A stretch of 64,000 nucleotides of DNA, from the NCBI RefSeq assembly GCF_000092125.1, contig NC_014212.1, positions 2,252,001-2,316,000 of the forward strand. The letters run 5' to 3'. Each line of letters opens with the position of its first letter. Positions within the stretch are counted from its first letter, which is position 1. Under the pieces are notes generated by a model, which ran no database searches, was not told where the DNA came from, and saw nothing but the letters and a program-made list of their open reading frames with translations. The position numbers and the translations under genes were made by a program. This DNA is from Allomeiothermus silvanus DSM 9946. Its GTDB lineage: Bacteria > Deinococcota > Deinococci > Deinococcales > Thermaceae. Below, piece after piece: positions 1 through 64,000 of the stretch.

Positions 1-73
1 GAGCGCGGATGGGCAAGAGTTCACCCACACCCTGGGCGAACTCCTCCCCCACGCCTTTCGCCTCGAGCCGTAA
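1..73 (+). CDS. C-terminal end of an unrecognised gene (partial)
   Basis: The window opens inside a reading frame starting at base 2 that ends at TAA 71-73; the visible tail reads SADGQEFTHTLGELLPHAFR and a few more residues. Codon use (GC-rich third positions, CTCGAG within CTC GAG) fits real coding sequence. Only 23 codons are visible, so I cannot name the family. It is followed by about 120 nt without a gene, then by the end of a convergent gene. Confidence 0.5.
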   Translation, partial: SADGQEFTHTLGELLPHAFRLEP

Positions 74-170
74 ACCTGGGAAGGAGGGAGCGAAGTCTTC
101 CCCCGCGATGAGCCCTTGCACTCATGCGGAGCATCCCCCACCCGGCAAGGGCGGAGGGAAGATCATGGGC

Positions 171-199
171 CTTTGGCGTTCAGCATTCAGCAGCGCCTA
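171..199. repeat. Short degenerate heptamer repeat
   Basis: Sequence reads in 7-nt steps (TTTGGCG TTCAGCA TTCAGCA). It belongs to the same 7-nt periodic class seen at several other gaps in the window and abuts the stop codon of the lipoprotein gene. Confidence 0.5.
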
Positions 200-973
200 G
201 CGCAAAAACCCCTCGAGCACCTGCACCACCGGGCGCTCGAGAATACCGGGGATGCGGGCCACCAGATTGGCCTGCACCTGCACGTTGCCCAAGCCAGGGA
301 ACCCCTGGATGCGGATGCTGAGTTCCCCACGGCTGGTATTGCCGGGGCGGGAGGCGATCTGAGCGTTGGCCTCTGCAACGTTCCGGCCCCCGATCAAAAG
401 CCGCACCGGACCCTCCAAGTTGAAGCCGATGGGGTTGGGGTTTTGGGTCTCGAGCACCAGCTTGAAGGTTCCATTCTCGAAGCGGATTTCTACTAACCGC
501 AAGGTGGGCGGGGTGAAGTTCAGGTTCACCGTCACATCGCGATCCACCAACGTAAAAGGGCCAATCGGCACGTTCACCGGGCCGACCCTAGCCTGCATCT
601 CCCCCTGCAGGCGGAAGCGGGTCGGCCGCCCCGAGACCAGCGAGGCCAAGGCCTGCACCCCCTGGGCGATGGGAAGGCGCAGGCGGGTCTGGGTCTCGCG
701 GGGAGTATTGCTGGGAAGCTCGAGGGCCGGGAGGGTCATGCTAAACCCGGCCCCGGCCAGTTCAGCGCTGAGGGTGCTATCCAGCAAGGGCAAGGTGAAG
801 CTATTGGGATTGGTGAGCCGCAGCCGAACGTCCAGATCAGCGAAGCCCGTGAAGGGGTCCAGGCTCACCAGGGAAAAGCTGACCAATTCAACCTGGGGCG
901 GCTGGGGTCGGGCCTGCTGGGGAACACAACCGGCGAGCAGTACCAGGGAAAGGAGAAGGACAAAGCGCTTCAT
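197..973 (-). CDS. LEA type 2-like (WHy domain) lipoprotein
   Basis: 258 aa. A lipoprotein signal peptide is clear: KR, a hydrophobic stretch, then lipobox LAGC with Cys at residue 16. The mature part has alternating beta-strand patterns such as FTGFADLDVRLRLTNPNSF and later VLETQNPNPIGFNLEGP, the NPN-containing pattern typical of LEA14/WHy (water stress and hypersensitive response) domains, and appears to hold two copies. Such domains are structural and non-enzymatic; in bacteria they are often membrane-anchored, with a suspected desiccation or envelope-stress role. It is monocistronic and convergent with the partial gene at the left edge. The family call rests on motif memory only. Confidence 0.65.
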   Translation of the reverse strand: MKRFVLLLSLVLLAGCVPQQARPQPPQVELVSFSLVSLDPFTGFADLDVRLRLTNPNSFTLPLLDSTLSAELAGAGFSMTLPALELPSNTPRETQTRLRLPIAQGVQALASLVSGRPTRFRLQGEMQARVGPVNVPIGPFTLVDRDVTVNLNFTPPTLRLVEIRFENGTFKLVLETQNPNPIGFNLEGPVRLLIGGRNVAEANAQIASRPGNTSRGELSIRIQGFPGLGNVQVQANLVARIPGILERPVVQVLEGFLR

Positions 974-1071
974 GGCAGCCAGTGTATCGCGATTGGGAGC
1001 TCGAGGTTCTTCAGATGGGCTAAATAATCAAGAGGAGCGCATCCACCCTCGCCTTCCACCGCTCTGGAAGG

Positions 1072-1935
1072 CTAGCCAACCAACCAACCTTCTGCCCGCA
1101 AATCCTCCAGAAGCGGCTTGAAAGCCGCCCAGTAGGGGCTCTCTTGGGGATAGGGCGGACGCGGATATCCAGCGGGAAGTCCGATGTAGCGCATGGCCTG
1201 CTTGAGGAGGACAAATCCCCCCTGACCCAGCACCCGCCCAAAGGGCTCGAGCCTGGCCTGTAACCGCTGGGCCTCGGCCACATTGCCCGCTCGCCAGGCT
1301 GTGAGGAGCGCCTTATAAGCCTTAGGAGCCAGATTCGCGGCAGCTAAGATGCCCCCCTTGGCTCCCAGGGCCAAAGCAGCGGCGAAGGTGGGGGCGTGAC
1401 CGGTGTAAACCGAAAGTTCGAGCCGGTTGGCTTGGTAAAAGGCCAACCGGGCCATCTCCCCGCTCGAGTCCTTGAGCCCAGTGATGCCCGGGTGACGGGC
1501 AGCCTCTGCGACCACGGGCAGGGGCAAGTCCGCCTTGGTGTTCTGCGGAACGTGGTAGAGCCAGACCTCCGGGCCGCCCGCGTCGGCTAGGGCAGTAAAG
1601 TAGCACAGCAAGCCTTCATTCCCGGTGCTGGCGGCGTAATAGCGAGGCGGGGTGGCGAGAACCCTCTTGGCCCCTACGATCTGCGCCTGCTGGAGGGCTT
1701 CCAGGGCTTGGGGGATCGTCTCCTCCATCAACCCAACCATAGGAGGTTTTTGGGGTTTCTGAACCTCGAGCCCGCGAATGCGCTCGGCGGGGGTCAGGTG
1801 AACCCCTTCGCCGTTGGAGCCGTAGAAGAGGATACCGTCCACATGGGGCTCGAGGGCTTGGGCCAGGTCGCGAAAAGCTTCCGCGTCGAGCCGGCCCTGG
1901 GCATCGAAGGGGGTGGGGATGGGGGGCATGATCAT
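1072..1935 (-). CDS. Dihydrodipicolinate synthase-family aldolase/lyase
   Basis: 287 aa from ATG 1935, the usual DapA-family length. An AAGGAG ribosome binding site lies nine bases upstream, so I prefer this start over longer readings. The TIM-barrel family motifs are visible: FYGSNGEG around residues 37-44 (the GTTGE-like carboxylate-binding loop, here GSNGE), Tyr127 in LYHVP, and the Schiff-base Lys155 in TGLKDSSGE. DapA itself has GTTGE, so this is more likely a pyruvate-dependent aldolase, sugar-acid dehydratase or similar paralogue than lysine-pathway DapA. It overlaps the upstream membrane-protein gene by four bases (ATGA), indicating translational coupling, and would share that gene's candidate GntR-type operator. 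Confidence 0.8.
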   Translation of the reverse strand: MIMPPIPTPFDAQGRLDAEAFRDLAQALEPHVDGILFYGSNGEGVHLTPAERIRGLEVQKPQKPPMVGLMEETIPQALEALQQAQIVGAKRVLATPPRYYAASTGNEGLLCYFTALADAGGPEVWLYHVPQNTKADLPLPVVAEAARHPGITGLKDSSGEMARLAFYQANRLELSVYTGHAPTFAAALALGAKGGILAAANLAPKAYKALLTAWRAGNVAEAQRLQARLEPFGRVLGQGGFVLLKQAMRYIGLPAGYPRPPYPQESPYWAAFKPLLEDLRAEGWLVG

Positions 1936-4064
1936 ACTGTGCTTCTCCTTGCGTAGCGTAAGGCCCAGGATAAAAGATGGACCACCAACGCGGCAATGAG
2001 CCCGTACATCCCGCGCACATCCCCCTGATACCAGGCCCAGGCTCCCACCCCCACCCCCACCAGGATGAGCACCCCCCAGCCGTGACCATACCAGGGCGAG
2101 CCCGGAAAGACGAGCTGCACCCATCGCTTCCAACCGCGGTGGGCAGGGGCGTTGCGCGGGCGGGGGATGAGAAAGCTCAAGAGGTGGTAGAGCATTACCA
2201 GCAGAAAAAGAAGCGCACTCCCCCAGGCCACCCACTCCCGGTCCCACAAAGGCAGCGCCGTCCAAGTGTGCAAGAAGTCGTGCTGCAAAGCCTGGGCCGA
2301 AGATTGCAAGAGGGCAATCCAGATGAGGCGGGGGGTGGGTACCCCCTCTCGGGGCACCCCGGCTTCGCGGTAGATGCTGGTCCAGAAGTCGCCGCCTAAC
2401 CCCAAGGCTTCGCGGGCGGGGGCGTAGCCGGGGGCGATCTGGTAGGCGCGCTTGAGGTCTTGTGGGTCGCCCTGGTTCACCAATACGAAGGCCCAGGGCG
2501 GTGCGTTCTTCAGCAGACGCCGGGCCTGTTCGGGATTGTCGGTCTTGAGGCTGTAGCCAAGCAGGGCGTCCACTACTGGGGTAGAACTCGTGGAAAGGGC
2601 CCGTAGAGCCTCCTGGGCAGCCTGGGAGCGCAGCGTGCCCCGCGAGAAAGCGTCCTGTACGTAGATTTGTTCAACTCTCGAGGCTAACCCCGCCAGTAGC
2701 AAGCTCCCTCCAGCCAAGACGAAAAGCAGGGCGAAAAGCAACCGCTCTCCAAAGGAAGCATAAGCCAGCACGGTGTGACGCAGCCGAAGTAGGGGGTTGC
2801 GCAGCCAGGAGAGCAGCCACCCGCCCTGACCTCTCAGATCACGAGTCTGATTGGGCAGATAGATCAAGAGCAAATACACGGCCAGGATCGCATAGAGAAT
2901 CACCGCCATCCAGGCCCAGGCCTTGGCTGTGACCGCTGAGAACGGCACTGACCAGGCCTCCAGTTGCCGCAGCACCACCCGGTAGCGTTCGGCCAGGTCC
3001 GGGCGCCTCTGAGCCTCGAGCCAGTCAGCTTGCTCAGCGAAGAGGAGGCGCGAGCCAGGAAACTGCGGCATGTACTTGAGGAAGAAGTCCGACCAAGCTA
3101 GGCTGGCCTCGAGCCCTTGCCGCCGCATAGTGGAGACTTGAGCTGCCCAAGGCGTGAGCCAGCGCATGAGGGCAGAGCCACCCCAACGCAGTTCAGGTCG
3201 GTGTCCGCGAGCTAGCAGGTCTTTGCCGGTGGCCTCGAGGTCAGCTGGGGTGATTTCCTCGGGGGCGGTAGCGAAGTAGGCCCAGTAAGGTCGGGGCCCG
3301 TTCAGGGCCGGATCCAAGGCCAAGGCCCCTTGAGCCTTCAGGTGCTCGCGGTAGTCGCGGATTACCGCCAGGCTATCCCAGGAGCCTTCGTAGGGCCGCC
3401 CGCCCAGCTGGGTAAGCGGCAGCCTCAGGCCATTGGCGAGCTGCACTGCCGGTTCGGGGTCGGTCTCCAATGCCTTCACCTCGGCTGGAGGATAGTAGTG
3501 GGCCACTACCGCCGGGCGGGTCAGGTCGATCTCCAGTACCAGCGGCCCTTGGTAAATAAAGGCATGGGTCCCGAGCACTTTAGGCGGCGACCACTGGCCA
3601 CGCAAGGGCAACTTCCAGTTGCCCACCGCTAAGCCGTCGGCGGATAACACCGGCGAGGTTATCTCCTGAGGGGTAGCCGGGCCTTGGGGGGGTTGGGTCG
3701 CAGCCAAAACCTGGGTTTGGGCCTCGAGGATGCGCCCGTTTATGCTTACCCGAAGGCGGTACGGGCCGGGGACGGTAGGCGTAAAGCTGGACTTGAAACC
3801 TCCCTGTTGGGCTTGCACGTTGAGCTGTTGGACACCACTAGGTCCTTGAATCTCCAGGGAGTAGTTCCCTGGGGGAAACTGCTGACCAGAAAACTCGAGC
3901 GCCTGTCCCACGCGCCCCTCGGCGGGCAGGTTCAAGCTTTGCCCGAGCGCCACGCCAAGCAGCAGGACAAAGACCAACGTCAAACTCCGCGCTGGCCTTT
4001 GCCAAGAAAACCCGCCCCGGTGGTGCTGCTGGGGAGGGCGTGTAGCTGATGTTGTATACAACAT
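1932..4064 (-). CDS. Large membrane protein with N-terminal Ig-like domain, unknown function
   Basis: 710 aa. After a basic N-terminus a signal-like segment (LTLVFVLLLGVALGQ, about residues 29-43) leads to a beta-rich domain of roughly 80 residues resembling an Ig or Big-like fold, then a long soluble region. Several transmembrane helices follow: about 385-405 (MAVILYAILAVYLLLIYL), about 440-465, about 600-620, and two near the end. I recognise no enzyme motif. ATG 4064 has a good -10 (TAGAAT) six bases upstream, which suits leaderless translation; a TTG further in (giving VFVLLLG...) is the alternative. It forms a two-gene operon with the downstream aldolase. Confidence 0.6.
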   Translation of the reverse strand: MLYTTSATRPPQQHHRGGFSWQRPARSLTLVFVLLLGVALGQSLNLPAEGRVGQALEFSGQQFPPGNYSLEIQGPSGVQQLNVQAQQGGFKSSFTPTVPGPYRLRVSINGRILEAQTQVLAATQPPQGPATPQEITSPVLSADGLAVGNWKLPLRGQWSPPKVLGTHAFIYQGPLVLEIDLTRPAVVAHYYPPAEVKALETDPEPAVQLANGLRLPLTQLGGRPYEGSWDSLAVIRDYREHLKAQGALALDPALNGPRPYWAYFATAPEEITPADLEATGKDLLARGHRPELRWGGSALMRWLTPWAAQVSTMRRQGLEASLAWSDFFLKYMPQFPGSRLLFAEQADWLEAQRRPDLAERYRVVLRQLEAWSVPFSAVTAKAWAWMAVILYAILAVYLLLIYLPNQTRDLRGQGGWLLSWLRNPLLRLRHTVLAYASFGERLLFALLFVLAGGSLLLAGLASRVEQIYVQDAFSRGTLRSQAAQEALRALSTSSTPVVDALLGYSLKTDNPEQARRLLKNAPPWAFVLVNQGDPQDLKRAYQIAPGYAPAREALGLGGDFWTSIYREAGVPREGVPTPRLIWIALLQSSAQALQHDFLHTWTALPLWDREWVAWGSALLFLLVMLYHLLSFLIPRPRNAPAHRGWKRWVQLVFPGSPWYGHGWGVLILVGVGVGAWAWYQGDVRGMYGLIAALVVHLLSWALRYARRSTV
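4049..4064. promoter_or_regulatory. Perfect 16-bp palindrome, candidate FadR/FCD-type GntR operator
   Basis: ATGTTGTATACAACAT is a perfect palindrome whose centre TTGTATACAA matches the TNGT-AC-NA half-site pattern of the FadR/FCD branch of GntR regulators. It begins exactly at the proposed leaderless start (+1) of the membrane protein/aldolase operon, where a bound repressor would block initiation. No GntR gene is in the window. Confidence 0.6.
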
Positions 4065-4070
4065 GCGCCC

Positions 4071-4076
4071 ATTCTA
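4071..4076 (-). promoter_or_regulatory. -10 element of the membrane protein/aldolase operon
   Basis: Read on the minus strand this is TAGAAT, followed by six bases and ATG 4064, the spacing of leaderless promoters in Deinococcus-Thermus bacteria. I see no convincing -35. Confidence 0.5.
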
Positions 4077-4284
4077 ACTCTAGCCTCGAGGTTGGGGCAG
4101 CGTCGCAGGCGGTTACCCGGCTACCGGCTGGCCGTGACCTACAATCCACTGTTGGACGCTCAAGCAACCACCTTTACGGTATCGGTGCAGCTTGGGCCGG
4201 AACCTCCGAGCGGCGGGGTGAGGGTCGCGTTCACGCTGTTCCCTGAATGAAAATGGCAGGCCAACCCCATCTGAGCCCGTGACC

Positions 4285-4313
4285 TAAACAGCCCTTTGGG
4301 ACCGGAGTATAAT
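4285..4313 (+). promoter_or_regulatory. greA promoter (-35 TAAACA, 17 bp, -10 TATAAT)
   Basis: A perfect TATAAT at 4308-4313 lies 17 bp after TAAACA at 4285-4290. Transcription would start near 4320 and give a leader of about 85 nt, containing a possible hairpin (GTAGGCC paired with GGCTAC at about 4361-4383), before the greA ribosome binding site. The rest of the 4065-4404 gap holds nothing else I can support. Confidence 0.7.
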
Positions 4314-4404
4314 CAGGGTACTGGCCTTTGGGCTGGTGTTTGTTTTTTGTGCTGAGAGGGGTAGGCCAACCGCAAAAGGCTACACCCAACAAGGAGAGAT
4401 GGAA

Positions 4405-4884
4405 ATGTCGCAGAATAAACCGGTCTACCTGACCGCTGAAGGCTTGAAGCGTTTGCAGGATGAGCTAACTACCCTCAAGACGGTCAAGCGCCAGGAGATC
4501 GCTGCTGCTTTTGAACAAGCCATAGAAGAGGGCGACCTGCGCGAAAACGCCGGTTACGATGAGGCCCGGCGGGCGCAGTGGGACAACGACCGGCGCATCA
4601 GCGAACTCGAGAGCATCCTGGCTCGGGCAGTAGTGGTGGAAGCGGGCAACGGCACCCCGCTAGAGGTGGGCTTAGGGGTGAGCGTAGAACTCGAGACCGA
4701 CACCGGGGCCCGCATGAGCCTGACCATAGTAGGAAGCCACGAAGCCGATGTCTTCAACGGCAAAATCTCTAACGAATCGCCTATGGGCCAGCGCCTAATG
4801 GGCAAAAAGGTGGGGGATCGGGTGGAGTACCCTAGCCCCAAGGGCGTGCAAAGCTACACCATCGTGGAGTTATCTTATAAGTAG
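4405..4884 (+). CDS. greA: Transcription elongation factor GreA
   Basis: 159 aa from ATG 4405, chosen because AAGGAG (4391-4396) sits eight bases upstream; an ATG at 4399 is too close to it. The protein rescues backtracked RNA polymerase by stimulating transcript cleavage in the secondary channel. The N-terminal coiled coil carries the tip motif EEGDLRENAGYDEARRAQ, with the conserved acidic D and E that chelate the catalytic Mg2+, so it should be cleavage-competent. The C-terminal globular domain ends with the family's SPMGQRLMGKKVGD and Y-x-I-V-E strand. A Gfh1-type antagonist is encoded 2.6 kb away. Confidence 0.95.
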   Translation: MSQNKPVYLTAEGLKRLQDELTTLKTVKRQEIAAAFEQAIEEGDLRENAGYDEARRAQWDNDRRISELESILARAVVVEAGNGTPLEVGLGVSVELETDTGARMSLTIVGSHEADVFNGKISNESPMGQRLMGKKVGDRVEYPSPKGVQSYTIVELSYK

Positions 4885-4904
4885 GTGACGGCTCGCCCGT
4901 TACC
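4884..4904. terminator. Short hairpin between convergent greA and CDF genes
   Basis: GGTGACGG (4884-4891) pairs with CCGTTACC (4897-4904), one G-U pair, around CTCGC. It overlaps both stop regions. There is no T tract, so it may be a weak bidirectional terminator or only a stabilising 3' hairpin. Confidence 0.4.
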
Positions 4905-5808
4905 TCGAGCGCACCACAAACCCGCTGTGCTTAGCCTTCCACTCCGGCTCCACGTGGATGGTCACCTGCACTCCGGGAACCCGCTCGCGTAAGCCTTCCT
5001 CAAGCCGATCGCAGATGCGGTGGGCGTCCTCGACGGTGAGCGACCCCGGCACTACCAGGTGAAACTCCACGAAGGTGCGCGGCCCCGCGCGCCGGCTCCT
5101 GAGATCGTGCACCTCGAGCACTTTGCCATCTGTTTGCCAATGCTTGAGGTAACTGCGAATCACCTCCTGCAGCTGGCCCATCTGGGCTTCCGGTAGGGCC
5201 TCGTCCATCAGCCCGCCCACCGAATCCCGCACCAATCGCCACCCAATCCACAGGATGTTAACCGCTACCGCTATCGCCAGGAGGGGATCCAACACCCACC
5301 AACCGGTGAGCCAGGCCAGGCTCACCCCCACCAGCACCCCTAGCGAGGTGAGCACGTCGGTGAGGAGGTGCTGCCCGTCCGCCACTAGGGCAGGTGAGCG
5401 GTGCGCATGGCCGCTACGGATCAAGAACCAGGCCAGGCCGCCGTTGAGCGCCGAAGCTCCTACCGAGAGCAAAAGCCCCAAACCCACACTCTGTGGCGGC
5501 GCTGGAGAAAACAGCTTATGCCAAGCCTGGCTCACAATGGTGATAGCAGCCAAGGAGATCAGAATGCCCTCGAGCACCGCCGAAAAATACTCCGCCTTGG
5601 TGTGGCCGTAGGGATGGTTGGCATCGGGCGGGCGCTTGGAGACCCCCACCGCGATGAGGGCCGCGCCTGCCGCTACGATGTTGACTACAGACTCGAGGGC
5701 ATCAGAGTAGAGCGCCACTGAGCCGGTGAGCCCAAACGCCAGCCACTTTAGCCCGAAGACCCCGATGCCCACGATGAGGCTGAGGCGGGCAGCAGCAACA
5801 GGAGTCAT
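4900..5808 (-). CDS. Cation diffusion facilitator family metal exporter
   Basis: 302 aa from ATG 5808, which has GGGAG five bases upstream; the ATG seven codons earlier has none. CDF proteins export Zn2+, Fe2+, Mn2+ or similar ions from the cytoplasm in exchange for H+. About six membrane helices are visible. The helix 2 signature SDALESVVN and helix 5 GQHLLTD (HxxxD) supply metal ligands, followed by the HPYGH loop between helices 2 and 3. The cytoplasmic C-terminal ferredoxin-like domain (from about residue 205) shows VHDLRSRRAGP and HICDRLEE-like helices and ends with TIHVEPEW. The metal cannot be inferred. The gene stands alone, convergent with greA. Confidence 0.9.
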   Translation of the reverse strand: MTPVAAARLSLIVGIGVFGLKWLAFGLTGSVALYSDALESVVNIVAAGAALIAVGVSKRPPDANHPYGHTKAEYFSAVLEGILISLAAITIVSQAWHKLFSPAPPQSVGLGLLLSVGASALNGGLAWFLIRSGHAHRSPALVADGQHLLTDVLTSLGVLVGVSLAWLTGWWVLDPLLAIAVAVNILWIGWRLVRDSVGGLMDEALPEAQMGQLQEVIRSYLKHWQTDGKVLEVHDLRSRRAGPRTFVEFHLVVPGSLTVEDAHRICDRLEEGLRERVPGVQVTIHVEPEWKAKHSGFVVRSR

Positions 5809-5888
5809 AGGGGCTCCCGCTGCGGCCATTCAGTGAGGCCCGATTCTTGCGGCTCTTTCCAGCTCTTGAACAACCTCACCCCTCTAGT

Positions 5889-7400
5889 CTATGCCTCGAC
5901 CTCTTCCCCGTTGTCCTCTTCCTCACCTGACTTGCGCGGTTTGAGGAGGGGGAACAGGATCACATCGCGAATGCTGTGCTGGTCGGTGAGGAGCATAGTC
6001 AACCGGTCAATCCCCAAGCCCATCCCAGCGGCGGGGGGCATCCCGTACTCCAGGGCCAGCAGAAAGTCCTCGTCTTGCTCTGGCTCCTCTTCATCTCCAG
6101 CCTGCCGGCGGGCACTTTGTTCCTCAAAGCGCTTGCGCTGATCGAGGGCGTCGTTGAGTTCAGAGTAGATGGGGGAGATTTCGAAGCCCGCCACGTACAA
6201 ATCAGCCCGCTCGGTGAGGTTGGCCTTGGCCGGGTCACGGTGGCGCTTGACCAAGGGGCTGATCGCCAACGGAACATCCATCACGAAGGTGGGCTGGATC
6301 AAGGTAGGCTCCACGTATTCGCCAAAGAGCTTATCCAAGAGTTTATAACTGGGTACGCTCCGCATCTCGGGGTGCTTGCTGTCGGCGAACTGGCGCAGCC
6401 GCTCTAAGTCGGTAGGGTCAAAGTCCAACCCGGCTTTCTCCTTGAGCGTGCCCACAAAGTCAATGCGGCGAAAGGGCGTGGCGAAGTCGATTTCGTGCTC
6501 GCCGTAGCGGATCTTGGTGGTTCCATGAATGCTCGCTACCATCCCCGAAAGCATGTCCTCGACTAGGGCCATCATGTCGGTGTAGTCGGCGTAGGCCCAG
6601 TAGGCCTCGAGCATGGTGAACTCGGGGTTGTGCTTGTGCGAGATGCCCTCGTTGCGGTAGTTGCGTCCGATCTCGAAAACCTTTTCGAAGCCGCCCACCA
6701 AAAGCCGCTTGAGGTGTAGCTCGAGGGCAATCCGGAGGTAAAACTCGTGGTTCAGGGCGTTGTGGTAGGTCTTGAACGGTCTGGCCTCGGTGCCTCCTGC
6801 CACTACCTGCAAGGTGGGCCCTTCCACCTCCAAGAAACCGCGGTCCGTGAGGTAATCGCGGATGTAGCGGGTGACCCGCGAGCGGATGCGAAATACCTCG
6901 CGCACCTCAGGGTTTTGGATCAGGTCCAAGTAGCGTTGGCGGTAGCGGGTCTCCAAGTCTTTGATGCCGTGCCACTTGTCGGGTAGCGGATGCAGCGACT
7001 TGACCAGCGGCAACCAGCGCTCCACCTTGATGGTGACCTCGCCGGTCTTGGTAACAAACACCGTTCCCTCCACCCCCACGATGTCTCCGATGTCGAGCTT
7101 TTTCAACAAATCATAGCGCTCGGTGAGGTCGCGGGCCAGATAGATTTGGATACGCCCGGACTCGTCTTGGAGGTGGGCAAAGCTGGCCTTGCCCATATGC
7201 CGGAAGGTCATCAAGCGGCCCGCCATCCGTACCTTTTCGCCCGGGAACTCCTGACCCGGTTGGGGTTCGGGGTGCGCGGCTAGGATCTGCGCGGCGCTAT
7301 GGGTTTTGTCGTAGCGGTAGGGGAAGGGCTCAAAGCCGGCTTCCACCAAAGCCTTAAGGTTTGCTAATCGCTGCCGGGTCTGTTCACTGTGCTCGAGCAT
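5889..7400 (-). CDS. lysS: Lysyl-tRNA synthetase, class II
   Basis: 503 aa from ATG 7400, preceded by GGGAG. It charges tRNA-Lys in the cytoplasm. An N-terminal OB-fold anticodon-binding domain (about residues 45-150, with [21 protein letters not shown]) precedes the class II catalytic core: motif 1 around [20 protein letters not shown], motif 2 around [21 protein letters not shown], and motif 3 [15 protein letters not shown] near the C-terminus. The tail is acidic (EEEDNGEE). It is followed downstream by the CDF gene and preceded by gfh1 on the same strand, with a repeat-rich 72-bp gap between. Confidence 0.97.
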
Positions 7401-7417
7401 ATGTCTCCCAAGAATAA

Positions 7418-7480
7418 ACGCCAAACGCTCTGGGAGTCTTCGGGCGTTCGGCGTTTAGCCTTTGGCGTTTGGCTAGTTTC
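7418..7480. repeat. Heptamer-periodic repeat between gfh1 and lysS
   Basis: The segment reads GCGTTCG GCGTTTA GCCTTTG GCGTTTG in 7-nt steps; its left edge (GCCAAACGC) can pair with its right edge (GCGTTTGGC), so the gfh1 transcript could form a hairpin here. Confidence 0.5.
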
Positions 7481-7949
7481 TGACCGAAATCACCTCAAAC
7501 TCACGGTGACCTTTGGGGGTCTCCAGATGCACTGTCTCCCCCAATTTTCGGCCCAAGAGGGCTTTACCCATGGGCGACTCGTCGGAGATCTTCATAGGGT
7601 TCTCCAGCACGCTGGCCTCGGCAGGAGCCACTACCTGGACTTCCATCTGCTCCCCTTTGCCCTCTCGAGCCTTGAGGGTGACGATAGCCCCCAAGGTCAC
7701 CACCCCTTTTTCCTGGGCTCCTTCAATCACCACCGCTCGCGACAAGGTATCCTCGAGCGAATCAATTCGGGCCTCGATACGGGCTTTCTCCCGCTTGGCG
7801 TCCTCCAAGCCCGAGTCGTCATAGTCGTCGGAGGACTCCATCAGTTCCTGTAAAATGCGGGTTGCATCTTGTAGGCGAGCGCGTTCTTGCTCGAGTTCCC
7901 GCTTGAGCCGTTCATACCCGTCGCGGGTCAGCCTGATTTCACGTGCCAT
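7473..7949 (-). CDS. gfh1: Gfh1-type GreA-like factor (anti-Gre)
   Basis: 158 aa, the same length and two-domain layout as GreA, but the coiled-coil tip reads ESSDDYDDSGLE in place of GreA's GDLxEN. This DDYDD cluster is the hallmark of Thermus Gfh1, which enters the RNA polymerase secondary channel and inhibits elongation and transcript cleavage rather than promoting it (established for Thermus). The C-terminal domain ends SPMGKALLGRKLGETVHLET, as in Gfh1 and GreA. It lies upstream of lysS on the same strand and probably has its own promoter. I am confident because the tip motif is distinctive. Confidence 0.93.
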   Translation of the reverse strand: MAREIRLTRDGYERLKRELEQERARLQDATRILQELMESSDDYDDSGLEDAKREKARIEARIDSLEDTLSRAVVIEGAQEKGVVTLGAIVTLKAREGKGEQMEVQVVAPAEASVLENPMKISDESPMGKALLGRKLGETVHLETPKGHREFEVISVRN

Positions 7950-8145
7950 CGTCCCTCCAACTAAGAAGCCCCATCCGCTGGGGCCTGATGCGCCTTGCAG
8001 TTAAGGCACAGGCAAAGTAACCGTTTGGCCTCTCATCGCTGTTTCGGCGAAAGACAACGCAAACCGGCAAAGCAATCCTAAGGCAGTATAGTACACCTTC
8101 GGACCCAGAATGCCTAGCCGATCCAAAACCCGAAGGTCCGCGTCC

Positions 8146-8531
8146 TCAGCCCGCCGACTCGCCTGGCGAGGAAACCCCAGCCCGCAGCAGGATCTCGCGC
8201 AGCCGCCCGGGTCTGGCCAGTTCGCGGCAAGCATCGGTGTTCGCGCATAGGGTAAGGTAGCGGAAGTGCCGCCCCCCTGCCCTACCGGATGCCGCACGAA
8301 TTGCGCGGCCGAGCGGGATAGCTGGCGCAGACAAGCTTCGCAGAGCACCGGGGCCAGGGAAGCGGTATCCTCGAGCGGCTCCAAAACCAGGTGGAGGGGC
8401 TCTTCGGAGATGTGTACCCGCCCCTCCACGTCTCGGTAGTAGAGTACCTCCCCGAGCGGCAAAAGCTCTGGGGAGGTTCCGGGAAACAGCTCGAGGATCA
8501 ACTCCCGTTCGTCAAAGCTTTGCTTGGCCAT
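8146..8531 (-). pseudogene. Conserved-looking small protein interrupted by a G-run frameshift
   Basis: From ATG 8531 the frame encodes a plausible start (MAKQSFDERELILELFPGTS) with a two-cysteine motif CEACLRQL at about residues 63-70. Past a run of six G on the minus strand (about 8271-8276) the coding character moves to another frame, where GRHFRYLTLCANTDACRELA and RLREILLRAG look protein-like, with two more cysteines, and stop at 8146. Adding one G to the run joins the two halves into about 129 aa with a CxxC...C....C pattern that could bind zinc. As read, the original frame instead runs on to 8001 with unlikely sequence. The cause may be a true mutation, slippage at the G-run or a sequencing error. 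Function unknown. Confidence 0.55.
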
Positions 8532-8661
8532 AGTTGACCCAGGATAACACTGCCTTTACCTCAACGTGACAGGATAGGACTTTAGAGGTGCGGCAAAGGG
8601 GCTCGAGGCCGCTTTGGCAGCAAAAACGGTAGTGCTTCGTACAATATAAATTTGTAGCTGC

Positions 8662-8667
8662 CATAAT
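8662..8667 (+). promoter_or_regulatory. -10 element of the marR-efflux operon
   Basis: CATAAT lies five bases before ATG 8673 with no ribosome binding site, the spacing of leaderless transcription. The surrounding AT-rich stretch (about 8637-8672) is unusual for this region and is a likely site for MarR autoregulation. Confidence 0.5.
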
Positions 8668-8672
8668 ATTTG

Positions 8673-9128
8673 ATGCGCATGAATCATCCCGATGATGCCG
8701 CGCTGGAGGCCCTGGAGCAGCTCACTCTGCATCTGGTGTGGCAGTTCCGGCTAGACCAGCAGCGGGCCTTCGAGCCCTTGGGCATTTCCCCCATGCAAGC
8801 TTTTACCTTGATGGCAGTGCAGGGGGGAATCGAGCAACCCTCGGCGCTAGCTTTCATGATGGATGTTTCGCCCTCAGGGATTTCGCAGATCCTGGCGGGG
8901 CTTGAGGAGCGCGGCTGGGTACGCCGCGAATTAGATAGCAAGAACCGCCGACAGGTGCGGGTGCTGCTTACCGAGGAGGGGAAAGCCATGCTCCGACAAC
9001 TACACACCCGCTGGCGGGAGGTTTCGCGGGAACGATACGCCCGGCTCAGTCCACAGGAGATCGAAATGCTGACCCACAGCTACCGAAAACTATTAGATGA
9101 TCCCCCAGCGCAGGGGGTAAAGCCGTGA
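8673..9128 (+). CDS. MarR-family transcriptional regulator
   Basis: 151 aa from ATG 8673 (ATG 8679 is also possible), probably leaderless. The winged helix-turn-helix is visible: a dimerisation helix at the N-terminus, recognition region SALAFMMDVSPSGISQILAG, and the wing LEERGWVRRELDSKNRRQVR with the family's D-x-x-N-R-R-Q. MarR proteins repress efflux or stress genes until a small ligand binds. It overlaps the first tolC-like gene by four bases (GTGA), so it heads the five-gene efflux operon and probably controls it. The inducing ligand is unknown. Confidence 0.9.
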   Translation: MRMNHPDDAALEALEQLTLHLVWQFRLDQQRAFEPLGISPMQAFTLMAVQGGIEQPSALAFMMDVSPSGISQILAGLEERGWVRRELDSKNRRQVRVLLTEEGKAMLRQLHTRWREVSRERYARLSPQEIEMLTHSYRKLLDDPPAQGVKP

Positions 9129-10387
9129 GTACGGCGACACGCAGCGCTTTGCTGGTGGCTCTGGGCCTCCAGCTAGGGTTGGCCCAAGGGTTTTATGATC
9201 CCCTACAAAACCACCCCTCGCTCGTCCAAGCCCGCCTAGGGCTCGAGGCTGCCCAGGCCCAGCTGCGCGCCCAGGAAAGCCCGGTTATCCTTCAAGCGCA
9301 AGCCGCAAACACTTGGCTCAACTTCCCAGGCCCCATCCCCGATACCCAGGTGGTGAACGCCTCGGTGGGGGTGGCCTTCACCCCCTTCCCCTTCGGCGAC
9401 ACCGCCGACGCCATCACCCAGGCCCGCCTGGGGGTCGAGCAGGCCGCTTTGGGGCTGCGCCAGGCAAAGACCGCCCTCGAGGCCCAGGCCCTGGAGGCCG
9501 CTTACCGGGTGCGGTTGGCTCAGGTGGGGCTGGAGGTCGCCCAGAGCGGGGCCCGGTTGGCTCAAGCCAGCCTGGAGGCGGTGCGGCTGCGCGCCCAGCG
9601 TGAAGCCGCCAGTCCCGCCGAAGTGCGCCAGGCCGAAGCCCAACTCCGCCAGGCCCAGCTGCAAGTAGAAGACGCGGGGCGCACCCTCGAGCTAGCCCGG
9701 CGCAACCTCAGCGACCTGCTGGGAACGGCGAACCTAGAAATCCCGCCCACTCCCCCGCTTCCTCTACCTGCTACCCCCCCGAGCGTGCGCCAAGCCGAGC
9801 TGCAAGTAGCGCAAGCCCAGCTTGCCTACGCCCGCGCCGAGCGGAGCATCTGGCCGGTAGCCCAGGCCAGCTATACCTATAACACCTCGCCCCGCGACAG
9901 CTTCAGCTTGAGCCTCAACAGCCGCACCCTACAGCCCCAGCTCGGCTACAGCTACCAGAACCCTTCGCTAAGCTCAACCGGACAGCCCAGACCGGAAAGC
10001 CAGTTTCAGCTAGGGGTTTCGCTAAACCTAAGCCCCGCGGTCTTCGATGCGCTCGAGGCCGGACGCAAACAAGTCCAGGCTGCCCAGGCCGCGCTCGAGG
10101 CGGCCAAGCGCACCGCCGCGTTGCAAGAAGCTTCGCTACGCTCAGCCTGGCAAGGAGCGGAGGCCCAGGTAGGACTGGCGCAAGCCGCCCTTCAAGATGC
10201 CGAGCGCGCGCTGTCTGAAGCCCGCGAACGCGAACGGCTGGGGCTTACCAGCCCGCTGGCCACGCTCCAGGCCGAACTGGGGCTGGCCCAAGCCCGGCTC
10301 GCGCTCGAGCAGGCCAACCTAAACCGGCTCTCCCGCATCCTAGATTTGTACCGTTTTTACGCCGAGCCCCTTAGTGAGGTGAAGTGA
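9125..10387 (+). CDS. TolC-family outer-membrane efflux protein (with barrel strands)
   Basis: 420 aa starting at GTG 9125, coupled to marR. A signal peptide (LLVALGLQLGLAQG) is followed by two TolC/OEP repeats: long alpha-helical stretches rich in A, Q, E and L, each interrupted by a beta segment. The first strand region is about residues 70-95 (VVNASVGVAFTPFPFGD) and the second about 245-305 (ASYTYNTSPRDSFSLSL to QLGVSLNLSPAVFD). These give the outer-membrane barrel and periplasmic tunnel through which the RND pump exports. It overlaps the next gene by one base (TGATG). Confidence 0.88.
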   Translation: MSTATRSALLVALGLQLGLAQGFYDPLQNHPSLVQARLGLEAAQAQLRAQESPVILQAQAANTWLNFPGPIPDTQVVNASVGVAFTPFPFGDTADAITQARLGVEQAALGLRQAKTALEAQALEAAYRVRLAQVGLEVAQSGARLAQASLEAVRLRAQREAASPAEVRQAEAQLRQAQLQVEDAGRTLELARRNLSDLLGTANLEIPPTPPLPLPATPPSVRQAELQVAQAQLAYARAERSIWPVAQASYTYNTSPRDSFSLSLNSRTLQPQLGYSYQNPSLSSTGQPRPESQFQLGVSLNLSPAVFDALEAGRKQVQAAQAALEAAKRTAALQEASLRSAWQGAEAQVGLAQAALQDAERALSEARERERLGLTSPLATLQAELGLAQARLALEQANLNRLSRILDLYRFYAEPLSEVK

Positions 10388-10512
10388 TGCATGCCCAACG
10401 CCAACCACCAACTGCCGAATGCCACATGCTAGCGCCAAGTCGCGCCATGCGCTCCCTTATTCTGGCTTTCAGCTTTCCGCTGCTAGCTGCTGGCCTGGCG
10501 CAGCAGGCCCAG
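10387..10512. repeat. Heptamer-periodic DNA forming the 5' end of the second tolC-like gene
   Basis: The first 45 nt read ATGCCCA ACGCCAA CCACCAA CTGCCGA ATGCCAC, a 7-nt period with GCC in nearly every unit. A second tract at about 10468-10500 (GGCTTTC AGCTTTC CGCTGCT AGCTGCT) encodes the signal-peptide core. Confidence 0.5.
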
Positions 10513-11448
10513 CCCCTCACCCTCCAGGCCGCCCTGGCCAAAGCGACCGAGCAAGCCCCGGTGCAAAGCGCACAGACCGAACTCTCCGATGCCCAAGCTA
10601 GCCTCCAACGCACCCTGGCGGACCCCCTACTCACCCGCCCGGTGCGGTTACAGGCTGAACAACGACTAGCCCTGGCCCAGGCTAATTTGAACCGGGCCAA
10701 GGCCCAAGCGGAGAGCAGCATCGTGCAGGCGTATACCCAAGTCCTTGAGGCTGAGCAACAGGTAGTGCTGGCTAAGAAGTCCGCGGAGCTGGCCCAGCGC
10801 AACCTCGAAGTAGCCCAGATCCGTCAGAAAAACGGTTCCGGCACCGCGCTCGAGACCAAAAACGCCCAAGCGCGCCTGGAGGATGCCCGGCGCAACCAAG
10901 CCTTCGCCGAACAGGCATTAGCCAATGCCCGCAGCAACCTACGCAGTCTGGTCGGGGAATTCACGGAGCTGGCCCCGCTAGCGACGGCCCCTTTGCTGCC
11001 CGAAAGAACCCTGCTGCAAGCCCTGCTCGAGCAGAACCCCGACGTAGTGCAGGCGCAGCAGCGGGTCGAACTCGCCAACCTACAAGCCGAGCTGCTCGAC
11101 CCCAGCTATGCTGCCCAAGCCGATATCGACGCGGCCAAGGCCCGCGCCGAGCAGGCCGCTGCAGCAGCACGAGAGGTACGCCGAGGCCTGAGCCTGCAGT
11201 ACGATAACCTATACGCGCAAGCCCAAAACGCCTGGCGTGCCCTTTCTATCCAACAAGCCTTGGTGCAGAACGCCCGGGAACAGTTGGCTGCCGATAAGTG
11301 CCGGCTCGACTCAGGGCTGATCTCCCCGCTGGCCTATGCCCAGTCCGAGCTGGCCGCGATCCAGGCCGAGTTGGCAGCCTTGCAGGCCCAAGGCAACTAC
11401 CTGCGGGCTTTGTATGGGCTGTATGCGGGCAGCGCAGGAGGGCGCTAG
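10387..11448 (+). CDS. TolC-like coiled-coil protein lacking visible barrel strands
   Basis: About 353 aa if begun at ATG 10387; a later ATG giving MRSLILAFSFPLLAAGLAQQ would start directly at the signal peptide. The helical halves of the TolC/OEP family are present (AQANLNRAKAQAESSIVQAY, then LRSLVGEF, and a second helical half ending in LRALYGLYAG). The beta-strand segments that form the outer-membrane barrel, obvious in the preceding gene, are not visible: residues about 225-290 stay helical (SYAAQADIDAAKARAEQAAA). It may be a periplasmic helper, a degenerate duplicate, or a half of a hetero-oligomeric channel. The 5' end is made of heptamer repeats, so the leading residues may not be functional. 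Confidence 0.75.
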   Translation: MHAQRQPPTAECHMLAPSRAMRSLILAFSFPLLAAGLAQQAQPLTLQAALAKATEQAPVQSAQTELSDAQASLQRTLADPLLTRPVRLQAEQRLALAQANLNRAKAQAESSIVQAYTQVLEAEQQVVLAKKSAELAQRNLEVAQIRQKNGSGTALETKNAQARLEDARRNQAFAEQALANARSNLRSLVGEFTELAPLATAPLLPERTLLQALLEQNPDVVQAQQRVELANLQAELLDPSYAAQADIDAAKARAEQAAAAAREVRRGLSLQYDNLYAQAQNAWRALSIQQALVQNAREQLAADKCRLDSGLISPLAYAQSELAAIQAELAALQAQGNYLRALYGLYAGSAGGR

Positions 11449-11450
11449 CC

Positions 11451-12692
11451 ATGCAAAACGCCAAACCCACGACGCTAAGCGCCCGGCATGGGTTGGTGCT
11501 GCTGGCGGTGGCTGGCCTGCTCCTATCGGGCTGTAACAACCGCCGGGGAAACGTGGAAGCGACTACAGCCACCCCCACCCAAGCCGCGCCTCGGGTTACC
11601 AAAGTCCGGGCGGTAACCCTCAAGGAAGGGGTCTTGACCGTGAGCCGTACTGCCGGGGCTACGTTGGCCCCGCTACGGGAAAGCAATGTGGCCTCGAGCG
11701 CCAGCGGCAAGGTGCTGGCGGTGCTGGTCGAGGAGGGCAGCCGGGTCGGGGCGGGCCAAACGGTGCTGCGGCTCGATGACGCAACCGCCCGCACCGCGGT
11801 ACAAAACGCCGAACTGGCGCTGGAGCAAGCCAGGATCAACCTCGAGCGCACCTCGCGCTCCACCGAAGGCAGCCTGGCTCCCCTTCAGGCCGCCCTCCAG
11901 GCGGCACAAGCCAATCTGCAGGTGGCCCAACGGCGCTATACCGAGGGCCAGCAGCTTTTCCGGGTGGGGGCTATAGCCCAGGTGGAACTCACCAGCCTGG
12001 AGGCCGCGCTGGGCCAGGCCAAGTCCAACGCCGAAAACGCCCGCGAGGCGCTCGAGCGGGCTCAGCGGGCCAACCGTGAAGATCTGGCGTTGCTGCGGGT
12101 GCAGGTCCAACAGGCCGAAGCCCAACTGGCCCAGGCCCGGCGCGCCCTAGCCGACACCGAGGTCAAGGCTCCTTTTGCTGGGGTGGTAGCAGAAGTGTAC
12201 GTCAACCCTGGGGAGTTCGTAGCAGCGGGCTCGCGGGCTTTCCGACTGGCCGATGTCCGCCGGCTCGAGGCCAAATTTCGCATCCCTCCCTCGGAAGCGG
12301 CCAAGCTCGCCCCGGGAACCGGGCTGAACCTCGACTACGGCGGCCAAACTTACTTCGCCCGCCTCAGCCGCACCAGCCAGATCCCCGGTACTGACCGGCT
12401 AGTAGAAGCGGTGGCCACCCTTCAGGCCCCCCTTCCGCCCGGAGCCAGCGCCAGCGTGCGTTATACCCTCGAGATAGCTAAGGGGGTAATCGCGCCTAGC
12501 GGAGCTTTGCTACCGGGCGAACAACCTAGGGTCATGCTCGTGGAAAACGGTAAGGCCAAAGCTGTAAAGGTGGAGATCTTGGGCGATAACGGCAGCCAGC
12601 TAGCTCTACGGGGCGTCAGCGCGGGAAGCCAGGTGGTGTTTCCCGTCCCCGCCAGCCTGCGCAGCGGGGACGCGCTCGAGGTGATCCGGTGA
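11451..12692 (+). CDS. RND efflux periplasmic adaptor (HlyD/AcrA family), lipoprotein
   Basis: 413 aa from ATG 11451; AGGAGG lies eight bases upstream. A lipoprotein signal (VAGLLLSGC) anchors it. Lipoyl half-motif LRESNVASSASGKVLAVLVE, a long helical hairpin (about residues 115-225, rich in A, Q, L and E) and the second lipoyl half VKAPFAGVVAEVYVNPGEFV follow in order, then beta-barrel and membrane-proximal domains. It bridges the inner-membrane RND pump and a TolC channel. Gene order tolC-tolC-adaptor-RND and short spacings show one operon. The N-terminal codons continue the 7-nt repeat pattern. Confidence 0.93.
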   Translation: MQNAKPTTLSARHGLVLLAVAGLLLSGCNNRRGNVEATTATPTQAAPRVTKVRAVTLKEGVLTVSRTAGATLAPLRESNVASSASGKVLAVLVEEGSRVGAGQTVLRLDDATARTAVQNAELALEQARINLERTSRSTEGSLAPLQAALQAAQANLQVAQRRYTEGQQLFRVGAIAQVELTSLEAALGQAKSNAENAREALERAQRANREDLALLRVQVQQAEAQLAQARRALADTEVKAPFAGVVAEVYVNPGEFVAAGSRAFRLADVRRLEAKFRIPPSEAAKLAPGTGLNLDYGGQTYFARLSRTSQIPGTDRLVEAVATLQAPLPPGASASVRYTLEIAKGVIAPSGALLPGEQPRVMLVENGKAKAVKVEILGDNGSQLALRGVSAGSQVVFPVPASLRSGDALEVIR

Positions 12693-12713
12693 AGCGGGGT
12701 GGGAGGTCAGGCT

Positions 12714-15700
12714 ATGCGTGAAAGCCCCATCGTCAGGTTCTTCGTCGAGCGTTTCGTCTTCTCCACGGCTGCGTTTCTAACGCTGGTGTTGTTCGGGCTG
12801 TTGGCAGCCAGAGGCCTAGGGGTGGACTTGCTGCCCAAGTTCGAGTTTCCTGTCGTCGCCATCAGCACTGCTTACCCCGGAGCGGGCCCGGAGGAGATCG
12901 AAAGCCAGATCTCCAAACCCATCGAGGAGGCCCTCTCAACCCTCTCGGGCATCGACCAGATTGCCTCTCAGTCCAGCGAGGGGTTCTCTTTGGTGATCGC
13001 CCAGTTCAAGTATGGCACCTCCGTAAACCAGGCCGCCACCGACGTCTCCCAGCGGATCGCGGCGGTACGCGGGCAGCTTCCTCGCGACGCGGAGGCCCCG
13101 GTGGTGCAAAAATTCGACCCGGCTGCGCAGCCTATTCTGAGCGTGGCGGTCTCGGCGGAAGGGCGTGACCTCAGGACCGTGGCGGACTGGGTAGAGAACC
13201 AGCTCAAACCTCGGCTACAGCTGGTGAGCGGGGTGGCCGACCTACAGGTGGAGGGCAATCCCAAACGTCAGGTCCAGGTGCTGGTAGACCCCTGGAAGCT
13301 CGCCGACTATGGCCTCTCGGCTAGCCAAGTGGTAGCCGCGGTGCAGGCCTCGGCCCTAGCAGTTCCGGCAGGAAGCCAGGAACAAGACGGGCAGCGCCTG
13401 CTATACAGCCTGCGCAACCAGCCTCAGACCGCCGCGGACGTAACCCGGATCGTAGTGGACCCCAACCGCGGCCTCAAGATAGCCGACGTGGCAAGCGTGC
13501 GCGATACCCAGGCCGAGGCTACCCGCTACACCCGGCTTTCCGGCCAGCCCATCGTACTCTTGAACGTCCGCAAGACCCCCGATGCCAACGCAGTGGCGGT
13601 AGCCCAGGGGATCAAGAAAACCCTCGCCAACACCAGCCTTCCTTCGGGTTATCGCGTGAGCATCACCAACGACACCACCACCTTTATCGAAGCTACCGTC
13701 AACGACACCTGGAAGGAAGTTTTTCTGGTAGTAGGGGTGGTCTCGTTTATCGTGCTGATCTTTTTGGGCAAGCTCAACTCGGTGTTCTCGGTGGTACTGG
13801 CCATCCCCATTACCTTGGCGGGGGCTCTGCTCATCTTTGGGCTGTTGGGCTTCACCTTCAACATCATCAGCCTGCTCGCCATCATCGTGGCGGTGGGCAT
13901 CGTGGTGGACGACTCCATCGTGGTGGCTGAGAACATCGATCGTTACCGCCGCCAAAACTACAGCCTTCCCGATGCGGTGATGAAAGCTACCAAGGGATTT
14001 TTATCCCGCGAGGACGCCGCCGTCCTAACCGAGCACATCGCCCGCTACCAGGCCCAGGGATACTCGCTGCACCAAGCGGTGAGCAAGGGCAGCGGCGAAC
14101 TCCTTTCCGCCGAGGACGTACAAACCGTCACTGAAAGCATCGAGGCCTATCTGAGCCAACCCTATAGCCTCAAGGACGCGGTGCTCAAGGGCACTACCGA
14201 GGTGCTCTCGGCGGTTTCGGCAGCCACCCTCTCGCTCTTAGCGGTGTTTTTGCCGATCAGCTTCTTGCCCGGAGCGGTGGGGCAGTTCTTCCGGGAATTC
14301 GGGCTGGTGTTGGCCGCAGCTATCTTCTTTAGCTGGCTCGAGGCGCTTTTCTTCCTCACGGTGCGTCTGGCTTATCTGCCGGATCCCATCCCGCCGTCGT
14401 GGCAGCAAGTAGTTAGGCGGGCTCGAGACCTGAGAGGGGATCTTGGCTGGGCGATCCGATCCGAGATCTACCGGGATCCTGATCTTCCGGCTTCCGCCAA
14501 ATTCCTCCATGCGCTGCTGACTCCTTTCCGGCTGGTGCTGGTCCCATTCCGCTGGCTGGGAGCGCTGCTGGCAGGCATCCTGGGAGCCACCACCCTAAGC
14601 CTCCACACCGCCTCCGAGTACGGCTTCGACCGGCTGCGCAACAGCTATGCCCGGAGCCTGGCTTGGCTCCTGCCGCGCAGCCCATGGGTGCTCCTCGCAG
14701 GTATTCTATTTTTCCTCTCTATTGCCTGGGTAGCCCCACAAATCCCCTTCAACTTCACGCCCAAGTCGGATGGCGGCATCATCAACATCCGGCTCAAGCT
14801 GCCCAAGGGCACCGCGCTTTCCCAAACCGACCGCCTAACCCGGCGCCTCGAGGATTACCTGCTGGCCCAGCCCTACGTCAAGGAGGTGCTAACCGAAGTG
14901 GGGGCCTCGAGCACCGGCATCGGCACCGGCAACCCCGAGCGTTCCAGCCTGACTGTGAACCTAGTGGATAAACACCAACGCGAGAACATCTACGCCATCG
15001 TGCCCAAGCTCGATACCCAGTTGCAGAACATCCTCGCCGACCACCCCGAGGCCGAACTCAAGGTCAAGGCCGCGGAGGGTGGACCCGGCGGCGATGATTT
15101 CCAGTTCACCCTCTCGGCCCCTACCCAGGCCCTGTTGGAGGAGCGCAACAACCGAGCCCTGGAGATCCTCAAGAGCATCCCCGCCCTCACTAACATCAGC
15201 AGTTCGCTAGCCGAGAAGACCGCTGAGCGGGTGCTGGTACCTAACCAAGCTGCTCTGGTGGGCACCGGCCTGACCCCGAGCGATCTGGCCCAAGTACTTA
15301 GGATCTATAACGCGGGCGTGGAGGCGGGCAAGCTGCGCGCAGGGGGCGAGGAAACTCCCATCGTGGTCAAGGCCGACCCGACCCTAGTCCCCGACCAAAA
15401 CGCCCTGCAATCGTTACCGGTGTTTTCCCAGACATTGCGGCAATCCCTCCCGCTTTCCCTCCTAAGCAGCTTCGAAAGCCGCCAGAGCCCCGCCACCCTA
15501 GCCCGCAACAATCAGGCTTTCTCCACCGGGATCACCGCCAACCTGGCCCCCGGAGCCAGTGGCGGGGTACTGCAGTACAGCCAGCAGATCCAACGCGAGC
15601 TCGAGCGGCAAGGGGTACTCAAGGACGGGGTACGGCTCGAGAGCACCGGTGGCACCGCCTTCGCCAGTGACCTCTTCGAGGCTTTACCCATCGCATTCGG

Positions 15701-16214
15701 GCTCTCGGTGCTGCTCAACTACCTGGTGATCGCCAGCCAGTTCAACGCCTTCCGCTACCCGCTCTACCTGCTCGTACCGATTCCGTTGGCTTTAGTAGGT
15801 GCTTTCTGGGCCTTGTTCCTCTTCCGCAGCGGCCTGGACGTAGTGAGCGTGCTGGGGTTAGTGCTGCTCAACGGCTTAGTCACCAAAAACGCCATCCTGC
15901 TCCTCGATTTTGCGGTGCGTCAAGCTCGGGAAAAGCCTCTTTTCGATGCCTTGGTGGAAGCTGCCCGGCTACGGCTACGCCCCATCCTGATGACCACCCT
16001 GACCGTGCTGATCATCTCGATCCCGCTGATCCTGGCCAGCGGGGAGGGCTCAGAGTTCCGTAAACCCCTTGGCATTATCATCCTGGGTGGGGTGACGACC
16101 TCGACCTTCCTGACTTTGTTTGTGGTTCCAGCAGCGTTTTATCTATTCGAGCGGCGGCGCTACGCGAAATTGCAGCAGGAGGCTCAGCTCACTCTGGTTC
16201 CGGCGGGGGATTGA
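12714..16214 (+). CDS. RND-family efflux permease with a triplicated cytoplasmic loop
   Basis: 1166 aa from ATG 12714, with GGGAGGT upstream. It is a proton-driven inner-membrane pump with two large periplasmic porter domains and 12 predicted helices. The proton-relay residues are present: DDSIVVAEN in TM4 (Asp pair at about 401-402) and VTKNAILLLDF in TM10. Porter motifs include PGAGPEEIESQISKPIEEAL near residue 50. Unusually, the loop after TM4 holds three tandem 34-residue units starting at residues 408, 442 and 476 (IDRYRRQNYSL, IARYQAQGYSL, IEAYLSQPYSL); other RND pumps have one. The region between TM6 and TM7 is also extended (about 560-660). The substrate is unknown. Confidence 0.93.
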   Translation: MRESPIVRFFVERFVFSTAAFLTLVLFGLLAARGLGVDLLPKFEFPVVAISTAYPGAGPEEIESQISKPIEEALSTLSGIDQIASQSSEGFSLVIAQFKYGTSVNQAATDVSQRIAAVRGQLPRDAEAPVVQKFDPAAQPILSVAVSAEGRDLRTVADWVENQLKPRLQLVSGVADLQVEGNPKRQVQVLVDPWKLADYGLSASQVVAAVQASALAVPAGSQEQDGQRLLYSLRNQPQTAADVTRIVVDPNRGLKIADVASVRDTQAEATRYTRLSGQPIVLLNVRKTPDANAVAVAQGIKKTLANTSLPSGYRVSITNDTTTFIEATVNDTWKEVFLVVGVVSFIVLIFLGKLNSVFSVVLAIPITLAGALLIFGLLGFTFNIISLLAIIVAVGIVVDDSIVVAENIDRYRRQNYSLPDAVMKATKGFLSREDAAVLTEHIARYQAQGYSLHQAVSKGSGELLSAEDVQTVTESIEAYLSQPYSLKDAVLKGTTEVLSAVSAATLSLLAVFLPISFLPGAVGQFFREFGLVLAAAIFFSWLEALFFLTVRLAYLPDPIPPSWQQVVRRARDLRGDLGWAIRSEIYRDPDLPASAKFLHALLTPFRLVLVPFRWLGALLAGILGATTLSLHTASEYGFDRLRNSYARSLAWLLPRSPWVLLAGILFFLSIAWVAPQIPFNFTPKSDGGIINIRLKLPKGTALSQTDRLTRRLEDYLLAQPYVKEVLTEVGASSTGIGTGNPERSSLTVNLVDKHQRENIYAIVPKLDTQLQNILADHPEAELKVKAAEGGPGGDDFQFTLSAPTQALLEERNNRALEILKSIPALTNISSSLAEKTAERVLVPNQAALVGTGLTPSDLAQVLRIYNAGVEAGKLRAGGEETPIVVKADPTLVPDQNALQSLPVFSQTLRQSLPLSLLSSFESRQSPATLARNNQAFSTGITANLAPGASGGVLQYSQQIQRELERQGVLKDGVRLESTGGTAFASDLFEALPIAFGLSVLLNYLVIASQFNAFRYPLYLLVPIPLALVGAFWALFLFRSGLDVVSVLGLVLLNGLVTKNAILLLDFAVRQAREKPLFDALVEAARLRLRPILMTTLTVLIISIPLILASGEGSEFRKPLGIIILGGVTTSTFLTLFVVPAAFYLFERRRYAKLQQEAQLTLVPAGD

Positions 16215-16243
16215 CGTATGCTGTGTGATACAACGGTAAGCGA

Positions 16244-16576
16244 ATGAAGGCGGCCCAGACCCTCCAAAAAGCCCTCCGGCTGCTCGAGCGCGGCCAGTGG
16301 AATTCTGCCCTTGAGGAGCTGCGCCTGGCAATCCACTATGCAGGCCGAGAAAATGACCTCGTCACCGAGGTGCAAGCCCGGGTAGCCTTAGGCGGAGCGC
16401 TGCTAAGCGCCCCTTTCGCCAGCATGCAGCAAGGCAGCCGGGCGTTGCCGTTGCGAGAAGCCCGGATCCAGCTCGAGCAGGCCCTCAAGCTAGCAGCAGG
16501 GCTCGAGGATCAAGACCTGGTGCGCGCCGAGGTCAGCCGCGCTCACGAATTGCTAGGCGCGCTCCCACAGACGTGA
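16244..16576 (+). CDS. Small helical protein with TPR-like repeats
   Basis: 110 aa. It is almost wholly alpha-helical, with patterns such as ALRLLERGQWNSALEELRLA and a further pair of helices near the C-terminus that resemble tetratricopeptide repeats. It has no signal peptide. It follows the RND gene by 30 nt and could be read through from the efflux operon or from its own weak promoter. No function can be assigned. Confidence 0.6.
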   Translation: MKAAQTLQKALRLLERGQWNSALEELRLAIHYAGRENDLVTEVQARVALGGALLSAPFASMQQGSRALPLREARIQLEQALKLAAGLEDQDLVRAEVSRAHELLGALPQT

Positions 16577-16611
16577 GGATCAGTCTCGTACGTGGTAGGC
16601 CGGACAAGGCG

Positions 16612-16617
16612 GATACT
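16612..16617 (+). promoter_or_regulatory. -10 element (GATACT) of the hydrolase gene
   Basis: GATACT is followed by five T and ATG 16623, with no ribosome binding site: a leaderless arrangement. Confidence 0.45.
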
Positions 16618-16622
16618 TTTTT

Positions 16623-17384
16623 ATGAGCCAACCCCAGCGTGCTCCTTTCGTCAACAAGCGCTTTTGGCTGTTCTTTTTTGGCGGGATGTTCTTCCTGGCC
16701 GGTGCGGTGGCCCTATATGTATGGTTCGCCTTGCGCCCGCTCCCGGCTGCACCCGAAGCTGCCCAGGCCCTGCAATCGGACGCTCGGGTGAGTGTGCAGC
16801 AGACTTCCTACGGATACGACTTCATCCCCCTCGGCACACCCAAAGGGGGCTTGGCCTTTTACCCCGGCGGGCGGGTTGAGTACACCGCCTATGCCCCGTT
16901 GATGCGCCAAATCGCCGAATTCGGTTACCGGGTCGCTTTGATGTGGGTCCCCTTTGGCCTCGCCGTCACTGCCGAAAACAAGGCCCAAGAGCCGATCGCC
17001 GCGCACCCTGAACTGGCCTGGGCGGTGGGCGGGCACAGCGTGGGTGGCGTTGCTGCTTCTACTTTTGCCAGCGGGGATTCCCGCGTTCGGGCACTGGTGC
17101 TTTTCGCTGCATACCCACGGATGGACCTAAGCGCTACCACCATCCCGACCTTAGCCCTCTTTGGCTCAAAAGACGGGGTGCTGCCGCCGGAAGAAGCTCG
17201 GCAGCGCGCTCGACTCTTACCCAAGGGAGCCGAGGTGCGCTTTCTGGAGGGCTTCAACCACTCTTCCTATGGAGCCTACGGCCCTCAGCCAGGCGACCAA
17301 GCAGCAACGGTGGAGAAGCTAGCCGGTTGGCGGATCGTCTCGAGGGAAGTAGTAGCTTTCCTGGAAAAACACCTGCAGCCATAA
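16623..17384 (+). CDS. Membrane-anchored alpha/beta hydrolase
   Basis: 253 aa. One N-terminal helix (LFFFGGMFFLAGAVALYVWF, about residues 15-35) anchors the catalytic domain, probably outside the cytoplasmic membrane. The nucleophile elbow GHSVGG (Ser at about residue 142), an acid in FGSKDGVLP and His in GFNHSSYG give a complete Ser-Asp-His triad in order. Length and motifs fit the alpha/beta hydrolase group that includes YqjL/YvaM-like proteins and dienelactone-hydrolase-like folds. The substrate is unknown. It stands between the efflux operon and an MFS transporter on the same strand. Confidence 0.8.
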   Translation: MSQPQRAPFVNKRFWLFFFGGMFFLAGAVALYVWFALRPLPAAPEAAQALQSDARVSVQQTSYGYDFIPLGTPKGGLAFYPGGRVEYTAYAPLMRQIAEFGYRVALMWVPFGLAVTAENKAQEPIAAHPELAWAVGGHSVGGVAASTFASGDSRVRALVLFAAYPRMDLSATTIPTLALFGSKDGVLPPEEARQRARLLPKGAEVRFLEGFNHSSYGAYGPQPGDQAATVEKLAGWRIVSREVVAFLEKHLQP

Positions 17385-17431
17385 TCCCATCTCGCCAAGT
17401 CCAACCAAGCACCCCGAAATAGCTGGAGGAA

Positions 17432-17437
17432 TATACT
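17432..17437 (+). promoter_or_regulatory. -10 element (TATACT) of the MFS gene
   Basis: TATACT is followed by CTCCTC and ATG 17444. A GGAGGA sequence lies just upstream of the -10, so it is not a ribosome binding site for this start if transcription begins at the ATG. Confidence 0.5.
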
Positions 17438-17443
17438 CTCCTC

Positions 17444-18706
17444 ATGGCCACTCAGACGCCGGATTCCACGTCCCAGACCGTCCTCATTCCCCCCTTGATC
17501 CGGCACAACACCTTGCTGCTCGCACTCACCCAGGCCGTAGTGGGTGCGGGAATGCAGCTACTTCCCGCACTAGGGGCCATCACCGTAGTAGAGCTGTTGG
17601 GCAACAATACCTGGGCGGGAATCGCCACTGCCTTAGCCGGGCTGGCCCGGATGCTCACCGCCTACCCGGTAGGCCGCCTGACCGATGCCCGAGGGCGCAA
17701 GGCCGGGCTTTACCTGGGGCTTGTGGGCGCCATGGGAGGAGCAGTGTTCACGGGGTGGGCAGTGGTAGCCTCGAGCTTTTGGCTCTTCGTAGCGGGCATC
17801 CTGGTGTTCGGAGCTGGGGTAGGCGCGACCCAGCAACTCCGGGTGGCCGCTGCCGACATGTACCCACCGGCTCGGCGCAGCGAAGGGATCAGCCTAGTAT
17901 TGATGGGTTCGTTGGTGGGGGCGGGGCTCTCCCCCATCCTGGTCTGGCTTGCCCAGCGCCTGGGGCCGGAAGTTGGCCAAAGCCCGCTCAGCCTGGCTTG
18001 GTTCTTGGTTCCACCCTTCATCCTGCCTGCGCTGCTGCTGCTGGCTCACCTACGACCCGACCCCAAGCAAATCGCCCACAACCTCAGTGCGTACTACCCC
18101 AGCCTCCCGGCGGCTTCGGTCGCCGGAGAGAGTAGAGGTAGCTCGAGGCCCGCCCTCAGCGCCGCCACCTGGACCGGGGTCGCCGCCCAAGGGCAGATGG
18201 TGATGCTGATGGCGATGACCTCGCTGGCTTTGCGCCACCAGGGCTGTTCGTTCGAGCTGATCTCGGTCTCGGTGGCGATCCACGTGATCGGGATGTTCGG
18301 CTTCTCCTGGTTCGTGGGCAAGCTGGCCGACACCTACGGACGCAAACCGGTGATGCTCACCGGCCTGGTTTTGTCGGGGTTGGGCGCGGTGCTGGTGGCG
18401 ACGAGCCCAGCCTACACGATCATCACCCTGGGAACCTTCCTCGTCGGGCTGGGCTGGTCGGGGGCTTACGTAGGGGCCACTACTGTCGTCACCGATGTCA
18501 CCGGGCCGGGCGAGCGGGGCCGGGCGGTGGGGAGGCTTGACCTGTGGTCGAATGGGGCTGGGGCCATCCTCCCCATCCTGGCCGGTTTTTTGGTGGAAGG
18601 CCTAGGGATCTGGGCCATCGGGCTGGCGGGCGTGGTGATCTTGATGTATCCGCTTTGGCTCCTGCTCCGGCTGGGTGAGGAGAAGCCAGGCGTTTATCCG
18701 TCCTGA
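17444..18706 (+). CDS. Major facilitator superfamily transporter
   Basis: 420 aa with 12 predicted helices in two bundles. The MFS motif A between helices 2 and 3 is clear (GRLTDARGRKAG) and recurs in the second half as GKLADTYGRKPV. A cytoplasmic loop of about 60 residues (about 205-250) separates the halves. Proton-coupled drug or metabolite export is likely for this subgroup, but I cannot name a substrate. It is probably leaderless, and independent of the neighbours. Confidence 0.9.
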   Translation: MATQTPDSTSQTVLIPPLIRHNTLLLALTQAVVGAGMQLLPALGAITVVELLGNNTWAGIATALAGLARMLTAYPVGRLTDARGRKAGLYLGLVGAMGGAVFTGWAVVASSFWLFVAGILVFGAGVGATQQLRVAAADMYPPARRSEGISLVLMGSLVGAGLSPILVWLAQRLGPEVGQSPLSLAWFLVPPFILPALLLLAHLRPDPKQIAHNLSAYYPSLPAASVAGESRGSSRPALSAATWTGVAAQGQMVMLMAMTSLALRHQGCSFELISVSVAIHVIGMFGFSWFVGKLADTYGRKPVMLTGLVLSGLGAVLVATSPAYTIITLGTFLVGLGWSGAYVGATTVVTDVTGPGERGRAVGRLDLWSNGAGAILPILAGFLVEGLGIWAIGLAGVVILMYPLWLLLRLGEEKPGVYPS

Positions 18707-18825
18707 GTAAGGACGTACATGAAGATATGGCCGGGTTTTGCGTCCTTGAAATTTGGCCAAGGCCTACGACCTATCGGCGAACCCTGCAAAGTTCGCTGGC
18801 TCCCATCCCCACCTCCTCAAGACTC

Positions 18826-18831
18826 TATGAT
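18826..18831 (+). promoter_or_regulatory. -10 element (TATGAT) deciding the helicase start
   Basis: TATGAT, six bases, then GTG 18838. This supports the GTG as a leaderless start and argues against the longer reading from ATG 18727, whose first residues look non-coding. Confidence 0.5.
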
Positions 18832-18837
18832 GGGGCC

Positions 18838-21120
18838 GTGCTGCCCCCGGAGATCTCGCCCTATGAAAGCTACGCCGACTGGCTCCGGAGCATCGAGGGC
18901 TACGCGGGCCAACTGCGGTTCGTGCGGACTTTGCCCGCCAAACCGCCCCGACAGAGCCTCTACCGGGGTGAGTTCGCGGGCATTCTGGAAACCCTCAACC
19001 TCTTCCCCTACGAGCATCAAGTGGAGGCTTTCGCGGACATCCAGTTCGGGCGAAACCTGGTCGCAGCGACCGCTACCGCTTCAGGAAAGAGCCTGATCTT
19101 CCAGGTCCCGGTGCTGAAGGCCGCGCTCGAGGGCCAAAGCGCCATCCTCCTCTACCCCACCAAGGCCCTGGCTCACGACCAGCTCGCACGGCTACGGCAG
19201 ATGGCGGTGAAGCTCGAGCTGGAGAGTACCATCTTCCCCTATGACGGCGACACGCCGGACAAGCAGCGGCGGCTGGCACGAGAAAAAGGCCGGGTCATCC
19301 TCACCAACCCCGATATGCTGCACTTCGGGTTGCTCCCACTGCACACCGAGTGGGCCGAGTTTTTGGGGAAGCTCAAGTATTTGGTGATCGACGAACTCCA
19401 CGCCTACCGAGGGGTCTTCGGCACCCACGTGGCGCTGATCCTGCGGCGGCTATTGCGCATCGCACGGCACTACGGCGCGAGCCCCCAGATCATCGCAGCT
19501 TCCGCGACCATCGCCAACCCCGCCGAGCACGGGGAAAACCTCACCGGGGAACGCTTTGCCCAGGTCTCGGCGGCGCTGGCCCGGGCCGAGCGGGAGTTCG
19601 CAGTTTGGGTACCCAAAACCCTCGACAAAAAGGGCCAGGTGCGGCGAAGCGCGAACTTGGAGGCTGCTTTGCTCGCCCGACACGCCGCAGAAGCGGGCCT
19701 ACGGGCTTTAGTCTTTGCCAACTCCCGCCGCACCGCCGAATTGGTGGCCCGCTATGCGGGAATCCCCGAGGTGCGCCCGTACCGGGCTGGATATACGGCA
19801 ACCGAGCGAAGGCGGCTTGAAGCCTCCCTCAAAGCGGGTGAGACCAAGGTGCTGGTGAGCACCAGCGCGCTCGAGCTGGGCGTGGATATCGGGGAGTTGG
19901 ACATGGTGGTGCTCTTGGGCTATCCCGGCTCGCTTTCGGCCTTCTGGCAACGCGCAGGGCGAGCCGGGCGGGGGAACCGGCGGGCCTTGGTGGTCTGGAT
20001 TCCCCGCGAAGACCCCCTCGACGAGTACTACCTCGAGCGTCCCGAACTGCTGCTGGGCGGTTCACCGGAATCCGCCGTGGCCGACCCAGACAACCCCGTG
20101 CTCTACCCGCTACACCTGCACTGCGCAGCCAGGGAACTCCCTATCGCGCCCACCGAGGCCATCTACCACCCGCTCTTGGCCACCGGGCTGGTACAAAAGG
20201 GCGAACGGCTCTATAGCCCCAAGCGAAGCCCCCACCGCGAACTCACCCTGCGCGGCATGGGCAACACCTTCACCCTCAAAGACGCCCAAGGCCGCGTCCT
20301 GGGCACCCTCGGCGAGCGTCAGGCCTACTGGGAGGCCCACCCCGGCGCGGTGTATCTGCACATGGGGGAGAACTACCTGGTGCGCAACCTGGATCCTGCA
20401 CAGCGCGAGATCGTGCTGCTGCCCGGTCTGGAGGACTACTACACCCAGCCCCGCGCCGAGACCGACGTCGAGGTGCTCGGCGGCGAGGAGTTGCTGCCGG
20501 GCGTGTGGGTGGGGCCGGTGATCCTGCGCGAGCGGGTCACGGGCTACGTCAAGAAGCGCTTCGTGACCGAGACCGTGCTCGAGGAGGTCATGCTGACGAT
20601 GCCCGAGCTCAGCTTCCAGACCGAGGCGGTGTGGTTTCACCCCCTGGCTGAGACCGCCGTCCACCCCTCCCCCCTCCCCAGCGTGCCCGACCGCATCACC
20701 GGGCGCTGGCCCGACGAGGCGGGGATGTCGGAGGCGCTGGTGCCCTCGGCCATCCACGCCCTCGAGCACACCATGATCGGCCTGCTGCCGCTGTTCGTGC
20801 TGGCTGAGCGCTCCGACGTGGGCGGGGTGAGCTACCCCTTCTATCCCCGCCCCCTGGCTTCGGGCGCAGGGCCCACCGTCTTCATCTACGACGGCTACCC
20901 CGGCGGGGTGGGCTACGCGCGGGCCGCGGCGCGGCAGTTCCCGGCCTGGATCAAGGCCACGCGGGACCTGCTGGAGCGCTGCCCCTGCGAGGGCGGCTGC
21001 CCGCGCTGCGTGCTCTCGCCCAAGTGCGGCAACGGCAACCAGTACCTCGACAAGGCCGCCGCCCTCTGGCTGACCGAGGCCCTGACCCCGCGCTACAACC
21101 GCCCCAAAAAGCCCAACTGA
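18838..21120 (+). CDS. DEAD/DEAH-box helicase of the MrfA/YprA type with C-terminal zinc motif
   Basis: 760 aa from GTG 18838. Superfamily 2 motifs appear in order: Q-like FPYEHQVEAF, motif I ATATASGKS, motif II VIDELHAY (DELH), motif III ASATIANP, and the second RecA domain with STSALELGVDIGELDMVV and QRAGRAGRGN. The C-terminal DUF1998-type domain ends with a cysteine cluster CPCEGGCPRCVLSPKCG. This architecture is that of MrfA, a 3'-5' DNA helicase that in Bacillus helps repair mitomycin lesions; its partner exonuclease gene is not here. The gene is followed at 40 nt by an antiporter gene. Confidence 0.9.
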   Translation: MLPPEISPYESYADWLRSIEGYAGQLRFVRTLPAKPPRQSLYRGEFAGILETLNLFPYEHQVEAFADIQFGRNLVAATATASGKSLIFQVPVLKAALEGQSAILLYPTKALAHDQLARLRQMAVKLELESTIFPYDGDTPDKQRRLAREKGRVILTNPDMLHFGLLPLHTEWAEFLGKLKYLVIDELHAYRGVFGTHVALILRRLLRIARHYGASPQIIAASATIANPAEHGENLTGERFAQVSAALARAEREFAVWVPKTLDKKGQVRRSANLEAALLARHAAEAGLRALVFANSRRTAELVARYAGIPEVRPYRAGYTATERRRLEASLKAGETKVLVSTSALELGVDIGELDMVVLLGYPGSLSAFWQRAGRAGRGNRRALVVWIPREDPLDEYYLERPELLLGGSPESAVADPDNPVLYPLHLHCAARELPIAPTEAIYHPLLATGLVQKGERLYSPKRSPHRELTLRGMGNTFTLKDAQGRVLGTLGERQAYWEAHPGAVYLHMGENYLVRNLDPAQREIVLLPGLEDYYTQPRAETDVEVLGGEELLPGVWVGPVILRERVTGYVKKRFVTETVLEEVMLTMPELSFQTEAVWFHPLAETAVHPSPLPSVPDRITGRWPDEAGMSEALVPSAIHALEHTMIGLLPLFVLAERSDVGGVSYPFYPRPLASGAGPTVFIYDGYPGGVGYARAAARQFPAWIKATRDLLERCPCEGGCPRCVLSPKCGNGNQYLDKAAALWLTEALTPRYNRPKKPN

Positions 21121-21155
21121 GCCATACATCCTGGTTCGCGCCACGCCGCGCCACC

Positions 21156-21161
21156 TATAAT
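21156..21161 (+). promoter_or_regulatory. -10 element (TATAAT) overlapping an upstream ATG
   Basis: A perfect TATAAT overlaps ATG 21160. A transcript from it would start near 21168, so the ATG cannot be used and GTG 21169 becomes a leaderless start. Confidence 0.5.
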
Positions 21162-21168
21162 GACTTTG

Positions 21169-22404
21169 GTGGTGGCCCCGGTTTCCATCGACCACATCCT
21201 CCTTGTCAGCGCTTTGCTGTTGCTGGCGAGCGTGCTGGTGAGCCGGATCTCCGACCGGCTGGGGGTTCCCGCGCTGGTGGTCTTCACGGGGCTGGGCATG
21301 CTGGCGGGCTCCGACGGGCCGGGCGGCATTTACTTCGACGACGCGCGCATCGCCCAGGGGCTGGGGGTGGTGGCGCTGGTGATCATCCTGTACTCCGGCG
21401 GGCTCGACACCGATTGGAGGAAGGTGCGCCCGGTGGTGTGGCAGGCGGTCTCGCTGGCGACCCTAGGGGTCGCGCTGACCGCGGCACTGGTTGGGCTCTT
21501 CGCCATCCTGGTGCTCGAGCTGCCGCCCCTGATTGGCTTTCTGTTAGGGGCTATCGTCTCGTCCACCGACGCCGCCGCGGTGTTCAGCGTGCTGCGGGCC
21601 GGGGGCGTGCGGCTGCAGGAACGATTGCAGAGCCTGCTCGAGCTCGAGTCGGGCAGCAACGACCCCATGGCGGTGCTGCTGACGGTGGGCTTGATCGAGC
21701 TGATCCTGCAGCGGGCCGGGGGCCTCGAGCTCGCCGGGCTGTTCGTGAAGCAACTGGGGCTGGGGGTGCTGCTGGGCTTCGCACTGGGGCACCTGATGAC
21801 CTGGGTGCTGCGCCGGCTGGCCCCGCAGAACAACGGCCTGTACTTCACGCTCAGCCTGGCGCTGGCGCTGCTGTGCTACAGCGTGGTGGCGGTGCTGGGC
21901 GGCAGCGGCTTCCTGGCGGTCTACCTGGCCGGGCTGGTGGTGGGGCAGCAGGAGCTGCGCAGCAAGGCCGACCTGCGCCTGTTCCACGAGGGGCTGGCCT
22001 GGCTGATGCAGATCGTGATGTTTCTGACGCTGGGCCTGCTGGTCTTCCCCTCGCAGCTTCCGCCGGTGCTGCTCGAGGGCACCCTGAGCGCGCTGTTCCT
22101 GATCCTGGTAGCCCGCCCCCTCAGCGTGCTGCTGAGCCTGTGGTGGTTCCGGCTGCCTTGGAACGAGCTCTTGCTGGTGGGCTGGGTGGGCCTGCGCGGC
22201 GCGGTGCCCATCGTGCTCGCCACCTTCCCCCTGCTGGCGGGGGTGGCCGGGGCGAACCAGTTGTTCAACCTGGTGTTCTTCATCGTGCTGTCGTCGGTGG
22301 CGCTACAGGGCCCCACCCTCAACGCGGTGGCCCGGTGGCTGGGGCTCGAGGAGCCCGCGACCCCCCAGCCCGACGAACCCGCCCGGCACCAGCCCACACC
22401 CTGA
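21169..22404 (+). CDS. CPA1-type cation/proton antiporter (NhaP2/CvrA-like)
   Basis: 411 aa from GTG 21169 (414 aa if from ATG 21160). About 12 membrane helices fill the protein. The ion-binding region carries SSTDAAAVFSVLRAGG (the conserved S-T-D) and LESGSNDPMAVLL (the N-D pair), and a conserved arginine motif LRGAVPIVLA lies in a late helix. These fit K+/H+ or Na+/H+ antiporters of the NhaP2/CvrA branch. The cytoplasmic TrkA-C-like tail of NhaP2 is absent; the protein ends shortly after the last helix. Codons here are even richer in G and C than in neighbouring genes. Confidence 0.88.
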   Translation: MVAPVSIDHILLVSALLLLASVLVSRISDRLGVPALVVFTGLGMLAGSDGPGGIYFDDARIAQGLGVVALVIILYSGGLDTDWRKVRPVVWQAVSLATLGVALTAALVGLFAILVLELPPLIGFLLGAIVSSTDAAAVFSVLRAGGVRLQERLQSLLELESGSNDPMAVLLTVGLIELILQRAGGLELAGLFVKQLGLGVLLGFALGHLMTWVLRRLAPQNNGLYFTLSLALALLCYSVVAVLGGSGFLAVYLAGLVVGQQELRSKADLRLFHEGLAWLMQIVMFLTLGLLVFPSQLPPVLLEGTLSALFLILVARPLSVLLSLWWFRLPWNELLLVGWVGLRGAVPIVLATFPLLAGVAGANQLFNLVFFIVLSSVALQGPTLNAVARWLGLEEPATPQPDEPARHQPTP

Positions 22405-22424
22405 GGGCGTACAATTCCCTCGAG

Positions 22425-23062
22425 ATGCCCCCTGGTCGTCCAGATCGCCTACGACCTCAGCGCCGACCCCCACGTGCGCGGCATCCTGCTCACCGGCTCG
22501 CACGCCCGGGGCGACGCCACGCAGGAGTCGGACCTCGACTTCTGGGTGCTGCTGGGGGGCGTGCTCGAGCGCCCCTTCCGCTCGGAGACGCTGGACGGGA
22601 GGTGGGTGGAGTACCACCACCGCAATCTCGTGCAAGCCCGCGAGCGCATGAGCAAAAACCCCGCGGAGCTCTACAGCCACCTCGACGGCAAAGCGCTCTA
22701 CGACCCCGACGGCAAGCTGGAGGAGCTGCGGGCCGAGGCCCAGGCCCTCTTCGCCGCCTACCGCCTGCCCGCCGAGGAGCGCCGCGCCCTGCGCTACTGG
22801 CTCGAGGGCAGCCGCCGCAAGCTCGAGGCCGCCCTGCGCAACCGCGACGAGCTCAGGGCCGCCTACCTCGCCAGCACCAACGCCTGGAAGATCCTCGAGG
22901 GCCCGTGGGCCGCCTGCCACAAGCCCATGCCCCCCCGGCGGCGCCGTCTGGGCCCACCTTCACGACCTCCAACTCGACGAAGCCCTCAAGGTCGTGCTGC
23001 GCGACCTCTTCACCGCCGGAGCGCTCGAGCGCGGCCAAGCCGCGTTGGCGCTCATCGAGTAG
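22425..23062 (+). pseudogene. Nucleotidyltransferase-domain protein with two homopolymer frameshifts
   Basis: The frame open from about 22430 contains the minimal nucleotidyltransferase signature: LLTGSHARGDATQESDLDFW (GSxxxGxxxxxSDxD). A long helical region follows (HEPN- or antitoxin-partner-like). The likely start ATG 22425, 10 nt after a TACAAT -10, is out of frame with it by one C in a run of five. A run of seven C at 22929-22935 then moves the coding frame again; after it, the second frame reads AHLHDLQLDEALKVVLRDLF and stops at TAG 23062. Removing one C from each run would give one protein of about 210 aa. Possible causes are decay, slippage or sequencing error. Confidence 0.6.
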
Positions 23063-23084
23063 GTACTGGATAGGCTGGAGACGA

Positions 23085-23340
23085 CCTGAGGGACGGGAAG
23101 CGGGAAGCCATAAGCTGCCAGCTATTAGCCCTCAGCTCGTGGTAGACCCACCCCGACCCTTCCCGCGCGCGGGGAGGGTTTATCCCCCCCAGCCCCCCTT
23201 GCTAAGGGGGGAATAAGGCGTCTTGCGTCTCGCGTTTTGCGTTTGGCGTACGATGTAGGACACAGGACGTACGACCCGCGCCTGGCGTTTAGCGTTCGGC
23301 TATCAGCTATCGACCATCGACCTCCTCCAGACCCTAAACT
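23085..23340. repeat. Gap filled with heptamer-periodic repeats and a C/G-rich hairpin
   Basis: From 23095 units ending in AGC recur every 7 nt (GGGAAGC, CATAAGC, TGCCAGC, TATTAGC, CCTCAGC). From 23222 to 23325 a second 7-nt tract moves from GGCGTTT AGCGTTC to GGCTATC AGCTATC GACCATC. Between them lie opposed C-rich and G-rich stretches (for example CCCCCTTGCTAAGGGGGG) able to form a hairpin. The far end carries TAAACT (23335-23340), seven bases before the mnmE start. Confidence 0.6.
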
Positions 23341-23347
23341 GTCACTC

Positions 23348-24658
23348 ATGGCCCTTCCATCGCTCAATGAACCTATCGCCGCCATCGCCACCCCGCCCGG
23401 CAAGGGGGCCGTCGGCATCGTGCGGCTTTCGGGGGTGGGGGCGCTCGAGGTCGCCGCTAAAGTCTGGCGGGGCAAAGACCCTAGGAAACTCGAGGGAGGG
23501 CGGTTTACCTACGGCACCATCGTCGACGCCCGTGGGGAGGTGCTAGACGAAGCGCTCATGCTGGTCTTCCGCGCCCCCCACTCCTATACCGGCCAAGACG
23601 CGGTGGAACTGCAAACCCACGGATCGCCCGCGGTGCTGCGGCAGGTACTCCAGGCCCTGCTCGAGGCCGGGGCCCGCCTTGCCCAGCCCGGCGAGTTCAC
23701 CCTGCGGGCTTACTTGAACGGGCGGATGGACTTAGCCCAGGCCGAGGCGGTGCTGGCTTTGGTCGAGTCGGAGTCGGATGCGGCCCGGCGACAGGCCTTA
23801 CGCGGGCTAGCGCGGAGCCTCTCCCAGCAGATCGAGGGAATGGCCGAGCGGCTTTACGACCTGCTGGCCCACATCCAAGCCTGGCTCGACTACCCCGAGG
23901 AGGGGGTGGAACCCGCGGAGATCCAGACTACCGTCTCGGAGGTGTTGGCCGAGGTCGAGCGCCTGCTGGCCACGGCCCCCGCCGGACGGATCGCGCACAA
24001 AGGAGCGCGCCTAGCACTGGTCGGGGCTCCCAATGCGGGAAAGTCGAGCTTGCTCAACGCCCTGCTGGGCTACGAGCGGGCCATCGTCACGCCGATCCCT
24101 GGAACCACACGGGATTACCTGGAAGCCCCGCTCGAGATCGCCGGGGTTCCTATCACCGCGGTGGATACCGCCGGGGTGCGCCAGACCGATGACCCCGTAG
24201 AGCGATCCGGGGTGGAGCGGGCTTTGAAGATTGCCCAGGAGGCTGACCTGGTGCTGTACCTGGTCGATGCCGCAGAGCCCCCACCCACCCCACCCGATCT
24301 TCCCTGGGAGCGAGCCCTAAAGGTAGCGACCAAGGCCGACCTCCCGCCTGCGTGGGAGGACGCGGAGTTCATCCGGGTCTCGAGCCAGACTGGCTTTGGC
24401 CTCGAGGCCCTGCGAAAAGCCATCCACGACAAGCTGATAGGACAAGCCTCCGAGGGCGAGATTTGGATCAGCAACGAGCGGCATACCCAAGCACTCTACG
24501 AAGCCCGGCAACACCTGCTCGAGGCCCTTACCGCCCCCCAAGACTTGGCCGGGTTATCGGTACAGGCTGCCTTGGACGCGCTCAACCAGATCCTGGGCAA
24601 GGATGTGAGCGAGGAGGTGATCGCGCGGGTATTCCGCAACTTCTGTGTAGGAAAGTGA
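23348..24658 (+). CDS. mnmE: tRNA modification GTPase MnmE
   Basis: 436 aa from ATG 23348, leaderless behind TAAACT; longer in-frame readings run through repeat DNA. With MnmG it installs the 5-aminomethyl group on U34 of certain tRNAs. The N-terminal domain opens with PIAAIATPPGKGAVGIVRLSG. A helical domain encloses the G domain, with P-loop GAPNAGKSSLLN, switch GTTRDY, DTAGVR and a TKADLP base motif. The C-terminus ends FCVGK, the conserved CxGK whose cysteine is catalytically essential. mnmG is not in the window. A potassium/proton antiporter gene follows 48 nt later. Confidence 0.97.
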   Translation: MALPSLNEPIAAIATPPGKGAVGIVRLSGVGALEVAAKVWRGKDPRKLEGGRFTYGTIVDARGEVLDEALMLVFRAPHSYTGQDAVELQTHGSPAVLRQVLQALLEAGARLAQPGEFTLRAYLNGRMDLAQAEAVLALVESESDAARRQALRGLARSLSQQIEGMAERLYDLLAHIQAWLDYPEEGVEPAEIQTTVSEVLAEVERLLATAPAGRIAHKGARLALVGAPNAGKSSLLNALLGYERAIVTPIPGTTRDYLEAPLEIAGVPITAVDTAGVRQTDDPVERSGVERALKIAQEADLVLYLVDAAEPPPTPPDLPWERALKVATKADLPPAWEDAEFIRVSSQTGFGLEALRKAIHDKLIGQASEGEIWISNERHTQALYEARQHLLEALTAPQDLAGLSVQAALDALNQILGKDVSEEVIARVFRNFCVGK

Positions 24659-24706
24659 AGGGAGAATCCTTGACGCGCCCGTTGAGCAAACCCCAGACTG
24701 GGCAGA

Positions 24707-26269
24707 ATGGAAGCCCTTTGGGTAGGCGCCGCGTTTGCTTTAGGGTTGCTGGGAAGCCAACTCGGGCTTCCCCCCCTGGTAGGCTACCTGGCCGCCGGGT
24801 TCGCCCTTGCTGCGTTCGATATCCATAGCGGGGAGGTCCTGCAGTACCTGGGCGAGATCGGGGTGCTGCTGCTGTTATTCACGGTGGGGCTCAAGCTGCG
24901 GCTGGCCAGCTTGGTACGGCCCGAAGTACTAGGGGTGGGGGGCCTCCACCTGCTGTTGGTGGGAAGCCTCTTGGCACTTCCGCTGGCCTTCAGTTTAGGC
25001 GCTCAAGCAGCGGTGTATCTGGGCTTAGGGTTGGCCTTCTCGAGCACGGTCTTGGCTATCAAAGTCCTGGAAGACAAGCGCGAGCTGAACAGCTACCACG
25101 GGCGGGTGGCCATCGGCATCCTGGTCTTGCAAGACCTGGTGGCAGTGGCCCTACTGGCCTTCGCCGGGGTCAAAACCCCCACCCCCTGGGTGCTGGCCCT
25201 ACTGGCGCTGCCCCTGCTGCGCCCGCTGGTATTCTGGCTCCTGGCCAAGAGCGGCCATAGCGAGCTGTTGCTGCTTTTCGGCCTGGGGCTGGCCCTGGCC
25301 GGGGGCAGCATAGCCCAGAGGGTGGGCATCTCGCCCGAACTAGGGGCGCTCCTCTTCGGGGCGGTGCTGGCCGGGCACCCCCAGACCACTGAGCTTTCGC
25401 GAACCCTGTGGGGGCTGAAGGAAGCCTTTTTGGTAGCCTTCTTTCTCAACATCGGGCTAGCCGGGCTGCCCACCCTGCGCGAACTGATGATGGGGCTGGG
25501 CCTTTTGTTGCTGCTGCCCCTGAAGGGGCTGATCTTCTTCGGCCTTTTCCTAGCGTTTGGCTTGCGGGCCCGGACTGCTTTCGTCACCACGCTCTCCCTC
25601 TCGAGCTACAGTGAGTTCGCCCTGATCGTGGCGGCCCCGCTAATCGAATCGGGCCGCCTGGAGGAGAGCTGGGGTACGGTACTGGCGGTGGCGGTGGCCT
25701 CTTCGCTGGCGGTAGCCGCCCCGCTTAACCAGGTAGCTCACCGGATCTACATGCGCCTCGAACCCTGGCTCTCGCGGTTCGAGCGCAAAGGCCGCCACCC
25801 CGACGAGGAACCTACCTCACTGGGCAAGGCTAGATGGCTGGTGGTGGGGATGGGACGTACCGGGGGAGCCGCTTATAAGCTGTTGGAGAGCCGGGGTGAG
25901 CGGGTAGTAGGCCTCGACTCCGACCCCGACAAGCTCGAGCGGCACCGGGCCAAGGGTCGCCGGGTACTCTACGGCGACGCCGAGGATCCCGAACTGTGGG
26001 AACGCCTCGAACTCACTGGGCTCAAAGGAGTGCTCCTTACCCTACCCGACCTCGAGTCCAAGGTGCGGGCCCTGGAGGGGCTACGCCGCCGGGGGTTTAT
26101 AGGGCAGATCGCCGCCACCAGCTACCACCGTGAGGAAGACGCGGTACTCGAGGCCGCCGGAGCCAACCTGATCTTTCACCCCTTCGCCGAGGCCGGGGAA
26201 CGCTTAGCCGAGCGGGTGCTCGAGGAAAGCCTGCCGACCGCCTTGCTAGAAGAACGCCCCGCGAGCTAG
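24707..26269 (+). CDS. CPA2-type K+/H+ antiporter with TrkA-N domain (Kef/YbaL-like)
   Basis: 520 aa. About 12 helices (residues 1-350) with the CPA2 pattern LPPLVGYLAAGF at the start and GLAFSSTVLAIKVLEDK in the middle, then a cytoplasmic Rossmann domain beginning about residue 380: GMGRTGGAAYKLLESRG (nucleotide loop) and GLDSDPDKLERHR. The TrkA-C domain of some homologues is missing. Such proteins release K+ or other cations in exchange for H+ and are gated by nucleotides or glutathione adducts. It is the second antiporter in 5 kb, and follows mnmE closely enough to be co-transcribed. Confidence 0.9.
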   Translation: MEALWVGAAFALGLLGSQLGLPPLVGYLAAGFALAAFDIHSGEVLQYLGEIGVLLLLFTVGLKLRLASLVRPEVLGVGGLHLLLVGSLLALPLAFSLGAQAAVYLGLGLAFSSTVLAIKVLEDKRELNSYHGRVAIGILVLQDLVAVALLAFAGVKTPTPWVLALLALPLLRPLVFWLLAKSGHSELLLLFGLGLALAGGSIAQRVGISPELGALLFGAVLAGHPQTTELSRTLWGLKEAFLVAFFLNIGLAGLPTLRELMMGLGLLLLLPLKGLIFFGLFLAFGLRARTAFVTTLSLSSYSEFALIVAAPLIESGRLEESWGTVLAVAVASSLAVAAPLNQVAHRIYMRLEPWLSRFERKGRHPDEEPTSLGKARWLVVGMGRTGGAAYKLLESRGERVVGLDSDPDKLERHRAKGRRVLYGDAEDPELWERLELTGLKGVLLTLPDLESKVRALEGLRRRGFIGQIAATSYHREEDAVLEAAGANLIFHPFAEAGERLAERVLEESLPTALLEERPAS

Positions 26270-26318
26270 AGATATACAAGCGGGGAAGGGGCGGTGGGAC
26301 AAGCGTCATCTGCCCGCT

Positions 26319-29300
26319 TCAGAAACGCAAATTCAGGCCTAGACCAAAGCGCACGTCAGGGTCAGCGCCGGGTTTAGTGTCGTCCCGCACGAAAAGGCTA
26401 AGGTCTAGGTTGGGCAAAATCGAGTAGCCCAGCGAGAACTCAGGTCTGAGCTTGATACCGGTGGTTTCGGAGACAAACTTGGTGCCCAAGGTAAAGATAA
26501 AGCCATCCAGCCGGTACTCCGCCGTAATGATCCCCTCCCCGGTGAAAGCGAAGGTGGTGCGTAGTAGCACCTCGGGAGCAATGCGGATGCCAAAGCTCAG
26601 GCTAGTGGTCTCGAAGCGGAAATTGCCACCGCTAAAATTCGGAACCTCAATACGAACTTGTTCCAGGCCTAGGGCCTTGGCCAGCTCGCGCTCGAGCTGG
26701 CCAAATAAGAAGTTTTGCAAAGCTGCTTGTAAGCCGGACTGCACTAAGCTTGCAGGAACGTTCTCCAAATCGCTGCGTCCTAGGGTGAGCAGGGTGTAAA
26801 TCTGGGCTTGGGAAAGCGCCGCGGCCTGACCCGAGACTCCGGTGGCGACAAGCTGCGGATATCCCTGATCCACTACGAACCGAGCCCGTCCGCTCTCCCG
26901 CACGAAGCGCCCCCGCAGCTTGAGCAGCACGTCGTAGGTTGCGCCACTAGCCTGATCGCGGATCTGGGAAGCGCTGGCCACCACGCTCACAACAGGGAAA
27001 ATCCCCTGATCGGGGCTAAAGGTAGCAACGCTACGGAACTCCCCGCCCTCGTCGGGAACGCTTTCGCGCAGGGTGAATACGTTATTCCACAACCGCACCT
27101 CGCCCCGCAAGGGGCGCACTTCCCCGCTTAGGAAGGGATCCGAGAGGGTACCGTTGAGGTACACGTCTCCGGCCAACTCCCCTTGAGCCAAGGCTTCCTG
27201 GAAGAGGATACCGCGCTCGGCAGTGATCCGCAGGTTAACGAACTCCAGCGGGGCGGCTTCGCGAGGTTGTTGCTCCAGCCGGTCGCCAGGGCGACTCCCT
27301 ACGGGGGTATTGGCGGGCTTGGAGGAATCCCCCACCGGCACCGTGACTTCCTGCTGCCCTTCGGGTAGGGCCAGCCGGGCCCGCAGCACCTCTACGTTCC
27401 CCCGCAGCTTGAAGACCCCTCCCTCTTGGTTGAGCGATCCATTGACCCGCACCCGGCCTTCTTGCAGGTAGTAGCGGGGTGCGCTCACCGGGATCTCTCC
27501 GTAAAAACCCATCGCCAACGGGAACACCGTGCCGGAGAGGGTCGCAGTCTCGGTAGAGACGGTGGTGACGTAACCGGGGTAGCGGAACTCCACACTAAGC
27601 CGCTGATTGGGCTCCAAAAGGGGGATCTGGGCCGTTCCCCGGGCCCGTACCAAAAAGCTCTGGAGGCTCCCTTCTCCGGAAAGCTGGGCCTGGGCCGGGT
27701 AGGGCCCGCTGAGGTTGAGGGTTCCTTCGGCCACTGCGGTCTCGCCCAGCCGCAAGCGGGCTTGGGGAAACTCTCCCACCACCGGTCCCAGCTTGAAGCG
27801 GAACTTCTCCAGCTCGAGCGCGAATTGGTTTCCATCCGAGCTGAGCCGCAGGGTGCCACTGCCTTCGGGAGCGAAGGGTTTGAGGGTGGGGATCACCTGC
27901 AATACCGGGGTAAAGGTGGTGTCTTGCAGATCGAGCTTGAGGCGGCTACCTTCCTTGCGGCTCCAGTAACCCTCCCCCCGCCAAGTGCCTTTGCCAGAGA
28001 GGGCCAGTTTGTCGATATCCAGGCGCTCTTTCTCGTAGCGCAGCACGGCCTGTCCGACCAGAGCATCGCCGCCCCCCTCGAAGCGCAGCCGCTCGCCAAC
28101 CAGCAAACCCTGTGAGGCCCAGGGATCAAGAAAGTGGTAGCGGAAGCTGGCTTTGCCAGTCCAAAAGGCCTGGCCCTTGAGTTCACCCGCCCAGGCCGAG
28201 AGGAGCCAGTGCAGGGGGAAGTTCACCGCCTGTACGTGCCCGCCCAGTTGATCCCGGTTCAGCGTGAGCTGAGCCGTGCTCTTGCCCAAGCGCAGTTCAC
28301 CCTTGGCCTCACCGCCCTTCCAGGTGCCCTCGAGGTGCATCGGGAGCGGGGCCTCGTCCCCGACCACCCGCAACGACGGGGCCTGGAGGGTGACGGCCAG
28401 GTTCCCCTCGCGGTAGCCCACCGCCCCACTGACCCGCCCGCTCAGGTAGGGCACCACAGGGTGCAGCCAGGGCAGATCCTCCAGCACCACGCTGGCCAGT
28501 TCGGCCCGGGCCACCGGCACACCACCGTCGAGCCGAGCGGTTAGGCTGATCTGGCCGATGGCCCCGGAGAGCACCGCGCTCACCTGCAAGGGGCTCCGGG
28601 CCGCAAGCTCGCCCTTGAGCCGGGATTCCAGAGGTTTGAGGGGTACGTCGAGCTTGAGCACCCCCTTCCAATCCCCGCTGTAAGCCAGTTCACCCTGAAT
28701 CCAGCGGCCCTGGGCCTGCACCTGGCCCTCGAGCCCCTTTCCCCTAGCTTGGAAAACCTGCCCCTCACCCTGGTAGCTGAGGCTCCAATCGGCGGAAAGC
28801 CCTATCTCCCCCTCGAAACGACCCGCGCCCCAGGAGAGCCAGTCGCTCGCCGGGTGGCTTCCGCTTAGGTAAAGCCTCTGGCCCACACCGCGCAGGGTCA
28901 GATCTACCGCGTACAGCCGAGCGGTGACCTGGCCCTCGAGCTGTCCATCGGCGTAGCGCAGGCTACCTTGCCCTAGATCGGGAGCGCTGAGCGTGACGGC
29001 AAAGGTGTGGAGATCGAGGTCGCCCTGCAAGCGCCCGTCGGCCAGGGGATATCGAGCGGTGACCCGCTGCCCCGAACCGGTAACCTCGATACCCTGGTAG
29101 ACCAGGCGGCCCTGGGCCTGGCGGGTGAGGAGGTTTGCCCTCAAGCTCTCTCCGCTGCGCTGAGAAGCTACCGTCTCTACCTCGAGAACGGGATAGTTGA
29201 GCCTGGCCTGAAGCCCGAAGAACCCCCCGCTCGCCTGGGGAATGGCCCCCGCTCCTGAGAGCTGCACCTCCCCCTCACGCATACGCAGCCGCCCCGACCA

Positions 29301-32300
29301 GGTCGGCCCCCAGAGCACCAGACCCGCTACATCCCCAAAGAGATTGGCCTGTAAACGGCCCTCACCATAGCTGCCGCGAACCTCCCCCGCACGGCCCAGA
29401 GCTTGCCAGGCGAGGTCAAAGTCAAGGGCTGACCACTTCCCTTCCGCCGTGCCGCTGAGCACCGCTGGGCCCAGGGTAAAGTTGTGTAGCCGCAGGGATG
29501 GCCCTTGGGTGCTCAGTTGGCCCTGGACCCCTTCACCCGAGACCTGCAGCTTTTGGCCCTCACCCCGCAAACTCAGGGTCTTGCCCAAATTCTGGTACTG
29601 CCCCGAGAGCCAAGCCCCAGGGTAACCCCCCCGGGCTTGTAACCTGCCCAGCCCCTTCGGTAATTCCCCCACATAGCTCCAGTTAAAGCGCAAGGGCACA
29701 AGGTCCAGGCTCCCGGTGAGGGGTTCCACCCCTCCCTGTCCGCGGATCTCTACTCGCGCCCCTCTTCCCTCGAAGCGCACGCTGCCCCACTCGGGATAAC
29801 CTACCACCACCTGGCCCTCCACCCCTCTTGGGGAAAGTTGGGCCTGGATATCGCCTTGGACTTCCACTACCCCTGTGAGGTCAGCCGCGAGCCGGATCCG
29901 CGTCGGCTCGCGCCAACCTCCCGGCAAACGAGCCAAGACCGTGCCCCGCCAGTCGCCAAAGCCCTTCAGCTCGGCCTGAGCGCGCGTCAGATCGGCCTGG
30001 CCGCGTAAGCCTCCACCGGGCAGGGGGAGCTCCACCGCCAGTGCCCCGGTAGGCCCCGCCTCAGCCCAGCGGGCAGTCCCCCGCAGATAGGGCCCGGTCA
30101 GTTCTGCTGAGAGCCCCTCCTGGTAGATCACCCGAAAACCCTGACCCTGGTAGGTGCCCTCGAGCCGGGCCCAGAGGGGTTGGAGCCGGACCTCGCCGGT
30201 GGCCTGGGTATCGAAACCGCTCACCACGATGGGAAATTCCAGGGTCTGCCAGGGGCCCTCGGCCTGGGTGCGCAGGTGCACCGGGACCCCGGTGAAAGGC
30301 TCCAGGTCAGCATCGAGGTGCGCACTCAAGCGGATGTTTTCCAGGGCCCCGGCCTGTAGCAAATCCGGGCCCTGCACCCGGATGTCCACCCCCTCACCCT
30401 CGGCTCGGGCAAAGAACTTCCCGGCGTGGCTGAAGCGCAGGGCAATCTCCTTCCCCTGGCCCAGCACAAGGCCCCGGCCCTCCAGCCTAGGAGCTTGGAG
30501 GTTCCCCGAGAGTTCCCCGCTGGCCTCGAGGCGGCTGGGGCCAAGGGTACGGATATAGCTGAGGCTTCCCCCTAGGTTCCCTCGGTCGTCGCTGTTGGCC
30601 GCGACCTTCACCTCGAAGGCCTCACCCTCAGCCCATAGCCGCCTTCCCTCCCCGCGCAGGTCGAGCCGGATCCCCGGGCTCGAGACCGCCATCCGCCCGG
30701 CGAAGGTCCCGTTAGCCGATGCCGCACCCCGACGGTAGGTGAGGTCTCCCTGGAGGTCGAAATTGCGCTGCGCGACCTTCACCGAGTTCGCCCCGAGGAG
30801 CCGGACTTGCTCGAAGCCGAGACCCTCGCCCTCCGCCTGCACGCCCAGGGGGGCCTTCCAGTCGAGCTTCCAGGCCAGGCCCTCCCCCTCTAGGCTCACT
30901 GGCCCGGTCTGCTCGAGGTACTGTTTGCTCTTTAGGTTCCCCGCGGCAGCGTAGCGGGTTTTCTCGCTGTGAAAGACCACCCCGGCATCGGCCCAAGGGG
31001 TGCGCACCTCGAGCGTGCCGCGGGCCATCTGCTCCTTCAAGTCGCCGGCAATCTGGGCCACTGCCTGCCCCCAAGCACCTACCGCCTCGGCCTGCACCTG
31101 TGGGGCCTGCAGGGTCCCGACGAGTTGGGCGGTAAAGGTATTGCCTCCGATGGCGTAGCGCAGTTCGCCCCGCAGATCAGGCTCGATCCGAACCCCTCCA
31201 GAGAGGTCGCCCAGCCCCTCTATCCGAATCTGGTCGCCGATATCGGCGCGGGCTCCTACGTTTCGCAGGGGCAGGAAGACCCGCAGCTGGCCGCTGTGGT
31301 AGGTGAGATCCACGGCCTCACCCCAAGCCTCGAGGCGGCCTTTGGCCTGGCCTGGCGGCAGGCGGCGGTCGCCGCGCAGTAAACCTTCCATGTCCAACGA
31401 CCCGGCAAGCCGCCCCAAAACCGGAAGACCGAACGCTTGGGCAAGGGGGGCGGTCTCTAGGTCGAAGCTTACTTTCCCTTCGGCGAGGTGGGCCACCCCC
31501 TCGGGCAGCCGCAGATCCGCTTGCACGGCCTGGGCCTCGAGGCGATCCGTGCGGGCTGAAACCTCTATGGGAACCCCCCGGTAGGTGGTCTGGAGTTCGG
31601 CTTGGATTTTGGTTCCTTCTCCCCTGACCCGCCCGCTGAGTTGGCCCCGCTCCCCCGCCACCGCGTAGCCCCAGCGCACGATCTGGCCGCGGTATTCGCG
31701 CCCCTGCCCAACCAGGGCCAGCGGCCCGGAAAGCTGCCAGGTCTGCTGGTTTACGTTGGCCTCGAGCCGCCACTCGGCCGGCTCGAGATAGGGCAGGTCG
31801 TAGCGGCCCTGCCCCAGCAGCTCGAGGTCGCTCCAGGGCCCGGCCAGGCTCACCTGTCCCTCGATCCCGGGAAGCGTGACCTGGGCTATGGCCAAGACCC
31901 GCTCGGCGTCCAGGGTACCCCGGAGGCGGCCCCACTCCCCCACGCCGCTCACCTCGAGCGGCCCCAAGAGGTGCTGCCCCCGCGCCTCAAAGTTCCCAAA
32001 AGCCGTCCGGGTGCGGAGTAGGCCTCCGCCTTCCCCCCAGGTCCCGCTGAGTTGGAAGGGGATGCCCAAGGGCTCGAGGTCAAAATCTCTCGCCTTGACC
32101 TTTAGCGCTAGGCCCTCCAGCGCGTTCCGCCCGGCCTCCGCCCGGTATGCCCCGGACACTTCCAAGCGCCCGTCCTGGAAGCTCCCAGCGTAGGTCAGGC
32201 TGGCTCCCTTGCCGAAGACCCGCAGGGCTCCGTCCAGCTTGGGCACCGCCAGGCGCAGGGCATAGCTCCCCTCGAAGAGGTTCGCCGTACCGCTCAGCCG

Positions 32301-34661
32301 ACCTTGCCCTAGCGGCGCGTAGGCCAGTTCGCCCGTCACCTGCAGATCGTGCCAGTTCCCGCTACCCTGCACCTCGCCCCAGGGCAGCCGGACCGCGAGG
32401 TTGCCCCCCTCCACCCCCCCACTCCCGCGCAGGGTGGCCGGGATGCCGCCAATCCGCGCCGGTAACAGCACCCGGAAGGGAAACCCGGGTTTGAAGTCCA
32501 CCCGGCCCTCGCCGAGGGTAGCCCCGTTGCGGGTGACGTGCATGGGCAGCTTGGAAATCTGCACCGCCCCCAAGCTCGGCAGAGTGAGCTGGCCGGAAAG
32601 CTGGGTGTCGGGGAAGACCGGGCCGGAAAGCTCGGCGTAGCCCTGGGTGGTCGCCCAGAGGCCCTGGCCCCGGCCCTCGAGCCGCGCCGACAGGTAGGGG
32701 GTGACGGCGCTGGCGGTACCGGAGAATTCCCCGTTCCGGTAGGTGAGGTCGCTGCGGAGGGAGACCGCGAGGCCAGGGGCCAGCCTGAATGCGAGCGGTC
32801 CCTGCACCCGCACCCCCTCGGCGCCCGCCGTGACGTTGAGGGTCGAGAGCCGTGCTTGCACCCCGCCGGAATCGGCTCGGCCCGAAAGGGGTAGGGTTCC
32901 CACCGGGGTGCGCACCACACCGCTAAAACGGGTCGCCAGGTTCTCGATCACCCCGCGGGCCTCGAGCCGCTCTCCTACCAGCCGCCAGTCGCCGGAGAAG
33001 ACCTGGTTGCGGTAGACCGCCTTCCCGAAAAGCTGCAAGGGCTCGAGCAGGGTGAGCGGTTGGCCGTTCACGCTCAGGGTAAAGACGCCCCCCTCGTAGC
33101 GCCCCGAGGCGTGGGGCGAGCTGAGTAGCCAGGCCGCGCCCTGCTGGCGCACTGCCAGGGGGAACGAGGCGTAGGGCGAGGTGTACCCGAGGTCGGCGGA
33201 TAAGCGCCCCCCGCGCAGGCTTCCGCTTCCCGCCACCTCCCCCACCACCAGCGGCAGCTTGCTCACTGCCAAAGCCAGGTTCTCCCAGCTTCCCGCTAGC
33301 CTCACCGGCCCCAGGTCGCCGCTGACTCGGTTCCCTTCCCCTTGCAAGCGGCCCGAGAGGTCGAGGGGCTGGGCCAGGGGAAGCCCCACGCCCGGCGACC
33401 GCACGCCCAGGTTCCAGCGCCCCTGCTCGAGGTCGAACACCAGTTGGGCCCTACCCTTGAGCGGCACCGGCCACACCAGGCTGCCCTCGCCGCGGGCCCG
33501 GTTGCTTACACCCTGTAGGGCAAGCTGGCTGCCCAAGTTGTCGGTCAGGTTGACCCGGTAACGCTCGCTCTCGAGGTTCACCCCGGCCCGGTACTCCCGG
33601 TCGAAAAACCGCCCCCGCACCTGGGTTTGCAGGGTGAAGGTCTTATCCAGGGCCAAACTTCCCGCGTAGGTCAGGGGTTGACCAACCGCGGTCCCCTCCC
33701 CGCGGAACTGCCCCTTGAGCCGCACCTTCTCCCACCCCTCGCCGTCGAGCGCAAGCGGCCCCCGTCCCTCCACCGGCAGGCTCAGGCCGTAGCTCTGGCC
33801 GATGGCCGGGAGGCTGGGGGTTCCCTCGACGTGGAAGGTATAGCGCCGCCCGGAGATGTCCACCCGCGCGGTAGCCCGTACCGGACCGTCCAGGGCTCGC
33901 CCGCTGAGGCGGGCGGTGACCTGGTTCTTCACGAAATCAATCGGCCCCTCCACCTCCTCGGCGAGAAAGGGCACCCCGGGGATCTTGATCCGCCCGCCAT
34001 GGACGTAGTTGTCGCCGAATACGCCGTGGGGGCCGAGCTTCCAGGTCCCCTCGAGCCTCCCCCCCTCGAGGCCCGGATACCAGAAGCGGGCGGCCCGCAC
34101 TTCCCCGGCAAAGCGGATTTCCCACGATTCGAACTCGAGGCCGGTGCGTTTGACCGTCCCTTTTATCGCCCCGTCGGGGGTCTGGGCACGGAAGCCGTAC
34201 GCTGGGCCTCGGCCCCCGAGGCTAAGCCGCAGCTTGGGAATGGGAAGGCGCTGCCCCTGGGCGATGGTGGCCTCCACGTTCTCGAGGTCGAGTTGCTCGA
34301 CCAATAGCCGGAAGGGTGGGGGCGGTTGCTGGGTAACCTTCTCCGGGATCAGCTGGTCCCACTCCAGGTTGGCGGTCCCGCCCCTCACCCGGATGCGCAG
34401 CGGCAACTCACGCCGCAGCAGTCCGAAAAGCTGATAGCTGATGGTGACTTCCTGGGCACTAACCCTAACCCCCGGCCCCTGGAGCTTTCCCTCTTTCAGG
34501 CGAATGCCGGTGAATACATACCCGGAGATTCCTGCCCACTGGCCCTGAAACCCAGCTGCCGCCAAGCCCTGTTTGAGCAGTAGATCCAACAGGGGTGGCG
34601 CCGCAGGGAGCAGCACCAACACCAAAAGGGCTAGGAGAGGCCAGAAGCGCCGAAAGCGCAT
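26319..34661 (-). CDS. tamB: Giant TamB/AsmA-like envelope transport protein
   Basis: 2780 aa from ATG 34661, placed directly before the signal anchor RFRRFWPLLALLVLVLLPAA; the frame extends 28 codons further, but TAAGCT followed by seven bases suits a leaderless start here. The bulk is thousands of residues of short amphipathic beta strands (GxLxGxxxxLR patterns), forming the hydrophobic groove of the AsmA/TamB superfamily. The C-terminal TamB (DUF490) domain is seen at the end, with GQLERELAKALGLEQVRIE and a final GLGLNLRF strand. It is about twice the length of E. coli TamB. Members span the periplasm and move phospholipids or assist barrel assembly with Omp85 proteins; the bamA gene lies 7 kb away. 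It is convergent with the K+ antiporter and divergent from acyP. Confidence 0.9.
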   Translation of the reverse strand: MRFRRFWPLLALLVLVLLPAAPPLLDLLLKQGLAAAGFQGQWAGISGYVFTGIRLKEGKLQGPGVRVSAQEVTISYQLFGLLRRELPLRIRVRGGTANLEWDQLIPEKVTQQPPPPFRLLVEQLDLENVEATIAQGQRLPIPKLRLSLGGRGPAYGFRAQTPDGAIKGTVKRTGLEFESWEIRFAGEVRAARFWYPGLEGGRLEGTWKLGPHGVFGDNYVHGGRIKIPGVPFLAEEVEGPIDFVKNQVTARLSGRALDGPVRATARVDISGRRYTFHVEGTPSLPAIGQSYGLSLPVEGRGPLALDGEGWEKVRLKGQFRGEGTAVGQPLTYAGSLALDKTFTLQTQVRGRFFDREYRAGVNLESERYRVNLTDNLGSQLALQGVSNRARGEGSLVWPVPLKGRAQLVFDLEQGRWNLGVRSPGVGLPLAQPLDLSGRLQGEGNRVSGDLGPVRLAGSWENLALAVSKLPLVVGEVAGSGSLRGGRLSADLGYTSPYASFPLAVRQQGAAWLLSSPHASGRYEGGVFTLSVNGQPLTLLEPLQLFGKAVYRNQVFSGDWRLVGERLEARGVIENLATRFSGVVRTPVGTLPLSGRADSGGVQARLSTLNVTAGAEGVRVQGPLAFRLAPGLAVSLRSDLTYRNGEFSGTASAVTPYLSARLEGRGQGLWATTQGYAELSGPVFPDTQLSGQLTLPSLGAVQISKLPMHVTRNGATLGEGRVDFKPGFPFRVLLPARIGGIPATLRGSGGVEGGNLAVRLPWGEVQGSGNWHDLQVTGELAYAPLGQGRLSGTANLFEGSYALRLAVPKLDGALRVFGKGASLTYAGSFQDGRLEVSGAYRAEAGRNALEGLALKVKARDFDLEPLGIPFQLSGTWGEGGGLLRTRTAFGNFEARGQHLLGPLEVSGVGEWGRLRGTLDAERVLAIAQVTLPGIEGQVSLAGPWSDLELLGQGRYDLPYLEPAEWRLEANVNQQTWQLSGPLALVGQGREYRGQIVRWGYAVAGERGQLSGRVRGEGTKIQAELQTTYRGVPIEVSARTDRLEAQAVQADLRLPEGVAHLAEGKVSFDLETAPLAQAFGLPVLGRLAGSLDMEGLLRGDRRLPPGQAKGRLEAWGEAVDLTYHSGQLRVFLPLRNVGARADIGDQIRIEGLGDLSGGVRIEPDLRGELRYAIGGNTFTAQLVGTLQAPQVQAEAVGAWGQAVAQIAGDLKEQMARGTLEVRTPWADAGVVFHSEKTRYAAAGNLKSKQYLEQTGPVSLEGEGLAWKLDWKAPLGVQAEGEGLGFEQVRLLGANSVKVAQRNFDLQGDLTYRRGAASANGTFAGRMAVSSPGIRLDLRGEGRRLWAEGEAFEVKVAANSDDRGNLGGSLSYIRTLGPSRLEASGELSGNLQAPRLEGRGLVLGQGKEIALRFSHAGKFFARAEGEGVDIRVQGPDLLQAGALENIRLSAHLDADLEPFTGVPVHLRTQAEGPWQTLEFPIVVSGFDTQATGEVRLQPLWARLEGTYQGQGFRVIYQEGLSAELTGPYLRGTARWAEAGPTGALAVELPLPGGGLRGQADLTRAQAELKGFGDWRGTVLARLPGGWREPTRIRLAADLTGVVEVQGDIQAQLSPRGVEGQVVVGYPEWGSVRFEGRGARVEIRGQGGVEPLTGSLDLVPLRFNWSYVGELPKGLGRLQARGGYPGAWLSGQYQNLGKTLSLRGEGQKLQVSGEGVQGQLSTQGPSLRLHNFTLGPAVLSGTAEGKWSALDFDLAWQALGRAGEVRGSYGEGRLQANLFGDVAGLVLWGPTWSGRLRMREGEVQLSGAGAIPQASGGFFGLQARLNYPVLEVETVASQRSGESLRANLLTRQAQGRLVYQGIEVTGSGQRVTARYPLADGRLQGDLDLHTFAVTLSAPDLGQGSLRYADGQLEGQVTARLYAVDLTLRGVGQRLYLSGSHPASDWLSWGAGRFEGEIGLSADWSLSYQGEGQVFQARGKGLEGQVQAQGRWIQGELAYSGDWKGVLKLDVPLKPLESRLKGELAARSPLQVSAVLSGAIGQISLTARLDGGVPVARAELASVVLEDLPWLHPVVPYLSGRVSGAVGYREGNLAVTLQAPSLRVVGDEAPLPMHLEGTWKGGEAKGELRLGKSTAQLTLNRDQLGGHVQAVNFPLHWLLSAWAGELKGQAFWTGKASFRYHFLDPWASQGLLVGERLRFEGGGDALVGQAVLRYEKERLDIDKLALSGKGTWRGEGYWSRKEGSRLKLDLQDTTFTPVLQVIPTLKPFAPEGSGTLRLSSDGNQFALELEKFRFKLGPVVGEFPQARLRLGETAVAEGTLNLSGPYPAQAQLSGEGSLQSFLVRARGTAQIPLLEPNQRLSVEFRYPGYVTTVSTETATLSGTVFPLAMGFYGEIPVSAPRYYLQEGRVRVNGSLNQEGGVFKLRGNVEVLRARLALPEGQQEVTVPVGDSSKPANTPVGSRPGDRLEQQPREAAPLEFVNLRITAERGILFQEALAQGELAGDVYLNGTLSDPFLSGEVRPLRGEVRLWNNVFTLRESVPDEGGEFRSVATFSPDQGIFPVVSVVASASQIRDQASGATYDVLLKLRGRFVRESGRARFVVDQGYPQLVATGVSGQAAALSQAQIYTLLTLGRSDLENVPASLVQSGLQAALQNFLFGQLERELAKALGLEQVRIEVPNFSGGNFRFETTSLSFGIRIAPEVLLRTTFAFTGEGIITAEYRLDGFIFTLGTKFVSETTGIKLRPEFSLGYSILPNLDLSLFVRDDTKPGADPDVRFGLGLNLRF

Positions 34662-34759
34662 CCTGTATAGCTTACTGGGAAAGCGTGAGGGAAACCTAGG
34701 AAGGAGCCAAGCGCAGAGGAGCTTTTTCCGGTTTGCAATATGCAATACGCTAGTTTCCG

Positions 34760-35026
34760 ATGAAGCGGATCGTGGTGTTGGTGACGGGAGAGGTGCAGGG
34801 CGTAGGATACCGGGCCTACGCCCGCAAGCGTGCGATGGAATTGGGCCTATGCGGCTATGCGGAAAACCTAAGCGATGGCCGGGTGGAGGTAGTGGCGGAG
34901 GGAAGCAAAGAAAACCTCGAGCAATTCCTGGAGTTCCTGCGCAAAGGCCTCAGGCTCTCCCGAGTAACCGGATTAGACGTGCAGTGGAGCGAAGCCACTG
35001 GGCTCAAAGGGTTCAGTATCCGCTAG
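34760..35026 (+). CDS. acyP: Acylphosphatase
   Basis: 88 aa, full length for the family. It hydrolyses acyl-phosphate bonds. The N-terminal motif [16 protein letters not shown] contains the catalytic arginine (GVGYR, Arg18), and the Asn of [12 protein letters not shown] (Asn35 or near it) is the second catalytic residue. The C-terminus reads GLKGFSIR, as in other AcyP proteins. A -10-like TACGCT ends nine bases before the ATG, consistent with leaderless translation. It is divergent from tamB and convergent with hflX, whose stop lies five bases beyond. Confidence 0.95.
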
Positions 35027-35031
35027 AGGAC

Positions 35032-36699
35032 TCAAGACACCCAGACATTGGCCCTGGCCCACTCTGCCGGACGCACCCCGCTTGAGAGCAACCGAGCGGC
35101 GATCTGCTCCTTGAGTTGGGGCAAACCCGCGCCGCTCAGCGCCGAAACCGAAATTCCGCCCAGGCGCTCTTGGATGAACTCGAGGTCGTATCCTCCAGCC
35201 CTATCGGCCTTAGCGAGAACCAACACCCGGGGGACTTCTACCTCCAGCCTCCCCAGCAGCTCTTCTACCACCGCGTGCCGCTCCAGGGCTCCCTCGCTCG
35301 AGGCATCCAGCACATGCAAGAGCAAATCCGCCTCGCGCAACTCCTCGAGCGTAGAGCGGAAGGCTTCCACTAACTCTTCGGGCATGTGACGGATAAAGCC
35401 CACGGTGTCGGTGTAGAGCACCTCTCCGACGCCGGGCACAAAGCCCCGGCGGGTCAGCGGGCGCAAGGTGGCGAAGAGCTTGTTTTCGCCCGCATCACCG
35501 TTCTTGGCCAAGGCCTGCATAAGAGTAGTCTTCCCGGCGTTGGTGTAGCCGACCACCGCCACCACCGGAAGCCCAGACCGTTCGCGGGCGCGGCGGGTCT
35601 CCTGGCGGCGGCCCGCAATCTCGCGCAGTTTATCGGAGAGCAGGGTGATGCGCTCTTGCAGGCGGCGGCGGTCTACCTCGAGCTTGGTCTCCCCTGGCCC
35701 CCGCGTCCCGATTCCGCCGCCCAGCCGGGAGAGCTCCTTGCCCTTGCCCACCAGCCGCGGTAAAAGATACTTGAGCTGGGCTAGCTCGACTTGGGCCTTA
35801 GCCTCGGGGCTGCGGGCGTGCTGGGCGAAGATGTCGAGGATGAGCTGGGTACGGTCTAATACCTTCAAGCCTGTGACCGCTTCGATCTCGCGGGCCTGGG
35901 CGGGGGTGAGGTCAATCCCAAAGATCAGGGTTCCCGCATTTTCGTGGTAGGCCCGGCTTTGCAGCTCCTCGAGCTTGCCCCGACCCACCGCATACCGGGG
36001 GTCGAGGGTTGGGCGGAACACCAATTCCTTGTGGACGGCAACAGCTCCGGCAGTGCGGGCTAACTCGGCCAGTTCTAACAAGTCCACCTCGGCCTGCACC
36101 CCTTCACCCTGATCTACCCCCACCAGAATGGCCCGTTCCCCAGCCCCATCCTGGAGTTCGTAAGTGCGCGAACGACGGGCCAGCTCTTCCTCCAGCGCTG
36201 CCGTAGCCCCGGTCAGATCCCACTCCAGGTAGTCGTGGTAAGGCTTAGAGGGGAGAACCTGCCAGTCCTCCTCGAGGGCGCCGGGGGGGGAAAGCTGGGC
36301 GATATGCAGCTGCCCCGGAAGACCATTTTTCACGTCCACATCCAAAGCCGCTAGCACATCCAAGCGGTTGAGAAAGAGGGTGGTGAGGTCGGGGCGCGAC
36401 AACCCACCCCCGCCGAGATGAGTATGCAGGAGCCGGTAACCGCTTAGGCGCGTCTCCACATAGGCCATCTGTGGCATGGGCATCTCTTTGGCGTCGCCTA
36501 CCGCTACCCGCAGTACGTGTCCCTGGCGGTCCATTAACAAGGCGATAGGCTTATGGGTCTCCGAGGATAGGTGGGCCAGCGTCCGCGCCAGTTCGGCATT
36601 AAGCAAGCGCCCCGCCGGAATCCGGCGGCGGTAGAGGTTGGCAAGTTGTCTGAGCTGGCTGGGCTTAAGTCCGTTGGTGCGTCCAAGAATCTTATCCAC
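35032..36699 (-). CDS. hflX: GTPase HflX with a long N-terminal extension
   Basis: 555 aa from GTG 36699; the frame stays open upstream but the added residues look non-coding. HflX is a ribosome-associated GTPase that splits stalled 70S ribosomes. A region of about 170 residues (ARTLAHLSSETHKPIALLMD and onward) precedes the HflX N-domain, seen as RPTLDPRYAVGRGKLEELQ and GTRGPGETKLEVDRRR. The G domain shows GYTNAGKTTLMQAL (G1), DTVGFIRHMP (G3) and LAKADR (G4). The extension occurs in some bacterial HflX proteins, but I cannot state its role. It is divergent from the HAD gene. Confidence 0.93.
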   Translation of the reverse strand: MDKILGRTNGLKPSQLRQLANLYRRRIPAGRLLNAELARTLAHLSSETHKPIALLMDRQGHVLRVAVGDAKEMPMPQMAYVETRLSGYRLLHTHLGGGGLSRPDLTTLFLNRLDVLAALDVDVKNGLPGQLHIAQLSPPGALEEDWQVLPSKPYHDYLEWDLTGATAALEEELARRSRTYELQDGAGERAILVGVDQGEGVQAEVDLLELAELARTAGAVAVHKELVFRPTLDPRYAVGRGKLEELQSRAYHENAGTLIFGIDLTPAQAREIEAVTGLKVLDRTQLILDIFAQHARSPEAKAQVELAQLKYLLPRLVGKGKELSRLGGGIGTRGPGETKLEVDRRRLQERITLLSDKLREIAGRRQETRRARERSGLPVVAVVGYTNAGKTTLMQALAKNGDAGENKLFATLRPLTRRGFVPGVGEVLYTDTVGFIRHMPEELVEAFRSTLEELREADLLLHVLDASSEGALERHAVVEELLGRLEVEVPRVLVLAKADRAGGYDLEFIQERLGGISVSALSGAGLPQLKEQIAARLLSSGVRPAEWARANVWVS

Positions 36700-36774
36700 G
36701 CAGCTTGTATCCCCTTTTTCAGGATAGCATGCCAGGATAGCCCGGCCTTGAGGAATATCACATTCGGGGCCAAG

Positions 36775-36858
36775 GCTGGAAGCTAGAAGCTGAAAAAACT
36801 TTTGCGCCTGGCCGGTTGATCCTTCGGCGGCACTTTGCGTTTGGCGTTCGGCATCTGT
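36775..36858. repeat. Heptamer-periodic repeat between hflX and the HAD gene
   Basis: Units GGCTGGA AGCTAGA AGCTGAA are followed, after a gap, by TTTGCGT TTGGCGT TCGGCAT. It sits between two divergent leaderless promoters (TAGGAT at 36860-36865 serves the HAD gene). Confidence 0.5.
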
Positions 36859-36872
36859 TAGGATGTCTTCTC

Positions 36873-37448
36873 GTGCGCGCCGTTTTCTTCGATATGGATG
36901 ACACCTTGCTCGAGCCCCGTCATCCCTCCCCACTCCTCGACTTTAAGAACAAGTGGGGGTTGCCGATAGACCAACTGGTCATCGAGGGGATACGCAAGTA
37001 CCCCGAGGCCGAGCAGCAAAACATCCTCAAGGAGTTCAGGGCTATGGAGTTAGCCCTCTCACAATCGGCCTTGTTGCGCTCAGGAATCGAGGAGCTACTG
37101 GCGGCATTACGCAAAAACGCAGTGTATACCGCTCTCATCACCAACAATCACCGCCAAAGCACCGCAATCGTATTAGCCAAGCACCAACTTCACTTCGATC
37201 TGGTGCTCACCCGTGAGGATGGTAGACCCAAACCTGCGCCCGATCTGCTGCTCAAAGCGCTCGAGCACTTCGCCTTGGAAAAACAACAGGCGATTTTCGT
37301 GGGCGATTCCTGGGCCGACCAACAAGCCGCCCAGCAAGCCGGGATACGGGCTTTCTTCCTGGCGACCCCCACCAACACCGATCTCTCGCCCCGCTTCGAA
37401 AGTCCACATTCCCTACTGCTTGGCCTGCAAGAGGCTAAGCTATTGTAG
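36873..37448 (+). CDS. HAD-superfamily hydrolase (phosphatase)
   Basis: 191 aa from GTG 36873; TAGGAT lies about eight bases upstream, so leaderless. The HAD motifs are all present: motif I FFDMDDTLLE (nucleophile Asp), motif II TALITNN, motif III Lys in REDGRPKPAPD, and motif IV GDSWADQQAA. A small helical cap lies between motifs I and II. It resembles phosphoglycolate phosphatase or pyrimidine 5'-nucleotidase-like enzymes, but the substrate cannot be read. Its 3' end abuts the right end of a tnpB insertion element. Confidence 0.9.
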   Translation: MRAVFFDMDDTLLEPRHPSPLLDFKNKWGLPIDQLVIEGIRKYPEAEQQNILKEFRAMELALSQSALLRSGIEELLAALRKNAVYTALITNNHRQSTAIVLAKHQLHFDLVLTREDGRPKPAPDLLLKALEHFALEKQQAIFVGDSWADQQAAQQAGIRAFFLATPTNTDLSPRFESPHSLLLGLQEAKLL

Positions 37449-37454
37449 AGGGCT

Positions 37455-37600
37455 GTCAACTACCCCGGACTGAAGTCCGAGGCTTGCAGGTGGAACGATA
37501 GCCATGAACAGCATCTCATACCCCCGCGTTCGGCTGGTTGACGGCAGCCCGGCTTGCGATATTGCAAGCCGCGAAGTAGTCCGCAGGCCCAGAGCACCCG
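37455..37600 (-). ncRNA. Candidate omega RNA (reRNA) of the tnpB element
   Basis: In TnpB systems the guide RNA scaffold overlaps the 3' end of tnpB and runs to the right end. Here that segment contains the CGGACT/AGTCCG hairpin. The guide would be the flanking DNA just below 37455 on the minus strand, which is the 3' end of the HAD gene. Inferred from position and hairpin only. Confidence 0.4.
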
Positions 37601-38610
37601 CAGACTACGCACCGGAACAGCGCCTGCGTCGGACGGTTGGCCTTCTCGGTATGTCCGCAGGCTGGACATTGCCGAGAAGTGTTCGCTGGGTTAACCCAAA
37701 CCAAAGCTACTCCGCTCCGTTCGGCTTTGTACCGCAGTTTTTGACCCAGGTCATGGAACGCCCAGCTATGCAGCGTAGCCCTCTGGGGCTTGCGAAGCCG
37801 TACCCGTTCGCGGATGCCCTGGAGGTCTTCCAGGGCGATGCCGCGTCCGGTGCGTTGAGCCTTGGCTACGATGCGTTTGCTGATGCGGTGGTTGAGGTCG
37901 TTGGCAAAGCGCCGCTCCTTGCCCGAAAGCTTCTTCAGGCGACGCTTGGCCGACTTGGTGCCTTTCTTCTGCAGCTTCTTCCTGAGTCTCCGGTGGCGGT
38001 GCCGCACCGAGTTCAGGTGCTTTCCCGAGTAGGCCTCCCCGTCCGAATCGGTGGCGAGGTTGACGATGCCCAGGTCAACCCCAAGGAAGCCGTTTGGGGT
38101 AATGGTGGGTGGGTCGTCGTACTCGCACCACAGGTGGACGTACCAGGAGTCCCGCCCTCTGCTATCGCAGGGACTCCGTCAACTGACCAACTGCCCGCCC
38201 TGGATGCTCTTGGCGCTCCGGAGCAGGTGGCGCTGATACCCGGCGATGCGCATGGGCACCCTCACCCGCCCGTCCACGGTGGAAAGGCTAACCGCCTCAT
38301 CCTTGACATTTACCGACAGGATGCGCTGGTCGTAGTCCACACTGGTGGCCTTGAACCCGCCTGCCTTATGACCTTTGCGCTTGCCCACGCGGGCGATGGC
38401 CCGCACCGCAAGGTTGGCGCTGAGGCCGAAGCGTTCGCGGAGTTCGCGGTACACAAGCTTCTGAAGGGCAAACTTGTTCCAGACGTTCTCTTGCCGCGCC
38501 ACCCGCAAGGCATAGTTGCAGGCGTTCGCAAACTGGTCCACCGTGCGAGAGAGCTTATCGGCTGTACTCGCATTGGGTATCAGCTTGCATTTCACGGACA
38601 GGAGGGACAT
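37516..38610 (-). pseudogene. tnpB: TnpB RNA-guided nuclease with an in-frame stop
   Basis: From ATG 38610 (TATAAT at 38621-38626, ten bases upstream) the frame encodes a TnpB N-terminus (LLSVKCKLIPNASTADKLSR and onward) and then meets TGA at about 38179-38181. The same frame continues through the RuvC-like part: VDLGIVNLATDSDG (first Asp), GIALEDLQGI (Glu), the zinc finger CPACGH...CVVCG, and GPADYFAACNIA (last Asp). All catalytic residues survive; only the stop and about a dozen odd residues after it interrupt the protein. Possible explanations are a recent nonsense mutation, a small indel pair or rare readthrough. Confidence 0.8.
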
Positions 38611-38759
38611 GCCTGGACTGATTATATCACGAAGTCGTCGGCCATGTACCGGGCTTTGCCCGGCTTCCGCTTCCACGGCTTATGCCGAAAAGAGCGTCTC
38701 CCCGTCGCCTCGCCACGGCGAGGCGAGAACCGGGGCATCCACGAAAGGAGTTTTGTGAA

Positions 38760-39305
38760 GTGATTGCTGTACGTATCCTGCTGCTGCTGTTGCTGATGAC
38801 CCTGGGGTGGGCTCAAGCCCCCGAATACGGGCATGATCCGGTATCTGGCACAGCTCCTAGCTGGATCGTAGTATTGGGGGCTGCCCAGTATAACGGCCAC
38901 CCCAGCCCTATTCTCAAAGGGCGGCTCGAGACCGCCTTGCGGCTGTACCGCCAGCACCGCGCCCCCGGCATCATCGTGACCGGGGGCAAGCAGCCGGGGG
39001 ATCGCTACAGCGAGGGCGAGGTGGGCTGCCGCTACCTCAAAGCACAGGGGGTTCCCCCCACCGCGTTGCGCTGCGAGACCGAAAGTCACAGCACTTGGCA
39101 GAACCTCAACAACATCAAAGACACCGTAGGTAAGCAAAACGTCATCGTGGTGACCGACGAACCCCACTTACCTCGAGCCCTCTACCTAGCCGAGAGTCTG
39201 GGGATCAAAGCCCAGGGTTACCCGGTGCGCGGCACCTTCAGCTCGAGCTATTACTGGCGCGAGAGCGTGCTGGGCATTTTGGCCCGCTTCGGTGTGGTGC
39301 ACTAG
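38760..39305 (+). CDS. YdcF-like (DUF218) protein with signal peptide
   Basis: 181 aa from GTG 38760; AAAGGAG lies nine bases upstream. The signal peptide (VRILLLLLLMTLGWAQAPEY) suggests export, whereas many DUF218 members are membrane-bound. The DUF218 pattern is complete: SWIVVLGAAQYNGHPSPIL, IIVTGGKQPGDRYSEG, CETESHSTWQNL and VVTDEPHLPRAL. The family includes the SanA vancomycin-sensitivity protein and YdcF; roles in envelope integrity are proposed. The promoter region may be partly supplied by the end of the adjacent insertion element, which stops a few bases from the ribosome binding site. Confidence 0.88.
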   Translation: MIAVRILLLLLLMTLGWAQAPEYGHDPVSGTAPSWIVVLGAAQYNGHPSPILKGRLETALRLYRQHRAPGIIVTGGKQPGDRYSEGEVGCRYLKAQGVPPTALRCETESHSTWQNLNNIKDTVGKQNVIVVTDEPHLPRALYLAESLGIKAQGYPVRGTFSSSYYWRESVLGILARFGVVH

Positions 39306-39313
39306 GGACTACC

Positions 39314-39820
39314 TCAGCGTCGGTACTTCTCCAGCGAACTCAAATAGCCCTCCAGCATCGCCCTGAACTGCGAAACGAACAAGTCGCGCTCGTTTTTGAG
39401 CTGCTCGATCTCGACGCGCACCCGCTTCATCTCGGCCACCACTTCTTGCAGCGAAACCTCGCGCGCAGATTCAGCCTCTTTCTTGATCAGCTCAGCATCT
39501 CGCTCAGCCTGAGCCCTGATCTCGCGGGCGATGCGCTCGGCAGCCACCACCGCTCGGCGAAGCTCGGCTTCACCCTCCTTGGCCTCGGCGAGTTCGGCCT
39601 CAAGGGCACGAATACGCGAACGCAAAGCCTCGTTTTGGTCCAGCAGCATACCCAGCTGGTCGGCGACCCGGCCCAAATACTCACGCACATCCGCCACCAC
39701 GTAACCGCGCATCCCCCGCTTAAACTCCTGGTAGCGCACGTCGAGCGCAGTAAGCTGGGTCTGTACCCCCGGCAGGGTTGCGATCACCGTTTCAACAGAG
39801 TCGTCCACCTTATCCGGCAT
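39314..39820 (-). CDS. divIVA: DivIVA-family cell-division/polarity protein
   Basis: 168 aa. The N-terminal DivIVA domain is seen as LTALDVRYQEFKRGMRGYVVADVREYLGRVADQL (about residues 22-57; the membrane-binding and curvature-sensing region), followed by a long continuous coiled coil (ALEAELAEAKEGEAELRRAV and onward) ending in a basic tail. DivIVA proteins assemble at negatively curved membrane and place division or cell-wall machinery. In many bacteria divIVA lies near yggS/ylmE, as here: the yggS gene is 65 nt away on the same strand, upstream. Confidence 0.9.
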   Translation of the reverse strand: MPDKVDDSVETVIATLPGVQTQLTALDVRYQEFKRGMRGYVVADVREYLGRVADQLGMLLDQNEALRSRIRALEAELAEAKEGEAELRRAVVAAERIAREIRAQAERDAELIKKEAESAREVSLQEVVAEMKRVRVEIEQLKNERDLFVSQFRAMLEGYLSSLEKYRR

Positions 39821-39884
39821 ATTTCAACGCTACCACACCGGCTGTGCCTCGGCTTGGCATATAGCCGCCCTGGTCCACCCAAAT

Positions 39885-40523
39885 CTACTCGAACAAAGCT
39901 CGGCCGATCCGTACCAAGGTAGCCCCCTCCTCCACTGCCACCTCGAAGTCGCCAGACATACCCATGCTACGTTCGGGCAGGTCAAAGCGGTCGGCCAAGC
40001 GGGAGAGTTGAGCAAAGATGGGCCGCACCGTCTGGGGCTTTTCGGTATAAGGGGCAATGGTCATAAGCCCCTGCACCTCGAGCCCTTCCATCTCCCGAAT
40101 GCGCGGCAGGGCATGGGTCAGTTGGCTTTCCAAAAAACCATGTTTCTGTGGCTCGAGGCTCAGGTTTACCTCCACCAGCACTCGGAAAGTATGACCCATC
40201 TCCCTGGCTTTCTTGCTCATGTACTCGGCCAGTTTGAGGGAATCCAATGAGTGGATGAGGCGAAAGCCCGAGCAGAACTTGACCTTGTTGCGTTGTAAGG
40301 GGCCGATCAAGTGCCACTCGAGCCCGGGGAATGCCGCCATCTTGGGAAGGGCCTCCTGAACGCGGGACTCGCCCAGTGGGAAATGCCCATATCGGAGCAC
40401 CTTATCTTGGATTTCCTGGGGGGGGTGTCCCTTGGTCACCGCGACCAGCCGGATAGCTCCGGGGTCGCGCCCAGCGCGGCGCGCTGCGGCCTGGATGCGC
40501 TCGAGGACTTGGGGTAAGGCCAT
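39885..40523 (-). CDS. yggS: YggS/PROSC-family pyridoxal phosphate-binding protein
   Basis: 212 aa. The TIM-barrel fold binds pyridoxal phosphate through the Lys in LVAVTKGHPP (about residue 31). Other family landmarks are HFPLGESRVQEAL (replacing GENYVQE), WHLIGPLQRNKVK and GLMTIAP, then SMGMSGDFEVAVEEGAT and RIGRALFE at the end. The protein has no known catalysis and controls PLP and amino-acid homeostasis. Upstream of divIVA on the same strand, it probably forms a small operon with it, and follows a purine nucleoside phosphorylase gene also on this strand. Confidence 0.95.
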   Translation of the reverse strand: MALPQVLERIQAAARRAGRDPGAIRLVAVTKGHPPQEIQDKVLRYGHFPLGESRVQEALPKMAAFPGLEWHLIGPLQRNKVKFCSGFRLIHSLDSLKLAEYMSKKAREMGHTFRVLVEVNLSLEPQKHGFLESQLTHALPRIREMEGLEVQGLMTIAPYTEKPQTVRPIFAQLSRLADRFDLPERSMGMSGDFEVAVEEGATLVRIGRALFE

Positions 40524-40573
40524 AGGAAAGAGCTAAACCGCTTAGAGCGACCTCGGCGGTTGGCCATTCTCGG

Positions 40574-41401
40574 CTACATCGCCGCCAAAATCCCCCGCAC
40601 GAACTTACGGAAGGTAGCTCCGGTGCGGGCTGCGACCTCGAGCACCTCCTGCTCGGTGGCGTGGTGGGTGGAGTCGGGGAGGGCCATGTCGGTGATCGTG
40701 GATAGCCCTAAGACCCTCGCCCCCAGGTGGCGCAGGGCGATCACCTCGGGGACCATGCTCATGCCGATGGCGTCGGCCCCCAAGAGGCGCAACATGCGCA
40801 GCTCGGCCCGGCTGGCGAAGGCAGGACCGGCAAACCAGACGTAGACCCCTTCGCGCAGGTTGAGGTCCTGGGCGCGGGCCACCTTGCGGGCTAAAGTATT
40901 GAGTTCGGGGTCGTAAGCGTCGAACATCACCGGGAAACGCGGCCCCATTCTCTCGTCGTTAGGGCCTTTGAGCGGGTTGGCTCCGGCCATGTTGAGGTAA
41001 TCGAGATGGAGCATCAGGTCCCCGGCCTGCCAGTTGGGGTTGAGACCACCTGCGGCGGAGGTTAGGAAGAAGGTCTTAGCTCCCAGGTAGAAGCCGACCC
41101 GCACCGGGAAAACCACCTCGGCGGCGGTATAGTGCTCGTAGTAGTGCACCCGGCCCTTATAGCCCAGCACGTTTTTGCCCTCGAGCCTTCCCAAAATCAG
41201 CCTGCCCTCGTGACCGGGGGCAGTCGAACGAGGAAAGTGAGGCAAGTCAGCATAGGAAAAGCTGGCCACGGTCTCGATCTCGTCTGCGAGCGGCCCCAGC
41301 CCCGAACCTAGCACAATGCCCACCTCGGGCACGAAGTCGGTCTGCTGGCGGATAAACGCAATGGTCTGCTGAATAGCTTCGTAGATACCCAGGCCATCCA
41401 T
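40574..41401 (-). CDS. Trimeric purine nucleoside phosphorylase with altered base pocket
   Basis: 275 aa, matching the trimeric PNP class. It cleaves purine nucleosides with phosphate to base and ribose 1-phosphate in the cytoplasm. Phosphate-binding motifs GSGLGPLAD (33-40) and PGHEGRL (61-67), and the central TSAAGGLNP and GMSMVPEV segments, are present. The residues that contact 6-oxopurines in human PNP differ: the position of Glu201 is Ala196 (in GPAFASRAE) and that of Asn243 is Asp238 (in STITDMA). In mutant human PNP an Asp at 243 favours adenosine, so this enzyme may prefer 6-aminopurines. Thermus has two PNPs with different preferences. Confidence 0.9.
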   Translation of the reverse strand: MDGLGIYEAIQQTIAFIRQQTDFVPEVGIVLGSGLGPLADEIETVASFSYADLPHFPRSTAPGHEGRLILGRLEGKNVLGYKGRVHYYEHYTAAEVVFPVRVGFYLGAKTFFLTSAAGGLNPNWQAGDLMLHLDYLNMAGANPLKGPNDERMGPRFPVMFDAYDPELNTLARKVARAQDLNLREGVYVWFAGPAFASRAELRMLRLLGADAIGMSMVPEVIALRHLGARVLGLSTITDMALPDSTHHATEQEVLEVAARTGATFRKFVRGILAAM

Positions 41402-41519
41402 AAGTCTTACGATACCAGCTAAAAGCAGGCTACGTCGAATACCCGCCAGGGCTTAAGAAAAGCAGTTCACGGATCGTTCTTCGCCAAAGAATCTTTAGCA
41501 AAGCGCATCAGCATTTCAA

Positions 41520-41553
41520 GTTCGGCATCTTGCCTTTCGCTTAGCCATGTTAG
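41520..41553. repeat. Heptamer-periodic repeat upstream of bamA
   Basis: AAGTTCG GCATCTT GCCTTTC GCTTAGCC reads with 7-nt spacing. It lies about 50 nt before the bamA start and would be upstream of a leaderless transcript. Confidence 0.45.
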
Positions 41554-41598
41554 ATGCTTCTCACTCCTTGTTCACCACGCTCCGTTATCCTTTGGCGG

Positions 41599-44118
41599 AT
41601 GAAACGTGCTCTAGCTCTCGTTTTTGTAGTGGTGAGCCTGGCGCTAGCCGCACCGATTCAAGACCTCGAAATTCGGGGCGGCGACCCGGTGCTCCAGGCC
41701 CTAGCCCGCATTGCCCTACCGTTTGGCGTGGGCGATGAGCCTGGCGACCTCGAGGCGGCCCGCAAAGCCGTATTGGATTCGGGATTTTTCCGCGAGGTTA
41801 AAGTGAGCCTGGAGGGTAACAAGCTAGTAGTTGAGCTGACCCCCAACCCCCCCATTAACGCCATCGCTATCGATAGCAAGGCACTTCCACAAAACGTAGC
41901 CCAGCAGTTTTTACTCAACGAGTTCGCCTTGGGGCCGGGGGCGACCTATAACCCCAAGCGAGCCAATGAAGCTGCCCAGGGGCTCTCGCAGTATTACCGT
42001 CAGCAAGGCTTTCCCTTCAGCCCGGTAGTGACCGTAGAGGTCAGTACCGTGGCCCAGGGGGTCAACCTGACCTTCAAAGTTCAGGAAAATCCCGAACTCA
42101 AAAAGGTCGAGCTGGATAACCCCACGTTTGTGCCCAAGGAGCGGCTCGAGCCCATCGTTCAGGCCATCGCGCAGGGTGGCCGCTTCGACTTCGAACGTTA
42201 CCGCTCGGCCTTCGAACAAATCGCTCAGATCTACGCCCAAGCAGGGTTCCGCGGCAGCGGAGTAGATGTGGGCAGCACTGTGCTGGAAGATGGAATCCTC
42301 AAGGTGCGGCTACGCGAACTCAAGGTGGCGGAGATCCAGGCCAATGGACTGGATGTGGCCAACCTGGGGCTCAAGCCGGGCGACCCCTTCAACTACGACC
42401 GCCTCCTGGATGGGATCAACGCACTCACCAAAGCTACCGGGCGGCAGATCGGCTTCCGCGCCGAGTCGGTGGGGAACGACCAAGTTCGCCTGATCCTCGA
42501 GCCGGGTGAGCAGACCTATGGCCCCATCCGCGAGGTCCGCATCGTGGGGGCCACCGCTATCCCGGAAGCCAGGCTTAGGGCGGCCTTACGCCTCAAACCA
42601 GGCGATATCTTTAACCCGGCTTTGGCTAACGAGGACTTCGGACGTCTGCTGAACCTCTACCGCAGCGAGGGCTACGAGATCGTGGCCCAGCCCAAAATCA
42701 CCTTTGAGAACGGGATCTATACCCAAACCCTTACCGAAGTCAAGATCGGGGGGTACAAACTCAACTGGTCCGGGCCCCACCGTACCCAAGACGAGGTGAT
42801 CCTACGCGAGCTACCCAAGCCGGGCACCCTCTTCTCGGCCCGGGCTTTCCTCAATGGGCTTTCTAACGTGCTGCGCACCGGGGTCTTGGCCGAGCCGCCT
42901 TCACGCACGGTGGAACCGGGGGAGAAACCCGATGAGATCATCATCGTGCTGGGCCTCAAAGAAGGGCGCACCGGAGCCTTCGTGCCCTCCATCGGCTGGA
43001 GCAGCCTCGAGGGCTGGAGCGGCTCGGTCATCTACCGCGAGGGGAACCTGTGGGGCCTCAACCACAAGCTGAGCGCCGAGCTTTCCTTCGGGTTCAACGA
43101 GTCCGGCGATAACTTCTCGCTCTCGCTGGGTTACCAGATTCCCTGGCTCTATCTGGACTTTGCCGACTTCAAAGAAGTCCGCACCGCAACCAGCTTCAGC
43201 ATCTTCACCCGACCGGTCCCCAACTTTGATCTCTACGACTCAAGCGACAACAAAACCGGCTGGCAGTACACCCAGCGCAGCACCGGCTTCGAGTTCGGGC
43301 TCTCCCGCCCGCTCTCCGCCGACCTGCCCAACCTGCGGCTGGGCGCTTCCTTGCGCTACGAGTACAAGTCTCCCAGCCTCGAGATCTACGACCCTAACCG
43401 CCCCTGCGTCAACGACCCCAGCAACACCCAAAAGCCGCAGTGCAGCGACCCCGGCTACACCGGCGTAACCGAGAGCCAGGCTCAAGCCCTGCTCCCCCCT
43501 CCCAGCAACAACCTCTCCTTGGGTCTTTCTGCCACCTACTCCAACGCCGATAACCCCGGCTTCCCCACCCAGGGCTTTGGCGCCAGCGCCCAGACCAGCT
43601 ACGTGCTGACCCTCCCCCGTAGCGGGAACGGTTCGCAGTACATCCCCTTCAGCATCACTGGCAAAACTTACTGGGGCCTGGATCAAGCCAAACGCCAAGC
43701 CCTTGCCCTGCGGGTCTCTACCGGGACCATACTAGGGGTGGCGGGTACCATCCCCAACGAGTCCCTCTACGGGGTGGGCGGTACCCTTGACGAAGCCCTA
43801 ACGTTACGTGGCTACGATCCGCGATTCCAGACCGGGCGGTACTTTTTCACCAGTTCGCTCGAGTATCGCTACGACTTCCGCTTCTCCGAAAATGGCGGCA
43901 CTAACATCATCGGGGTTGCCTTTACCGACCTAGGCACAGCCTGGGGAAGCACGGCCAACCCCCAACCCCAGCTGCACATGGGGTTCGGCCTAGGCATCCA
44001 GCTCGACTTAGACCTCTTTGGAGCCCTGCTGCCTTCGATCCGTTTTGACTATGGGGTGGGGTTTGTAGAGGGGCGGGCCGAAGGAAAGTTTCACTTCCGC
44101 CTGGGGCCGCTATTTTGA
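41599..44118 (+). CDS. bamA: Omp85/BamA outer-membrane assembly protein
   Basis: 839 aa from ATG 41599, close to the length of the Thermus Omp85 protein. A signal peptide (RALALVFVVVSLALAAP) is followed by several POTRA domains (strand-helix-helix-strand repeats to about residue 430; the last begins KIGGYKLNWSGPHR). The C-terminal part is the barrel (YREGNLWGLNHKLSAELSF, GLGIQLDLDLFG) and it ends with FRLGPLF, the terminal strand ending in Phe as in BamA. It inserts barrel proteins into the outer membrane. A loop of about 30 residues has two cysteines (PCVNDPSN, QCSDPG). With the giant TamB gene nearby it covers the Omp85 branch of envelope biogenesis. Confidence 0.95.
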   Translation: MKRALALVFVVVSLALAAPIQDLEIRGGDPVLQALARIALPFGVGDEPGDLEAARKAVLDSGFFREVKVSLEGNKLVVELTPNPPINAIAIDSKALPQNVAQQFLLNEFALGPGATYNPKRANEAAQGLSQYYRQQGFPFSPVVTVEVSTVAQGVNLTFKVQENPELKKVELDNPTFVPKERLEPIVQAIAQGGRFDFERYRSAFEQIAQIYAQAGFRGSGVDVGSTVLEDGILKVRLRELKVAEIQANGLDVANLGLKPGDPFNYDRLLDGINALTKATGRQIGFRAESVGNDQVRLILEPGEQTYGPIREVRIVGATAIPEARLRAALRLKPGDIFNPALANEDFGRLLNLYRSEGYEIVAQPKITFENGIYTQTLTEVKIGGYKLNWSGPHRTQDEVILRELPKPGTLFSARAFLNGLSNVLRTGVLAEPPSRTVEPGEKPDEIIIVLGLKEGRTGAFVPSIGWSSLEGWSGSVIYREGNLWGLNHKLSAELSFGFNESGDNFSLSLGYQIPWLYLDFADFKEVRTATSFSIFTRPVPNFDLYDSSDNKTGWQYTQRSTGFEFGLSRPLSADLPNLRLGASLRYEYKSPSLEIYDPNRPCVNDPSNTQKPQCSDPGYTGVTESQAQALLPPPSNNLSLGLSATYSNADNPGFPTQGFGASAQTSYVLTLPRSGNGSQYIPFSITGKTYWGLDQAKRQALALRVSTGTILGVAGTIPNESLYGVGGTLDEALTLRGYDPRFQTGRYFFTSSLEYRYDFRFSENGGTNIIGVAFTDLGTAWGSTANPQPQLHMGFGLGIQLDLDLFGALLPSIRFDYGVGFVEGRAEGKFHFRLGPLF

Positions 44119-44120
44119 TA

Positions 44121-44466
44121 TGACCCCCACCCGCGGCGTATGTTCGCGGCGATAGCCGAGTAGCGAGTCCAGTCAAGGCAGTCGCAATGAATGCGCTTTT
44201 GCTAGCACCGAGCGGAACGCTACCCCTGAGTACCGGCACCAGCCGGGGGCCGATGGCCCTTCACTTGAGTACCGGCGCCAGCCGGGGGCCGATGGCCCTT
44301 CACTTGAGTACCGGCGCCAGCCGGGGGCCGATGGCCCTTCACTTGAGTACCGGCGCCAGCCGGGGGCCGATGGCCCTTCACTTGAGTACCGGCGCCAGCC
44401 GGGGGCCGATGGCCCTTCACTGCCCTACGGTCGGAGAAACAAACGTCTCGGGTGAGGGCCCCAAAA
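44121..44466 (+). repeat. Dispersed repeat element, copy A (contains 39-bp tandem repeats)
   Basis: Copy A shares with copies B (49425-49620) and C (55655-55775) a core that includes GTAGCGAGTCCAGTCAAGG and GCGCTTTTGCT. Its left end reads GACCCCCACCCGCGG and its right end CTCGGGTGAGGGCCCC, roughly inverted to each other. A five-unit tandem repeat sits inside it. It lies just after the bamA stop; no gene is evident. Confidence 0.7.
44226..44420 (+). repeat. Five tandem 39-bp repeats
   Basis: Units start at 44226, 44265, 44304, 44343 and 44382. The last four are identical; the first differs at two positions (CTGAG for TTGAG and GGCACC for GGCGCC). Each contains GCCGGGGGCCGATGGCCC. Because 39 is a multiple of three, an open frame repeats STGASRGPMALHL, but it has no clear start signal or end. 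Confidence 0.95.
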
Positions 44467-44577
44467 ATAAGAGCACATCGAGCAGATTTCTTATGACCTC
44501 CGTAGAGTCTGTACGGGCGCGCCCTTTACGAGCAATGAGAAAACCCTAAGACCGCTTAGAGGTACCCCCACAGACCG

Positions 44578-44610
44578 AGCCAGGCTCGCCTAAAGCGAGC
44601 CTGGCTTTTT
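44578..44610 (+). terminator. Strong intrinsic terminator
   Basis: A perfect 12-bp stem (44578-44589 with 44595-44606, AGCCAGGCTCGC) around CTAAA ends in five T. It would end transcription from bamA and the repeat element before the next gene. Confidence 0.85.
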
Positions 44611-44680
44611 GACACCTCAGGGCGAAGGATGTATCTTCGATTTACGTTTTTATATCTTGTTTAAGATTTTTCATAATGCT

Positions 44681-45145
44681 ATGGACATGGAAGCCCTAAG
44701 CCAACGGCCCACCGTGCTCGAGGATACCCCTGAGAGTTTCTTCGAGCGCTTTGCTGACTACGCGCTGGAGGCCGATCTGGCTCCCGAGCCCCAGGGCAGC
44801 CCCCTGCTCGAAGTGGTCACCTCGGCTGGGGTGTTCTTAGCCTTTGACCGGGGCCTGCCTCCAGCTCCTACTGGGCGGGCACGGCTTCTCCTCCACGCCG
44901 AGGTCGAGAGCCTGACCTACGGTGGAGAGACCAGCCCAGGAGCTTACCGAATGGAAAAAGGCCGCTACGAGTTGCGCGGTCGGGTGGTGCAGGCTTTGGC
45001 CCGAAACCTCTACCTGATGGATGTAGGGGTTCCGGTAGTGCTCAGCCTACCTAGCCGCCTTATCGGCCCCGATCTGTTCTCCGGGCCGCTCCGGGTAGTA
45101 ACGGCCCCCCCGCTGATGGCCTTTCGCCCCGACACCCAGAGGTAA
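44681..45145 (+). CDS. Unrecognised protein upstream of the cyclase gene
   Basis: 154 aa from ATG 44681, or 152 aa from ATG 44687, which is nine bases after CATAAT and may be a leaderless start. There is no signal peptide or membrane helix. The N-terminal half is acidic and helical (TPESFFERFADYALEADL); the rest looks beta-rich (GRARLLLHAEVESLTYGGE, RYELRGRVVQALARNLYLMD). I recognise no family. It lies two bases before the cyclase gene, so the two are almost certainly co-translated, and a regulatory role for the partner is possible. Confidence 0.7.
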   Translation: MDMEALSQRPTVLEDTPESFFERFADYALEADLAPEPQGSPLLEVVTSAGVFLAFDRGLPPAPTGRARLLLHAEVESLTYGGETSPGAYRMEKGRYELRGRVVQALARNLYLMDVGVPVVLSLPSRLIGPDLFSGPLRVVTAPPLMAFRPDTQR

Positions 45146-45147
45146 GA

Positions 45148-47259
45148 ATGCGCTGTCCTGACTGCGGTCACCATTCCTACGATGCCGGAAACTGCGGGTG
45201 CGGCAGCAACTACGGGTTCGCCACCCCGCTTCGCGGCGAAAGAAGCATCTCGCGAAGCAACGGCGAGCACGATCTGGTTCACGAGCGCCGCTGGGTAACC
45301 GTAGTCTTTTTTGATCTCTCCCGCTTTAGCGAGTTCGCGCTCGAGAATCCCCTCGAGACCACCTGGAAAGCCGTACAGCGCTCGCTCTCGGAGGCCGCAA
45401 CCCAGGTCCGCCGCCACGGTGGACACGTCGATAAGTACTTAGGCGATGGGCTCCTGGCGGTATTCGGCGCCCCCCGCAGCCGCGAAAACGATGCCGGGGC
45501 TGCCCTGGAAGCAGCACTCGCCATGGTAACCGGGAGCCCCCTCCCGGCCCGCGCCGGGGTCGCCAGCGGGCTGGTGTTGCGGGCCCCCCTGGGAGATGGG
45601 CAAGCGGGGGAATCCACGGTATTGGGACCAGCCGTGAACTTGGCCCAGCGGCTCTCCCAGGCTGCGCCGCCCGGGGAAGTCTGGGCTGACGCGGTTACCC
45701 TGCGGCTGGCCGCGCACTGCCGCCATCATCCCCTCGAGCCCCAGGTCTTCAAAGGCCAGGGCGGCCCCCTGCGCCCCCACCGCTACCTGGGCATGGTTGA
45801 CGGAGTCCCACCCCGCTGCGCGGCGAAAGAAGCGGCTGCGCAAGCAGGGGAACGCGTACATGATCTGATAGGGCGCGAGGCCGAAATTCTCCGGCTGCAT
45901 GAGGCCCTCGAGGCTGCCCGGCGCGGCTTAGGCCAACACTTAGCCCTAGTAGGCCCCTTGGGTAGCGGTAAAACTCATCTGGCCCGGCATTTTCTGGGCC
46001 AACTCCCCGCCGGGGTGCGGGGCGTTCTAGCTCCCCGATTCAGCAAGGAAGGCTCGCTACGGCATAGCCTCCACCTGGCCCTGCGCAACCTGATCGAGGG
46101 GGACGTGGGGGAGTGGCTGGCGCGAACTCCCTTAGCTCCTTCCCTCAAGCAGGCCCTGGCCTACAGTGTAGGCTTGCTGCCCCAAGCTCCTGCTCCTAAA
46201 CCCGAGCTGGACCAACTGACGGTAGAAGGCTGGTTATGGCTCTTGGAGTGGCTCTCCGAATCCCAGCCGCTGGTGATTCTACTGGAGGACCTCCACGCCG
46301 CTGACCCTTTCCTGGTCGAACTGCTCCGCCATCGTCCGCGCGGACGAGTCCTGCTCCTGAGCACTTCCCGGCGCAACATATGGGAAGAAGGGAGCGTCGA
46401 GGTGCTGGAAGTGGCACCCCTAGACGAGGCTAGCGCCCTGGCCTGTGCGCGCAGATTGCGCCCCGACCTGGGTGAGGCAGCCCAGCAGATCCTGGCTCTC
46501 AAGAGCCGTGGCCTGCCCTTGATGCTCCAGGCCCTCTCGCGTAGCCAGGGAAACCAAGACCCCTTGGCGGACTTGGCTGCTTGGGGAAGCTGGGCCTTCC
46601 AGTCGCGGCTGGACAGCTTGCCCCGCTCCGCCCGAACCGCCCTGCTGTGTATAGCTGTGCTGGGCGAGGGAGCCGAAGCGGCGTTGGTGCGCCACTTGCT
46701 GGGTAGCGAGGCTCACCTCAGCCGTTTGCTGAACGAGGGCTTCCTAAATACATGTTTGCCCACCGGGCAAAGCAGCGAGTGCCAAGGGGAGCGGCTCGTG
46801 TTTGCCGTTCCCTACTTGCGCGAGACCGCCCTGACCCTGGTGAGTCCCGAGCAAGCTAAACGGTGGTGGATCCAGGCCGCCGGGTGGTGCCAGGGTACAG
46901 GCCATGTCGAACAGGCTGCCCTTTATTTGAGCATGGCCGGGGAGCAGACCGCCGCCTTCCGGTTGTGGCGGCTAGTAGCCCAAGAACGCTGGTTCCAAGG
47001 CCGCAGAGCTGAGGCCCTGGAGGCCTACAATGAAGCCTTGCTCATCGCCCCCAGTCCGGCCCTGAACCGCAGCCTCCGCCAAGAAGTGGCCCGCCGCTTG
47101 TTAGAAGTGGGGCAGGCCCTGCAAGCCCTGGGTTGGCTGGAAGCCCTCGAGGACGAGGCCAGTGAGGCGCTCAGGGCCCAAGCCCGCCTACAAATCCAAG
47201 CCCAAAAAGTCACCCAGTACGACATTCTGGGCGATATCCTACGACCTGGGACGAACTGA
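45148..47259 (+). CDS. Class III adenylate/guanylate cyclase-AAA ATPase-TPR protein
   Basis: 703 aa. Order of parts: an N-terminal zinc ribbon (MRCPDCGHHSYDAGNCGCGS), a class III cyclase domain (WVTVVFFDLSRFSEFA with the first metal Asp; HVDKYLGDGLLAVFGAP with the second), an AAA/STAND-type ATPase with P-loop GPLGSGKTHLARHF and Walker B-like LVILLEDLHAADPF, and C-terminal TPR helices. Such proteins make cyclic nucleotides under control of the ATPase/TPR sensor. Two short stretches (about residues 25-40 and 220-235) match an intergenic repeat of this window and appear to be in-frame insertions. Substrate and target are unknown. Confidence 0.9.
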   Translation: MRCPDCGHHSYDAGNCGCGSNYGFATPLRGERSISRSNGEHDLVHERRWVTVVFFDLSRFSEFALENPLETTWKAVQRSLSEAATQVRRHGGHVDKYLGDGLLAVFGAPRSRENDAGAALEAALAMVTGSPLPARAGVASGLVLRAPLGDGQAGESTVLGPAVNLAQRLSQAAPPGEVWADAVTLRLAAHCRHHPLEPQVFKGQGGPLRPHRYLGMVDGVPPRCAAKEAAAQAGERVHDLIGREAEILRLHEALEAARRGLGQHLALVGPLGSGKTHLARHFLGQLPAGVRGVLAPRFSKEGSLRHSLHLALRNLIEGDVGEWLARTPLAPSLKQALAYSVGLLPQAPAPKPELDQLTVEGWLWLLEWLSESQPLVILLEDLHAADPFLVELLRHRPRGRVLLLSTSRRNIWEEGSVEVLEVAPLDEASALACARRLRPDLGEAAQQILALKSRGLPLMLQALSRSQGNQDPLADLAAWGSWAFQSRLDSLPRSARTALLCIAVLGEGAEAALVRHLLGSEAHLSRLLNEGFLNTCLPTGQSSECQGERLVFAVPYLRETALTLVSPEQAKRWWIQAAGWCQGTGHVEQAALYLSMAGEQTAAFRLWRLVAQERWFQGRRAEALEAYNEALLIAPSPALNRSLRQEVARRLLEVGQALQALGWLEALEDEASEALRAQARLQIQAQKVTQYDILGDILRPGTN
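45221..45267 (+). repeat. Short GC-rich repeat inside the cyclase gene, copy 1
   Basis: CACCCCGCTTCGCGGCGAAA followed by GAAGCATCTCGC. It adds TPLRGERSISRSNGE between the zinc ribbon and the cyclase domain, in frame. Confidence 0.65.
45807..45850 (+). repeat. Short GC-rich repeat inside the cyclase gene, copy 2
   Basis: CACCCCGCTGCGCGGCGAAA followed by GAAGCGGCTGCGC. It encodes VPPRCAAKEAAAQAGER in the linker between the cyclase and ATPase domains, in a different frame from copy 1. Confidence 0.65.
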
Positions 47260-47619
47260 GAGCGGCCGCAAAACGTGTTTGCCCTACCCCTAGCTCCGCA
47301 CCCCACCCCGCTGCGCGGCGAAAGAAGCATCTCGCTCCGCTCGGCGAAACAACGCCGCGGCGACTGCTTCGCGCAGCAAACACATAATCAAAGAAGCGCC
47401 TGGGGCAAAGCAACCCTCACCTTTCCGTGCTCGGCGTTAGGTGAGATGCCCGGCCTTTCTAACCCACCAGCCCGGGAGCTTAGAGTATCCTGATGCGGTA
47501 GACCCCCTCGGGTCTTTCAGGAGTGGTTTGGTGTCTTTTGGCACCTCTCCTGGTCCCACCCCAACCGAGCTTTAGGACTTGGCTGGGGCCTTTGGTTTCG
47601 CAGGGTGGTGGTTTCTACT
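47260..47619. other. Gap between cyclase and dnaG genes, with a repeat and a hairpin
   Basis: No gene seen. 47301-47340 is a third copy of the short GC-rich repeat (CACCCCGCTGCGCGGCGAAA and GAAGCATCTCGC), followed by related GGCGAAAC and CGCCGCGG pieces. At 47518-47552 CAGGAG...CTCCTG encloses GGTG...CACC, an extended hairpin that could end the upstream transcript or lie in the dnaG leader. A dnaG promoter is not obvious. Confidence 0.5.
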
Positions 47620-49383
47620 ATGGACTCGAGGAGCAGCCAAGCTGTTGAACTCATCCGCTCGCGGATGCCCATCCGCGAATTGGTGGGACGCTACGTGGCG
47701 CTCAAACCAGCGGGCAAAGGGCGCTGGAAGGGATTGTGCCCCTTCCACCAGGAGAAGACCCCCTCCTTCCACGTAGATGAGAGCAAGGGATTGTGCTACT
47801 GCTTTGGCTGCAAAGCAGGTGGAGACATCTTCGGGTTTTTGCAGAAGATCGAGGGTATAGACTTTCGCGAAGCGCTCGAGCGGCTGGCCCAAGAGACGGG
47901 GGTGGAACTCCCCGAATCCAGGTCCCAAGGCAAAAAGCGGGAGCTATACGAGGTCTTGAACCTAGCCCAAGAATACTTCAGCACCCACCTCCAGGCCGAG
48001 GCTCTGGCCTACTTGAAGGGGCGTGGTCTAAGCGATGCATCGGTGCAGAAGTTTGGGCTAGGTTATGCCCCGCAAAGCTGGGACGGGTTGATCAAGTTCC
48101 TAAGCAGCAAGGGTGTGACTCCCGAAGAGGGGCTGGCCGCCGGGGTGCTCGCCGAGCGGGACGGACGCTACTTCGACCGCTTCCGCCACCGCATCACCTT
48201 CCCCATACAAGACGCACTAGGCCGCACCGTAGCCTTCACCGCGCGGGCCCTGAGCAAAGATGACCAACCCAAATACCTGAACTCGCCGGAAACCCCCATT
48301 TTCAAGAAAACCCTGTTGCTCTACGGCTTCCCCCAGGCCCGGCAATCCCTGCGTGAACGGGGCCGGGCCATCGTGGTAGAAGGGCTCTTCGACGTGATCG
48401 CCCTGCACCAGATGGGCTTTACCGAGGCGGTAGCGGTGCTGGGTTCAGGGCTAGCCGCCGATCAGGGGATGCTCCTCAAACGGTACGATGTGCGCGAGAT
48501 CTATCTCTCCTTCGACGCCGACGAGGCTGGGCGCAAGGCCACCTTGCAGAGCCTCGAGTTGGAGATCGCCCGCAGCTTTCTGGTGTACGCGGTGGCGTTA
48601 GAGGGGGGCAAGGACCCCGGTGACTTGCTCTTGCTCCCAGATGGGCCTGAGCGTTACCAACGGGCGCTCGAGGCGGCGCTCCCCGAGGTGGAGTTCCGCT
48701 TCCAAGCAGCAGCCCAGGGGATCAACCTGGAGTCGGTGGAGGGGAAGCGGCGGGTGCTCGAGGCCCTGTTGCCTCGCCTGCTTTCCAACGACCCACTGGA
48801 TGGGGTAGCAGAAGCGCTTAAACGGGTGGTGCAGGACCGGCTAGGGCTCGAGCGCCGGGCTTTAGAGGACTACCTTAGGAGCCGCAAGGCCCTGCCCAGC
48901 CGCCGCGAACTCCCACCCAACCCCGGCACCGCTTTCGGCCTAGCCCGCCCTGATCTCACCGAAAAGCGCCTGCTGCGCGAGCTAGACGTGATTGCCTTGC
49001 TCTACTCAGCTCCCGATGAGGAGTTTGCGCAGTGGGCCCAGTACGTGGAAGATCACACCTGGCCACCCGAGGGGAGCCTGCTGGCCGAGTTCATGCAGGT
49101 AGCAAAGTCGGGGGTGGGGAAAGCCCGGGTGATCCGCCACTTCCAGGAACGGGGCGAGGGGGACCGGCTCTTTGATGCCCTGATGAAACGACCCGACGAG
49201 ATCCCCAGTGATCTCGAGAACCAACTCAACCTCAGCATGGCGCGGCTACGCGAGGTCTACTACGAGATCCGGCTGGACAGGCTCAAACAAGATCTCAAAG
49301 CCGGGCCCAGCGTGGAAACTTTGCGCGAGATCCAGGAAATCCAACGGGCCATCGAGGCCGAGCGACGGGTGTATAAGCGATAA
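47620..49383 (+). CDS. dnaG: DNA primase
   Basis: 587 aa from ATG 47620; the frame allows five more codons. It makes RNA primers at the replication fork. The CHC2 zinc domain is complete ([18 protein letters not shown], then [11 protein letters not shown]). The TOPRIM core has [24 protein letters not shown] and KDPGDL, which supply the metal-binding acidic residues. The C-terminal helical part (about 440-587) is the helicase-binding region. In many bacteria dnaG lies beside rpoD or rpsU; neither is seen here. Confidence 0.97.
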
Positions 49384-49424
49384 TCCGCTCGTTGACCATC
49401 CCCGTATCTTCCAGAGCGTCTGAT

Positions 49425-49620
49425 AAGGGCCCCCGCCCGCGGCGTATTTCCGCGGCGATGGCCGGGTAGCGAGTCCAGTCAAGGCAGTCGCAATAAATGC
49501 GCTTTTGCTCGCACTGAGCGAAACGCTACCCCACCCCACCCCTCCCTGCGGTCGGCGAAACAAACATCTCCCTGCGGTCCGAAACAAACCTCTCGGGTGG
49601 GGTTTATATCAGGCCCCAAG
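49425..49620 (+). repeat. Dispersed repeat element, copy B
   Basis: It begins GGGCCCCCGCCCGCGG, holds the shared core GTAGCGAGTCCAGTCAAGG and GCGCTTTTGCT, then two GCGGTC-GGAAACAAAC-like units, and ends CTCGGGTGGGG with AGGCCCC just beyond. Ends are opposed inverted sequences. It fills the dnaG to rrf2 convergent gap, and no gene is evident. Confidence 0.7.
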
Positions 49621-49668
49621 GCCCTGGAGATACCGTCGAGCTAAGTGCCTCCCTCTTCCCCACCCACC

Positions 49669-50193
49669 TCAGCTCTGCTGGGGAGATACATAGCGCTGTG
49701 CGGAGGCCCCGGCCAGCCCCTTGAGGAGTTCGCCCGGAGGTAACAGGTGCTCTAAGCACTCGTCGTAAATTACTCCCTGACGGAAGTCTTCGGCCAGGTC
49801 GGCCACGCTAACCCGGCTCAAGGCCTCGAGCACCGCGTCCCGCACCTTGATCCAGATCTGGTTGCGGGCATGGCAGCGACCCTCCTCGCCACAGGCCTTG
49901 GGCCATTTTAGGCTCACGCACGAGAGCGGGGCGATAGGCCCATCCACTGCCCGGATCACGTCGCGCAGGTTGATCTCCTGGGGAGGCCGGGGCAGGGCAT
50001 AACCACCCCCGGCTCCTTTCTTGGAGGCCACCAATCCCTGCCCCACCAATGCCGCCAGAATGCGCACCAAATAGGTACGGCGCACCCCGGTGGCCCGGCT
50101 CAACTCCTCGCTCCCCACGTAACGTCCGGGAGGTTGCGTGCCCAAGTAGCCCAGCGCCTTGAAAGCGTAGATATCTGTAGCGGAAAGCCGCAT
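49669..50193 (-). CDS. Rrf2-family transcriptional regulator (possible Fe-S sensor)
   Basis: 174 aa. The N-terminal winged helix matches Rrf2 proteins ([17 protein letters not shown], then [20 protein letters not shown] and [12 protein letters not shown]). Three cysteines follow in [16 protein letters not shown] (about residues 92-107), the spacing used by IscR/NsrR-type members to hold a [2Fe-2S] or similar cluster. TAAACT then ACACTT precede ATG 50193, a leaderless arrangement. It is divergent from a sulfurtransferase gene, which it probably controls together with itself through the palindrome at 50208-50220. Confidence 0.9.
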
Positions 50194-50207
50194 AAGTGTA
50201 GTTTACA

Positions 50208-50220
50208 AGATTTATAATCT
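50208..50220. promoter_or_regulatory. Palindrome at the rrf2/sulfurtransferase divergent promoter
   Basis: AGATT-TAT-AATCT is a perfect 5-3-5 palindrome. It contains TATAAT (50213-50218), a likely -10 for the sulfurtransferase transcript, and lies just upstream of the rrf2 -10, so a bound repressor would shut both directions. It is a candidate Rrf2 operator. Confidence 0.5.
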
Positions 50221-50330
50221 GTGCTAGCGTAACCGGCAACAAGGCTGCTTTATGCTGGCCTTGAAGCCCGCGAAGCGGTTTGAGCCTTAGGCGTATGGTC
50301 GCTTTCAGTCAGGCACACAAGGAGGAGAGT

Positions 50331-51188
50331 ATGAGCTACGCCCACCCCGAAGTCTTGGTCAGCACCGATTGGGTGCTAGAACACCTCAACGACCCCAACA
50401 TTCGCGTGCTCGAGGTCAATGAGGATATCCTGCTCTACGACACCGGCCATATCCCCGGCGCACAGAAGATCGACTGGCAGGCTGACCTCTGGGATCCGGT
50501 GATCCGCGAGTTCATCCAGCCCGAGGAACTGGCCCAGCTTTTCGAGCGCCTGGGGATCTCCAACGACACCACCATCGTTTTGTATGGCGATAAGAACAAC
50601 TGGTGGGCCGCTTATGCCTTCTGGTTCTTCAGCTACAACGGCCACCAGCACCTCAAGCTGATGAACGGCGGGCGCATCAAGTGGATCCAAGAAGGCAAGC
50701 CCCTCACCACCGAAAAACCCACCTACCCCAAAGGCTCTTACACTCCGGGAAAACGCGACCCGTCCTTGCGGGCCTTCCGCGATGAGGTCCTGCAACACCT
50801 GGAGAAGGTGAAAGCGGGAAAGGGGGCCTTGGTAGATGTACGTAGCCCGGCGGAGTTCACCGGTGAGAAGACCCACATGCCTGAGTATCCCCAAGAGGGA
50901 GTGTTGCGCGGTGGGCACATCCCCGGGGCCAAGAGCATCCCCTGGGCCAGCACCGTCAACCCGGACGGTACCTTCAAGCCAGTCGAGGAGTTGCGGGCCC
51001 TTTATGAGCCCAAGGGTGTGACCCCCGACAAGGAGGTCATCGCCTACTGCCGCATCGCCGAGCGCAGCAGCCACTCCTGGTTCGTCCTCAAATACCTGCT
51101 CGGCTATCCCAACGTCAAGAACTACGACGGATCCTGGACCGAGTGGGGCAACTCGGTAGGCGTGCCCATCGCCAAAGGTCCAGAGTAA
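50331..51188 (+). CDS. sseA: Thiosulfate/3-mercaptopyruvate sulfurtransferase (two-domain rhodanese)
   Basis: 285 aa from ATG 50331; AAGGAGG is five bases upstream. Two rhodanese domains: the N-terminal, inactive one ([20 protein letters not shown]) and the C-terminal one with the active-site Cys in [15 protein letters not shown] (Cys at about residue 240). It transfers sulfane sulfur from thiosulfate to cyanide or thiols. The loop CRIAERS fits thiosulfate-type rather than mercaptopyruvate-type enzymes. It is divergent from the Rrf2 regulator and faces a single-domain rhodanese gene eight bases beyond its end. Confidence 0.92.
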
Positions 51189-51195
51189 GCTTTAT

Positions 51196-51480
51196 TCACC
51201 GCTTCAGGGCGTTCAGACCACCCGCCAGGTTATACACCTCGGCATAGCCGTCGGCCTCGAGGTAGAGCCCGGCCAGTTCGCTCTGGATACCCCGCTCGCA
51301 CACCAGCAGGATGGGCCGGTCCTTGGGAAGTTGATGCTTCTTCTGCTGGATATCGGCGGTAGGTATGTTGAGGGCTCCCTCGAGGCTGCCCTGGCGAAAA
51401 AGGACCGGCGAACGTACATCCACAACAAGGGGACGGCGCTCCAGGAACGCTGGGAGACTGGCCGCATCTACCGACTTCAT
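51196..51480 (-). CDS. Single-domain rhodanese-like sulfur carrier
   Basis: 94 aa, one rhodanese domain: LVVDVRSPVLFRQGSLEGALNIP and active-site loop LLVCERGIQSELAG (Cys at about residue 60), then NLAGGLNALK. The loop and size fit GlpE/PspE-type sulfur carriers. It is convergent with the two-domain sulfurtransferase, so the pair may form a sulfur-transfer set with the Rrf2 gene. Confidence 0.92.
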   Translation of the reverse strand: MKSVDAASLPAFLERRPLVVDVRSPVLFRQGSLEGALNIPTADIQQKKHQLPKDRPILLVCERGIQSELAGLYLEADGYAEVYNLAGGLNALKR

Positions 51481-51609
51481 AGCCCCTAGGATACGGCAGA
51501 AAGCTGCTGTCCCACATAACCCGCATCTTCTGTATATTCACCTTTCTTGCATACTCATGCAAATCCGGCTAGCGCAATTCCCCTCTGCGTGATAGGCTTT
51601 CGAGTTGGA

Positions 51610-54600
51610 ATGCCTGCGCGACGCGACCTCAAAAAAATCCTGATCATCGGCTCCGGCCCCATCACCATCGGCCAGGCTGCCGAGTTCGACTACTCGGGGA
51701 CCCAGGCGGTCAAGGCGCTGCGCTCTGCTGGGTACGAGGTGGTGTTGGTGAACTCCAACCCCGCCACCATCATGACCGACCCCGAGTTGGCCGAGGCCAC
51801 CTACCTCGAGCCCCTTACCCCCGAGTACCTGGAGAAGATCATCGCCAAAGAACGCCCCGACGCCATTTTGCCCACCCTGGGCGGGCAGACCGCCCTCAAC
51901 CTCTCCATGACCTTGCACGAGACCGGCGTGCTGGAGAAATACAACGTCCAGCTCATCGGAGCCAACGCAGCAGCGATCAAAAAGGGCGAGGACCGGGAAG
52001 AGTTCCAGCGGGCCATGCAAAAGATCGGGCTCGAGGTACCGCGCGGCAAGATGGTCTCGAGCCTCGAGGAGGGTCTGACGTTCGCCCGCAGCATCGGCTA
52101 CCCGATGGTGGTACGGCCCAGCTTTACCCTAGGGGGAACCGGAGGGGGAATCGCAGGCGACGAAAAGGAGTTCATCGAGATCCTGACCCGGGGGCTCTCG
52201 CTTTCCCCCACCCATACCGCGCTCGTCGAGGAGAGCATCCTGGGCTGGAAGGAGTTCGAGCTCGAGGTAATGCGCGACCGGGGCGACACCGTGGTGATCA
52301 TCACCAGTATCGAGAACGTAGACCCCATGGGCGTTCACACCGGCGACTCCATCACCGTGGCCCCCGCCCAGACCCTCACCGACGTGGAGTACCAGCGGAT
52401 GCGCGACGCAGCCCAGGCCATTATCCGCGAGATCGGGGTGGACACCGGGGGTTCCAACATCCAGTTCGCCGTAGATCCTAAAACCGGGCGCCAAGTGGTG
52501 ATCGAGATGAACCCGCGGGTTTCCCGCTCCTCGGCGCTGGCCTCCAAGGCCACCGGTTTCCCCATCGCCAAAATCGCCGCCTTGCTAGCGGTGGGCTACC
52601 GCCTGGACGAACTCCCCAACGACATCACCCAGAAGACCCCGGCCTCTTTCGAGCCGACCATTGACTATGTGGTGGTGAAGATCCCCCGCTTCGCTTTTGA
52701 AAAATTCAACACCCTCCCCAACACGCACCCCGGCGGCTTTAGCGACCGGCTGGGTACCCAGATGAAGAGCGTGGGTGAGGTGATGGCCATCGGGCGGACC
52801 TTCAAGGAGGCCTTCGGGAAAGCCCTGCGCAGCCTCGAGGCCGACGTGCGAAGCGCCCTGGAAGCCTTGCCCACCGAGGAACTCAAAGCTCGGCTTTATC
52901 CCAGCCCACAGCGCATCTACGCGGTGCTCGAGCTGCTGCGGCGAGGGGTGAGCGTGGAGGAGTTATACCAGATCACCAAGATCGAGCCGTGGTTTTTGGT
53001 GCAGATGCAGGAGGTGGTTCTCACCGAAAAAGCCCTGGAGAAAGGCGATTGGCAGCTAACGGATGGCGAAGACTGGCGCTACGTGAAGGGAATGGGCATC
53101 TCCGACAGCCGAATCGCTACCCTGAAGCGCTCTGCAGAACTCACCGTGCGCAAAGCCCGCATCGTTGCCGGATGCCGTCCGGTGTACAAAACCGTGGACA
53201 CCTGCGCCGCCGAGTTCGAGGCCTACACGCCTTACCACTACTCCACCTATGAACTCGAGGACGAGGTGCGCCCCACCGACAAGCCCAAGGTGGTCATCCT
53301 GGGTTCGGGTCCAATCCGTATCGGGCAGGGGGTGGAGTTCGACTACGCCACTGTACATGCGGTGTGGGCCTTGCGCGAAGCGGGGTACGAAACCATCATG
53401 GTCAACTCCAACCCCGAGACCGTCTCGACCGACTACGACACCGCCGACCGGCTCTACTTCGAACCCCTCACGCTCGAGGACGTGTTAAACCTCGTAGAGC
53501 ACGAAAAGCCCATTGGGGTGATCGCCACCTTGGGCGGGCAGACCCCCTTGAAGCTCGCCAAGCCGCTGGCCCAAGCTGGCGTGACCCTGCTCGGCACGAG
53601 CTGGGAGGCCATCCATCGGGCTGAGGAGCGCTCGGAGTTCAATCGGCTGTGCCAGGAACTCGCCATCCCCCAACCCCTGGGGCGGGTGGCCCAGAGCCCC
53701 GAGGAGGCCCAGAGGCTGGCCGAGGGGATCGGCTATCCGCTGATGGTGCGGCCCAGCTACGTACTGGGCGGGCGGGCCATGCAGGTGGTGCGGGACGCGG
53801 CGGAGCTGAGAAAGTACCTGGCCGAGATCTACGCCGAGCTTTCCGAGAAGCCCTCGATCCTTCTCGACCAGTACTTGGAAAATGCCCTCGAGCTGGACGT
53901 GGACGCCATCTGCGACGGCGAACGGGTGGTGGTCGCAGGCATCATGGAGCATGTCGAGCGGGCTGGGGTGCATTCCGGAGATTCGGCCACTATCCTCCCT
54001 CCCATCTCGCTCACGCCGGAGCAGCTCGAGACCGTCAAGGCCTACACCCGCAAGCTGGCCCTGGCAGTGGGGGTGCGGGGACTTCTCAACGTGCAGTACG
54101 CCGTCAAGGACGGGACCGTATACATCCTCGAGGCCAACCCCCGCGCTTCTCGCACCGTGCCTTTCGTCTCCAAGGCCATCGGCCACCCGCTCGCCAAGTA
54201 CGCCGCGCTAATCGCCGTGGGCCGCACGCTCGAGGAGATCGGCTTCACCCAGGACCCTACTCCGAATTTTTACTCGGTGAAAGAGGTGCTCATCCCCTGG
54301 CTCAAGTTCCCCGGGGTGATCCCCCAATTAGGGCCGGAGATGCGCTCCACCGGCGAAAGCATGGGCATTGACAGCGACCCCTACCTGGCCTACTACCGCG
54401 CCCAGATCGGGGTGAACCAAAAGCTCCCCCTCTTTGGCAAGGTGCGCATCATCGGGAACACCGACCTTCAGGCTGAGTGGCAGGAGGCCGGGTTTGAAGT
54501 CTCCGGGGGGGATTACGATGTGCTGATTGCCCTCGAGCCCCACCCCGAACTGCGCCGGGCTGTCGAGAGCGGAAAGCCTTTTATCACCACTCTGGAAGGA

Positions 54601-54702
54601 GCCCGCTGGAGCCTCGAGGCCATCCGCCGCGCCCGGAACGCCGAACTGGGGGTAAACTCCCTGCAAGAGTGGCATCAAACCGAACCCGCCGTGAAATCCT
54701 AG
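51610..54702 (+). CDS. carB: Carbamoyl phosphate synthase large subunit
   Basis: 1030 aa from ATG 51610; the 21 codons before it look non-coding. It makes carbamoyl phosphate for pyrimidines and arginine, using ammonia from the CarA subunit. Two homologous ATP-grasp halves each open with a nucleotide motif: [20 protein letters not shown] and [20 protein letters not shown], and each carries a metal-binding EANP/EMNPR segment ([40 protein letters not shown]). The C-terminal allosteric domain is shorter than in E. coli. carA is not in the window. Confidence 0.97.
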
Positions 54703-54820
54703 CTCGCGGTTCAAAATCTCGTCCTCGAGCGGCCCCTCGAGGAATTGTGGCCCAGCACCTCCAGACCATCCGGTAACCGCTACACTAGGCTCAATCCTTC
54801 GCCTCGTTCAGGAGGTGCCT

Positions 54821-55612
54821 ATGCGGTGGTTTTGGGCTTTGCTGATCCTGAGTGGAACCGGGCTGGCGCAGCCCTACCTACACTACGCCGCCCCGGTGGG
54901 AACCTCGATGGTCTATAGCACCTTTTACGGGGCCCGGGCGGTTCCTATTGAGTATTTCTGGCCCTCCAGCCTGCCCCAGCCCCCCCGGCGCTACAACCTC
55001 GATATATGGCCGGAGGGGTATGTCCAGGAGTGGCGGCGGGTGGTGGCCCCCGGGGTGGAGGAGGTTACCCGCTGGGAACCTCTAGGCTACTGTCTCATCA
55101 CCAGCATCTTCCTCAGCCGCTACATGGCCGCCGAGCGCTCGAGCGATGTCCCTATGGTCTATGAGGCGTCGTCTCAAGGCAAGGGTGGGGAGGTCAGCCC
55201 GGGCTGCCTAGCTCCACCTAGCCCCCGCTCCTCGAGCGAGATCCTGCCAGCTTATCAGGTACCGCTCGAGGTGGGTCAGCGCCTCCAGGTGGAGGTGGCA
55301 GCCCCCTGGCCGGTGGGGGCCAAAGGCCAGCTCAACCTCATCTACTTAGGCCAACAGGAGGGGGTACATCGCTTTAGCATCCGCCTCCAGGTGCCCGCCC
55401 AGCGGGTCGGCGAGTTGTGGGTGGGAACTTTGGCCTATCAGGGCGAGGCCCTTTACCTCCTGGATGGCCGTCTGCTCAGCGAGAAGCTCTATGCCAAGGG
55501 GGTGGTATTCCGTTTGGGAGCTACTAGCGGGGCCTTCCGGGTCTACTTAAGCCGGGAAGTGAATGGGCAGGAGGAGCCCTCCGACGCGCCACCCCTAGTA
55601 ATCCGACCCTGA
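54821..55612 (+). CDS. Secreted protein of unknown function
   Basis: 263 aa from ATG 54821, with AGGAGGT just upstream. A signal peptide (RWFWALLILSGTGLAQ) is followed by a Tyr- and Trp-rich, beta-strand-dominated protein (PIEYFWPSSLPQPPRRY, VAPGVEEVTRWEPLG). Two cysteines are in the middle (GYCLIT, PGCLAP). No catalytic or known motif is visible. It lies 112 nt after carB on the same strand. Confidence 0.75.
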   Translation: MRWFWALLILSGTGLAQPYLHYAAPVGTSMVYSTFYGARAVPIEYFWPSSLPQPPRRYNLDIWPEGYVQEWRRVVAPGVEEVTRWEPLGYCLITSIFLSRYMAAERSSDVPMVYEASSQGKGGEVSPGCLAPPSPRSSSEILPAYQVPLEVGQRLQVEVAAPWPVGAKGQLNLIYLGQQEGVHRFSIRLQVPAQRVGELWVGTLAYQGEALYLLDGRLLSEKLYAKGVVFRLGATSGAFRVYLSREVNGQEEPSDAPPLVIRP

Positions 55613-55654
55613 TGTTGGGCAAACCCCTCGAGCCCTAGCGGTATCGTTCCTAGG

Positions 55655-55775
55655 GGTTCAGTAGCGTTCCGCTCAGTGCGAGCAAAAGCGCATTCATTGC
55701 GGCTACCTTGACTGGACTCGCTACCCGGCTATCGCCGCAAACATACGCCGCGGGTGGGGGCCCCAAAGAGCAGAA
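55655..55775 (-). repeat. Dispersed repeat element, copy C (inverted)
   Basis: Read on the minus strand it starts GGGGCCCCCACCCGCGGCGT and holds GTAGCGAGTCCAGTCAAGG and GCGCTTTTGCT. It ends near ACGCTACTGAACCCC. Its outer flank AGAACACATC at 55770-55779 resembles the flank of copy A (GAGCACATC at 44470-44478). Confidence 0.7.
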
Positions 55776-56042
55776 CACATCATGGGAAATTCTTATCCCT
55801 TCGTGTGCTACTTAACCTAGCCCCCAGGATGTGCAACAAGAGGGGGTGCTATGCGACCTGACCGCCTCCGTACTATATCGCGTTTCCCACCATTACGCCT
55901 CCCACGGTGAGGCGAAATGTACTCGGCCCAGCAAACCCCGCTGTACCGAGTATTCGTGGGAACCGCTCTATTGACGCAGCAACCCTTCTTGAGACTACCC
56001 TAGTTAGGCTGACCATAGGATCGGTGTACTCGAGGCGAAATG
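55776..56042. other. Gap without a recognisable gene
   Basis: Between repeat copy C and the rplS terminator I see no plausible gene. A 64-codon open frame at 55907-56101 has no supporting start signal and an unlikely composition. Confidence 0.5.
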
Positions 56043-56076
56043 CAACAACAGGGGCCGGATTGAACCAGCCCCTGTT
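56043..56076 (-). terminator. Hairpin terminator of the ffh-rplS operon
   Basis: On the minus strand AACAGGGGC pairs with GCCCCTGTT across about 14 nt, 20 nt past the rplS stop, followed by TGTTGC. The T-rich tail is short, so the assignment is moderate. Confidence 0.6.
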
Positions 56077-56091
56077 GAGCCCGAAGTGGTT

Positions 56092-56538
56092 TTATTCCTG
56101 ACTTTCCGTGGGAACCTCAGCCTGAGCTGGTTCGGCAGCAGCCTCCGCCGCGGCAGCGTTGCGGGCCGAGACATCCTCATTGATGCGCTTACGGTCGGAC
56201 TTGATGCGCGCCGCCTTACCACGCAGTTCACGTAGGTAGTAAAGCTTGGCTCGGCGCACTTTGCCCCGCGCCACCACCTCTACGCTGTCAATGAGCGGGC
56301 TGTTGAAGGGGAAAACCCGCTCCACCCCCTCTCCAAAGGAGATCTTGCGCACGGTGAAGGAGGAGTTGAAGCCGTTGCGCTTAATCTTGATCACTACGCC
56401 CTCGTAGGCTTGGGTGCGGGTGCGGTTCCCTTCGCGCACCTTGTAGTTGACCCGAACGGTATCCCCGGCCTTGAACTCGGGCATGTCGGCACGGGTGTAT
56501 TTGCTTTCGACGACCTTGAGCAGGGCACCACGGTTCAT
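56092..56538 (-). CDS. rplS: Ribosomal protein bL19
   Basis: 148 aa. The L19 core is clear ([84 protein letters not shown]). An Ala/Glu-rich tail of about 30 residues extends beyond the core, common in Thermus relatives. It binds at the 30S/50S interface. Last gene of the ffh-rpsP-khpA-rimM-trmD-rplS operon. Confidence 0.97.
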
Positions 56539-56648
56539 AGGGTTCTCCTGTTCCCAGCGGAACCTTCGGGGGTTCTTAGGAATTTTGCGTTCTTTGACGT
56601 ACCCGCCTGAGCAGATACTCGAACGTCAGCGATTGGTGAGTATAGCAG

Positions 56649-57371
56649 TTACTCGGAGCCTGCGTCAAACTCATCGAGCCAGGCTAGGTCTTGGGGGGTG
56701 AGTTCGGCAACCTCGAGAAGTTCCGGGCGGCGCTCCCGGGTGCGTTTGAGCGCCTGCTTACGCCGCCACTCAGCAATTTTAGCGTGGTGTCCCGAGATCA
56801 GGATTTCCGGCACACCCAAACCCCGAAACTCGGGCGGGCGGGTGTAGTGGGGGTAATCCAACAAACCGGTGGAAAACGAGTCCTGCTGGTGGCTCTGGGC
56901 CTCCTTGATGACTCCCGGGATAAGCCGAGCGGTGGCTTCCAAAATCGCCAGCGCCGCTACCTCTCCCCCCATCAGCACGTAATCCCCGATGGAGACCTCG
57001 CGGGTGATGAAGTGCTCGATGCGGGCATCGATCCCCTCGTAGCGGCCCGCGACCAAGACCAGGTGATCTTTCCGTGCCAACTCCTCGGCCATCCGCTGGT
57101 TAAAGGGCTTCCCCGCTGGAGAAAGCAAGATCACCTCGTCAGCGGGCAAAGCTGCCTCGATGGCCCGCACCACCACATCTACCCGCATCACCATACCGGC
57201 CCCGCCGCCGTAGGGGGTATCGTCCACCACGCGGTGCTTTCCCTCGGCGTAGTCGCGAATATCCCGCACATCGACGGAGATCAAGCCCCGCTCGATGGCT
57301 CTTTGCAGGATGGATTCCTCCGTCCAGGGCCGGATCAACGCAGGAAAGAGGGTCAAGATAGTGTAGCGCAT
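56649..57371 (-). CDS. trmD: tRNA (guanine-N1)-methyltransferase TrmD
   Basis: 240 aa. It methylates G37 in tRNAs reading CNN codons, preventing +1 frameshifts. The SPOUT knot is evident: [46 protein letters not shown] and [21 protein letters not shown]. The C-terminal domain ends [20 protein letters not shown] and a variable tail. Position between rimM and rplS in the operon is canonical. Confidence 0.97.
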
Positions 57372-57392
57372 ATGGCGGGCGGCCTTTGGTGT

Positions 57393-57884
57393 TCAGTCAA
57401 ACAGCCCTGGTATCGCCTCGATGTGGATCCCGTCATCCTTCACCACGACATACGGGGCTTGAAAGGGAACCAGGTAGGTCCTCGAGAGCGCGCGAAGAGA
57501 AGTTCCAAAACGTTTGATGACCAGCAGGTCCTGGGCTGCGGCTTCCTGTACCTCAGCAACCTCGCCGAAGGGCTCTCCGTCCACAAAAACCGTCCTGCCG
57601 AGGAGTTGGTAGTAGTAGAAAGAACCTTCCTCCAGTTCAGGCAGATCGCCCTCATCAGCGTAGACCAAAAGCCCCACCAAGGCTTCCGCATCGGTGCGGT
57701 GCTTAACCCCGCTTAGGTGAAGAACCAGTTCCTCGCCCACCCAGTAGGCTTCCTCGATGGTCCGGTAGCCGAGGTCCTGGAGGTAGATGCGCGGCAAATC
57801 CTCCACCCAGGGCTCGCCTCGGAACTTGAACCCTCCCTTGAGGCCATAGGGAGACCCTATTCGTCCAACCTCGATTCTCCGCAT
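57393..57884 (-). CDS. rimM: 16S rRNA processing protein RimM
   Basis: 163 aa. RimM binds ribosomal protein S19 and aids 30S maturation. The first domain opens with VGRIGSPYGLKGGFKFRGEP, and the PRC-barrel part shows YYYQLLGRTVFVDGEPFGEV and GIHIEAIPGLFD at the end. It sits between khpA and trmD with short gaps, and the trmD start is 21 nt downstream. Confidence 0.95.
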   Translation of the reverse strand: MRRIEVGRIGSPYGLKGGFKFRGEPWVEDLPRIYLQDLGYRTIEEAYWVGEELVLHLSGVKHRTDAEALVGLLVYADEGDLPELEEGSFYYYQLLGRTVFVDGEPFGEVAEVQEAAAQDLLVIKRFGTSLRALSRTYLVPFQAPYVVVKDDGIHIEAIPGLFD

Positions 57885-57899
57885 GGGAAAAACTGGTCT

Positions 57900-58118
57900 T
57901 TACCTCACCTCCACCGAGACTCGCCCTTTGGCAAAAGACCGCACCACGGTGCGAATGCTCTCGATAACCCGGCCTTGACGACCGATCAGGCGGCCCTTGT
58001 CGGAGGGAGCGGTTTCCACGTAATAAATCAGCCCTTCACGACCCCGGCGCTCGTCCACTCGCACCGCCTCGGGCTGGTCCACCACGGCTTTAGCAAGGTA
58101 TTCAACCAAATCCTTCAT
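57900..58118 (-). CDS. khpA: KH-domain RNA-binding protein KhpA
   Basis: 72 aa. A single KH domain, with the GxxG loop in LIGRQGRVIESIRTVVRSF. KhpA works with KhpB/EloR on small RNAs and cell elongation in several bacteria. Small KH genes between rpsP and rimM are widespread, which supports the call. Confidence 0.92.
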   Translation of the reverse strand: MKDLVEYLAKAVVDQPEAVRVDERRGREGLIYYVETAPSDKGRLIGRQGRVIESIRTVVRSFAKGRVSVEVR

Positions 58119-58184
58119 GTTGATAGCTTATAGCAAATAGCTGATAGCCCACACGCTCGAGGCTATCAGCTATTGGGGAATCGG
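58119..58184. repeat. Heptamer-periodic repeat between rpsP and khpA
   Basis: TTGATAG CTTATAG CAAATAG CTGATAG reads in exact 7-nt units ending in TAG, followed by an inverted GGCTATCAGCTAT. The repeat lies inside the operon, so the RNA can form a hairpin between the rpsP and khpA messages. Confidence 0.6.
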
Positions 58185-58436
58185 TTATTTGCCCTCGATT
58201 ACACCTGCTTGCTTTAAGAGCTTCTTGGCGGTCTCGGTAGGCTGAGCCCCGGTGCCGAGCCAGTATTTGGCCCGCTCGGCGTCCACCTTGAGCCAATCCT
58301 TGGTGGTCTTGCGGGGGTCATAGTAGCCGATGCGTTCGATGTAAGCCCCATCGCGCTTGTTGCGCTCGTCCACCACCACGATGCGGTAGTGCGGGTTGCC
58401 TTTGGAGCCGAAACGGGAAAGACGGATCTTGGTCAT
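58185..58436 (-). CDS. rpsP: Ribosomal protein bS16
   Basis: 83 aa from ATG 58436, with AAGGAGAACCTT just upstream; a longer frame start is rejected. Motifs [34 protein letters not shown] and [17 protein letters not shown] are diagnostic. It is an early 30S assembly protein. Second gene of the operon; its leader overlaps the end of ffh. Confidence 0.98.
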
Positions 58437-58464
58437 AAGGTTCTCCTTTTGCGCTTTCGGGGCG

Positions 58465-59772
58465 CTATCTTCCAAACGGGTTGCGGAAGGCTCCGCGCCC
58501 TTTTTGTTTGGCCAAAGATTTCATCATGCTCTTGGTTTCCTCGAAGGTCTTGATGAGCCGGTTGACTTCCTGCACGCTGGTACCGGAGCCTGCCGCGATA
58601 CGCTTGCGGCGTGAGGCGTTCAGGATCCGAGGATCGCGGCGCTCCTCTCGGGTCATCGACAGCACGATGGCCTCGAGCCGATTGATGGCCTTTTCATCCA
58701 CCGTGAACCCCGGCGGCAAAGCCCGAGAAACCCCCGGGATCATCTTGAGAATGTCGGCGAAAGAACCCATCTTGCGCATCTGGCGCATCTGGGTAATCAA
58801 ATCCTCGAGCGTGATCTCCCCGGGAGTCTTGAGGGGCCCCTCGAGTTCGACGGCCTTGGCCTTCTCCAGAAGGGTCTGGAGATCGCCCATGCCCAGAATG
58901 CGGCTTGCCAGACGGTCAGGGTAAAAGGGCTCGAGGCCCTCGATCTTCTCCGAGACCCCGGCGAAGACGATGGGCTTTTGCGTGACGTAGCGTGCTGAAA
59001 GCGCTGCCCCACCCCGAGCATCGCCATCTAGCTTGGTGAGGATCAACCCACTAATCCCAACACGCTCGTCAAAGGTCCTGGAGACGCCTAAGGCTTCCTG
59101 CCCGGTCATGGCGTCTATTACCAAGAAAGTCTCGGTAGGACGCAGCACCTCCTTGAGCTTGGCGAGTTCGCCCATCAAAGCTTCGTCAATTTGCAAGCGC
59201 CCGGCGGTGTCCACAATCACCAGGTCGCGGTAATCGAAGGTAAGGTGCTCCCGGAGGCGGCGAGCAGTGACCTCGGGGCGCTCCCCGTCGGCGACCTCCA
59301 GTACGGGCACCCCCACCTTCTCACCCAAAATCCTGAGTTGCTCGCGGGCCGCGGGCCGCTGGGTATCGGCGGCTACCAGAAGGGGGCGGCGGCCTTTGGC
59401 TTTATAAAAAGCCGCCAGCTTGCCGCTGGTGGTAGTTTTACCGGAACCCTGCAAACCCACCATGAACCACAGGTTGCCCTCGCTTTTGAGGGTGGGTTGC
59501 TTGGCTTCGCCACCGAGGGTCTGCACCAGCTCCTCATAGACAATAGTGAGGATCTGCTCAGCAGGCGTTAGGCTCTCTAGCACCTGAGCCCCCAAGGCCT
59601 TCTCCTGCACGGCGTTCACAAAAGCTTTGGCTACCTCGAAGTTTACATCGGCCTCGAGCAAGCTCATGCGAATCTCGCGCAGGGTGGTCTTGAGGTCGGC
59701 CTCGCTGATACGACCCCGCCCGCGCAGCTTGTCTACCGCTGCGCGGATGCGTTGGCTTAGCGTCTCGAACAT
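58465..59772 (-). CDS. ffh: Signal recognition particle protein Ffh
   Basis: 435 aa. It binds signal peptides on ribosomes and targets them to FtsY at the membrane. The N-domain helix bundle opens [16 protein letters not shown]-domain motifs are [44 protein letters not shown] and GDLQTLLEK. The M domain, rich in Met and Arg, ends with the RNA-binding [14 protein letters not shown] segment. It begins the operon. Confidence 0.98.
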
Positions 59773-60019
59773 GGCTTGATTTACCCCAAACCGAGATGTC
59801 GGTTTCCCCCTTACTGCTCTATCCTCTGGGTCCCCTGCTCTTTCGCGCTCAGTCTGGGACCCCTCTTTGGTCTACTTAACCCTAAGAAATCACTCAAGTT
59901 TTTTATGTGATTCCTGGCCCACTTCTTCGAGGCCGACCGCTAGGGTAACAGCAAGACCTTGAGCATGTCAATATCAATCTTGGCTCAACCCCGTAGGATG
60001 TCCGATTGTGAGGGGTCGC
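59773..60019. other. Gap between ffh and the DUF305 genes
   Basis: No gene seen. Upstream of ffh, AATCAC and GTGATT flank a T-rich stretch (59886-59912), an imperfect inverted pair of unknown role. The ffh promoter is probably near 59780-59800 but is not clear. Confidence 0.4.
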
Positions 60020-60048
60020 TTGCGGTAGCTGGCCTCGAGTACCACAAT
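60020..60048 (+). promoter_or_regulatory. Promoter of the DUF305 pair (leaderless)
   Basis: TTGCGG (60020-60025), a 17-bp spacer and CACAAT (60043-60048) are followed by six bases and ATG 60055. It is the best-formed leaderless promoter in the window. Confidence 0.65.
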
Positions 60049-60054
60049 AAATCC

Positions 60055-60597
60055 ATGCGGCGTTTGGCATTGCTGTTGGCCCTATTCAGCCCGGGGTGGG
60101 CCTGTGGCTTCCAAGCGCCAAAGATTTGGGCCATGTTATGGGAGACCCCAGCTGCGCGCTTCGACCGAACTTTTTTGTCCTTGATGCAAAACCACTATGA
60201 ACAGACCAAAGGCATGGGCGAACGCTTCCTCAGCCAGATTAGCGACCCCAAGCTCAAAAGCTGGACCCAAATCCTAATCAACGACCACAAGACCGTTCTA
60301 AAAGAAATCCAGGCCGAGCTTTCCTCGCTAGGTGGAACCGACGCTAAAGCTGTGGAGGTAATGAAAAGCGAGATGGCTCTCGATTGGGAAGGCCTTCAGA
60401 CCGGAGCCCGGGAGGGTAAGGCCAACGAAACCTACCCTGGGTGGATGGTTACCAACGGCTTCTCCGCCATCGGGATGGCGCAGCAGGCGCTCGAGCGCAC
60501 CAAGAATCCCAAGGTGCGGGAGCTGGCCAGGCAGATTGTGGCTGCCGAATCGAATCGGGTGGAGCAGTTGCAAATTTATCTGATGGGAGGCCGTTGA
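60055..60597 (+). CDS. DUF305-like exported protein, degenerate motif
   Basis: 180 aa. A signal peptide (RRLALLLALFSPGWACGF) leads to a helical protein. It aligns with its tandem neighbour over the full length (FDRTFLSLM, WTQILINDHKTVLKEIQAEL). The usual DUF305 metal-site motif MIPHHQ is here LMQNHYEQ, so only one His remains and metal binding is doubtful. DUF305 proteins are four-helix ferritin-like proteins of unclear role, sometimes linked to copper. It is co-transcribed with the next gene, three bases downstream. Confidence 0.8.
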   Translation: MRRLALLLALFSPGWACGFQAPKIWAMLWETPAARFDRTFLSLMQNHYEQTKGMGERFLSQISDPKLKSWTQILINDHKTVLKEIQAELSSLGGTDAKAVEVMKSEMALDWEGLQTGAREGKANETYPGWMVTNGFSAIGMAQQALERTKNPKVRELARQIVAAESNRVEQLQIYLMGGR

Positions 60598-60600
60598 GCG

Positions 60601-61143
60601 ATGGGTAAGCTGCTGGGCTTCATCGTCTTGGCCGGGTTGGCCTTAGGTTGCGGCTTTAGCAACTCCGATATTTGGGGCGTGCTCAACAGGTCGCCCAGCC
60701 GCACCTTCGACCGGGTACTGCTCTCGATGCTGATTCCCCACTATCAGGGGATGCTGGACATGGCCGAGGCTTACCTGCCCCAAGCGCCAAATCCTCAGGT
60801 ACGCAACTGGGTGCAGGCGCTGATCAAAGACCGAAAAAAGCGCCTCAACGAATGGAAAACCCTGATCCAACAGTTGGGAGGTCTCGAGCCCACGGCCGAG
60901 GCGACCATGCAAGGTGAGATGTACAAGGACTGGGTGAACTTCCGTGAAGGCCAGAAGAGCGAAAAAGTCCACTCGGTCTTCGCCAGCCTGATGCTCACCA
61001 ACCACTTCTCCACCGTGAACATGGCCAAGATGGTGGAGGCCCGTTCCCGCGATCCAAAAATCGAGAAACTAGCCCAAGCCCTGATCGCAACCGAAACCGC
61101 CCATCTCGAGAAGCTCCAGGCTCTGCTGATCCGCAACCAGTAG
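60601..61143 (+). CDS. DUF305-like exported protein
   Basis: 180 aa, the same length as the upstream paralogue. The N-terminus GKLLGFIVLAGLALGCGFS is a signal peptide, possibly a weak lipobox (ALGC). It keeps a recognisable family motif, MLIPHYQGMLDMAEAYL, with one His changed to Tyr relative to MIPHHQ. The helical core continues as NWVQALIKDRKKRLNEWK. It is the second gene of a tandem pair that arose by duplication. Confidence 0.82.
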   Translation: MGKLLGFIVLAGLALGCGFSNSDIWGVLNRSPSRTFDRVLLSMLIPHYQGMLDMAEAYLPQAPNPQVRNWVQALIKDRKKRLNEWKTLIQQLGGLEPTAEATMQGEMYKDWVNFREGQKSEKVHSVFASLMLTNHFSTVNMAKMVEARSRDPKIEKLAQALIATETAHLEKLQALLIRNQ

Positions 61144-61160
61144 ATCCGGCAAATTCAGGC

Positions 61161-61190
61161 TTGCCCAGGAAAACTTCGAGGTGCTAATCT
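61161..61190 (+). promoter_or_regulatory. Candidate mgtE promoter
   Basis: TTGCCC (61161-61166), an 18-bp spacer and TAATCT (61185-61190). It would start a leader of about 200 nt before mgtE. A second -10-like TAGAAT at 61214-61219 is an alternative. Confidence 0.45.
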
Positions 61191-61196
61191 AACAGA

Positions 61197-61394
61197 GGCA
61201 TTTTGCCGCCCACTAGAATAGGTCTAGTTGGGCCGTTTTTACCGAGGAGGTACCGTGGAAGATTCCAGTTCGAGTCGTCAGAGTGAGACGGTGCCTCACT
61301 CGGGCGCCGAATAAATCCCCTCTGACAATTCGCAGAAGGCCACGGATGCTTTCTCCCGCAGCGAAAACGCTGTCTCGAGCCTAAAGGGGGAAAC
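61197..61394 (+). ncRNA. Structured mgtE leader, candidate Mg2+ riboswitch
   Basis: The leader can form several hairpins: GGAA/TTCC, a 7-bp GAGTGAG/CTCACTC stem around ACGGTGC, and CAGCG-AAAA-CGCTG close to the start codon. A stretch CACGGATGCTTTCTCC recalls the conserved GGAUGCUU part of the M-box, as I remember it. The full M-box core is not obvious, so this is a proposal. No strong terminator stem with U-run is visible. Confidence 0.4.
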
Positions 61395-62756
61395 ATGCCG
61401 GAGATGAACGTACAGGCCGGATGGCAGGCCTTGCAGGAAGCCTTGGCCGAAGGCGATGCCGGGTTGGTGCGGCAAGCCCTGGGCGAACTCTATCCTCAGG
61501 AGCTGCTAGACCACTGGGACGAGCTTTCCCGGGAGCACCGCTTTACCGTACTGACCCTACTACCCCCCGAGGAAGCCGCCGAGGTCTTCAGCCACCTTGA
61601 AGAGGACGAGCAGGCTGAACTGCTGAAAGCCCTGCCTCCTTGGCGGGTTAAAGAGTTGCTAGGTGAACTCTCCCTCGACGACCTGACCGACGCCCTCCAG
61701 GCGGTCGAGGAGGAAAACCCTCAGCAGGCTGAAGCCTTGCTGGATCAGCTCGACCCCGAGACCCGGGCCGAGGTGGAAGAGCTATCCGAGTACGAGGAGG
61801 ACGAAGCCGGGGGGCTCATGACCCCCGAATACATAGCCCTGCGCGACTCGATGACCGTAGACGAGGTATTTCGCTTTCTGCGCCGGGCTGCCCCTGATGC
61901 CGAACAGGTTTATTACCTCTACGTGGTAGACGCGGCAAATCGGCTCGAGGGGGTGGTCTCGTTGCGGGATCTGATCGTAGCTGACCCTAAGACAAAGGTC
62001 CGTGAGATCATGAACCCCGACGTCGTACGGGTGCGCACCGATACCGACCAGGAAGAAGTAGCCCGGCTCATGGCCGACTACAACTTCACAGTGCTCCCGG
62101 TAGTAGACGAGGAAGGAGTGCTTTCCGGGATCATCACCATTGACGACGTGGTAGACGTAATCCAAGAGGAGGCTACCGAGGATATCTATCGCCTGGGTGC
62201 GGTGGAGTCGCCCGAGTTGGTGTACAGCCGCAGCAGCGTGTGGGATCTGTGGAGCGCGCGGATACGCTGGCTGGTGATCCTGGTCATTGGAGCGATGTTC
62301 TCCAGCAGCATCCTCGAGGGCTTCCAGAACACCCTTCAGGCGGTTACCGCTTTGACGTTTTATATCACTGTCTTGCTGGGGGCTGGGGGTAACACTGGAA
62401 ACCAGTCCAGCACGATCATCGTACGGGCGCTGGCTACGGGGGATGTGCGCGGAAGAGACTGGTGGCGCATCCTACTCAAAGAACTCTCGGTAGGCGCTAT
62501 GTTGGGAATCACGCTAGCCATTTTGCTCTCGATCAAGGTTTTGATAGACGGACACGGGGAAATTCTGCTGGTGGTGGCGGCCTCACTGGCGGTACTGATG
62601 ACGGTAACGAACATCCTCGGCGCGCTGTTACCCATCGGGATCAAGAAGATCGGCCTCGACCCCGCCCTTATCTCCAATCCGCTCATCGCTACCCTGAGCG
62701 ATATCACCGGGCTAATGATCTATTTGAGCATGGCCCGCTGGTTGCTACACATGTAA
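61395..62756 (+). CDS. mgtE: MgtE-type magnesium transporter
   Basis: 453 aa. An N-terminal helical superhelix domain (about 1-130, with LPPEEAAEVFSHLEEDEQAE) and two CBS domains (about 135-255; GGLMTPEYIALRDSMTVDEV and VREIMNPDVV) close the channel when cytosolic Mg2+ is high. The C-terminal five-helix pore shows LLGAGGNTGNQSS and, near the end, the Asp of TLSDITGLMIY that binds Mg2+ in the Thermus structure. The 5' leader suggests Mg2+-dependent control. Confidence 0.96.
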   Translation: MPEMNVQAGWQALQEALAEGDAGLVRQALGELYPQELLDHWDELSREHRFTVLTLLPPEEAAEVFSHLEEDEQAELLKALPPWRVKELLGELSLDDLTDALQAVEEENPQQAEALLDQLDPETRAEVEELSEYEEDEAGGLMTPEYIALRDSMTVDEVFRFLRRAAPDAEQVYYLYVVDAANRLEGVVSLRDLIVADPKTKVREIMNPDVVRVRTDTDQEEVARLMADYNFTVLPVVDEEGVLSGIITIDDVVDVIQEEATEDIYRLGAVESPELVYSRSSVWDLWSARIRWLVILVIGAMFSSSILEGFQNTLQAVTALTFYITVLLGAGGNTGNQSSTIIVRALATGDVRGRDWWRILLKELSVGAMLGITLAILLSIKVLIDGHGEILLVVAASLAVLMTVTNILGALLPIGIKKIGLDPALISNPLIATLSDITGLMIYLSMARWLLHM

Positions 62757-62984
62757 ATCACCCCACCCCCGCCCCAGCGTAGTGCGAGGCCCAGGTTGCC
62801 CGGCTCCACCACACCATCCCCTACGACCTCCCCGCGGGGTCAAGGTAGCCCACCCTCTCGGGGAGCGGGTATTCGGCGCGAGCGGCAAAAAATCCCTGCG
62901 CGATGGCACTCCTCGCCCCGGAAAAGCGGGTGTTATCCCCGTCTGCAACGGCACATAAGCGGATTTTCCAAACACCGCGTTATG
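62757..62984. other. Gap between mgtE and the CRISPR leader
   Basis: No gene seen. G- and C-rich opposed segments (CCCCGCGGGG at 62829-62838 and CTCTCGGGGAG at 62854-62864) could form small hairpins, one possibly ending the mgtE transcript. Confidence 0.4.
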
Positions 62985-63005
62985 TTTTGCGCAAAATGCT
63001 ATAAT
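62985..63005 (+). promoter_or_regulatory. Candidate CRISPR leader promoter with palindrome
   Basis: TTTTGCGCAAAA (62985-62996) is a perfect 12-bp palindrome, three bases before TATAAT (63000-63005). The start would lie near 63012, giving a leader of about 220 nt before the first repeat. The palindrome fills the -35 to -10 spacer and could bind a regulator. Confidence 0.5.
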
Positions 63006-63229
63006 CAGCCTAACAGGGCTACCCGGAGCGTACCTTGAAAGCTAGCCTTTCCCTTCCTCATCGCCAATTCCTGCGACATAAAGTCTAAATGTGCAGGAAA
63101 GTAAGCATTCATCGGTATAAACCCCACTTTTCACCCCACTTATCCACAGGGGGGTTGTGGATAACTCCACTTTCTCATAAATCCACCCCTTGGCACCTCT
63201 GTACAGGACGGGGTTTTGTGGGGTATGCT
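63006..63229 (+). promoter_or_regulatory. CRISPR leader region
   Basis: This AT-richer segment, free of genes, runs to the first repeat. The repeat's 3' end (ATTGCAAC) resembles the ATTGAAAC crRNA 5' tag, so transcription from left to right is likely and the newest spacers lie at this end. It contains two DnaA boxes (63140-63164). Confidence 0.65.
63140..63164. promoter_or_regulatory. Inverted pair of perfect DnaA boxes in the CRISPR leader
   Basis: TTATCCACA (63140-63148) and TGTGGATAA (63156-63164), the reverse complement, are separated by GGGGGGT. Each is the consensus R1-type DnaA box. They can also form a 9-bp hairpin. Confidence 0.65.
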
Positions 63230-64000
63230 GTCGCAAACCAAAAGCCCCGTAAGGGGATTGCAACGGTCGTGTACGAAGAATAGCGTCGGGCCCCCCAGGA
63301 AAAAGTCGCAAACCAAAAGCCCCGTAAGGGGATTGCAACCCGCCGGGCCCACTCCAAGGTGATCCGGGGGTATCCGTCGCAAACCAAAAGCCCCGTAAGG
63401 GGATTGCAACTTTCGAGCCAGGCAATACTTATTCATATAAAGATGCTCTATAGTCGCAAACCAAAAGCCCCGTAAGGGGATTGCAACACCACCCAGGGCG
63501 AGGAGTCTTCCGCCAGTCGCTCCAGGTCGCAAACCAAAAGCCCCGTAAGGGGATTGCAACAGTTATTATTCTGTTTCTGGTGGGGTAAGTAGCTTATCGT
63601 CGCAAACCAAAAGCCCCGTAAGGGGATTGCAACTAATGAACTCAATATTGAAACTATTTATCTAAATATTTCTCAAGTCGCAAACCAAAAGCCCCGTAAG
63701 GGGATTGCAACTGCAGCTATTGGCACATTTTCAATCTGTGCCTGAATAAAAGGTCGCAAACCAAAAGCCCCGTAAGGGGATTGCAACTCTTTTATATCTA
63801 GTTTTTTTAATTGTTCAGGAATTACATGTCGCAAACCAAAAGCCCCGTAAGGGGATTGCAACAAATAAACTTAGTACAAAGACAATTTTATTGTCTTATT
63901 TTTGTCGCAAACCAAAAGCCCCGTAAGGGGATTGCAACTCCTATAGCAAGTTTCATTTCTAGCAGGACGCGATCTCTATAGTCGCAAACCAAAAGCCCCG
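63230..64000 (+). CRISPR. CRISPR array: 11 repeats (last cut by window end), 10 spacers
   Basis: The 35-nt repeat starts GTCGCAAACCAAAA and ends GGGGATTGCAAC, with central CCCC-GTAA-GGGG able to form a short stem. Repeats start at 63230, 63305, 63376, 63453, 63526, 63599, 63677, 63753, 63828, 63904 and 63981; the visible ones are identical. Spacers are 40, 36, 42, 38, 38, 43, 41, 40, 41 and 42 nt. Spacers 1, 2 and 4 are GC-rich like the host; 6, 8 and 9 are strongly AT-rich. The type cannot be fixed without cas genes, which are absent here; the repeat resembles those of type I and III arrays with an ATTG-AAC tag. The array continues beyond the window. Confidence 0.99.

Follow-up and report, generated by a model that had tools for sequence, protein, structure and literature searches.

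The heptad-rich locus at 23094-23322 of the window, the 64,000-nucleotide stretch of Allomeiothermus silvanus DSM 9946 that was analysed here (C1:2252001-2316000), is one copy of a dispersed composite element and not a lone array. The element consists of two heptad arrays flanking a pair of G+C-rich hairpins. The explanation that we consider best, and hold to be probable, is that slippage maintains the heptad arrays and that these sit on a dispersed, recombining repeat. The genome totals 3,721,669 bases on three contigs; a chromosome of 3,249,394 bp and plasmids of 347,854 and 124,421 bp have been published for Meiothermus silvanus DSM 9946 (PMC3035272). Comparisons were made with G001 from the same genus as the window, G002 from the sister genus and G003, a further relative.

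Genes were called with a codon model and the intergenic DNA, 199 kb out of 1.66 Mb of this genome, was then tested at all periods from 2 to 40. At a score of 10 or more, period 7 was detected in 68 intergenic stretches as compared to 2.3 in dinucleotide shuffles, and at a score of 14 or more in 24 stretches as compared to 0 in dinucleotide-preserving shuffles. The harmonics of period 7 were enriched at 14, 21, 28 and 35, and among the other periods from 4 to 13 the counts ranged from 0 to 13 with none enriched like 7. Periods 30 and 39 were also in excess, probably from other repeat families. At a score of at least 12, the density of period-7 stretches was 183 per Mb in intergenic DNA and 6 per Mb inside genes. 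The period-7 signal is real and specific to 7. The earlier note had described different unit themes with one common period between genes, had proposed a genome-wide scan of this kind and had held that an equal 7-nt signal in random intergenic DNA would speak against it; its description was borne out and the shuffled DNA carried no such signal. A chance pattern picked by eye could be suspected from three of the nine sites listed in that note, which were no better than shuffled DNA, but the counts at both scores and the lack of a comparable excess at neighbouring periods refute chance for the genome as a whole and for the main locus, leaving it a negligible probability.

At the main locus the element runs from AGCnnnn heptads through a GTGG stretch, hairpin CCCTTCCCGCGCGCGGGGAGGG and hairpin CCCCCCTTGCTAAGGGGGG into drifting heptads, and on this right side the theme passes from GCGTYTN to GTACGAC, then to TATCRGC and finally to YATCGAC (Table 1). 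The earlier note had correctly recognised heptads here and had missed the composite dispersed element, the horizontal acquisition and the changes in 7-bp steps.

Table 1. Coordinates of the heptad arrays, core hairpins and shared segment in the window. Scores are for period 7.
Feature	Position	Strand	Remarks
Short heptad array GGCCTTT/GGCGTTC/AGCATTC	168-192	.	Score 10, local p 0.001
Heptad array, GGCGTTT theme, between greA-type and class II tRNA synthetase genes	7443-7473	.	Score 14, local p 0.001
Heptad array at start of outer-membrane efflux gene	10393-10429	.	Score 12, local p 0.003; differs in G001
Horizontally shared segment with the element	20974-23473	.	At least this extent upstream; per 100 bp, identity to G002 is 92-99% for the most part and 85-92% inside the element
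Left heptad array, AGCnnnn theme	23094-23136	+	Score 10; position and theme equal in the 370 and 685 kb copies and in G002 copies
Core hairpin 1, CCCTTCCCGCGCGCGGGGAGGG, G+C-rich	23157-23178	+	Read from sequence; conserved in own and G002 copies, while arrays vary
Core hairpin 2, CCCCCCTTGCTAAGGGGGG, G+C-rich	23193-23211	+	Conserved in own and G002 copies
Right heptad array: GCGTYTN, GTACGAC-type, then TATCRGC and YATCGAC units	23218-23322	+	Score 34, local p 0.001; theme order equal in G002 copies
Heptad array in the rpsP-khpA gap, with hairpin potential	58119-58184	-	Score 11, local p 0.001

Three other core-bearing copies were found in this genome, on the chromosome at about 370, 678 and 685 kb. 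In 400 kb of G002, blastn gave 40 merged places resembling the element and the core pattern found 18 copies, all of which lay between called genes in a coarse test. Of 50 family genomes, 7 contained the core, and in this search it was absent from the largest genus of the family (g4), which is probably Thermus. Genus g2 is probably Calidithermus, because the passage from the core end to the array seen in the element also occurs in Calidithermus chliarophilus. Replication-strand bias had been suspected in G002, as the matches listed were all on the plus strand, and was rejected when arrays were seen in both orientations in the fetched sequence. Carriage by phages or plasmids was also rejected: phages and viral contigs gave no match, and one plasmid record matched part of the core. 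Separately, the intergenic pieces of chromosome 497143-544760 contain a cluster of seven mutually similar intergenic sequences.

REP/BIME and MITE-like dispersed repeats are intergenic, occur in many copies, have a palindromic core and are a source of ectopic recombination. The composite element resembles them in being intergenic and multicopy, in its palindromic core and as a putative source of ectopic recombination, and differs from them in the heptad arrays, variable in length, on both its sides. No description of the composite element was found in the literature searched. In G002 the element is numerous and constant in its architecture, and core copies are present or absent between related genomes, which could also suggest a non-autonomous mobile element that is moved by a transposase and has the heptads as its variable ends. 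However, the aligned copies and one shorter site showed no recognisable target duplication or terminal inverted repeat. This sole shorter site, in G003, is not cleanly empty and retains a few heptads, with only GCGTTTG GCTAGCG ACCATCG GCC remaining at the locus. We regard movement by a transposase as possible, if somewhat unlikely.

The identity profile along the locus places the window copy of the dispersed, recombining repeat in DNA that was horizontally acquired, because DNA that is 96-98% identical to G002 adjoins mnmE, which is 76% identical. Upstream of mnmE lies a gene with 98% identity to its G002 counterpart, and beyond the shared segment, in mnmE, identity falls to about 60-84% per 100 bp. 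G001 has different DNA with no array upstream of mnmE. The element has multiplied in the sister genus and arrived at the window locus inside the acquired segment. Junctions were also found inside the element itself. In the 678 kb copy, the left part is 97% identical to G002:C6 and the right part 99% identical to G002:C3, the two meeting inside the element, which reads as a rearrangement in either lineage. At 370 kb, a stretch of 797 bp is 99% identical to G002:C3 and stops within the element, and the DNA beyond this junction is common to G001, G002:C7 and G003 at 83-88%. Two of the four core-bearing copies thus join DNA of different origin, a suggestive proportion that comes from few copies and has no control set. 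Because its copies are scattered homology, the element may recombine ectopically and join DNA of different origins, and homologous recombination would be the cause of the junctions.

The way in which the arrays change was evident from unit similarity and from near-identical loci. In 51 long G002 arrays the match was 0.74 at lag 7 and fell smoothly to 0.27 at lag 98, with off-phase lags at 0.22-0.26, near background. The same trend of decay with unit distance was seen in the window genome. A smooth decay is expected if units are copied from their neighbours by duplication and then mutated. The 685 kb locus is 99% identical to G002 over 1.9 kb, and its array differs by the absence of exactly one 7-bp unit, the only clean single-unit event seen. 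Between the window copy and its G002 counterpart there are gaps of 28 and 7 bp and some replaced units, and the flanking coding DNA is mostly 96-99% identical. These comparisons point to a pattern of gain and loss of whole units, for which replication slippage or unequal pairing would be the agent. Whole 7-bp units would be gained and lost locally in combination with point mutation, so that unit length is inherited and unit sequence drifts along the array. Counterpoints to slippage-maintained arrays are a 25-bp difference in the 678 kb copy, which is not a multiple of 7, a 6-bp change from G002 that falls in a G tract, at the edge of the element at 685 kb, and the constant length of the 7443-7473 array between species, as this array is equally long in G001 with two substitutions. 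Slippage alone does not account for the step of seven.

If the heptads were instead selected sites for a protein or RNA that binds in steps of 7 nt, selection would keep AGC, GCGT and ATC and their spacing. Certain bases within a theme do vary little, and cold-shock proteins have been suggested to be able to bind heptamer repeats (PMC4679880). A heptad-built hairpin is also kept in the gap between rpsP, the ribosomal protein S16 gene, and khpA, a KhpA-type KH protein gene, in six species of three genera. In the alignment of this hairpin 91.5% of cells pair and three pairs changed on both sides; the paired percentage was reached by 30 of 500 shuffles. However, unit similarity decays with distance with no return to one consensus, several themes coexist and the 18 G002 cores have no orientation bias relative to neighbouring genes. 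A general hairpin role was rejected as well, with inverted repeats no commoner in the arrays than in other intergenic DNA. We consider selected binding sites very unlikely, and a general regulatory role of the arrays is not supported. The rpsP-khpA gap of G001 has about 220 extra bases, among them a heptad array of eight units and pieces of other dispersed repeats that the window genome lacks there.

Heptad arrays extend well beyond the family. At least 117 genomic stretches from many phyla, cyanobacteria included, carry the pattern GCTATCAGCTATCRRCYATCRRC, of which we estimate that about 0.2 copies would occur by chance in 257 Gb; this agrees with the likeness to cyanobacterial heptanucleotide repeats proposed in the earlier note. 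With the matched arrays excluded, 506 kb of the GCTATCAGCTATCRRCYATCRRC contigs, from genomes preselected for one heptad array and so not an unbiased survey, contained 90 period-7 stretches at a score of at least 14 as compared to at most 13 at other periods from 4 to 13. These stretches were built of many different units. A related pattern was present in 11 of 111 genomes of the window's phylum, all from the window's own family; the reversed control pattern is close to an array theme and is not an independent control.

A bacterial excess of heptanucleotide repeats is already known, and 7 nt has been proposed as a polymerase-contact length (PMC4679880; PMC4692102). In a 2025 survey of perfect short repeats, Deinococcota were among the bacterial phyla with high repeat density (PMC12699852). 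Known heptads include GGGAATC in Xanthomonas and GGGGA(T/C)T in Nostoc (PMC4692102), and the TAACTGA repeats of Beggiatoaceae and cyanobacteria (PMC4679880). Like these heptanucleotide simple sequence repeats (PMC4692102, PMC4679880), the arrays described here repeat in tandem with a unit of exactly 7 nt and exceed chance, are mainly intergenic, have heterogeneous units and vary in length between relatives. Unlike them, they flank a palindromic core, with several themes following in a fixed order and sharing one phase on either side of it, and the whole composite is dispersed as one element. They also differ from the TAACTGA repeats (PMC4679880) in their units, the doubled units here being AAAACGC, ACTATCG, AAGACGC and others. 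It is conceivable, though we think it unlikely, that the replication or repair machinery of bacteria sets the length of seven. A 7-nt slippage or template-switch step common to many phyla would then write the arrays, conserving the period and not the units, and in Thermaceae the arrays would have become a dispersed element and a landing site for foreign DNA. The present data link the unexplained bacterial heptanucleotide excess to a genus pair that offers near-identical loci for reading array change, and there the heptad arrays also appear to mark joins of foreign or rearranged DNA. With such loci and joins available, the reason for the step of seven should therefore be testable in laboratory thermophiles.

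Each of the nine sites first listed in the window was tested against 1000 local dinucleotide shuffles. Five were clear, with p about 0.001-0.003 (168-192, 7443-7473, 10393-10429, 23094-23322 and 58123-58148), one was weak (36775-36791, p 0.012) and three were not above local shuffles (11451-11490, p 0.19; 41520-41553, p 0.72; 57375-57400, p 0.54). The genes on either side of the 7443-7473 array were assigned by Pfam. Repeats had also been claimed to supply the N-terminal codons of two efflux genes, a claim that was not clearly supported. For the HlyD-type gene, the site at its start (11451) is the first of the three that failed the shuffles. In the outer-membrane efflux gene, a second stretch at 10465-10494 (score 11) does lie within signal-peptide-like codons. 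The gene model favoured ATG 10447, which places the 10393-10429 array upstream of the start, and this array would be coding only with a longer start; the alternative in-frame ATG overlaps the upstream stop at 10387, and the longer frame is open here and in G001. The window contained no Rfam match at the gathering score and no tRNA. A 39-bp unit stands in five near-identical tandem copies at 44227-44421 (TRF, 99% match), and elsewhere the genome has a high-copy intergenic family in which a similar unit recurs. At 63524-63939 the spaced repeats GTCGCAAACCAAAAGCCCCGTAAGGGGATTGCAAC resemble the margin of a CRISPR array.

What the first reader, a model, noticed from the sequence alone, without database searches (positions are those of the whole stretch)
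44121..44466. Three-copy dispersed element with opposed ends (copies A, B, C)
Copies at 44121-44466, 49425-49620 and 55655-55775 share a core including GTAGCGAGTCCAGTCAAGG and GCGCTTTTGCT, lie only between genes, and occur in both orientations. The ends of A and B (CACCCGCGG and CTCGGGTG) are roughly inverted. No transposase is encoded. This fits a miniature transposon or a structured repetitive element; copy A and copy C also share flanks outside the core.
Basis: seen in the sequence. Interest (0 to 1): 0.6.

Follow-up and report, generated by a model that had tools for sequence, protein, structure and literature searches.

The report
Modular miniature transposon family in Meiothermus
The three repeats are copies of a small transposon without its own enzyme that spread through a hot-spring bacterium and its relatives, sometimes landing on a gene's stop codon and copying it, and one copy carries a row of a 39-base unit that also appears by itself inside genes.

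Summary
About 35 places in its genome carry this family; an unnamed relative (G011) has about 100. Compact relatives define the element: ~120 bp, ends TATGAACCCC... and ...TTTCTTA. Copy A runs 44119-44493, flanked by TGA on both sides; the left TGA is the stop codon of the Omp85-like gene. In G011, 25 of 31 copies with TNA on both sides have the same N (10.5 expected; 0 of 100,000 shuffles reach it), and empty sites in other species lack the extra triplet: a 3-bp TNA target duplication. IS630-family transposons of Thermaceae have the same two end types and mostly the same TNA flanks, so they are the likely movers, although TA is reported for that family. No intact parent was found in M. silvanus. 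Copy A also holds five tandem copies of a 39-bp unit that sits in a second, unrelated MITE family and, alone and in frame, in several protein genes; relatives have the uninterrupted genes. A new MITE family, a new variant of a known kind; the 39-bp unit is the most surprising part.

The parts
44119..44493 (+). Copy A, full element: short end TATGACCCCC..., core, five 39-bp units, 26-nt unit, long end ...TTTCTTA
44116..44118 (+). left TGA of the target-site duplication of A; also the stop codon of the Omp85-like ORF 41554-44118
44494..44496 (+). right TGA of the target-site duplication of A
44124..44226 (+). core of A shared with B and C
   Evidence: place C1:2296124-2296226
44226..44420 (+). 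five tandem 39-bp units (YTGAGTACCGGCRCCAGCCGGGGGCCGATGGCCCTTCAC)
44424..44444 (+). 26-nt type unit CCTACGGTCGGAGAAACAAAC
44455..44493 (+). long (L) end of A
49424..49608 (+). Copy B; flanked by TGA (49421-49423) and TCA (49609-49611); shortened L end on the left, S end TTTATA on the right; two 26-nt units at 49545-49594
55653..55795 (-). Copy C; L end 55757-55795 intact, opposite S end lost

Best explanation
[quoted passage not shown] Each is bounded by two related but unequal ends, a short one (TATGAACCCC..) and a long one (..GGGGCCCCAAAAANAAGAACANATCAA....TTTCTTA). A DDE transposase of the IS630 family encoded elsewhere recognises the ends, cuts the element out and inserts it at a TNA triplet, which is duplicated (3 bp). 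As TNA is TAA or TGA read on one strand or the other, an insertion on a stop codon restores it, and gene ends are hit more often than nearby TNA triplets. Between the ends the M. silvanus copies have gained and multiplied cassettes, among them a 39-bp unit. Shown: copies, ends, TNA duplication, empty sites, related IS630 transposons with the same kind of ends and flanks. Inferred: that an IS630-type transposase moved them; that M. silvanus no longer has an intact parent.
For: About 35 places in the genome, both orientations. Copies with the same ends but other interiors in G001, G003 and G011. G011: 118 places with the S-end pattern (control 10) and 67 with the L-end pattern (control 0); most others of 50 Thermaceae genomes are at control level: patchy, as for a mobile element. 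TSD: of 59 G011 copies with both ends found, 48 passed the end-quality filter, 31 had TNA on both sides, and N was identical in 25 (10.5 expected, 0 of 100,000 shuffles). Empty sites: 5 G011 insertions, flanks joined, searched in 18 genomes of the genus; the L144 site is gapless with one TAA in 3 of 3 relatives aligned; the L117 site is gapless in 5 of 12 relatives aligned (they have TAG where G011 has TAA), the others with small indels; L193 and L222 have one TGA at the junction but variable right flanks. M. silvanus copy A TGA/TGA and copies L010, L011, L022 TCA/TCA. IS630: DDE_3 PF13358 E 3e-17, HTH_23 7e-13; G003 IS left end TGA|TATGAAACCCGCC, right end CCGGGTTTCTTA|TGA; 11 of 16 IS copies with both flanks readable have the same TNA (5.9 expected, 496 of 100,000 shuffles reach it). 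RefSeq names such genes 'IS630 family transposase'.
Against: In M. silvanus no intact transposon with both matching ends was found: the nearest relative, C1:2919563 (61% identical protein), has only one matching end, and in G011 the IS630 copies have other ends. End similarity beyond the terminal repeat is clear for the G003 MITE (p 0.003-0.046 against six ISs) but mixed for M. silvanus copies and not significant for copy A itself. Several M. silvanus copies lack an identical TNA (B TGA/TCA, L016 TGA/TCA, L020 TCA/TAA), and 17 of 48 G011 copies lack TNA on at least one side. IS630 is reported with TA or 2 bp, not TNA. The exact junction of copy A cannot be read in G001, where the right flank differs.
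Confidence: 0.85

Rival explanations
1. A structured RNA or REP/BIME-like element kept for a function in transcript ends (terminator, stabiliser, attenuator), with mobility incidental.
For: All three window copies lie downstream of a gene; B and A fold better than shuffles (z -2.9 and -5.1); the terminal stem shows some paired changes (3 of 13 pairs).
Against: Consensus fold of 46 copies is weak (-10.4 kcal/mol, 13 pairs) and mostly the terminal inverted repeat; interiors differ between genera while the ends are kept; no Rfam family in the window; the z-score of A is probably driven by its tandem units (inference).
Confidence: 0.07
2. An IS200/IS605 or RAYT-type single-strand element (no target duplication).
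For: Y1 transposase genes exist in the genome (5 matches); unequal ends with a hairpin recall that type.
Against: A 3-bp duplication is present and empty sites lack it; that type makes no duplication (recalled).
Confidence: 0.02
3. A MITE moved by an IS5-type (TNA-duplicating) transposase rather than by IS630.
For: A TNA duplication is, as I recall, known for some IS5-family groups; no intact IS630 parent is present in M. silvanus.
Against: IS630 transposons of the same family of bacteria have both end types and mostly the same TNA flanks. IS5 elements were not searched for matching ends.
Confidence: 0.06

Closest known systems
RUP of Streptococcus pneumoniae (proposed to be moved by IS630-Spn1) and Correia/NEMIS elements of Neisseria
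   Same: ~107-155 bp, terminal inverted repeats, no transposase; RUP proposed to be moved in trans by an IS630 (PMC2229807, passages)
   Different: RUP uses TA target sites; here the duplication is TNA, and the interior carries exchangeable tandem cassettes
BOX elements of Streptococcus pneumoniae
   Same: Constant outer parts with a variable number of tandem middle units (PMC3049150, passages)
   Different: No sequence comparison with BOX was made; here middle units are shared with another MITE family and with genes
IS630-family insertion sequences of Thermus (e.g. ISTth6)
   Same: DDE_3 transposase with a separate HTH frame, ends TAAGAA or TATGAA .. TTCTTA
   Different: ISTth6 is listed with a 2-bp repeat (PMC6352166, table passage); the copies read here mostly show an identical TNA. 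I did not test whether they are ISTth6
Rickettsia palindromic elements (RPE)
   Same: Like the 39-bp unit, inserted in frame in protein genes (PMC10969869, passage)
   Different: RPE are about 150 bp; the unit is 39 bp, forms tandem arrays and sits in two MITE families

Membership tests
MITE | short, no transposase gene | tested here: met
   about 120-375 bp; no such ORF
MITE | terminal inverted repeats | tested here: met
   TATGAACCCC / TAAGAAACCC, short and imperfect
MITE | target-site duplication | tested here: met
   3-bp TNA
MITE | multiple dispersed copies | tested here: met
MITE | ends shared with an autonomous transposon (usual, not required in the same genome) | tested here: inconclusive
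   only a one-end match in M. silvanus (C1:2919563); both end types in G003, right-end matches in G015, G041, G001
MITE | transposition in trans | not testable with these tools
   needs an experiment
IS630/Tc1-type elements of the TA-duplicating kind | TA target duplication | tested here: not met
   empty sites are gapless with one triplet; TA would leave extra bases
IS630-family transposase (candidate mover) | DDE_3 catalytic domain with HTH | tested here: met
   PF13358, PF13384, PF13551; candidate D, D, E residues invariant in 5 sequences
REP/RAYT elements | no target duplication, Y1 transposase partner | tested here: not met
   duplication present
BOX elements | boxA-boxB(n)-boxC sequences | not tested
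   only the architecture is alike

The most novel reading that the evidence does not exclude
Copy A carries an array of a 39-bp mobile unit of its own kind, one of the shortest pieces of DNA able to spread: it inserts as 13 codons in protein genes in at least four reading frames, multiplies in tandem, and has colonised two unrelated MITE families that then carried it further. In parallel, a broad IS630 clade (Thermus, Meiothermus, some cyanobacteria, Skermanella) duplicates TNA instead of TA and can thereby insert on stop codons without harm.
Probability: 0.55. Interest if true: 0.8.

Novelty: new variant of a known kind. Interest (0 to 1): 0.55.

Why it matters
It adds a MITE family to the thermophilic Thermaceae with an exact, testable insertion rule (TNA, sometimes a stop codon), and it questions the assumption that IS630-type elements always duplicate TA. 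The 39-bp unit shows that very short DNA can spread inside genes in frame and between transposon families, which makes the question of how such units move directly testable.

Tried and rejected
TA duplication (IS630 rule): first favoured from the ends, then rejected because N of TNA is the same on both sides and empty sites are gapless. IS200/605-type insertion without duplication: rejected for the same reason. RNA element: Rfam gave nothing, consensus fold weak. Exact empty sites of A, B, C in G001: A is absent there, but the right flank is not alignable, B's intergenic region is short without an element, and C's holds another remnant. Left out of them: ISs with one unreadable or missing end (L263, L264, L272, L168, L173, L371, contig-edge copies of G041 and G011, degenerate L167), further copies whose far end I did not trace (L169, L176, L265, L268-L271, L166), L179 because its left end was unclear, and L374 as the same insertion as L373. 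Literature searches that returned no paper on this repeat or on a TNA-duplicating IS630; on a palindromic in-frame element in Thermus: (open-access library only). Plasmid search for an empty allele of L310: no match.

Full report
Where it is. The window is G000:C1:2252001-2316000. G000 has 3,721,669 bases in 3 contigs; 3,249,394 and 347,854 b equal the chromosome and first plasmid given for Meiothermus silvanus DSM 9946 in PMC3035272 (passages read). The passages I saw mention no such repeat family.

The observation. Copies A, B and C are real and related. With B as query the own genome gives 38 matches, which cluster to 32 places, 35 with the end patterns. In M. silvanus the family has a core of about 105 bp followed by variable cassettes, then the far end. 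Two end types occur: S (TATGAACCCC..) and L (..GGGGCCCCAAAAANAAGAACANATCAA....TTTCTTA). One search scored 22 distinct cores; in 13 both sides gave an end. In 8 of these the L end is beside the core and the S end far off, in 3 (copy A, L005, L015) it is the reverse, and 2 have S on both sides (L020; L027, whose far hit is weak). So the interior has been flipped against its ends in some copies; how is not known.

Relatives show what the element is. A search of 41 genomes with the compact M. silvanus copy L020 matched 5 genomes: M. silvanus, G001 (same genus), G003, G011 and G022, the last being a coding sequence by its letters. In G001, G003 and G011 the interior differs but the two ends are kept; two of the three G001 hits are core fragments only. 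A pattern for the S end over 50 Thermaceae genomes gave 118 places in G011 (control 10), 35 in M. silvanus (control 5), 16 in G001 (control 7) and control-like numbers in most others; the L-end pattern gave 67 in G011, 11 in M. silvanus, 2 in G001, 1 in G003 and 0-3 in the rest. The typical G011 copy is about 120 bp.

Target duplication. From 78 G011 loci examined, 59 copies had both ends. I kept 48 with few end mismatches, dropping composite and poor ones; 31 had TNA on both sides and 25 of these had the same N, against 10.5 expected and a maximum of 21 in 100,000 shuffles. I then joined the flanks of five insertions with one TNA and searched 18 genomes of that genus. At L144 all three aligned relatives are gapless with a single TAA. 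At L117 five of twelve are gapless, with TAG where G011 has TAA, and the others have indels. At L193 and L222 a TGA stands at the junction but the right flank varies. At L192 only the occupied site itself was among the loci fetched. A TA duplication would have left extra bases. Copy A has TGA on both sides, the left one being the stop codon of the Omp85-like ORF. In G001 the same gene ends in TGA with no element behind it.

Stop codons. Every TNA is a stop codon (TAA, TGA) on one strand or the other. Of 27 G011 insertions with identical TNA, 9 end an open frame of at least 60 codons with GC3 of at least 0.6, against 44 of 429 nearby TNA triplets (Fisher p 0.0018). So gene ends are favoured or tolerated, but most insertions are not at such a stop.

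The likely mover. Two L-end hits in G015 were the right end of a transposon with HTH and DDE_3 domains. A transposon in G003 of about 1.2 kb begins TGA|TATGAAACCCGCC and ends CCGGGTTTCTTA|TGA, with an HTH frame, TTTAAAAAAAC, and a DDE frame: its left end is of S type and its right end of L type. A scan of genome contigs with five such proteins returned 23 loci, in Thermus, Meiothermus, cyanobacteria, Skermanella and others, and plasmid records name several of them IS630 family. Of 16 IS copies with both flanks readable by me, 11 have identical TNA (5.9 expected, 496 of 100,000 shuffles reach it). Against this: no intact parent in M. silvanus or in G011, and similarity beyond the terminal repeat is significant for the G003 MITE, mixed for M. 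silvanus copies and absent for copy A.

Novelty of TNA. RUP is linked to IS630-Spn1 with TA (PMC2229807, passages) and ISTth6 of Thermus is listed as IS630 with a 2-bp repeat (PMC6352166, table passage). My searches for an IS630 with TNA found no such report; the library is open-access only.

The 39-bp unit. Copy A holds five tandem units at 39-bp spacing. The unit (29-base pattern, up to 3 mismatches) occurs 50 times at 25 loci in M. silvanus, 105 times in G041, twice in G001, and not in G011 or G003. Of 111 genomes of the phylum 8 have it (2 mismatches), all in this family of bacteria. By my sorting of the 25 loci: 8 lie in this MITE family, 6 in a second MITE family with unrelated ends (TACCGGATTC.. 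/ ..GAATCTGGTA), 10 stand alone (two of them, C2:22910 and C2:246559, in duplicated DNA), and one (C3:89354, 3 mismatches) may be chance. Nine of the ten lone ones were examined and lie in open frames, in at least four readings: LSTGASRGPMALH type (L308, L310, L316), EYRRQPGADGPSL type (L311, L315, L317), VKGHRLPASAGTQ type (L309, L314) and EGPSAPGGRRYLG (L313, an imidazolonepropionase by its motif, recalled). Joined-flank search of eight sites in 31 genomes, aligned: relatives have the gene without the 39 bp, gapless, at L308 (2), L309 (1), L313 (6) and L316 (4 with equal spans, 1 with a deletion); two relatives, G002 and G006, carry the same insertion at L313 although G001 does not; at L315 six relatives have 6-9 other bases, while one search lists a 297-b match of equal length in G001; at L310, L311 and L317 no relative among the loci fetched could be aligned across the junction. 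So the unit inserts as a discrete 39 bp. How it moves is not known; junction bases suggest C|T at the site, without a clear duplication.

Structure. Copies B and A fold better than shuffles, but a consensus of 46 copies keeps little beyond the terminal stem. I take the fold as a property of the inverted ends and arrays, not as proof of an RNA function.

Verdict. A MITE family, new in sequence and with an unusual duplication, moved in all likelihood by IS630-type transposases; cassette-bearing and partly decayed in M. silvanus.

Noticed in passing
44226-44420; G000:C1:546191, 299001, 1319924, 1636055, 2055839, 3135972; C2:22910, 128675: A 39-bp unit stands alone and in frame inside protein genes in several reading frames; for several of them relatives have the uninterrupted gene.
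   Followed up: partly
L288, L289, L291-L294 (M. silvanus), L297-L307 (G041): A second MITE family, ends TACCGGATTCAAAAAG.. / ..GAATCTGGTA, apparently with TTA or other TNA flanks, carries the same 39-bp unit; some copies abut or interrupt copies of the first family (L033, L124, L125).
   Followed up: partly
G003:C40 near 667715 (L163), L263: IS630-type transposons here have HTH and DDE in two frames joined at a run of A (TTTAAAAAAAC), possibly a programmed frameshift.
   Followed up: no
44116-44118 and 44578-44606: Copy A separates the Omp85-like gene from a hairpin with a T run that lies close behind the gene in G001, so it lengthens the possible transcript end.
   Followed up: no
L003, L005, L015, L020 against the other M. 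silvanus copies: The interior is inverted relative to the two ends in some copies; cause unknown.
   Followed up: no
G000:C1:2919563 (L164): IS630 copy with one end of this type and the other end of a different IS630 type (..AAAAGGGTA), perhaps a recombinant.
   Followed up: no
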